A DNA stretch of 24,600 nt from a virus. The notes under the pieces are model-generated. The model was given only the letters and a program-made list of their open reading frames with translations. It made no database searches and had not been told where the DNA came from. The stretch is from positions 1 to 24,600 of the IMG/VR virus record IMGVR_UViG_3300042308_000062. One strand, 5' to 3'. The translations under genes were made by a program, and so were the position numbers. Shown piece after piece: positions 1-24,600 of the stretch. The number at the start of each line of letters is the position of its first letter. Positions within the stretch are counted from its first letter, which is position 1.

Positions 1-10
1 TGGGGGTGCG

Positions 11-60
11 TGTTACAGTGTTACAAAAGGGGTGGGGAATGTTACAGGGGGGTTGTTACG
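11..60 (+). repeat. Direct repeats of TGTTACA half-sites
   Basis: TGTTACA occurs at 11-17, 19-25 and 40-46, with a one-mismatch copy (TGTTACG) at 54-60. The first two are 8 bases apart. They are the same half-site that forms the inverted repeats at 140-152, 271-285, 376-393 and 408-424. Direct spacing on one side and palindromes on the other resembles iteron or operator arrays. Confidence 0.75.
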
Positions 61-139
61 ATGGTGGTGTAGGGGGTACTTAATGAAATCAACAACTTAG
101 CGGTGTTTTGGATATAGTGGGGCTATAAAATAGATCGTG

Positions 140-152
140 GTTACACTGTAAC
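140..152. promoter_or_regulatory. Palindromic TGTTACA-family site 1
   Basis: GTTACA and TGTAAC face each other across one central base, a perfect inverted repeat with 6-base arms. It has the same arm-centre-arm layout as the sites at 271-285 and 408-424. It is a probable site for a dimeric DNA-binding protein that is not identified in the window. Confidence 0.65.
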
Positions 153-270
153 AGGGTATTTGGGGGTATGAAGGTCTAAAATCTTTTTTCTTTAGTTTTA
201 TATAACTATACACACAAACATATACCAATCTATATGGCTCAGAATTTGACCGTCTCAATTCTGAAAAGAC

Positions 271-285
271 TGTTACAATGTAACA
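271..285. promoter_or_regulatory. Palindromic TGTTACA-family site 2
   Basis: TGTTACA and TGTAACA are separated by a single A, giving a perfect 7-base-arm palindrome. It is followed directly by an alternating AT run and then a TC run, which could melt easily. Confidence 0.7.
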
Positions 286-321
286 ATATATATATATTAT
301 ATCTATCTCTCTCTCTCTCTC
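286..321. repeat. AT-alternating run followed by TC dinucleotide run
   Basis: An alternating AT tract (about 286-300) leads into about eight TC units (306-321). It lies between palindromic sites 271-285 and 376-393. An AT-rich element beside repeated protein sites is typical of DNA unwinding elements in origins; that role here is inference only. Confidence 0.6.
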
Positions 322-375
322 AGAGTTTTGAAACGCTTAGTATTACATTTGCAGGGCTATTTGCAAAAAAACAAC

Positions 376-393
376 GTTACAGAGTTTTGTAAC
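376..393. promoter_or_regulatory. Palindromic TGTTACA-family site 3, wide spacing
   Basis: GTTACA (376-381) and TGTAAC (388-393) form an inverted repeat with a 6-base spacer, unlike the 1-base spacer of the other palindromes. It lies 14 bases from site 408-424, so two dimers could bind next to each other. Confidence 0.6.
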
Positions 394-407
394 AAACTGG
401 GGGTGTT

Positions 408-424
408 TTGTTACATTGTAACAA
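408..424. promoter_or_regulatory. Palindromic TGTTACA-family site 4, longest arms
   Basis: TTGTTACA and TGTAACAA flank a single T, giving a perfect inverted repeat with 8-base arms. It is the most complete member of the family in this region. Confidence 0.7.
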
Positions 425-461
425 GGTTGCCATTCTCCCTGCGTCATAGTTGTGCTGCCCG

Positions 462-483
462 AAAGTTATAACCTTATAACTTT
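462..483. promoter_or_regulatory. Perfect 10-base-arm palindrome
   Basis: AAAGTTATAA and TTATAACTTT flank a CC centre. The central 11 bases (467-477) recur exactly at 1775-1785, just upstream of the leftward promoter. The palindrome could be an operator bound by the same protein as the 1775-1785 copy. There is no T-tract on either side to make it a clear terminator. Confidence 0.6.
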
Positions 484-641
484 TGCTGATTTTTGTCCCC
501 TCGGTCGCCCCGAAGCTCTCTCCCGCACCCACGCACACGCACTCGCGCGCTCGCTCTCCCGCACCGCCTAACTACTATGACGTTCTACGAACGGACAATG
601 GAAGCGCACGCAGAGAAAATTTTTGGGAAAAATTTTGGGCG

Positions 642-666
642 AAAAAAAAGCCACCTTTCGGTGGCT
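642..666 (-). terminator. Intrinsic terminator of the leftward operon
   Basis: AGCCACC (649-655) pairs perfectly with GGTGGCT (660-666) around a 4-base loop. Read leftward, the hairpin is followed at once by a run of eight T residues (642-649 are A on the plus strand). It lies about 20 bases past the stop codon of the last leftward gene. The rightward side has no T-tract, so it works only for the leftward transcript. Confidence 0.85.
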
Positions 667-672
667 TAGTGA

Positions 673-686
673 AAACCCTAGGGTTT
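673..686. repeat. 14-base palindrome AAACCCTAGGGTTT
   Basis: This is a perfect palindrome overlapping the stop codon of the 65-residue leftward gene. The same CCCTAGGGTTT core appears twice more at 1087-1110. The three copies bracket the two distal genes of the leftward operon. Confidence 0.7.
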
Positions 687-882
687 AGTCGATGTATCGG
701 GTAATGACCAATTCAGCGTGCATTTCAATATTGGGGTTTGCTTTGCGCCATTGGGTCAATATATCTTTTCCCATTTCGAACGTGTCGCAGAAATGGCATT
801 TCTTAATTGTAAGCCTTTTCCCTCTACCCTCTGGTGCATTGACCCAAGTATAAATTGTGAGTACTCCAACAAAATCTGACAT
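685..882 (-). CDS. Hypothetical 65-residue protein, last gene of the leftward operon
   Basis: I do not recognise this small protein. It has one CxxC pair (Cys29, Cys32) inside a basic stretch, which could be half of a metal site, but no second pair follows. The ATG at 882 is preceded by AAGGG with an 8-base gap; that ribosome site overlaps the stop codon of the gene upstream, so the two are likely translated from one message. The intrinsic terminator at 642-666 closes the transcript. Its position away from the virion operon and in the opposite direction suggests an early or regulatory phage gene rather than a structural one. That it is a gene is fairly sure; its function is unknown. Confidence 0.65.
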   Translation of the reverse strand: MSDFVGVLTIYTWVNAPEGRGKRLTIKKCHFCDTFEMGKDILTQWRKANPNIEMHAELVITRYID

Positions 883-893
883 GATGTTAACCC

Positions 894-1079
894 TTAAAAG
901 TACATTGAGAAAAATTTGTCATTGATGTACGCTTTTGCGTCTTTTTCATGACGGAAAGAACGCTTTTCACCATCGGAAAATTCAACTTTCCATCGATTGA
1001 CCAGAGGGTCATTGTAGATTTTCCAAGTCAAAACATCGGATTCGGGTTTTGCTTTTGAATAGTGCATGTATTTATTCAT
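894..1079 (-). CDS. Hypothetical 61-residue protein, middle gene of the leftward operon
   Basis: Not recognised. The chain is rich in Lys, aromatic and acidic residues, with alternating segments (WKIYND, RWKVEFSDG) that suggest a small beta-rich fold and a C-terminal helix. I chose the ATG at 1079 rather than the upstream ATG at 1175. The later start is preceded by AGGGG at a 7-base gap, whereas the longer form would overlap the neighbouring gene by 50 bases and translate the CCTAGGG repeats. The ribosome site lies inside a copy of the CCCTAGGG palindrome, so a protein or a hairpin at that palindrome could affect its translation. It sits between the 179-residue gene and the 65-residue gene in the same direction. 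Confidence 0.65.
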   Translation of the reverse strand: MNKYMHYSKAKPESDVLTWKIYNDPLVNRWKVEFSDGEKRSFRHEKDAKAYINDKFFSMYF

Positions 1080-1083
1080 TTTA

Positions 1084-1110
1084 AAACCCCTAGGGTTTCC
1101 CCTAGGGTTT
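1084..1110. repeat. Tandem CCCTAGGGTTT palindromic repeats
   Basis: Two adjacent copies of CCCCTAGGGTTT (1087-1098 and 1099-1110) match the palindrome at 673-686. They fill the short gap between the first and second leftward genes and overlap the ribosome site of the second. Confidence 0.7.
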
Positions 1111-1125
1111 CCGTTGTTTAGGTTT

Positions 1126-1665
1126 TTACTTAACTGATTCGGTGAAATCAGGGATAAATTCAACGATAGCGTCAACTAATGCACCTTTGAGCATGCTTTG
1201 ATTTAACAGGGTGCATTGATGCAAAGCCTTTTGCAAAGTGGCAATCAAAGCGGGCATGTCAGTAACTTCAACTTTTCCAGCTTTAGCAGTAGCTTCAGCT
1301 TTAGCGTTTACTTCAGCTTTAGCTTCAGCTTTTTTGTTTGCAAGGTCACGAGAAAATGGCACATTAGTTTCGAACGCTATCCAAAAACATTGTGCATACT
1401 GTTGCGCTGAATTTTTGCTGATATACTCTTTTGAAACCAGTGAATCAAATAATGCTTTCACTTCCCCTCGGGCTTCGTTCGTTTTCGAATTACCTTTTAG
1501 GTATTCGGCTTTAGTTGTTGCACAAGCGATAACGTGTGCGTCAACCAATTTTTGGATTTCAGCATTTTGTTTGCTGACACTTTCGGCAATCAGCTTGTCA
1601 GCTTTAGCCTTAGCAGTTGCAAATGCACCGATAATCGATGCGTGGATTTTCGTGAATTGTGCCAT
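1126..1665 (-). CDS. Hypothetical Ala/Lys-rich protein, first gene of the leftward operon
   Basis: A 179-residue protein with no fold I can name. The N-terminal third is helical with regular Ala/Lys spacing (ATAKAKADKLIAES). A second low-complexity Lys-Ala-Glu stretch lies around residues 110-130, giving a probable coiled coil or helical linker, followed by a more hydrophobic C-terminal segment. The ATG at 1665 is preceded by AAGGGA at good spacing. A promoter with a perfect TTGACA and an inverted repeat lies just upstream, so this is the leading gene of the leftward transcript. The setting fits an early phage gene. DNA binding is possible but not shown by any motif. Confidence 0.7.
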   Translation of the reverse strand: MAQFTKIHASIIGAFATAKAKADKLIAESVSKQNAEIQKLVDAHVIACATTKAEYLKGNSKTNEARGEVKALFDSLVSKEYISKNSAQQYAQCFWIAFETNVPFSRDLANKKAEAKAEVNAKAEATAKAGKVEVTDMPALIATLQKALHQCTLLNQSMLKGALVDAIVEFIPDFTESVK

Positions 1666-1697
1666 TTTAGTTTCCCTTGAATAGCGTTGATTTAAAT

Positions 1698-1725
1698 ATC
1701 GGCTAAACCGAATTGCTTAACCGAT
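1698..1725. promoter_or_regulatory. Imperfect inverted repeat at the leftward start site
   Basis: ATCGGCTAA (1698-1706) and TTAACCGAT (1717-1725) match in 8 of 9 positions across a 10-base spacer. The repeat starts about where transcription from the leftward promoter should begin. It could be an operator or a 5' leader hairpin. Confidence 0.55.
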
Positions 1726-1731
1726 GTGTGT

Positions 1732-1760
1732 AATGTATAGCAACTTTATAGTTTTGTCAA
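1732..1760 (-). promoter_or_regulatory. Sigma70-type promoter of the leftward operon
   Basis: Read leftward, a perfect TTGACA (1760 down to 1755) is followed after 17 bases by TACATT (1737 down to 1732), a 4-of-6 match to TATAAT; an overlapping TATACA is a second option. The start codon of the 179-residue gene lies about 65 bases further on. Confidence 0.7.
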
Positions 1761-1815
1761 GTGTTATATAAAGGTATAACCTTATCGTTTTCGGCAGGGT
1801 TTGACCCCACCGCCC

Positions 1816-1836
1816 CGCCACCCCAAGCTGGTGGCG
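1816..1836. repeat. GC-rich hairpin in the divergent region
   Basis: CGCCACC (1816-1822) and GGTGGCG (1830-1836) pair perfectly around a 7-base loop. No T-tract follows on either strand, so it is not a standard terminator. It lies within the minus-strand G-tract segment. Confidence 0.55.
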
Positions 1837-1996
1837 TTAGGAGTCCCACGTCCCCTTACGCTGAGCGTTGAATCCTCCGGCAGCAAAATAAAACCACGGC
1901 TATACAAAACCATACCCCCCTTCACACAGCCGGGTACCCCGTCTTTCAGGAAAGGCCCCCCATCAAAAATAAAACACACAAGAAAAAAATTACATA

Positions 1997-2002
1997 TATA
2001 AT
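1997..2002 (+). promoter_or_regulatory. Possible -10 element of the terminase operon
   Basis: A perfect TATAAT occurs 29 bases before the first terminase start codon in an A/T-rich stretch. No good TTGACA match is found 16-18 bases upstream (the bases there are CA-rich), so the promoter may depend on a phage activator or may not be one. Confidence 0.35.
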
Positions 2003-2031
2003 TCGCCAAACTAACGGCTGCTACTCCGCCT

Positions 2032-2583
2032 ATGTACACACCTGTAATTGACTTCAATATTCCGCTTGCGGACTACTCCCCGACATTCGAGTCGCTGGAG
2101 ACCCGCGTGGCCGCAGCCATGGCTGCGTTAGTAGACACTAACAATCTGCCACCGCCAAACGAAATATCCGAAACGGACAAGCACAAGGCCCGCGAGGTAT
2201 TCATCGGGAACGAGTTGGCGTCAGACGAGGACTTGTCTTCCCCCGGTATGGTGGTGTATCTGCAGTCCCTGTTGTCAGAATACGACACGGTAATTGTGAA
2301 GTCGGCGCAGCAGATGCGAACTTATGTAACTAATAAGCTACTTGCAGAAACGGCAAACCCAGACCCACGCATACGGATGAAGTCACTGGAACTGCTGGGT
2401 AAGATCAGCGACGTTGGGCTGTTTACGGACAAGACAGAAATCACAATGCGCCACCGACCTACGGAAGAGCTAGAACAAATGCTGCGGGAACGCCTGACCA
2501 AGGTGCTGGAAGCGGAAGTTGTAGACCCCAAGCCAACTAAGTCCCAAGTACAGATAGATATTAGCGACGTCGAAGCAATCTGA
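2032..2583 (+). CDS. Probable terminase small subunit
   Basis: The call rests mainly on position: it lies directly before the large terminase and overlaps it by one base (TGATG). The 183-residue length fits small terminases, which bind the packaging site as a ring and hand the DNA to the large subunit. The middle (residues about 75-130) is helical, with runs such as PRIRMKSLELLGKISDVGLF. The C-terminal part is charged (TEELEQMLRERLTKVLEAE), as expected for the large-subunit contact region. No helix-turn-helix is obvious by eye. The ATG at 2032 lacks a strong Shine-Dalgarno; in-frame stop TAA at 1999 rules out a longer frame. It is the first gene of the rightward virion operon. Confidence 0.7.
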   Translation: MYTPVIDFNIPLADYSPTFESLETRVAAAMAALVDTNNLPPPNEISETDKHKAREVFIGNELASDEDLSSPGMVVYLQSLLSEYDTVIVKSAQQMRTYVTNKLLAETANPDPRIRMKSLELLGKISDVGLFTDKTEITMRHRPTEELEQMLRERLTKVLEAEVVDPKPTKSQVQIDISDVEAI

Positions 2584-4106
2584 TGCAGCAAACCCTAACG
2601 CCAGAGATCATTGAACGGATTTCTAAGAAGCTGCCTCCAAGCGAGGCGGTGGAGTTACTTGCCATGTTTGCAGAGTTGGATGGCAGGAAGCGCCAGCAGT
2701 TGGCCCAAAACGACTTTCTATCGTTCATTGCTGCCATTGATCCTAACTATAAGTTTGGAGTTCACCTAAAACGACTTGGTGGCCTGCTGATGGAGGTAGA
2801 AACCAACCTGAAGAACCGGATTGCGGTGTCTATGGCACCTCGTATGGGTAAATCCCAGATGATTTCTATCTACTATCCGGCTTGGTACTTGGGAAAACAC
2901 CCCGACCACAAGGTAATTGTGGCCTCACACACCGCAGATTTAGCGGTTGTCATGGCCCGCAAGGTGCGAAATCTGATCAATACGCCCGAATACAAGGCAA
3001 TTTTCCCCGATACAAACATTGCAAGCGACGCAAAAGCTGCTGCGCAGTGGAATACGACCAAAGGGGGCGAGTATTTTGCGATTGGTGTGGGTGGTGCGCT
3101 CGCTGGTCGTGGTGCCCACTTGATTATTGCCGACGATCCACTGTCTGAGCAGGACATTAAGGCCGGAAACACCACATCTTTGGACAATGCATACGAGTGG
3201 TTCAGTGCTGGTCTGCGTACTCGACTCATGCCAGACGGGAAAATCTGTGTTTTACACACAAGGTGGCACCAGCGGGACCTGATTGGGCGGCTAATCAAGG
3301 ATTCCGCCATGAATGAGGGCGGGGACAGCTACGAAACCTTTGAATTCCCTGCAATTTTGAACGAAGGCACGGATAACGAGAAGTCAATCTGGCCAGAACA
3401 GTGGTCAATCGAGTCTTTGCAGCAAACCCGGGCGTCAATGCACCACATCATGTGGCAGTGGTACGCTCAATACCAGCAAAACCCAACCGCAGCCGAGGCT
3501 GCCATCATAAAACGGGACTGGATACGCTGGTGGGAGAAGGATGACCCGCCAAAAATTGACTTTATGGTGCAGGCGTTTGATACGGCGCTCACAACCAAGG
3601 AACGGTCTGACTTCTCCGTGTGCCATACGTGGGGCGTGTTTGAGAGTGAAGAAGACGGCACGCAAAACGTCATACTGCTGAACAAAGTCAAGGGGAAATA
3701 CGAGTTTCCTGAGCTAAAAGCCATGGCGCACGAGCAGTACAAGACGTGGGAGCCGGACAGTGTGATTGTCGAGGCTAAAGCCAGTGGTCAGCCGCTCATT
3801 GACGAGATGCGCAGGTCAGGTATATTTGTGCAGGACTTCAGTCCCGGCAAGGGGCAGGATAAAATCGCGCGGCTTAATGCCGTGGCAGACATGTTTGCGT
3901 CAGGGCACGTTTGGTTCCCCGAGAATGCGTGGGCTGCGGCCACTGTGGAGGAGATTTTGGCGTTTCCCGCAGGCGAGCATGACGACGAGGTAGACACCAT
4001 GACACTGGCGTTGATGAGAATTCGCAAGGGTGGGCTATTGCGCTTGAGCAGTGACCACGAGGATAATGAACCCTATTACGCGGGCCGTCGCCAAGCGTAT
4101 TACTAA
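2583..4106 (+). CDS. terL: Terminase large subunit
   Basis: This is the ATPase-nuclease motor that packages DNA through the portal. The N-terminal ATPase domain has a Walker A loop APRMGKS (residues 85-91), followed by VGGALAGRGAH and a Walker B strand HLIIADDP (179-186). The C-terminal RNase H-like nuclease begins at VQAFDTALT (Asp333), continues with VIVEAKASGQ (Glu397) and ends with HDDEVDTMTLALM (Asp467/468, Asp471). These acidic residues fit the usual metal-binding set. The C-terminal pattern with an R-S-D-F-S segment after the first Asp resembles the TIGR01630-type terminase C-terminal domain. At 507 residues it is of normal length. Its start overlaps the stop of the previous gene. Confidence 0.95.
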   Translation: MQQTLTPEIIERISKKLPPSEAVELLAMFAELDGRKRQQLAQNDFLSFIAAIDPNYKFGVHLKRLGGLLMEVETNLKNRIAVSMAPRMGKSQMISIYYPAWYLGKHPDHKVIVASHTADLAVVMARKVRNLINTPEYKAIFPDTNIASDAKAAAQWNTTKGGEYFAIGVGGALAGRGAHLIIADDPLSEQDIKAGNTTSLDNAYEWFSAGLRTRLMPDGKICVLHTRWHQRDLIGRLIKDSAMNEGGDSYETFEFPAILNEGTDNEKSIWPEQWSIESLQQTRASMHHIMWQWYAQYQQNPTAAEAAIIKRDWIRWWEKDDPPKIDFMVQAFDTALTTKERSDFSVCHTWGVFESEEDGTQNVILLNKVKGKYEFPELKAMAHEQYKTWEPDSVIVEAKASGQPLIDEMRRSGIFVQDFSPGKGQDKIARLNAVADMFASGHVWFPENAWAAATVEEILAFPAGEHDDEVDTMTLALMRIRKGGLLRLSSDHEDNEPYYAGRRQAYY

Positions 4107-4115
4107 GGACTTTAA

Positions 4116-6677
4116 ATGGCTACTAATATGTTCCCCTCTTTGAACCCAGCACCGCTTGGGTTGGATGCACTGGCCCCCGAGATGGACGAAGGCCCTGATA
4201 TTGAGGTCCAGATTGAGAACCCCGAAGGTGTGATCGTCGGCATGGACGGCGTTGAGATTGACCTAATGGAGATTATTGCAGGCGATAAGAGCGACGACTT
4301 TGACGCTAACCTTGCTGAAGAGATGGACGAGGGCGAGTTGCAGAAACTTGCCAGTGACTTGATTGAATTGGTAGATGCAGACATTGGCAGCCGCAAAGAC
4401 TGGGTTGAGATGTATGTCAAAGGTCTAGACGTTTTGGGGATGAAGTATGAGGAACGTACTGAACCGTGGCTCGGTGCTTGCGGAGTTTTCTCGACTGTAC
4501 TCACGGAGGCCGCTGTTCGCTTCCAGTCTGAAACTATCATTGAAACGTTCCCGGCGCAGGGTCCTGTCAAGACCGAAATCATCGGTGCTATTGACCGTCT
4601 TAAAGAGGAGGCTGCAGAGCGCGTCCGGGAGGACATGAATTACCAGTTGACCGAGGTGATGTCTGAGTATCGCCCCGAGCATGAGAAGATGCTGTACTCC
4701 CTTGGTTTGGCTGGCAGTGCGTTCAAGAAAGTTTACTTTGACCCCAGCCTGAATCGCCAGATTGCGGTGTTTATACCTGCGGAAGACATCATTATTCCTT
4801 ATGGTGCGTCGAGCCTGAAGACATCTGATCGTGTTGCGCACATCATGCGTAAAACCAAGAACGACATGAAGAAGCTGCAGGTAGCGGGCTTCTATCGTGA
4901 TGTTGAGTTGGGTGAGCCGCAAGTCATACATACAGACATTGAGAAGAAGAAAGCGGAAGACCAAGGCTTTACGCTTACAGATGACGACCGCTATCAGATT
5001 CTGGAACTACACGTCGACTACGACTTGCCGGGTTACGAGGATGAAGATGAGATCGCACTGCCATACGTGGTGACAATTGATCGTGGCACTAACAAAGTGT
5101 TGGCCATCCGCCGCAACTGGAACCCAGACGACAAGCGCAAATTAAAACGCGATCACTTCGTACAGTACACATACATACCCGGCTTTGGTGCTTATGGCTT
5201 GGGCTTGATCCACTTGATTGGAGGCTACGCACGCGCAGGTACATCAATAATCAGACAACTCGTGGACGCGGGTACGTTGGCTAACTTGCCCGGTGGCTTA
5301 AAGGCTCGTGGCTTGCGTATCAAGGGTGACGATACACCAATCAACCCCGGTGAGTTCCGTGATGTAGATGTGCCAAGCGGCGCAGTCAAAGACAACATCA
5401 TGATGTTGCCGTACAAAGAACCATCACAGGTTCTGCTGGCGCTCCTAAACCAGATCACCGACGAGGGCAAACGCCTTGGCTCTATTGCTGATATGAACAT
5501 CAGCGACATGAGTGCGAATGCTCCGGTAGGTACGACGTTGGCACTGTTAGAAAGACAATTGAAGACCATGAGCGCCGTGCAAGCGCGGGTTCACTACTCG
5601 ATGAAGCAAGAGTTTAAACTTTTGCGTGACATCATCCGCGACTACACACCAGATCAGTACAGCTTTGATCCATCAAGCGGCGACCGCATGGCAAAGCAAG
5701 AAGATTACGACATGGTGGACGTGATTCCTGTGTCCGACCCGAACAGCGCGACGATGGCGCAGCGCATCATGCAGTACCAAGCGGTGATGCAGTTGGCTCA
5801 ACAAGCTCCGCAGATTTATGACTTGCCGATATTGCACCGTCAGATGATCGAGGTGCTTGGTGTAAAGAACGCTGAGAAACTTGTACCTACAGATGACGAC
5901 ATGACACCACGCGACCCTGTCAGTGAAAACATGGCGTTCCTGAATGGCAAACCGACTAAAGCGTTTATCTATCAAGACCACGACGCACACATTTCTGTAC
6001 ATACATCAATGATGCAGGACCCGCTCATCATGGCGCAGGTTGGTCAGAACCCACAAGCCCAGAAGATGATGGCCGAGATTCAAGCTCACCTCTCAGAACA
6101 CTTGGCGTTTGCGTACCGCAAGAAAGTGGAAGAACAGCTTGGCGTGCCATTGCCACCACCCGACGAAGCCATGCCAGAAGATGCAGAAGTTATGTTGTCT
6201 CGTCTGGTTGCCCAAGGCGCACAACAAGTGCTGGCTGCGAGTAAAGGTCAGGTGGCAAATCAGCAAGCTCAGCAGATGCAGCAAGACCCAGTCATGCAGT
6301 TGCAGCAAGCAGAGTTGGCGATCAAGAAACAAGAAGCTGATACTAAGGCACTCAAGGTCAAGGGTGACTTGCAGCTTAAGGCCGAGGAGTTGTCACTCAA
6401 GGCGCAGGAAAGCGCAGCAAGAACAGGCGAAGACCCCGCCATGGCATCCATGCGGTTGCAGCAAGAAATTATGCAGGCGCAAGAGCTACACGGTATGGAG
6501 ATGGCTGCCAAACGGATGGAGCTTGAACAAGCTCAGGCCCAGCAACAGCAAGCTATGCAGCAACAACAAGCGCAGGTCCAGCAGAAGATGGCTCATGGCG
6601 GACAAGTACATAGCCAGAAGTTGGAGCATGCCGAGATGGACAGACTTTCAAAGTTATTACAAGGTAATAGGGAGTAA
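4116..6677 (+). CDS. Portal protein
   Basis: An 853-residue portal, the dodecameric ring at the capsid vertex through which DNA enters and leaves. Position after the large terminase, size and conserved stretches (FIPAEDIIIPYGASSLKTSD; SDMSANAPVGTTLALLERQL) match long portals of the P22/SU10 type. An acidic N-terminal region (to about residue 85) precedes the core. From about residue 690 the chain becomes a Gln/Ala/Lys-rich helical tail with long Gln runs, probably a coiled coil extending as a barrel-like or disordered crown. A clear AAGGA lies 6 bases before the ATG. The first 85 residues and the tail are low-complexity and would align poorly, so identification rests on the core. Confidence 0.9.
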   Translation: MATNMFPSLNPAPLGLDALAPEMDEGPDIEVQIENPEGVIVGMDGVEIDLMEIIAGDKSDDFDANLAEEMDEGELQKLASDLIELVDADIGSRKDWVEMYVKGLDVLGMKYEERTEPWLGACGVFSTVLTEAAVRFQSETIIETFPAQGPVKTEIIGAIDRLKEEAAERVREDMNYQLTEVMSEYRPEHEKMLYSLGLAGSAFKKVYFDPSLNRQIAVFIPAEDIIIPYGASSLKTSDRVAHIMRKTKNDMKKLQVAGFYRDVELGEPQVIHTDIEKKKAEDQGFTLTDDDRYQILELHVDYDLPGYEDEDEIALPYVVTIDRGTNKVLAIRRNWNPDDKRKLKRDHFVQYTYIPGFGAYGLGLIHLIGGYARAGTSIIRQLVDAGTLANLPGGLKARGLRIKGDDTPINPGEFRDVDVPSGAVKDNIMMLPYKEPSQVLLALLNQITDEGKRLGSIADMNISDMSANAPVGTTLALLERQLKTMSAVQARVHYSMKQEFKLLRDIIRDYTPDQYSFDPSSGDRMAKQEDYDMVDVIPVSDPNSATMAQRIMQYQAVMQLAQQAPQIYDLPILHRQMIEVLGVKNAEKLVPTDDDMTPRDPVSENMAFLNGKPTKAFIYQDHDAHISVHTSMMQDPLIMAQVGQNPQAQKMMAEIQAHLSEHLAFAYRKKVEEQLGVPLPPPDEAMPEDAEVMLSRLVAQGAQQVLAASKGQVANQQAQQMQQDPVMQLQQAELAIKKQEADTKALKVKGDLQLKAEELSLKAQESAARTGEDPAMASMRLQQEIMQAQELHGMEMAAKRMELEQAQAQQQQAMQQQQAQVQQKMAHGGQVHSQKLEHAEMDRLSKLLQGNRE

Positions 6678-6679
6678 TC

Positions 6680-6874
6680 ATGGCCAATCTGCTTGAAGTT
6701 TTAGACGGCAAACTAAACGAACACGTCAAGCAGTTGGTTGACGTAATTAGTGCTGGTGGAGCTAAATCCCACGAGCACTATAAAGAACTGTGCGGAACTA
6801 TCCGAGGTCTGCAAACCGCGCAGTATGAACTTGCTGACCTCGTGCGAAAAACTAAGGATTATGACGATGACTGA
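6680..6874 (+). CDS. Small hypothetical protein between portal and co-chaperonin
   Basis: A 64-residue, mostly helical protein with an acidic C-terminus (KTKDYDDD). It follows the portal stop by two bases and has a GGGAG ribosome site inside the end of the portal gene. The next gene starts inside its last codons. I do not recognise a domain. Tight packing between portal and co-chaperonin suggests a role in head assembly, but nothing in the sequence specifies it. A small helical accessory protein is the safest description. Confidence 0.75.
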   Translation: MANLLEVLDGKLNEHVKQLVDVISAGGAKSHEHYKELCGTIRGLQTAQYELADLVRKTKDYDDD

Positions 6875-7271
6875 ATTTGATGTCAGTGCGGTTGATCTGA
6901 GCGGGGTGCTTAATACCTCCGCAGAAGAGAAAGCCAAACAAGTACCGGACCCCGCGACGTACCACATTCTGTGTATGTTGCCCAAAGCTGAAGAAGAATT
7001 CAGCGAGACAGGGATTCTAAAATCTACCACAGCTATGCATCACGAGGAGCTTTTATCCCCCGTGTTGTTTGTTGCAAAGATTGGTCCCGATGCGTTTAAA
7101 GACGCTGCCAGATTCCCATCTGGTCCATCATGCAAAGTTGGTGATTTTATTTTGGTTCGTCCAAACACCGGCACGCGCATGAAAATTCATGGCACCGAAT
7201 GGCGTTTAATTAACGATGATTCCATACAAGCCGTTGTGCAAGACCCTCGTGGTATCCAACGCCCTCACTAA
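6867..7271 (+). CDS. GroES-like co-chaperonin
   Basis: A 134-residue protein whose C-terminal two thirds follow the GroES plan. A first strand (YHILCMLPK, 32-40) is followed by a mobile-loop-like segment with the TGIL signature (48-51), then the VLFVAKIGPDAF strand and turn (66-77). The closing block KVGDFILVRPNTGTRMKIHG (90-109) runs into EWRLINDDSIQAVV, matching the GroES pattern of KVGD-VLF, a G-T turn, KIDG and D-I-AVI. GroES caps the GroEL folding chamber; T4 gp31 is the known phage version needed for capsid protein folding. About 25 extra residues precede the domain. I chose the ATG at 6867, 8 bases after AAGGA (an ATG at 6861 is too close), overlapping the previous gene. It is followed by scaffold and capsid genes. 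Confidence 0.8.
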   Translation: MTEFDVSAVDLSGVLNTSAEEKAKQVPDPATYHILCMLPKAEEEFSETGILKSTTAMHHEELLSPVLFVAKIGPDAFKDAARFPSGPSCKVGDFILVRPNTGTRMKIHGTEWRLINDDSIQAVVQDPRGIQRPH

Positions 7272-7280
7272 GGAGTAATC

Positions 7281-8237
7281 ATGGCTGAAATTGAAAAGAC
7301 AGAATTTGAGTTTCCTGATGAAGTCGAAGTCAACGCCCGCAAGGGTGGCAAGGTTGTAGAACCTGAGTCCGACGAACCGGAAATTGAAGTCGTAGACGAC
7401 ACGCCTCCTGAAGACCGTGGGCGCAAACCCATGTCTGAGCCGCCCAAAGATGTGACGGATGAAGAGTTGTCAAAGTACGACGAAAGTGTTCAAAAACGCA
7501 TAAAACACTTTACAAAAGGCTATCACGACGAGCGCCGCGCTAAAGAAGCGGCTGAACGTGAAAAAGAAGAAGCACTGCGGTTTGCCCGATCATTGGCGGA
7601 AGAAAACAAACAGCTTAAAGGTTCTGTTAATCAGAATCAGACAGCTTTGTTAGAACAAGCCAAGAAAGTGGTGGCTAACGAGCTTGAATCTGCAAAACGT
7701 CAGTACAAAGAAGCCTACGAAGCGGGTGATTCCGACGCTTTGGTCAACGCTCAAGAAGCGCTTACCTCGGCCAAGATGAAAGCGGAAAAAGTAAATAATT
7801 TTCGCCCAACCCCTTTACAGGTGGAAAAAACTGATGTACAACCCGCATATCAGCCCCAACCGGCTGCACCCGTGGACGACAAACTGCTTGCATGGCAAGA
7901 CCAAAATCAGTGGTTTGGGTCCAATAAACGGATGACAGCTTATGCCCTCGGCTTGCACGAGGACTTGGTAGGGGAAGGAATTCCGGCAGGCAGTGAAGAA
8001 TACTACCGACGTATCAACACTGACATGCGCGAAAGGTTTGCCGACCAATTTGGAGCCGACGAACCCGCTGATGCGAAACCTCAGCGAACCAAATCCAATA
8101 ACGTTGCACCTGCAACGCGTAGTACAGCACCGCGAAAAATCGTGCTGACGCAGACACAGGTGAATCTCGCCAAGCGGTTGGGGGTTCCATTGGAACTGTA
8201 CGCCCGTAAGGTTGCTGAAGAAATGAGGAAAACATAA
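7281..8237 (+). CDS. Scaffolding protein
   Basis: A 318-residue, highly charged protein placed between portal and major capsid protein, where scaffold genes normally lie. The first 60 residues are acidic. Residues about 60-175 form a long Lys/Glu/Ala helix (a probable coiled coil). Proline-rich linkers follow, then a segment with WQDQNQWFGSNKRMTAYALG, and a basic C-terminal end (TQVNLAKRLGVPLELYARK) that would suit the capsid-binding helix-turn-helix known from scaffolds. Scaffold directs assembly of the empty shell and leaves or is degraded before packaging. No protease signature is seen. AAGGAG lies 5 bases before the ATG. Confidence comes from position and composition more than from a conserved motif. 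Confidence 0.8.
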   Translation: MAEIEKTEFEFPDEVEVNARKGGKVVEPESDEPEIEVVDDTPPEDRGRKPMSEPPKDVTDEELSKYDESVQKRIKHFTKGYHDERRAKEAAEREKEEALRFARSLAEENKQLKGSVNQNQTALLEQAKKVVANELESAKRQYKEAYEAGDSDALVNAQEALTSAKMKAEKVNNFRPTPLQVEKTDVQPAYQPQPAAPVDDKLLAWQDQNQWFGSNKRMTAYALGLHEDLVGEGIPAGSEEYYRRINTDMRERFADQFGADEPADAKPQRTKSNNVAPATRSTAPRKIVLTQTQVNLAKRLGVPLELYARKVAEEMRKT

Positions 8238-8689
8238 TGGAAAAAACTAACCGCGCACCACGCGAACTTGATACCCGCGAACAGGCGGAGCGTCCAAAAC
8301 AATGGATGCCCCCCAAACTTCTACCCGATCCGAAGCCGGAACCGGGTTATGCATTTCGTTGGATCAGGATTGCCTCGCAAGGGAAAGATGACGCCACGAA
8401 CTATTCCTCCAAGCTTGCCGAGGGTTGGGAACCCGTTAAAGCTTCTGATCATCCCGAGATTCGTCTGTTTAATTCTGCTGCGGCAAAGTTTCCAGACAGT
8501 ATTGAGGTAGGTGGTCTCCTGCTTTGCAAAACACCTGTGGAGTTTACTGAACAGCGTAATGCGTACTATCGCCAACAAGCAGATGCGCAGATGCAATCAG
8601 TTGACAACACCTACATGCGCGAGAATGATCCGAGGATGCCTATGTTCAAAGAACGTAAGTCCACGGTCACTTTCGGAAAAGGTATTTAA
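8237..8689 (+). CDS. Virion-associated or head-assembly protein, unassigned
   Basis: A 150-residue soluble protein that overlaps the scaffold stop by one base (TAATG). It has a conserved-looking core (GYAFRWIRIASQG, EGWEPVKASDHPEI, EVGGLLLCKTPVEF). The C-terminal part is helical with polar residues (NAYYRQQADAQMQSV), followed by FKERKSTVTFGKGI. This plan is familiar from a small protein found beside the scaffold and capsid genes of many environmental phages, but I cannot give it a proven function. Decoration, head completion or assembly helper are all possible. The gene is followed by an 18-base gap with a TTGGAG ribosome site for the next gene. Confidence 0.75.
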   Translation: MEKTNRAPRELDTREQAERPKQWMPPKLLPDPKPEPGYAFRWIRIASQGKDDATNYSSKLAEGWEPVKASDHPEIRLFNSAAAKFPDSIEVGGLLLCKTPVEFTEQRNAYYRQQADAQMQSVDNTYMRENDPRMPMFKERKSTVTFGKGI

Positions 8690-8707
8690 TTTTTTTGGAG
8701 ACTTAAA

Positions 8708-9310
8708 ATGTCAATGACCAATACCCCCTATGGCCTACGAGCCATTAACCGTAACGACGGCATGCCCTATGCTGGCGCTACGAGTCAGTTCTTAATCGAC
8801 CCCGCTGGTGAAGCAACTAACTTGTTTTTTGGACAAGCAGTTATCATTGGCGCTGACGGTTATATCGCTTTGGCTACCGCCACCGGCGCAGACTTAACTA
8901 CCAATAACCTTGGTGGCGACAGTATGGGTGCTTGGGGCGTGTTTGTTGGTGCATCTTACATCAACGCACAAGGCCAACAAATCTACGGTCAGTACTACCC
9001 CTCCGGCACAACCGGCGTGGTGACTGCATACGTTATCACTGACCCCAACGTGACTTTCCAAGCTCAATTGGATGGTCAAGTAACTCAGGCCGCTCTTGGC
9101 GCAAACACCTTCTTTGCTGCTGCGCAGTCTACTTCTACAGGTAACACCCGTACAGGTAACTCTACCAGCGCTTTGGAAAGCACAGTAGTAACTACTGCCG
9201 CTGCGTTTAAGATCATCGGTTTCGCTTCCCCATTGACTGATACTTACACTGAAGTGTTTGTTAAGTTCAATCCCGGCGCTTCCGCTTTCACTAACGCCGT
9301 TGGCATCTAA
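8708..9310 (+). CDS. Structural protein, possible capsid decoration or stabilisation protein
   Basis: A 200-residue Gly/Ala/Thr-rich protein directly before the major capsid gene. Composition and alternating hydrophobic strands suggest a beta-rich fold. It begins with TPYGLRAINRNDGMPYAGAT and ends with a compact strand segment (FVKFNPGASAF). Proteins of this size and place often decorate or stabilise the shell, and the Gly/Thr-rich surface is compatible, but no specific motif decides it. The start at 8708 has GGAG 7 bases upstream; an ATG six bases later is also possible. A tail or head-vertex role cannot be ruled out. Confidence 0.75.
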   Translation: MSMTNTPYGLRAINRNDGMPYAGATSQFLIDPAGEATNLFFGQAVIIGADGYIALATATGADLTTNNLGGDSMGAWGVFVGASYINAQGQQIYGQYYPSGTTGVVTAYVITDPNVTFQAQLDGQVTQAALGANTFFAAAQSTSTGNTRTGNSTSALESTVVTTAAAFKIIGFASPLTDTYTEVFVKFNPGASAFTNAVGI

Positions 9311-9321
9311 GGAGCTAAATC

Positions 9322-10230
9322 ATGGCTATTTCACGCGCACAACTGCTCAAAGAATTACTCCCCGGCTTGAACGCTTTGTTCGGTCTTGAGTACGCTAAAT
9401 ACGGCGAAGAGCACAAAGAAATCTACGAAACAGAGACATCTGAGCGTAGCTTCGAAGAAGAGACAAAGCTGTCTGGCTTCGGTCAAGCACCAGTCAAAAA
9501 CGAGGGTTCTGCCATCGCTTATGACAATGCACAAGAAGCATGGACTGCACGTTACACCCACGAAACCATTGCGATGGGCTTCTCCATCACAGAGGAAGCT
9601 GTGGAAGATAACTTGTATGACTCTTTGTCTTCACGTTATACCAAGGCTTTGGCCCGTGGTATGGCTTACACCAAGCAGGTCAAGGCTGCTGCAATCTTGA
9701 ACAACGGCTTTGCCGGTGGCCCCACTTACGGTGACGGTCAAGTTTTGTTCTCGACACAGCACCCCTTGGTTTCTGGTGGCGTTAACAGCAATACACCATC
9801 TACTCCTGCCGACTTGAATGAAACATCGTTGGAAAACGCTGTGATTCAGATCGCTGCTTGGACAGATGAGCGTAGCTTGCTGATCGCTGCAAAGCCCCGT
9901 AAGTTGATCGTTCCTCCTTCTTTAATGTTCGTTGCTACACGTTTGCTCGAAACCGAACTCCGCGTTTCTACAGCCGACAATGACATCAACGCATTGAAGA
10001 ACAACGGTTCAATCCCTGAAGGCTACACTGTTAATCACTACCTGACAGACACCAATGCTTGGTTCCTGTGTACAGATGTGCCTAACGGTTTAAAGCACTT
10101 TGTTCGTACCCCCTTGTCTACCGGAATGGATGGAGATTTCGACACAGGTAACGTTCGTTACAAGTCCCGTGAGCGTTACAGCTTCGGTGTGTCAGACCCA
10201 CTGGGCGTGTTCGGTTCACCCGGCGCTTAA
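9322..10230 (+). CDS. Major capsid protein
   Basis: A 302-residue protein of the HK97-fold capsid type, similar in style to the Mu gpT-like major head subunits. Supporting stretches are the N-terminal helix (AQLLKELLPGLNALFGLEYAKY), the central block with TARYTHETIAMGFSITEEAV, the LFSTQHPLV loop, and the KPRKLIVPPSLMFVATRLL segment. The C-terminal part (VRYKSRERYSFGVSDPLGVF) matches the usual end of this family. AAGGAG precedes the ATG and overlaps the stop codon of the previous gene. A strong intrinsic terminator follows at 10251-10279, which would boost relative output of the capsid-proximal genes. There is no visible N-terminal delta domain, agreeing with a separate scaffold gene. Confidence 0.9.
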   Translation: MAISRAQLLKELLPGLNALFGLEYAKYGEEHKEIYETETSERSFEEETKLSGFGQAPVKNEGSAIAYDNAQEAWTARYTHETIAMGFSITEEAVEDNLYDSLSSRYTKALARGMAYTKQVKAAAILNNGFAGGPTYGDGQVLFSTQHPLVSGGVNSNTPSTPADLNETSLENAVIQIAAWTDERSLLIAAKPRKLIVPPSLMFVATRLLETELRVSTADNDINALKNNGSIPEGYTVNHYLTDTNAWFLCTDVPNGLKHFVRTPLSTGMDGDFDTGNVRYKSRERYSFGVSDPLGVFGSPGA

Positions 10231-10250
10231 TATTTCTTTGGAAATATTTG

Positions 10251-10279
10251 AAAAGGGGCCTTGTGCCCCTTTTTCTTTT
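10251..10279 (+). terminator. Intrinsic terminator after the major capsid gene
   Basis: AAAAGGGGC (10251-10259) pairs with GCCCCTTTT (10265-10273) across a 5-base loop, followed by a T-rich tail. It is 20 bases past the capsid stop codon. Downstream virion genes therefore need read-through, antitermination or their own promoter. Confidence 0.9.
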
Positions 10280-10311
10280 GTTGTATATTGTTCCCAATCC
10301 GGGCTTATCCG

Positions 10312-10354
10312 GTGCATTAGACAGTCCCGGCTGACGACATACAGACTAATGCAC
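10312..10354. repeat. Inverted repeat in the gap after the capsid terminator
   Basis: GTGCATTAG (10312-10320) and CTAATGCAC (10346-10354) form perfect 9-base arms with a 25-base loop. It lies between the capsid terminator and the AAGGA site of the next gene. No clear promoter boxes are seen. It could be a regulatory leader structure, a processing site or a small RNA. Confidence 0.6.
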
Positions 10355-10378
10355 TTAACTTGTATGTAAGGAAAAATC

Positions 10379-10972
10379 ATGGCATTGACCACATTCTCCG
10401 GCCCAGTCAAATCGTTAAACGGTTTTATCGGCGGCACAGCAACCTCCCCCATTGCAGTAACAACTGCTGGCAATATTTCTGAATCTTACGCTACGACATC
10501 TGCCACCACTGGCGATACACGTTTGTCGTATAACCGGTTGACTTTTACCTCTACAGGTTCAGGCGAAACATTTCGTGCTTTGACCCGAGTAACGGGTGCT
10601 AACGGCGCTACAGGCGGCACAATCAACGGTGCTCATATTTCTACTTCAATTAACACGGGCGGCACAATTTCTGGTGCGGCTAACGCAATCCGTGCAACCA
10701 TTGGTGCTGCTGTTGCCGCTCCCGGCGGTACATTGGCTGCTTTGCAGTTGGATACTGACTTTGCTTCTGGCACAACTCTTGGTGCTGAAAGTGCTTTCAT
10801 CCGCGTAACTGACTCGGGTGCTGGCACAGGCAAGATGACTCGCTTGATGAACGTTGGTACAGGTACAGGCTTGTTCACTGCGGCTACTAGCTCAAGCACT
10901 TTGGCTGGTGGCCTCAGAGTTCGTATTGCCGGTGCTGATTACTTTTTGGTTGTTGCTAGCGCAGTAGCCTAA
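10379..10972 (+). CDS. Structural protein, Gly/Thr/Ala-rich, unassigned
   Basis: A 197-residue protein rich in Gly, Thr, Ala and Ser with regularly spaced beta-strand segments, such as TFRALTRVTGANGATGGT and GLRVRIAGADYFLVVASA. It begins with a short hydrophobic strand region (FSGPVKSLNGFIGG). The style is that of a phage virion protein forming a beta-helix-like or barrel-like surface element. A homolog role such as decoration or fibre-associated protein is plausible but not proven. AAGGA lies just before the ATG. It is the first gene after the capsid terminator and overlaps the next, 56-residue gene by one base. Confidence 0.75.
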   Translation: MALTTFSGPVKSLNGFIGGTATSPIAVTTAGNISESYATTSATTGDTRLSYNRLTFTSTGSGETFRALTRVTGANGATGGTINGAHISTSINTGGTISGAANAIRATIGAAVAAPGGTLAALQLDTDFASGTTLGAESAFIRVTDSGAGTGKMTRLMNVGTGTGLFTAATSSSTLAGGLRVRIAGADYFLVVASAVA

Positions 10973-11142
10973 TGCAGATCACCAAGGAATTCTTGGAGAC
11001 TGAGATTCGTGAACTTGAGACTGAAGCACAGAAGGCCCAAACCTTTTTAGTTCAGGCTCAAGCCACGATCCAAGCGTACAAGATGCTCATAAACAGGCTA
11101 GACGCACCGGAATTGGAGCAGCAAAATGACGATGCAATATGA
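10972..11142 (+). CDS. Small coiled-coil protein, 56 residues
   Basis: This short gene starts in the TAATG overlap with the previous stop codon and ends inside the next gene. The chain is an almost continuous charged helix (EFLETEIRELETEAQKAQ, then QAQATIQAYKMLINRLD) with heptad-like hydrophobic spacing, so a coiled coil is likely. It has no transmembrane segment. Similar one-helix proteins are often seen beside phage virion genes, but I know of no fixed function. The tight overlap on both sides and the conserved codon-like composition support it as a real gene. Confidence 0.7.
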   Translation: MQITKEFLETEIRELETEAQKAQTFLVQAQATIQAYKMLINRLDAPELEQQNDDAI

Positions 11143-11638
11143 TGTAAAACAAGGGCATTTAAACCAAAGTGGTTTTTTTGTTCTTGGGCGGAACCGTGTA
11201 AAAGGCGTTTCTTTTTACGGCGGTAGCGGAACTTTGGTTTTGTTTGATACAACCACAGCCCCAGTAACTTCAAGCGTAACTTATGCTCGTACAAACACGG
11301 TTGTAACTGTTACCAAAACTGCTCACGGGTTGTCAACTGGAAACGTTGTTGGTATTCACTTTGCCAGCAATGCAGGCGTTTCAGCCACAGACGGTAATTA
11401 CACAATTACTAAGACAGGCGCTGACACGTTTACGTTAAATGACATTAACACTGGAAGCATAACTTCTACTGCGGCTTTGTACGTAAGTGGCGCAAATCGT
11501 TGGTTAATGACTTACGAAACTCATTCATCAGATGAATTCCAAAACGCCCCCATGATTCCCGGCGAAGGCGTGTTGGCAGTCAATGGGATTTATGCCTACA
11601 TGAGCGCAATTGACGCAGCGCAGATTTATTATGGCTAA
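11126..11638 (+). CDS. Structural protein with beta-sandwich-like segment
   Basis: A 170-residue protein. The first 50 residues contain a hydrophobic strand region (SGFFVLGRNRVKGVSFYGG). Residues about 50-115 form a repeat-like beta segment with the pattern VTVTKTAHGLSTGNVVGIHF and NYTITKTGADTFTLNDI, common in Ig-like or fibre-surface domains of tail proteins. A C-terminal segment (MTYETHSSDEFQNAPMIPGE) ends the chain. GGAG lies 7 bases before the ATG at 11126, which overlaps the preceding gene by 17 bases. A tail or head-surface role fits its place, but this is inference. Confidence 0.75.
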   Translation: MTMQYDVKQGHLNQSGFFVLGRNRVKGVSFYGGSGTLVLFDTTTAPVTSSVTYARTNTVVTVTKTAHGLSTGNVVGIHFASNAGVSATDGNYTITKTGADTFTLNDINTGSITSTAALYVSGANRWLMTYETHSSDEFQNAPMIPGEGVLAVNGIYAYMSAIDAAQIYYG

Positions 11639-11885
11639 GTCTCCAGCATGGCAGAGGAAAGAGGGCAAATCGGACGCGGGCGGATTGAACGCCAAGGGCC
11701 GTGCTTCCTACAACAAAGCCAATCCGGGCAAGCCGGGATTGAAAGCGCCCCAACCAGAGGGCGGGTCCCGGCGCGACTCCTTCTGCGCTCGAATGAGTGG
11801 CATGAAGAAAAAACTAACAAGCGCGAAGACGGCGAACGATCCGAATTCACGTATCAACAAGAGCCTACGGGCGTGGAACTGCTGA
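11631..11885 (+). CDS. Small basic phage protein with conserved WQRKEGK and RKWNC-like ends
   Basis: An 84-residue strongly basic protein: SPAWQRKEGKS near the N-terminus, GGLNAKGRASYNKANPGKPG, then SFCARMSGMKKKLTSAKTAN and a C-terminal SLRAWNC. I recall this pattern from a widespread small phage protein family (I believe DUF6321, not verified). The ATG at 11631 overlaps the previous stop by 8 bases; a longer reading from 11610 adds only MTQRRFI and is less likely. Two conserved Cys residues could bind metal or form a disulfide. Function unknown; its basic charge and virion-operon place suggest contact with DNA or a shell protein. Confidence 0.8.
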   Translation: MAKSPAWQRKEGKSDAGGLNAKGRASYNKANPGKPGLKAPQPEGGSRRDSFCARMSGMKKKLTSAKTANDPNSRINKSLRAWNC

Positions 11886-11886
11886 C

Positions 11887-12078
11887 ATGAGCGATACGCA
11901 CGAAACGACAAAGCATGTTGTTGATGCGCTGTCGATAATGACTGTTGTGGGAACCCTAGTGGAAATGTTGCCGTCTATTGCCGCAATCTTCACAATTGTG
12001 TGGACGGTAATCCGCATCTGGGAAACCGAAACGGTGCAAAATTTGCTGGGTAGGAAAGGCAAACAAAGTGCCGAGTAG
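11887..12078 (+). CDS. Holin-like small membrane protein
   Basis: A 63-residue protein with a hydrophobic stretch from about residue 14 to 45 (VVGTLVEMLPSIAAIFTIVWT) that can form one or two membrane segments. It is preceded by a short charged N-terminus and followed by a charged tail (RIWETETVQNLLGRKGKQ). Size and charge layout fit small phage holins, which form the membrane hole that starts lysis. No endolysin or spanin is next to it, so a different membrane role is possible. The ATG lies one base after the previous stop. The next gene starts inside its last codons with GTG. Confidence 0.6.
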   Translation: MSDTHETTKHVVDALSIMTVVGTLVEMLPSIAAIFTIVWTVIRIWETETVQNLLGRKGKQSAE

Positions 12079-12517
12079 TTCTAAAAAACAACATAATTTC
12101 ATGGCAGCGGTGGCTAACAACCCATCTTTTGCTAAGAAAGTAGGCGTCCCACAGTCCGTGGGCAAGGACTTTAACCAAGCGGACAAGGGCCGCAAATTCT
12201 CTAAAGGTGGCGATATGAAAAAGATGAATATGGGCGGATATGCAGACGGCGGTATGCCTATGGTTAACAAGGGCGGCAAGATGGTCCCTTCCTTTGCTGC
12301 TGACGGCAAGGGCAAGATGGCCAAAGGTGGCATTGCTACTTCTTTGAAAGCCCACGCTGCGGCTCCCGCGTCTAAAGCACACGGTATGAAAAAAGGCGGT
12401 ATGGCTGCATCCAAAATGGGTTCAGTCAAAACTTCCGCTACTCGAGATGGTGTCGCGTCTAAGGGTAAAACCAAAGGCAAGATGATTAAGATGAACATGG
12501 GCGGCAGAGCCTGCTAA
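12068..12517 (+). CDS. Basic Lys/Gly/Met-rich protein with KGKT motif
   Basis: A 149-residue protein that starts with a compact module (SSSKKQHNFMAAVANNPSFA, then KVGVPQSVGKDF) familiar from small phage proteins. It continues with low-complexity Lys/Gly/Met repeats (MKKMNMGGYADGGMPMVNKG) and ends with a motif RDGVASKGKTKGKM, which recurs in the next gene and at 15006. The GTG at 12068 gives the full N-terminal module; an ATG at 12101 would cut it. Very basic, flexible proteins like this may bind DNA or RNA in the particle, but no function is known to me. The start overlaps the holin-like gene by 11 bases. Confidence 0.75.
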   Translation: MPSSSKKQHNFMAAVANNPSFAKKVGVPQSVGKDFNQADKGRKFSKGGDMKKMNMGGYADGGMPMVNKGGKMVPSFAADGKGKMAKGGIATSLKAHAAAPASKAHGMKKGGMAASKMGSVKTSATRDGVASKGKTKGKMIKMNMGGRAC

Positions 12518-12529
12518 CAAGGAGTTAAC

Positions 12530-12997
12530 ATGAAAAAACGTTACGAAGACGGCGGTGACATAGACGCTATGGAAGAAGCCGACAAAGCTTATAGAGCTAA
12601 CAAACGTCCACTCAAAGAGATGGGCGACGCTGGCGCTGCGGAAGAAGCTGGGCAATTTGGCGATGCAGGAACCAGCCGGATTGTAAAAGCTACCCCTAAG
12701 GCTACCCCCAAAAAAGCTGCGCCTAAACCCGCTGCTAAGCCTGCTGCAAAAACAGAATACAAACCTGCAATTAAAGCTTCAGAGATGCCTGCTGACGACA
12801 CCAAGATGTCTGTAACAGACCGCGCAAAAGCTAGTCGTGAACGCGCTAGAGCCGGTAGTGGTACAACCGATAGACGTTCTGTTGGCGAGCGTTTAAAGTC
12901 CGCATTTGGTATGAAATCTGGCGGTTCTGTAGGTTCTGCTTCCCGTCGTGCTGATGGTATTGCTACCAAAGGTAAGACACGCGGAAAGATGTGCTGA
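12530..12997 (+). CDS. Charged low-complexity protein with KGKT motif
   Basis: A 155-residue protein. An acidic helical N-terminus (EDGGDIDAMEEADKAYRANK) is followed by a Pro/Ala/Lys linker (ATPKATPKKAAPKPAAKPAA), which looks disordered. A basic region with RERARAGSGTTDRRSVGERL follows, and the C-terminus is RRADGIATKGKTRGKMC. The last segment repeats the motif of the previous gene. AAGGAG lies 5 bases before the ATG. The linker resembles those of histone-H1-like proteins, though that may be only composition. Function unknown. Confidence 0.75.
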   Translation: MKKRYEDGGDIDAMEEADKAYRANKRPLKEMGDAGAAEEAGQFGDAGTSRIVKATPKATPKKAAPKPAAKPAAKTEYKPAIKASEMPADDTKMSVTDRAKASRERARAGSGTTDRRSVGERLKSAFGMKSGGSVGSASRRADGIATKGKTRGKMC

Positions 12998-12998
12998 T

Positions 12999-13175
12999 AT
13001 GGCAACCGTAAAACCTGCTGCTAAAGTAGTTAAGTCTTTGAAAAAGGCTGGGTTTTACGGCGCTAGTAAACCCAAACGGCTGGGTATTATTAACAAAGTT
13101 ACGACCAAGCCCCAACGGATAGAAATGGTTGATAAATTATTTCTAGCCAAGAAAGCTAAAGGTAATCCAAAATGA
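12999..13175 (+). CDS. Small basic protein, 58 residues
   Basis: I chose the ATG at 12999, one base after the previous stop, over the upstream ATG at 12948, which would run through the KGKT end of the previous gene. The protein is strongly basic (about a quarter Lys/Arg) with ATVKPAAKVVKSLKKAGFYG at the start and KLFLAKKAKGNPK at the end. No Cys, no membrane segment. It overlaps the next gene by four bases. No family recognised; it belongs to the run of basic proteins from 11631 to 13689. Confidence 0.7.
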   Translation: MATVKPAAKVVKSLKKAGFYGASKPKRLGIINKVTTKPQRIEMVDKLFLAKKAKGNPK

Positions 13176-13459
13176 TGGCAAGTCGTGGAATGGGGGCAAT
13201 GTCCCCAAGTAAAATGCCCCGTGCAAAGAAAAAAGCACGTAGGGATGATACTGACTTTACCCAGTACAAAGAGGGTGGGGATGTAAAGTCTAAAGTAAAC
13301 GAGGCGGGTAACTACACCAAGCCAGAACTACGTAAAAGAATCTTTAACGCTGTGAAAGCAGAAGCCACAGCAGGCACTGGCGCTGGGCAATGGAGCGCGA
13401 GAAAAGCACAAATGGTGGCACAGCGCTATAAAAAAGCTGGCGGAGGTTACAGAGATTGA
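13172..13459 (+). CDS. Small basic protein with conserved NEAGNYTKPELR / QWSARKAQ block
   Basis: A 95-residue protein. The C-terminal 55 residues carry a conserved block, KVNEAGNYTKPELRKRIFNA, then GAGQWSARKAQMVAQRYKKA and GGGY, which I recall from small proteins in many phages and some giant viruses. Its biochemical role is not known to me. A basic N-terminal tail (PRAKKKARRDD) precedes it. The start overlaps the preceding gene by four bases (ATGA) and the end overlaps the following TTG start by four. The conserved block makes it a good anchor for a family search. Confidence 0.8.
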   Translation: MMASRGMGAMSPSKMPRAKKKARRDDTDFTQYKEGGDVKSKVNEAGNYTKPELRKRIFNAVKAEATAGTGAGQWSARKAQMVAQRYKKAGGGYRD

Positions 13460-13689
13460 AAGCTCCTCAGAAATCGCTCAAAGATTGGGGTGACCAGAAA
13501 TGGCGCACTAAGTCTGGTAAACCGTCGAGCAAGACGGGGGAGCGGTATTTGCCTGAGAAAGCCATTAAGTCTTTGTCCCCGCAAGAATATGCAGCCACAA
13601 CCAAAGCTAAGCGTGCTGGTAAGGCGTCTGGCAAACAGTTTGTAGCTCAACCAAAATCCATTGCAAAGAAAACGGCAGGCTTTAGATGA
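13456..13689 (+). CDS. Small basic protein with conserved KWRTKSGKPSS / ERYLPEKA block, TTG start
   Basis: A 77-residue protein with the recognisable blocks DQKWRTKSGKPSSKTGERYL and YAATTKAKRAGKASGKQF, seen in small phage proteins (possibly DUF5872, from memory). The reading begins with TTG at 13456, overlapping the previous stop by four bases. No ATG lies before the conserved part, so TTG is the likely start; GGAGG (13442-13446) sits 9 bases ahead of it. The last codons overlap the start of the 308-residue connector gene. Function unknown. Confidence 0.8.
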   Translation: MKAPQKSLKDWGDQKWRTKSGKPSSKTGERYLPEKAIKSLSPQEYAATTKAKRAGKASGKQFVAQPKSIAKKTAGFR

Positions 13690-14612
13690 CCACTACCGGA
13701 ACCACACTGTTCAACATGGACTTCACGGAGATCGCCGAGGAAGCGTGGGAGCGTGCGGGCCGAGAAATGCGTTCTGGTTATGACCTGCGTACAGCGCGTC
13801 GTTCAATGAACCTGATGACGATTGAGTGGCAGTCTAAGGGTATTAACATGTGGACAATGGAGCAGGGAATCATTAACCTGACTCCGGGGCTTAGTACGTA
13901 CGCCCTACCAACGGACACGATTGACTTGCTAGAACACGTCATTCGTACTGGGTCCAACACTGCGTCTACGCAGGCGGACTTAACCATTACACGCATTAGC
14001 GTCTCTACTTATGCAACTATTCCAAACAAGCTTAGCCAAGCTCGCCCAATTCAAGTCTGGATTCAAAGACTCTCTGGCGAAACTAATCCTACGAATTCGG
14101 TCTTGGTGGGCGCGATTACGTCAACGGACACCACAATAACGCTTAGCACGGTAGTTGGGTTAGCGAACGCGGGCTTTATCCGTCTTGGCACAGAAGACAT
14201 CTACTACACGTACGTAACAGGTAATACCTTAGGCGGCGTGTTCCGTGGTCAGAATAACACTACGGCAGCGGCACAAACGGATGGTACTGCGGTCTTTGTG
14301 CCTCAACTACCAGCCGTGACTGTCTGGCCTACCCCTGATAACTCAACGCCCTACCAGTTCGTATACTGGAGGCTTAGGCGCGTTCAAGACGCTGGCGCAG
14401 GTGTAAATACCGCCGACATGAATTTTCGCTTCCTACCATGTTTGGTAGCGGGCTTGGCGTATAACATTGCGGTCAAGGTCCCCGAATTGATGCCCCGAGT
14501 AGAAATGCTCAAGATGATGTACAACGAGGCGTTTGAAATTGCTGCTGGCGAAGACAGAGAGAAAGCCGCAGTTCGGTTTGTACCGCGTCAACAGTTTATT
14601 GGTAGCACGTAA
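13686..14612 (+). CDS. Head-tail connector (adaptor) type protein with inserted beta segment
   Basis: A 308-residue protein with the usual build of connector or adaptor subunits: an N-terminal helical bundle (TEIAEEAWERAGREMRSG, TARRSMNLMTIEWQSKGINM), a strand-rich middle (NLTPGLSTYALPTDTIDLLE), and a helical C-terminus (LAYNIAVKVPELMPRVEMLK). Between residues about 133 and 207 lies a Thr/Gly-rich segment that looks inserted. Connectors sit under the portal and join the tail. The start is ATGA overlapping the preceding gene, and the stop is TAATG with the next. The 279-residue protein at 15457 has a comparable plan, so they are probably partner connectors. Exact homologue not assigned. Confidence 0.8.
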   Translation: MTTTGTTLFNMDFTEIAEEAWERAGREMRSGYDLRTARRSMNLMTIEWQSKGINMWTMEQGIINLTPGLSTYALPTDTIDLLEHVIRTGSNTASTQADLTITRISVSTYATIPNKLSQARPIQVWIQRLSGETNPTNSVLVGAITSTDTTITLSTVVGLANAGFIRLGTEDIYYTYVTGNTLGGVFRGQNNTTAAAQTDGTAVFVPQLPAVTVWPTPDNSTPYQFVYWRLRRVQDAGAGVNTADMNFRFLPCLVAGLAYNIAVKVPELMPRVEMLKMMYNEAFEIAAGEDREKAAVRFVPRQQFIGST

Positions 14613-14995
14613 TGGGGAATAGGTTTGCATCGGGCAAAAAAGCGATTGCCATGTGCGACCGCTGTGGCCAGCAATACCTACTCAAAAAGCTTAAAACAGA
14701 AGTTATTAAGCAGAGAAAGTATCAGTTGTTGGTTTGCCCTGAGTGCTGGGACCCCGACCAGCCCCAGTTGATGCTTGGTACATTTCCTGTGGACGATCCA
14801 CAAGCTTTGCGTAATCCACGCAAGGATACAACGTACGTTACGGCAGGCGTAAACAGTATTGGTAGTTTGACTGGTGGTTCGCGAGATATTCAGTGGGGTT
14901 GGCAGCCCGTGGGCGGGTCTAGATTAAATGATGATGGATTGACACCAAACTACTTGGTGGCAACGACATTTGTTGGTACAGTAACGGTATCTTAA
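14612..14995 (+). CDS. Zinc-ribbon virion-operon protein
   Basis: A 127-residue protein with two knuckles, CDRC (Cys15, Cys18) and CPEC (Cys42, Cys45), spaced as a zinc ribbon. The region after it, DPDQPQLMLGTFPVDDPQAL then RNPRKD, is well conserved in similar phage proteins. The C-terminal half is Gly/Ser-rich and loosely structured (GGSRDIQWGWQPVGG). The gene overlaps the connector gene by one base and is followed by AAGGAG for the next. Placed between connectors, it may be a head-completion or tail-attachment factor. A nucleic-acid-binding role is also possible. Confidence 0.85.
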   Translation: MGNRFASGKKAIAMCDRCGQQYLLKKLKTEVIKQRKYQLLVCPECWDPDQPQLMLGTFPVDDPQALRNPRKDTTYVTAGVNSIGSLTGGSRDIQWGWQPVGGSRLNDDGLTPNYLVATTFVGTVTVS

Positions 14996-15005
14996 GGAGC
15001 TTAGA

Positions 15006-15194
15006 ATGGCATACACACGATCAGCCGACGGCATCGCTAAAAAAGGCAAGACCGAAGGCAAAAACTTGGGCAACAGCGGCCCTACCCAAAAAGAAATCAT
15101 GGGCGGCAAAGGTAAAGGTAAGGGTAAAACCAATGCCGATATGTTGTCTATGGGTCGTAACTTGGCAAAGATTGCCGCACAGAAACGAGGCTAA
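15006..15194 (+). CDS. Small basic Gly/Lys-rich protein with N-terminal KGKT motif
   Basis: A 62-residue protein that opens with RSADGIAKKGKTEGK, the same motif found at the ends of the proteins at 12068 and 12530, and then has a Gly/Lys repeat (GGKGKGKGKTNADMLSMGRN). It is basic and probably largely unstructured. AAGGAG lies 6 bases before the ATG, overlapping the stop of the zinc-ribbon gene. Function unknown. The recurrence of the motif at opposite ends of three separate small proteins argues that it is a real binding element. Confidence 0.75.
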   Translation: MAYTRSADGIAKKGKTEGKNLGNSGPTQKEIMGGKGKGKGKTNADMLSMGRNLAKIAAQKRG

Positions 15195-15196
15195 TC

Positions 15197-15460
15197 ATGG
15201 CTACATTTAGCAAAAAGATGATGGGTAAAGAAGTGGGCGATGCTGCGGTCTACGCTACACCCCATACTATGACGGGTAAAGTGGTTACAGCTTCTGAAAA
15301 CCCCGGCAGTGGTCCAGATCACAGCGATGCCGGAACAGTCAATATGGCTGTAGGTAACGTCTATCGTCGCTCACAACCAGCAGCTAAAACAACTGGTATC
15401 AAAATGCGTGGCGCAGGTGCGGCTACTAAAGGCTTTATGTCAAGAGGCCCGATGGCATGA
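15197..15460 (+). CDS. Small hypothetical protein, 87 residues
   Basis: An 87-residue basic, Gly/Ala/Met-rich protein with segments KEVGDAAVYATPHTMTGKVV and HSDAGTVNMAVGNVYRRSQP and a C-terminal GAATKGFMSRGPM. It has no Cys and no membrane segment. GAGG lies upstream of the ATG, two bases after the preceding stop. Its last codons overlap the start of the 279-residue connector-like gene by four bases. I do not recognise a family; similar Lys/Gly/Met-rich ends occur in the neighbouring basic proteins. Confidence 0.7.
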   Translation: MATFSKKMMGKEVGDAAVYATPHTMTGKVVTASENPGSGPDHSDAGTVNMAVGNVYRRSQPAAKTTGIKMRGAGAATKGFMSRGPMA

Positions 15461-16296
15461 ACTACAGTGAGCTTGTCACGCAGGTAAGCGATTACTGCGA
15501 GAACTCTTTCCCAACTGACAATATGAATGTGTTCATTCGTCAGGCGGAGCAGCGCATCTATAACACCGCGCAGCCTGCTAATTTGCGAAAGAACGTGACG
15601 GGCGCATTAACCACTGGTAATAAGTACCTCCAGTGCCCGACAGACTTTCTGTCGGTATATAGCCTTGCCGTATATCCGTATAACACTACAACTGCTACAG
15701 GAACATCTGGGCAGAAAACAATTGTGGTGGCTAGTACGACAGGTATTGCTGTGGGCCAGCAGGCAACTGGGACAGGGATTGGCACTAATGCACAGGTTCG
15801 TAGCATTGCTGGAACCACAATCACATTAACTGTTGCAAATAGCGGTACGGTATCAGGCTCTATTGTCTTCCAAGGTGATTACTTGTATCTCTTGAACAAG
15901 GACGTTAACTTCATCCGTGAAGCTTATCCCTTGTCTGCACAGGTCAGTGAACCCAAACACTACGCAATCTTTGGCCCTCGGTCAGATGATGTAAATGAAT
16001 TGACGTTCATTGTTGGGCCTACTCCAAGTGCCGCATACATTGCAGAACTTCACTACAACTACTACCCCGAGTCAATTGTTACCGCCGGCACCACTTGGCT
16101 GGGTGATAATTTTGATTCTGTATTGTTGTATGGAACTATCTGTGAGGCTTACACCTACATGAAGGGTGATGGGGATATGGTTAAGCTGGCTCAAGATCGC
16201 TATGTACAAGCTATTGCTCTGTATAAAAACTTGTCAGATGGAAAACAGCGCGCGGACGCATTTCGTGACGGTCAGCTACGGGTGGCAGTTTCATGA
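15457..16296 (+). CDS. Second connector or tail-tube-type protein with inserted beta segment
   Basis: A 279-residue protein beginning with a helical region (MNYSELVTQVSDYCENSFPT, FIRQAEQRIYNTAQPANLRK) and a strand core (YLQCPTDFLSVYSLAVYPYN). It ends with a helical C-terminal segment (KLAQDRYVQAIALYKNLSDG). This plan is common in phage connector, stopper or tail-tubular proteins. Residues about 79-138 form a Thr/Gly-rich beta insertion like the one in the 13686 protein. The ATGA overlap with the preceding gene and AGAGG support the start. The HNH gene begins inside its last codons. Confidence 0.75.
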   Translation: MNYSELVTQVSDYCENSFPTDNMNVFIRQAEQRIYNTAQPANLRKNVTGALTTGNKYLQCPTDFLSVYSLAVYPYNTTTATGTSGQKTIVVASTTGIAVGQQATGTGIGTNAQVRSIAGTTITLTVANSGTVSGSIVFQGDYLYLLNKDVNFIREAYPLSAQVSEPKHYAIFGPRSDDVNELTFIVGPTPSAAYIAELHYNYYPESIVTAGTTWLGDNFDSVLLYGTICEAYTYMKGDGDMVKLAQDRYVQAIALYKNLSDGKQRADAFRDGQLRVAVS

Positions 16297-16922
16297 AAAA
16301 ACTAACACGCCAAGAAGCCAAAGCAGCGGGTATTTCTCGTTGTTTTGGTAGCACGTGTTCCAAACACCCAGATTTAAATGGCGAAAGATATGTATCAGGT
16401 TCATGCGTTGCGTGCGCGACCGAACATACCAAGGCTTCCCGTAAGGCCAACCCAGAGCGCACTAAAGCGCATGAGCAAAAACGTAGGGTTTTAGTGAAGC
16501 GTACACCCGAACTTAAAGCCAAAAAGAATGCTCAAGATGCGGCATACCGCCAAGCAAACAAAGAACAATGTACCGCAACTATTAGACTATGGCGTGAAAA
16601 AAACCGCGCACTGTCTAATTCGTATGTGCGCAAATCAAAAGCCAAGAACCCAGCAATTGTTTTAGCTAACACTGTAAAACGCCGTTTGGCAAAGTTACAC
16701 CGCACACCATCTTGGCTTACTACTGAAGATCATTGGATGATTGAGCAGGCTTATGAACTAGCTGCACTGCGGGCTAAATTATTTGGGTTTTCTTGGCATG
16801 TAGATCACGTAATACCACTGCAAGGGAAACTTGTGTCTGGTTTGCATACCCCATACAATTTGCAAGTAATCCCCGGAACGGAAAACGTGCGCAAATCAAA
16901 TACATTTGGGGCTGTTTCATGA
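16293..16922 (+). CDS. HNH endonuclease with N-terminal zinc finger
   Basis: A 209-residue nuclease-like protein. The N-terminus has a CX4C...CX2C cluster (Cys17, Cys22, Cys38, Cys41). A long basic helical linker follows. The C-terminus holds the HNH signature: WHVDHVIPLQGKLVSG (His169, Asp171-His172), NLQVIPG (Asn189) and ENVRKSN (Asn198, Asn203). It would cut DNA. Freestanding HNH genes in virion operons are usually mobile endonucleases that spread by cutting genomes without them. The gene fits by 4-base overlaps at the start and 4 bases with the next ATG at the end, so it does not break either neighbour. Confidence 0.9.
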   Translation: MKKLTRQEAKAAGISRCFGSTCSKHPDLNGERYVSGSCVACATEHTKASRKANPERTKAHEQKRRVLVKRTPELKAKKNAQDAAYRQANKEQCTATIRLWREKNRALSNSYVRKSKAKNPAIVLANTVKRRLAKLHRTPSWLTTEDHWMIEQAYELAALRAKLFGFSWHVDHVIPLQGKLVSGLHTPYNLQVIPGTENVRKSNTFGAVS

Positions 16923-17335
16923 GTAACATTCTCCAAACCCAGACCACTAGCTTTAAAACAGAGCTATACACGGGCGTTCACAACTTAGCTACCAATACGC
17001 TAAAGATCGCCTTGTACACGGCTGCGGCTAATTTAAACGAGGCAACCACTGTTTACACGACAACCGCAGAGGTAACGGGTACTGGTTATGTGGCTGGTGG
17101 CGTAACGCTGACAGGCGTAACCATTAGCTCTTCTGGGTATACAGCTTTTGTAGACTTTGCTGATGTGGTATTTAACGCTTCAGTAACTGCCCGCTGTGCT
17201 TTGATCTATAACGTCACGCAAGGTAATAAATCTATTGCGGTGTTGGACTTTGGGTCTGACAAAACATCTACAAATTTCACCATCACAATGCCTGCCAATA
17301 CAGCTACGGCGGCTCTTATTAGGAGTTCAAATTGA
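16919..17335 (+). CDS. Tail or structural protein, first of a related pair
   Basis: A 138-residue Thr/Ala/Gly-rich protein. I chose the ATG at 16919, in the ATGA overlap with the HNH stop; the upstream ATG at 16793 runs inside the HNH gene. Core blocks (TSFKTELYTGVHNLATNTLK, LKIALYTAAANLNEATTVYT, GYVAGGVTLTGVT, ALIYNVTQGNKSIAVLDF, TITMPANTATAALIR) match the protein at 17527 in order. It is probably beta-rich and surface-exposed. Proteins of this plan occur near fibre genes in many phages; no specific function is known to me. Confidence 0.75.
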   Translation: MSNILQTQTTSFKTELYTGVHNLATNTLKIALYTAAANLNEATTVYTTTAEVTGTGYVAGGVTLTGVTISSSGYTAFVDFADVVFNASVTARCALIYNVTQGNKSIAVLDFGSDKTSTNFTITMPANTATAALIRSSN

Positions 17336-17523
17336 TTGTTACAACAACCAAAGGTGACATGGACGAATCATTGCTTGAAAAGCGTGAAGGTTCATTGGAT
17401 AATGACAACGAAACGACCACATGGGTGGAGTATTGGTTGGACGGCGAATTAGTACATCGTTCTGCTCATGTGGCTTTGAAAAAATCCATGTTAGCGGGTC
17501 TTGAAGCAGCATCACTAGGATAA
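17332..17523 (+). CDS. Small hypothetical protein, TTG start, between the paired tail proteins
   Basis: A 63-residue acidic-to-neutral protein with KGDMDESLLEKREGSLDNDN and TTTWVEYWLDGELVHRSAHV. The start is TTG at 17332; AGGAG lies just upstream at 17321-17325, and the start overlaps the previous stop, so TTG is favoured over the ATG at 17359. The WVEYWLDGELVHRS block looks like a beta-strand pair conserved in small phage proteins. Sitting between two related structural genes it may be an assembly helper or a recent insertion. Function unknown. Confidence 0.7.
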   Translation: MIVTTTKGDMDESLLEKREGSLDNDNETTTWVEYWLDGELVHRSAHVALKKSMLAGLEAASLG

Positions 17524-17526
17524 ATC

Positions 17527-18027
17527 ATGGCGAATACTCAAAGTATGTGTACCTCCTTCATGGGAGAGTTACTAAACGGCGGTCATCAATTTGGCACTAT
17601 TACGTTGACCAGCAGGGGTAGCTTAACCGCACCCACAAAAGATACGTTTAAGGCGGCTTTGTATTTGGTGGGCGCTACTGTTAACGCATCAACCACTGCA
17701 TACAGCGCAAGCAATGAAGTATCGTCAGCAAACTATTCGGCTGGTGGTGTGGCAATTACCAACGCCAATGTGCCTGTAGCTACAAACGCTTCAGCTACCG
17801 CAGGGGTGGCTTATTGGACTCCTTCGGCAAGTATTGTCTACGGGGCCACGGCAACACCTGTAACCTTTGCTGCTTTTGATGCGGTGTTGATTTACAACTC
17901 TACACAGGGCAACACAGCGGTTAGCGTTCACACATTCAGTAGCCAGACCATTACGTCCGGGGTGTTTACGTTGACGATGCCGACAAGTTCAACGACAACT
18001 GCGTTATTGCGTTTGTCTACAACTTGA
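17527..18027 (+). CDS. Tail or structural protein, second of a related pair
   Basis: A 166-residue Thr/Ser/Ala-rich protein with the same block order as the protein at 16919: TSFMGELLNGGHQFG, FKAALYLVGATVNASTTAYS, YSAGGVAITNANV, AVLIYNSTQGNTAVSVHTF and FTLTMPTSSTTTALLRL. It is longer by about 28 residues, mainly through a middle insertion (YWTPSASIVYGATATPVTF). TAGGA precedes the ATG. The pair most likely arose by duplication with the 63-residue gene between. Role in the tail or at the fibre base is inferred from position. Confidence 0.75.
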   Translation: MANTQSMCTSFMGELLNGGHQFGTITLTSRGSLTAPTKDTFKAALYLVGATVNASTTAYSASNEVSSANYSAGGVAITNANVPVATNASATAGVAYWTPSASIVYGATATPVTFAAFDAVLIYNSTQGNTAVSVHTFSSQTITSGVFTLTMPTSSTTTALLRLSTT

Positions 18028-18031
18028 TGTC

Positions 18032-18751
18032 ATGTCTCTTGGATGGGGCGATGGTACATGGGGTAGTAGTGTCTGGGGCGGCGGTGAACTTGCCATCACG
18101 GGCGTTGAAGCAACGGGCGCAGTTGGGTTAGTAAAGGTAAGTGTTGAGGTAGCTCTCTCAGGTGTAACGGCATCTGGGTTGGTTGGGACGGTTGTAGCAA
18201 GCACTGAGACAGCTATCACAGGCGTTGAAGCCACAGGAGCCGTAGGGTCAGTAGGTATTGAAAAAGCAATAGCCCTGACAGGTGTTCAAGCAACCGGCGA
18301 GGTCGGAACGGTAGTAAGTAGTACAGCGATAGCTCTGACGGGTGTATCGGCAACGGGTGATGTAGGAACGGTCGTACCATCGTACATTATTGTTGAGAAT
18401 GGGACTTTTGCCAGCGGGTTTGTTGGGACGGTGGTTCCAGCGTTCTCCGTAGCTTTGACAGGTGTGGTATCGGCGGGTGCGGTTGGAACACTGGGTGTTT
18501 TGCATTCTCCGGCTTTAACGGGTGTAGCTGCAACAGGCGCAGTTGGGTCGGTAGGAATTAACAAGTCAATAGCCTTAACGGGCGTATCGGCAACTGGAGC
18601 GGTTAACGCATTTTCACAGGCGTTTGGGTGGAGTGTTATAGATGACACGCAGACCGCAAACTGGCAGAATATTGGTAACACGCAGACCGCAAACTGGCAG
18701 ACTATTGGTAATACACAGACAGCGGCATGGGCTGATGTTTCAACGAATTAG
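18032..18751 (+). CDS. Repeat protein with 20-residue tandem units
   Basis: A 239-residue protein. A short Trp/Gly-rich start (LGWGDGTWGSSVWGGGEL) is followed by eight full tandem units of exactly 20 residues (residues 21-180), each of the form ALTGVxATGAVGTVxxSxxI, plus a partial ninth. It ends with three 11-residue units of the form NTQTANWQxIG. The regular beta-forming repeat suggests a solenoid or stalk, and the Trp-repeat end may bind a partner. The gene sits directly before the fibre gene. Start ATG at 18032; no strong ribosome site was noted. Confidence 0.75.
   Translation: MSLGWGDGTWGSSVWGGGELAITGVEATGAVGLVKVSVEVALSGVTASGLVGTVVASTETAITGVEATGAVGSVGIEKAIALTGVQATGEVGTVVSSTAIALTGVSATGDVGTVVPSYIIVENGTFASGFVGTVVPAFSVALTGVVSAGAVGTLGVLHSPALTGVAATGAVGSVGINKSIALTGVSATGAVNAFSQAFGWSVIDDTQTANWQNIGNTQTANWQTIGNTQTAAWADVSTN
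18092..18571 (+). repeat. Eight 60-bp in-frame tandem repeats
   Basis: Eight consecutive 60-bp units encode the 20-residue repeats, with a partial ninth to about 18612. Unit length is constant, but unit six (VENGTFASGFVGTVVPAFSV) has lost the ALTGV opening. Nucleotide divergence between units shows the array is not a very recent expansion. Confidence 0.75.
18644..18742 (+). repeat. Three 33-bp tandem repeats
   Basis: Three consecutive 33-bp units encode DTQTANWQNIG, NTQTANWQTIG and NTQTAAWADVS. The first two are nearly identical in DNA. Confidence 0.8.
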
Positions 18752-18760
18752 GAGTTTTAA

Positions 18761-21700
18761 ATGACTACAGGCGCAACGGGACAATTAGGTTTAGCTCTAC
18801 CAGTACAGGGTGAACTCTCCGGCACATGGGGCGATACCGTTAACAATGGTCTAACGCAATACATCAATATTGCTATTGCTGGTACGTTAACTCTGACCAA
18901 TGACGGTGCAGTAACTTTGGCTAACACCACTGGTGACGCTTCAGCTTCTAACATCACAACCACCCTGACAGGCGCTGGTACAGTTACAGCCCAGTTTGCC
19001 ATCGTGCGAGTTACGGGTACGCTGACCACTGCCAAGGTAGTCACGGCCCCAAGCTACAGCAAGACATACACAGTGGTGAACGCTGCCACGGGCGGCATCG
19101 TCACGTTTAAAGCATCAGGTCAGACTGGTGTATCTGTTGCTGTAGGTGAGACAGCGTTTGTTTACTTCAACGGCACAGACTATGTGAAGGTTGTTGGTAC
19201 TGCTACGGCTGGCGCGGCTGGTGGTTCTAACACTCAGGTTCAGTTCAACAGTTCCGGCATATTGGCTGGTTCTGCCAACATGACATTCAACGGCACTACG
19301 CTGACTGTTAATGACCTGACTGATTCCTCTTTGACTGCCACTCGGATTGTTTTTGCTGGTACGGCTGGTAACTTAAACGATTCAGCCAGCCTGACATGGA
19401 ACGGCACAACACTTAGCTCCACACAAGTCAACATCACAGGCCAAGGCACACTGCGCTTGGAAGATACAACTGGTGGTGAGTATGTTGGCCTTCGTTCGCC
19501 TTCAGCATTAGGTGCAAGCTACACACTGACATTCCCCGCAGATGACGGCACAAGCGGTCAGGCTCTGATTACGGACGGCTCTGGTGGTCTGTCTTGGTCT
19601 ACAGCGGCTTCTGGTGATGTGTACGGCCCAGCCTCTGCTACGGCTAACGGTATTGCTCTATTTGATGGTACGACAGGTAAGATCATTAAAGACTCAGCCG
19701 CGCAGGATGGTTTGATCCGTGGGATGACTATAGGTTTGGGTGGTGGTGCTATTGCTACTAGTACTACTGTCGGTTATCAGGCTTTGAATGGAGTTAATAC
19801 TGTTGGATTTAATGTTGCAATTGGGTATCAGGCTTTAGTAACTAGCACTTCAGGCGCAGCTAACACTGCTGTAGGCTATCAGGCTGGATATTCGGTTAAT
19901 GGGTCAAGTAATACTTTTGTTGGGGAAAGCGCTGGTACATCGGTTACTTCTGGAAGTTTTAACACGGCTATTGGTCGTCAGTCTGGTGGGGCAAACGCAG
20001 GTTCAACTGGCTCTAACAATTCTTCTCTTGGTTATCAAGCCCTTTTCTCCAACACCACAGCATCTAACAACACGGCAGTGGGCTATCAGGCGGCTTACAC
20101 AAACACTACGGGCATAAACAATACCGCCATTGGAATGTATGCCCTTTATGCTAACTCTACAGGGGCGCAAAATACTGCTGTAGGTTTTCAAGCCAACAAC
20201 TCCAACACCACAGGTGAATACAATGCGGTTCTTGGGCGTGATGCTCTTGTCCTCAATACAACAGGTTCTTATAACACTGCTTTAGGTAGTCAATCACTTC
20301 GCTCCAACACCACAGCATCTGACAACACTGCCATAGGTTATCAGGCGGCTTACTCAAATACCACAGGTACTGGTAACATTGCCGTTGGCACAGCCTCGCT
20401 TTACAGCAACACATCTACCTCATTCAACACTGCTGTGGGGTATTATGCCCTTAACGCAAGCACAGGGTCTGAGAACACTGCCGTTGGCACAGGCGCACTA
20501 GGAAGCAATCTTACTGGCTCTTACAATACGGGCATTGGCAGACACGCTTTAGTTTCGAATACCATAGCATCTCAAAATACAGCCGTAGGTTATGCAGCGG
20601 GATATAGTAATACCACGGGCATAGGTTTAACGGCAATAGGTTTTCAAGCGGCATACAGTAACAGTACAGGATCAACCTACAACACAGCAGTAGGTTATCA
20701 GGCTGGATATTCAACCACAACTGGTGTTTACAACGTATTCATTGGGGGTTACGAATCGGGCGCATATTCGGCTGGATTCTCAAACACCACTGGTGGCTAC
20801 AACGTAGGTCTAGGTAATGGCGCATTATCAAGAAACACCACAGCATCATTTAACACGGCTGTTGGCTATCGTTCTATGTACGCAAATACAACAGGAACAG
20901 AAAACACCTCAATGGGCCAAGGAACTATGTCGGGAAATACGACAGGTTCTTACAATGCCGCTTATGGCAACGGTGCATTAGGTAACAACTCTACAGGCGC
21001 TAACAATACAGCCTTGGGTTATTTTGCTCTTGTATCCAACACTACAGCATCTAGCAACACTGCTGTCGGTTATCAGGCGGGGTATAGCAATACAACAGGC
21101 GCATCCAATACAGTGGTTGGAAGCAGGGCCTTGTTTAACAATACAACAGGTTTTGGCAACACCGCAATTGGTGATGACGCGCTTTATACAAACAGTACCG
21201 CCTCATACAACACCGCAGTAGGACGGTATGCGGCTAGAGCAAACACCACTGGTGCAGGCATCACTGCCATCGGTCATCAGGCGCTTGCCTTCAACACCAC
21301 AGGCTCTGGAAACGTAGCGGTTGGTGGATACCAAGAAGGTGCTGGAGTGCTTGCCGCTTTGTACAACAACACCACAGGCTCACTTAACGTCGCTATGGGC
21401 GTAGGAGCATTAAGGGCTAACACTACAGGCTCTCAAAACACTGCTATTGGGCATCAAGCAGGTTATTCAAATACAACAACAATCGGAGGCGTAACGGCCT
21501 TGGGATATATCGCCTTGTATAGCAATACAACTGGCGCAGGAAATGTTGCTGTTGGAGCAGGTGCAGGCTATTCAATGGATGCGAACAGTTACAGCACCTA
21601 CATTGGACACTACACGGGCTACAACACAACGGGCGGTGGCAATACTTTTATTGGAAATTCTGGCTCTAATGGTTCTGTTGGTTGTGGTTTTTATATGACC

Positions 21701-22339
21701 ACTGGAACAAACAACACCATTATTGGTGGATACACTGGGAACATGGATGGCCTAGACATCAGGACTTCTAGCAATTACGTTGTACTTTCCACAGGTCTTG
21801 GTAATCGTCAACTTACTATGGGCGAATCCCTAACGGTTGCCCTTGACTCAGCAGTCCCAGTGGCTGGCACAGGCATCACATTCCCCGCAACTCAATCAGC
21901 ATCATCAAACGCTAATACTTTGGATGACTATGAGGAGGGGACTTGGACACCTGTTCTTGGTGGTGATGTAAGCGTATCTGGGCAGTCTTACACCGCAAGA
22001 CAAGGTCGATACACAAAAATTGGAAATATTTGTTTTGTTGAATTTGATGCCGAGTTATCCAATAAAGGAACTCTCTCTGGAACTGCAAACATATCTGGCT
22101 TGCCATTTGCCGCCGCCAGTACAGGCGATATATCTCAAGGCGGTGGTTCCACAACATACTTTGCAAATTTGGGTGTATCCGTTGTGAGTGTTGTGCCGGG
22201 GCCTCAACCGGGGGAAGCATTTTTGTATCCAAGATATTTAACTGCGGCGGCTAACACAATTACAGTTGGCACTCCAGCGTCAACATTTTGGGCAAACAAT
22301 ACTCGGTTTGCTGGAATGTGCTGGTATCAAGTCAATTAA
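18761..22339 (+). CDS. Long tail fibre with YadA-head-like repeats
   Basis: A 1192-residue fibre. The N-terminus (QLGLALPVQGELSGTWGDTV) is the usual virion-anchoring domain of many environmental phage fibres. A beta-rich shaft with GGSNTQVQFNSSGILAGSAN and LEDTTGGEYVGL follows. From about residue 336 to 996 comes a long array of units with the pattern NTAVGYQAxYxNTTGxx, mostly 17 residues, as in YadA/Hep_Hag trimeric adhesin heads. The C-terminal domain begins with LDDYEEGTWTPVLGG near residue 1053 and includes QGRYTKIGNICF, a common fibre tip that may bind the receptor. No S74 peptidase signature is seen. AGGAG precedes the ATG. Confidence 0.88.
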   Translation: MTTGATGQLGLALPVQGELSGTWGDTVNNGLTQYINIAIAGTLTLTNDGAVTLANTTGDASASNITTTLTGAGTVTAQFAIVRVTGTLTTAKVVTAPSYSKTYTVVNAATGGIVTFKASGQTGVSVAVGETAFVYFNGTDYVKVVGTATAGAAGGSNTQVQFNSSGILAGSANMTFNGTTLTVNDLTDSSLTATRIVFAGTAGNLNDSASLTWNGTTLSSTQVNITGQGTLRLEDTTGGEYVGLRSPSALGASYTLTFPADDGTSGQALITDGSGGLSWSTAASGDVYGPASATANGIALFDGTTGKIIKDSAAQDGLIRGMTIGLGGGAIATSTTVGYQALNGVNTVGFNVAIGYQALVTSTSGAANTAVGYQAGYSVNGSSNTFVGESAGTSVTSGSFNTAIGRQSGGANAGSTGSNNSSLGYQALFSNTTASNNTAVGYQAAYTNTTGINNTAIGMYALYANSTGAQNTAVGFQANNSNTTGEYNAVLGRDALVLNTTGSYNTALGSQSLRSNTTASDNTAIGYQAAYSNTTGTGNIAVGTASLYSNTSTSFNTAVGYYALNASTGSENTAVGTGALGSNLTGSYNTGIGRHALVSNTIASQNTAVGYAAGYSNTTGIGLTAIGFQAAYSNSTGSTYNTAVGYQAGYSTTTGVYNVFIGGYESGAYSAGFSNTTGGYNVGLGNGALSRNTTASFNTAVGYRSMYANTTGTENTSMGQGTMSGNTTGSYNAAYGNGALGNNSTGANNTALGYFALVSNTTASSNTAVGYQAGYSNTTGASNTVVGSRALFNNTTGFGNTAIGDDALYTNSTASYNTAVGRYAARANTTGAGITAIGHQALAFNTTGSGNVAVGGYQEGAGVLAALYNNTTGSLNVAMGVGALRANTTGSQNTAIGHQAGYSNTTTIGGVTALGYIALYSNTTGAGNVAVGAGAGYSMDANSYSTYIGHYTGYNTTGGGNTFIGNSGSNGSVGCGFYMTTGTNNTIIGGYTGNMDGLDIRTSSNYVVLSTGLGNRQLTMGESLTVALDSAVPVAGTGITFPATQSASSNANTLDDYEEGTWTPVLGGDVSVSGQSYTARQGRYTKIGNICFVEFDAELSNKGTLSGTANISGLPFAAASTGDISQGGGSTTYFANLGVSVVSVVPGPQPGEAFLYPRYLTAAANTITVGTPASTFWANNTRFAGMCWYQVN
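19769..21750 (+). repeat. Array of about 51-bp repeats in the fibre gene
   Basis: More than 30 units, most of 51 bp (17 residues), encode the fibre repeat. Two longer units have insertions (GGYESGAYSAGF and GGYQEGAGVLAALY). A TTAS or similar variant appears at regular larger steps, hinting at multi-unit duplication. Confidence 0.8.
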
Positions 22340-22355
22340 TCCCAAGAGTTCATTA

Positions 22356-22375
22356 ACTTGATTGGATTATCAAGT
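22356..22375. repeat. Stem-loop between fibre gene and next gene
   Basis: ACTTGAT (22356-22362) and ATCAAGT (22369-22375) pair perfectly across a 6-base loop. No T-tract follows, so it is not a clear terminator; it might affect mRNA processing or stability. Confidence 0.45.
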
Positions 22376-22404
22376 CAGGCACTTAACTTAAAAGGAAGAT
22401 CATC

Positions 22405-22662
22405 ATGTCTACATTTACAGAAATCACATACATCTCTCAATTTGACATCCAACCCAACGGATGTATTGGTGTTCGCAAGACCACCGATGTCCTTAAGGAT
22501 GGCGTTGTTATCTCGTCAACCTACTGGCGTTGCGTCCTCGTGCCCAATGACCCCACGGCATCCACCGTGCTAGACGAGGCGTACTACCTCAGCATCGCAA
22601 CTTACGCTTGGAGCCAACCATCTCCACAACCTTACGTTCCACCATCACCACCAACTGTTTAA
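22405..22662 (+). CDS. Small fibre-adjacent protein, 85 residues
   Basis: An 85-residue protein with strands TEITYISQFDIQPNGCIGVR and SSTYWRCVLVPNDPTASTV and a Pro-rich C-terminus (WSQPSPQPYVPPSPP). AAAGGA lies upstream of the ATG. Similar small proteins often follow phage fibre genes and may be fibre assembly helpers or capsid-surface additions, but this is by position only. It is followed two bases later by the second HNH gene, whose longer in-frame extension (from 22608) would run inside this gene and is not used. Confidence 0.75.
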   Translation: MSTFTEITYISQFDIQPNGCIGVRKTTDVLKDGVVISSTYWRCVLVPNDPTASTVLDEAYYLSIATYAWSQPSPQPYVPPSPPTV

Positions 22663-22664
22663 AC

Positions 22665-23183
22665 ATGACTACCCTGACACAAGAAGAGGCAAACCGCCTG
22701 TTTGAGTACAGGGACGGTAATTTGTTTTGGAAGCCAAGAATTATGTCCCGTGGTAGGCCAAGCGTCTTAACTGGGAAAAAAGTTGGTTGTCCAAACGGCA
22801 GTGGTTATTTCACAATGGTGTATAACAAGCGTAAATACTATTTGCACCAGTTGGTTTTTCTTATGCACCACGGGTATATCCCGTCTAACATAGATCATAT
22901 TGACGGTGTAGGTTCTAATAACAGGATTGAAAATCTACGCCCAGCGTCTGTTTCTGAAAATATGTACAACACAAAAATTAAAAGCACAAATACCAGTGGT
23001 TTTAAAGGTGTACATTTTCATAAACAGCACCAGAAATGGCAAGCCAAACTTTGGGTTCGTAAAAAACAAATAGCACGTTTGTTTGACACCAAGGAATTGG
23101 CTGTGGAATTTATGGAGTTATTTCGTGAAACGGCACACGGTCAATTTGCCAATCATGGTCATCATCAAGGAGCATCAGCATGA
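22665..23183 (+). CDS. HNH endonuclease with AP2-like domain
   Basis: A 172-residue nuclease-like protein. The HNH part has YYLHQLVFLMHHG (His61), NIDHIDGVGSNN (Asp77-His78, Asn85-86) and RIENLRP (Asn90). The C-terminal part from about residue 113 (GFKGVHFHKQHQKWQAKLWV) is an AP2-type DNA-binding domain, a common pairing in mobile phage endonucleases. After the usual end (HGQFAN) there is an extra tail HGHHQGASA, whose DNA carries the ribosome site of the next gene. The ATG at 22665 lies two bases after the previous stop with no strong ribosome site. Confidence 0.92.
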   Translation: MTTLTQEEANRLFEYRDGNLFWKPRIMSRGRPSVLTGKKVGCPNGSGYFTMVYNKRKYYLHQLVFLMHHGYIPSNIDHIDGVGSNNRIENLRPASVSENMYNTKIKSTNTSGFKGVHFHKQHQKWQAKLWVRKKQIARLFDTKELAVEFMELFRETAHGQFANHGHHQGASA

Positions 23184-23497
23184 CTCAATTTACTACGACA
23201 ATCACAGCAATGTACACTTTGCAAACTCCCGATCCAGATTACGTTGTCAACGTGCTGTATCAAGTCACTGGCGTAGACGGGACACACACCGCATCTATTG
23301 GTGGTAACACGCAGTTCAACTCTGCTGACCAAGTGGGTGCATTCATCCCCTATTCTTCGCTTACTGAAAGCGTTGTGATTGGTTGGATTCCTGAGTCAGC
23401 AATTACAAGCGCACAGCAATGTGTGCAGGGACAAATTGACAGCATGATTACACCGCCTGTCAGCCCTGCCGCCCAGCCTTTGCCTTGGTCAGCATAA
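23180..23497 (+). CDS. Small fibre-region protein, unassigned
   Basis: A 105-residue protein with strands TTTITAMYTLQTPDPDYVVN and VLYQVTGVDGTHTASIGGNT, then QVGAFIPYSSLTESVVIGWI and a Pro-rich C-terminus. The pattern resembles a small phage protein family (I believe DUF7936, unverified) found near tail genes. AAGGAG at 23168-23173 lies inside the end of the HNH gene. The ATG overlaps the HNH stop region by four bases. Function not known. Confidence 0.7.
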   Translation: MTQFTTTITAMYTLQTPDPDYVVNVLYQVTGVDGTHTASIGGNTQFNSADQVGAFIPYSSLTESVVIGWIPESAITSAQQCVQGQIDSMITPPVSPAAQPLPWSA

Positions 23498-23503
23498 CGG
23501 GAA

Positions 23504-23525
23504 GCCACCACCCGATCTTGGTGGC
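23504..23525. repeat. Stem-loop between small fibre-region genes
   Basis: GCCACCA (23504-23510) pairs with TGGTGGC (23519-23525) around an 8-base loop. It lies between the stop at 23497 and the AAAGGA of the next gene. No T-tract follows. Its stem is similar to that of the terminator at 649-666. Confidence 0.55.
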
Positions 23526-23544
23526 ACATTAAAGGAAACACGAT

Positions 23545-23781
23545 ATGGCAAACCAACAATCCCAAATCGTAACTATAGACGGCGTTGAGTTCAAAGTTGA
23601 AGACATGACGGAGCAACAACAGATGTTGTTAAATCACGTTGCAGACATTGAGCGCAAGATTGGTTCTACCAAGTTCCAGCTTGACCAACTCCAAGTAGGC
23701 AGGGATGCCTTCTTCACAATGTTAAAGACAGCGTTAGAAGCCAAGCCTGAAGAAGCCGTGACTGACGTAACGGTTAACTGA
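23545..23781 (+). CDS. Small helical phage protein, 78 residues
   Basis: A 78-residue protein. A short strand start (QIVTIDGVEFKVEDM) leads into a long amphipathic helix (EQQQMLLNHVADIERKIGST, KFQLDQLQVGRDAFFTMLKT). This layout resembles a family I recall as DUF6447, unverified. AAAGGA lies 8 bases before the ATG. It probably forms a coiled-coil dimer. Function unknown. Confidence 0.75.
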   Translation: MANQQSQIVTIDGVEFKVEDMTEQQQMLLNHVADIERKIGSTKFQLDQLQVGRDAFFTMLKTALEAKPEEAVTDVTVN

Positions 23782-23783
23782 CC

Positions 23784-23876
23784 ATGTGGGACTGGGCTGA
23801 AGCATTCATTGCGGCGGCCCTTATTGTGGCCTTTGTCATCTATGGTACGTACGTGATTGCGTGGACTTTGGTGTGA
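23784..23876 (+). CDS. Tiny single-span membrane protein, 30 residues
   Basis: A 30-residue protein that is almost entirely one membrane segment (AFIAAALIVAFVIYGTYVIA), with a short acidic start (MWDWAE) and no charged tail. The ATG is two bases after the previous stop. It is too small for a holin of the usual class, but small one-span proteins in phage lysis or virion clusters are common. It precedes a signal-peptide protein, so the two may act at the membrane together. Confidence 0.6.
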   Translation: MWDWAEAFIAAALIVAFVIYGTYVIAWTLV

Positions 23877-23879
23877 TAA

Positions 23880-24032
23880 ATGCGTTGGCTATTGATGCTC
23901 TTTTTGGTGTTTTTACCGGGAGCCGCCAGCCAAGATAGGAAGACTGAATACCGCTGTGTGCGGTGGGCGTGGACGGGTGATGTTTATAACCGCAAAGTTG
24001 TTTGCCTACAGTGGGAAAAGGTTAAAAGATAA
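23880..24032 (+). CDS. Small exported protein with N-terminal signal segment
   Basis: A 50-residue protein with a hydrophobic start (MRWLLMLFLVFLPGAAS) that looks like a signal peptide with possible cleavage near residue 17. A short mature part (YRCVRWAWTGDVYNRKVVCL) follows, with Cys26 and Cys42 that may form a disulfide. It ends in the TAATG overlap with the next gene. A small periplasmic or membrane-surface protein in a phage accessory cluster could serve lysis or superinfection exclusion, but no function is known to me. Confidence 0.65.
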   Translation: MRWLLMLFLVFLPGAASQDRKTEYRCVRWAWTGDVYNRKVVCLQWEKVKR

Positions 24033-24526
24033 TGTTGGATCCGATCACGGCGCTAGAAGGATTGCAAACTGCAATCAGTGTCGTTAAGAAAGCTAGTAAA
24101 GTTGCTAGTGATCTGGCAGGTCTAACGCCGTCAATAGCCAAGCTTTTTGATGCAAAGAGCACCGCTACCAAGGCCATGCTTCAGGCCAAGCGTACAGGTG
24201 GTAAGTCTAACCTTGGTGCGGCGTTACAAATTGAGATGGCTTTGGATGAAGCCAAGCGGTTTGAAGAACAGTTAAAGATGCTTTTTATGCAATCTGGACG
24301 GATAGACGTGTGGAATGCAACCAAAGCCCGTCAAGCTGAAATGGACAGGGATGATGCCAAAGAAATGGCGGCCTTACACGCTGAAGAAAAAAAGCGCAAA
24401 GAGGCTGAAGCTGAACAAATGCAGTGGGCAATTGCCATTGTTATTATTGTGATGTTTATTGGTGCTGTTGGTTGGGGTATCAATGAAGTATCTGATCTGT
24501 GTGCCAGATCAAGGTGTGGGCGGTGA
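24032..24526 (+). CDS. Helical protein with C-terminal membrane segment
   Basis: A 164-residue protein. The N-terminal part is helical (EGLQTAISVVKKASKVASDL). A long charged coiled-coil-like stretch covers about residues 70-130 (ALDEAKRFEEQLKMLFMQSG; KEMAALHAEEKKRKEAEAEQ). A strong membrane segment (WAIAIVIIVMFIGAVGWGI) follows, and a Cys-containing tail ends the chain. The one-base overlap with the exported-protein gene links them. A tail-anchored membrane protein fits lysis, entry or virion roles, but no family was recognised. Confidence 0.7.
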   Translation: MLDPITALEGLQTAISVVKKASKVASDLAGLTPSIAKLFDAKSTATKAMLQAKRTGGKSNLGAALQIEMALDEAKRFEEQLKMLFMQSGRIDVWNATKARQAEMDRDDAKEMAALHAEEKKRKEAEAEQMQWAIAIVIIVMFIGAVGWGINEVSDLCARSRCGR

Positions 24527-24600
24527 ATGAATACCAAAAACAGTTTGACCTTTTCCTTAAAGTTTTTGTCAGGCTGTGCATTGCGTGGTGGGTACTTGGA
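24523..24600 (+). CDS. Partial small protein, GTG start, cut by the window edge
   Basis: A gene begins at GTG 24523, overlapping the previous stop by four bases (GTGA), and stays open to the right edge (26 codons). The reading starts NEYQKQFDLFLKVFVRLCIA and then WWVLG, an amphipathic helix followed by a hydrophobic segment. An alternative ATG at 24527 in another frame reads MNTKNSLTFSLKFLSG and looks less natural. The start is at the 4-base overlap typical of this operon. The rest is outside the window. Confidence 0.55.
   Translation, partial: MNEYQKQFDLFLKVFVRLCIAWWVLG

Follow-up and report, generated by a model that had tools for sequence, protein, structure and literature searches.

A conserved array of near-palindromic heptads upstream of the terminase genes of uncultured tailed phages, a possible replication origin

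Iteron origins usually combine iterons, an IHF site and an AT-rich segment; in pSC101, R6K gamma and P1 oriR, the repeated sites lie by an AT-rich segment together with an IHF site and a gene for a DNA-binding protein. In lambda cosB, repeated R sites and IHF occur on the side of the terminase genes. RHH centromere-binding systems have many short near-palindromic sites, and heptad or octamer operators of the Omega/MetJ type are built from short near-palindromic units at 7–9-bp offsets beside an RHH gene. Mor and C of phage Mu, with a C-terminal helix-turn-helix (HTH), have a single dyad as their site, and arrays of the OmpR/RstA type consist of tandem sites spaced 10–11 bp.

The locus described here lies at the start of a 24,600-nt stretch of viral DNA (the window; positions 1 to 24,600 of IMG/VR record IMGVR_UViG_3300042308_000062), which is a linear fragment that begins inside the array. 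It resembles the three iteron origins in having repeated sites by an AT-rich segment, an IHF consensus and a DNA-binding gene next to the array (the neighbour gene). It differs from them in that the sites are near-palindromic heptads, in that they lie in arms which mirror each other across the AT tract, and in that the neighbour protein has no match to a Rep-type winged-helix initiator. Repeated sites and an IHF consensus on the terminase side are shared with lambda cosB, but the locus is 1.6 kb from terS, is much longer and has no proven cut site. Short near-palindromic units, 7–9-bp offsets and an RHH-like gene beside them recall the Omega/MetJ operators, but the RHH_1 match of the neighbour protein is below the cut-off and off the N-terminal strand, and one relative (L200) has no RHH-like part. 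The HTH of the neighbour protein is like that of Mor/C, but it scores below the gathering threshold, the N-terminus is different and many sites replace the one dyad. An OmpR/RstA-type array is excluded because the heptads have offsets of 8–9, 13–14 and 20–21.

An earlier note on this DNA had reported at least eight TGTTACA copies at 11–424. The cluster was found to comprise nine exact copies and three one-base variants:

11–423: the array, 12 YGTWACR-like heptads that fall into five clusters (11–60, 139–153, 271–285, 375–394, 409–423); candidate binding sites
11, 19 and 40 (plus), 147 (minus), 271 (plus), 279 (minus), 388 (minus), 409 (plus), 417 (minus): exact TGTTACA
54–60, 139–145 and 375–381: one-mismatch heptads TGTTACG, GGTTACA and CGTTACA, respectively
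12811 and 17337: exact TGTTACA outside the array, in the same window

Nine exact TGTTACA/TGTAACA copies, on both strands, thus fall within 11–423, compared to two in the remaining 24 kb. The total of 11 is mildly unusual for the whole window (5.6 expected; 11 were reached in 4 of 100 shuffles), and 9 of the 11 are packed within 413 bases. This local clustering and the excess of heptads in relatives rule out a chance origin of the array. The four palindromes agree with the earlier description, three of them having a 1-bp spacer (139–153, 271–285, 409–423) and one a 6-bp spacer (375–394). Since TGT-W-ACA is near-palindromic, the distinction between direct and inverted repeats is carried by the central base of a heptad alone, and YGTWACR, a nearly palindromic heptad set at quantised offsets, describes the repeat unit better. 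Across relatives, these offsets are 8 (71 times), 9 (22), 13–14 (38) and 20–21 (43), and the heptad forms are TGTAACA (92), TGTTACA (86), CGTTACA (46), TGTTACG (45), TGTAACG (40) and others (26).

Relatives were gathered mostly via terL similarity or via the neighbour protein, and a minority of the 36 by a scan for the TGTTACA pattern. Their 36 dereplicated homologous regions of 620 bp, which are not independent samples because their lineages are related to each other, contain 335 heptads (dinucleotide shuffles: mean 17, maximum 29). There are 5–13 heptads in 34 of the 36 regions and one each in L186 and L247. The array is found about 2–3 kb upstream of terL in nearly all contigs which reach that far, with few heptads elsewhere; two long relatives have 11–12 heptads in a 700-bp array and 0.3–0.5 per kb in the rest of the sequence. 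Enrichment and conservation, on which the earlier proposal had been made to depend, are both strong. By its sequence features, this is a non-coding control region of about 0.6 kb that is common to dozens of related uncultured phages. The array may be the protein-binding part of this conserved locus in a lineage of roughly 60–68-kb tailed phages, an assignment to which we give nearly even credence. The motif or locus is described in none of the papers searched.

An alignment of 16 close relatives contains the five heptad clusters, the IHF consensus, the AT tract, the pyrimidine tract and a block conserved nearly letter for letter. In the window, the elements between the clusters are:

87–99, plus: AATCAACAACTTA, an exact match to the IHF consensus WATCAANNNNTTR (sequence match only)
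286–304: AT tract, candidate melting element, abutting heptad pair 3
296–301, minus: TATAAT inside the AT tract, which may instead be a leftward -10
305–321, plus: pyrimidine tract (TC)n, directly after the AT tract
325–374: block beginning TTTTGAAACGCTTAGTATTAC, near-invariant in close relatives and absent from distant ones

The AT run and the TC run, both of which had been noted before, are thus present, and they are conserved in relatives. In every lineage, even where heptads have decayed, the AT tract and then the pyrimidine tract occupy a fixed position after heptad pair 3; L186 retains the pyrimidine tract although it has lost most heptads, and L290 and L292 have a T tract in place of CT. 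The heptads flank the AT tract on both sides at offsets which look helical. Exact IHF consensus matches number 21 in the 36 regions (1.2 expected). Distant lineages have the same order of elements as close relatives, and their IHF consensus is on the opposite strand, directly after the pyrimidine tract. A circovirus-like nonanucleotide in the conserved block (TAGTATTAC) was dismissed since it is lost in distant lineages. Rfam and tRNA searches of the window returned nothing.

The outer parts of the locus form inverted arms, cluster 1 and its flanking palindrome mirroring clusters 4 and 5 and theirs. The right arm and the boundary of the locus carry the following:

442–453, minus: GTCATAGTTGT element, middle copy
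463–482: AAGTTATAACCTTATAACTT palindrome of the right arm, lineage-specific in sequence, with its left-arm partner beyond the window
571–582, plus: ACTACTATGACG element of the right boundary, with a conserved CTCTCCCGCACNG block before it

The arm palindrome varies by lineage (TTATAACCTTATAA, CTTAAGCTTAAG, TTCTAACGTTAGAA, GTCTAATATTAGAC), and both arms match within a phage. With heptads masked, an arm aligns to the other arm of its own phage with a score of 29.3 and to the arms of other phages with 19.0, a result reached in 0 of 20,000 permutations. The pattern raises the general question of how remote arms of a control region come to change in step, matching within a phage yet differing between phages. 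An invertible segment was rejected: none of the spanning contigs compared differs in orientation, and a shared inverted repeat would not account for the exact position of the contig ends (see below). L247 has new inverted arms (GTTGTTGTTGCGGAACAG). In L136, positions 1–50 are a perfect 50-nt palindrome at the contig start, whose fold-back point is the right-arm palindrome specific to the lineage; it was set aside because it looks like an assembly fold-back.

The earlier statement that no gene for a binding protein is seen is correct for the window. In relatives, a candidate exists: at loci which extend far enough, the gene next to the array on its left codes for a small protein (95–262 aa in the set examined) on the minus strand. 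In L128, 95 bp separate its start codon from the first heptad, and in the present record the gene would start some 80 bp to the left of base 1. The C-terminal part is a predicted HTH with invariant R, S, R and Q. It resembles Mor/C, sigma region 4 and KorA, all below cut-off: E-values are 2e-4 to 7e-4 for Pfam Mor (19.9 and 21.5 bits, gathering threshold 24.9), 8e-5 to 3e-4 for phrog_836 (late transcriptional activator) and 0.03–0.04 for Mu C chains. The N-terminus is usually RHH-like, a topology seen in a predicted model alone (pLDDT 84.5, pTM 0.47); Pfam RHH_1 scored 17.8 bits in one neighbour protein (gathering threshold 20.5). Fold searches against PDB and BFVD gave no match at E ≤ 0.001, and family searches gave none to a Rep-type initiator. 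L200, which has no RHH-like part, retains the array, which suggests that it is the HTH that reads the heptads. L247 and L248 retain both domains with degenerate heptads, which speaks against a simple model with one protein. We consider the neighbour protein a candidate for the heptad-binding protein. The degenerate heptads of L186, L247 and L248 occur beside a retained neighbour protein and a retained AT/CT/IHF core. Dense YGTWACR clusters were also seen in contigs without a match to the neighbour protein (L042:1440–1900, L038 around 830–1050, L085 around 11585–12240, L006 around 6026–6300).

To the right of the array, the window continues as follows:

648–667, minus: terminator-like hairpin at which the leftward genes end, short of the array
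685–882, 894–1079 and 1126–1665, minus: three small leftward genes with no family match
1760–1732: promoter-like site
2032–2583, plus: probable terminase small subunit (terS), by position and our own reading, with no family match
2583–4106, plus: terminase large subunit (terL), the query for collecting relatives

G008, a relative of 61 kb, has the array near the point from which late genes (terS, terL, portal and onwards) and early/replication genes diverge. The arm headed by the neighbour gene codes for an AAA ATPase, DNA polymerase A, a helicase, an exonuclease and a 946-aa primase-like/DUF927 protein. Palindromes (CCCTAGGGTTT) are repeated between the small leftward genes (675–686, 1087–1098, 1099–1110), with AAACCCTAGGGTTT in many relatives. 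L130 and L154 have an HNH-like ORF of 172 aa upstream of terS, about 1.1–0.6 kb upstream of terL, which is absent from the window.

The earlier note had suggested an iteron origin or a repressor/operator array. This is the right pair of alternatives, between which it did not decide; the IHF consensus, the AT and pyrimidine element at its fixed place and the mirrored arms make the region look more like a nucleoprotein site of several components. Our preferred reading, held at a little short of even confidence, is that the locus would serve for nucleoprotein assembly, most likely as a replication origin with control over the gene of its binding protein as well. The neighbour protein, as a dimer or higher oligomer, would bind the YGTWACR heptads; IHF would bend the DNA and join clusters from both sides of the AT tract. 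The resulting strain may melt the AT tract and expose the pyrimidine strand, and the origin would serve the primase-helicase-like protein and DNA polymerase of the phage itself. The array would double as operator of the neighbour gene at the head of the leftward early/replication genes. An origin is favoured by the conserved array at a single place, the AT/pyrimidine core, the IHF consensus, the heptads flanking the core, the neighbour gene and the replication genes on the same arm. Compared to iteron origins, the clustered non-coding sites, the AT-rich segment at a fixed place and the IHF consensus are all seen; the gene adjoining the array codes for a DNA-binding protein with no Rep-type match. 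Against an origin count the lack of a recognisable initiator beside the array, the greater likeness of the neighbour protein to transcription regulators, and the retention of this protein beside degenerate heptads in L247 and L248. GC skew gives no support: in two near-complete relatives, GC3 skew has no origin-like reversal at the array, a weak test for a lytic phage.

Given this lack of a reversal, a role in transcription control only comes close behind, and we regard it as a real if less probable alternative. The neighbour HTH (Mu C/Mor- and sigma region 4-like) would bind the heptads to repress or activate its own leftward early-operon promoter, with IHF aiding looping and the AT tract as the -10 region. 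The best sub-threshold matches of the neighbour protein are indeed transcription regulators, the array is directly upstream of its gene, and TATAAT lies on the leftward strand of the AT tract. However, the -35 match is weak and promoter-like matches are no more frequent than in shuffles; a simple promoter is a poor fit for twelve heptads spread over 400 bp and for an IHF site which switches sides of the AT tract between lineages, and the conserved pyrimidine tract is left unexplained. A centromere-like partition site bound by an RHH-type protein is far less probable still. Its many short near-palindromic sites and the RHH-like N-terminus would fit, but no gene of the ParA/ParM type was noticed beside the array in G008 among the part of the ORFs that was family-searched, and L200 has kept its heptads without the RHH-like part.

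That heptads and IHF form a cosB- or pac-like site for terminase assembly upstream of terS-terL, cut lambda-style at GTCAT^AGT / ACT^ATGAC, seems improbable to us. It would account for the array being on the terminase side and for the IHF consensus, and in L042, an unrelated phage, the eight heptads are all confined to the stretch between a primase/helicase-like gene and terS, just before terS. It would also account for nine contigs of relatives that end exactly at the two boundary elements. Five of these (L224, L227, L230, L234, L241) end at the start codon of the neighbour gene (GTCAT^AGT) and four (L122, L139, L167, L171) begin at the right boundary (ACTACT^ATG), homologous to window position 577; in all nine contigs the end is position 1. 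L230 and L139 match the spanning contig L142, from an adjacent sample number, at 100% identity. Unrelated contigs seldom end at gene boundaries (4 of 142). The nine ends come from different samples and may be physical or processed DNA ends, or result from clipping at called genes. All nine coincide with start codons, and none of the four right-hand ORFs is shorter than 30 codons, so that clipping may be their cause. Seventeen further contigs have no end at the boundary elements. We thus give the contig ends little weight as DNA ends and retain physical ends solely as part of this packaging explanation. The distance of the array from terS also argues against packaging, which leaves the regulator-like neighbour gene and the AT/pyrimidine core unexplained.

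It is also conceivable, if unlikely, that this is a replicon control locus of a previously undescribed kind: a mirrored array of YGTWACR heptads round an AT and pyrimidine core, bound by a phage protein of two domains (RHH-like and HTH) and by host IHF, with outer arms changing in concert within each phage and boundary elements that are possibly cleaved. The locus offers a concrete candidate for an origin or master switch, together with a candidate binding protein, in widespread uncultured phages which are distant kin of pelagiphages by their terminase. A DNA-level search gave no match among phage isolates. The nearest isolates by TerL are DSL-LC04, HTVC023P and HTVC027P (43–45% identity; genomes of 57–62 kb); the likeness is in TerL, and the neighbour protein has no convincing match in the phage collection. 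A prophage state was not adopted: genome contigs yielded one close relative, a 5.7-kb contig binned with an Armatimonadetes MAG.

Further downstream in the window, 18761–22339 codes for a protein of 1192 aa, probably from the tail or a fibre, in which near-identical NTAVGYQA-type repeats occur many times. HNH/endonuclease VII-like genes at 16293–16922 and 22608–23183, within the structural cluster, possibly code for homing endonucleases.
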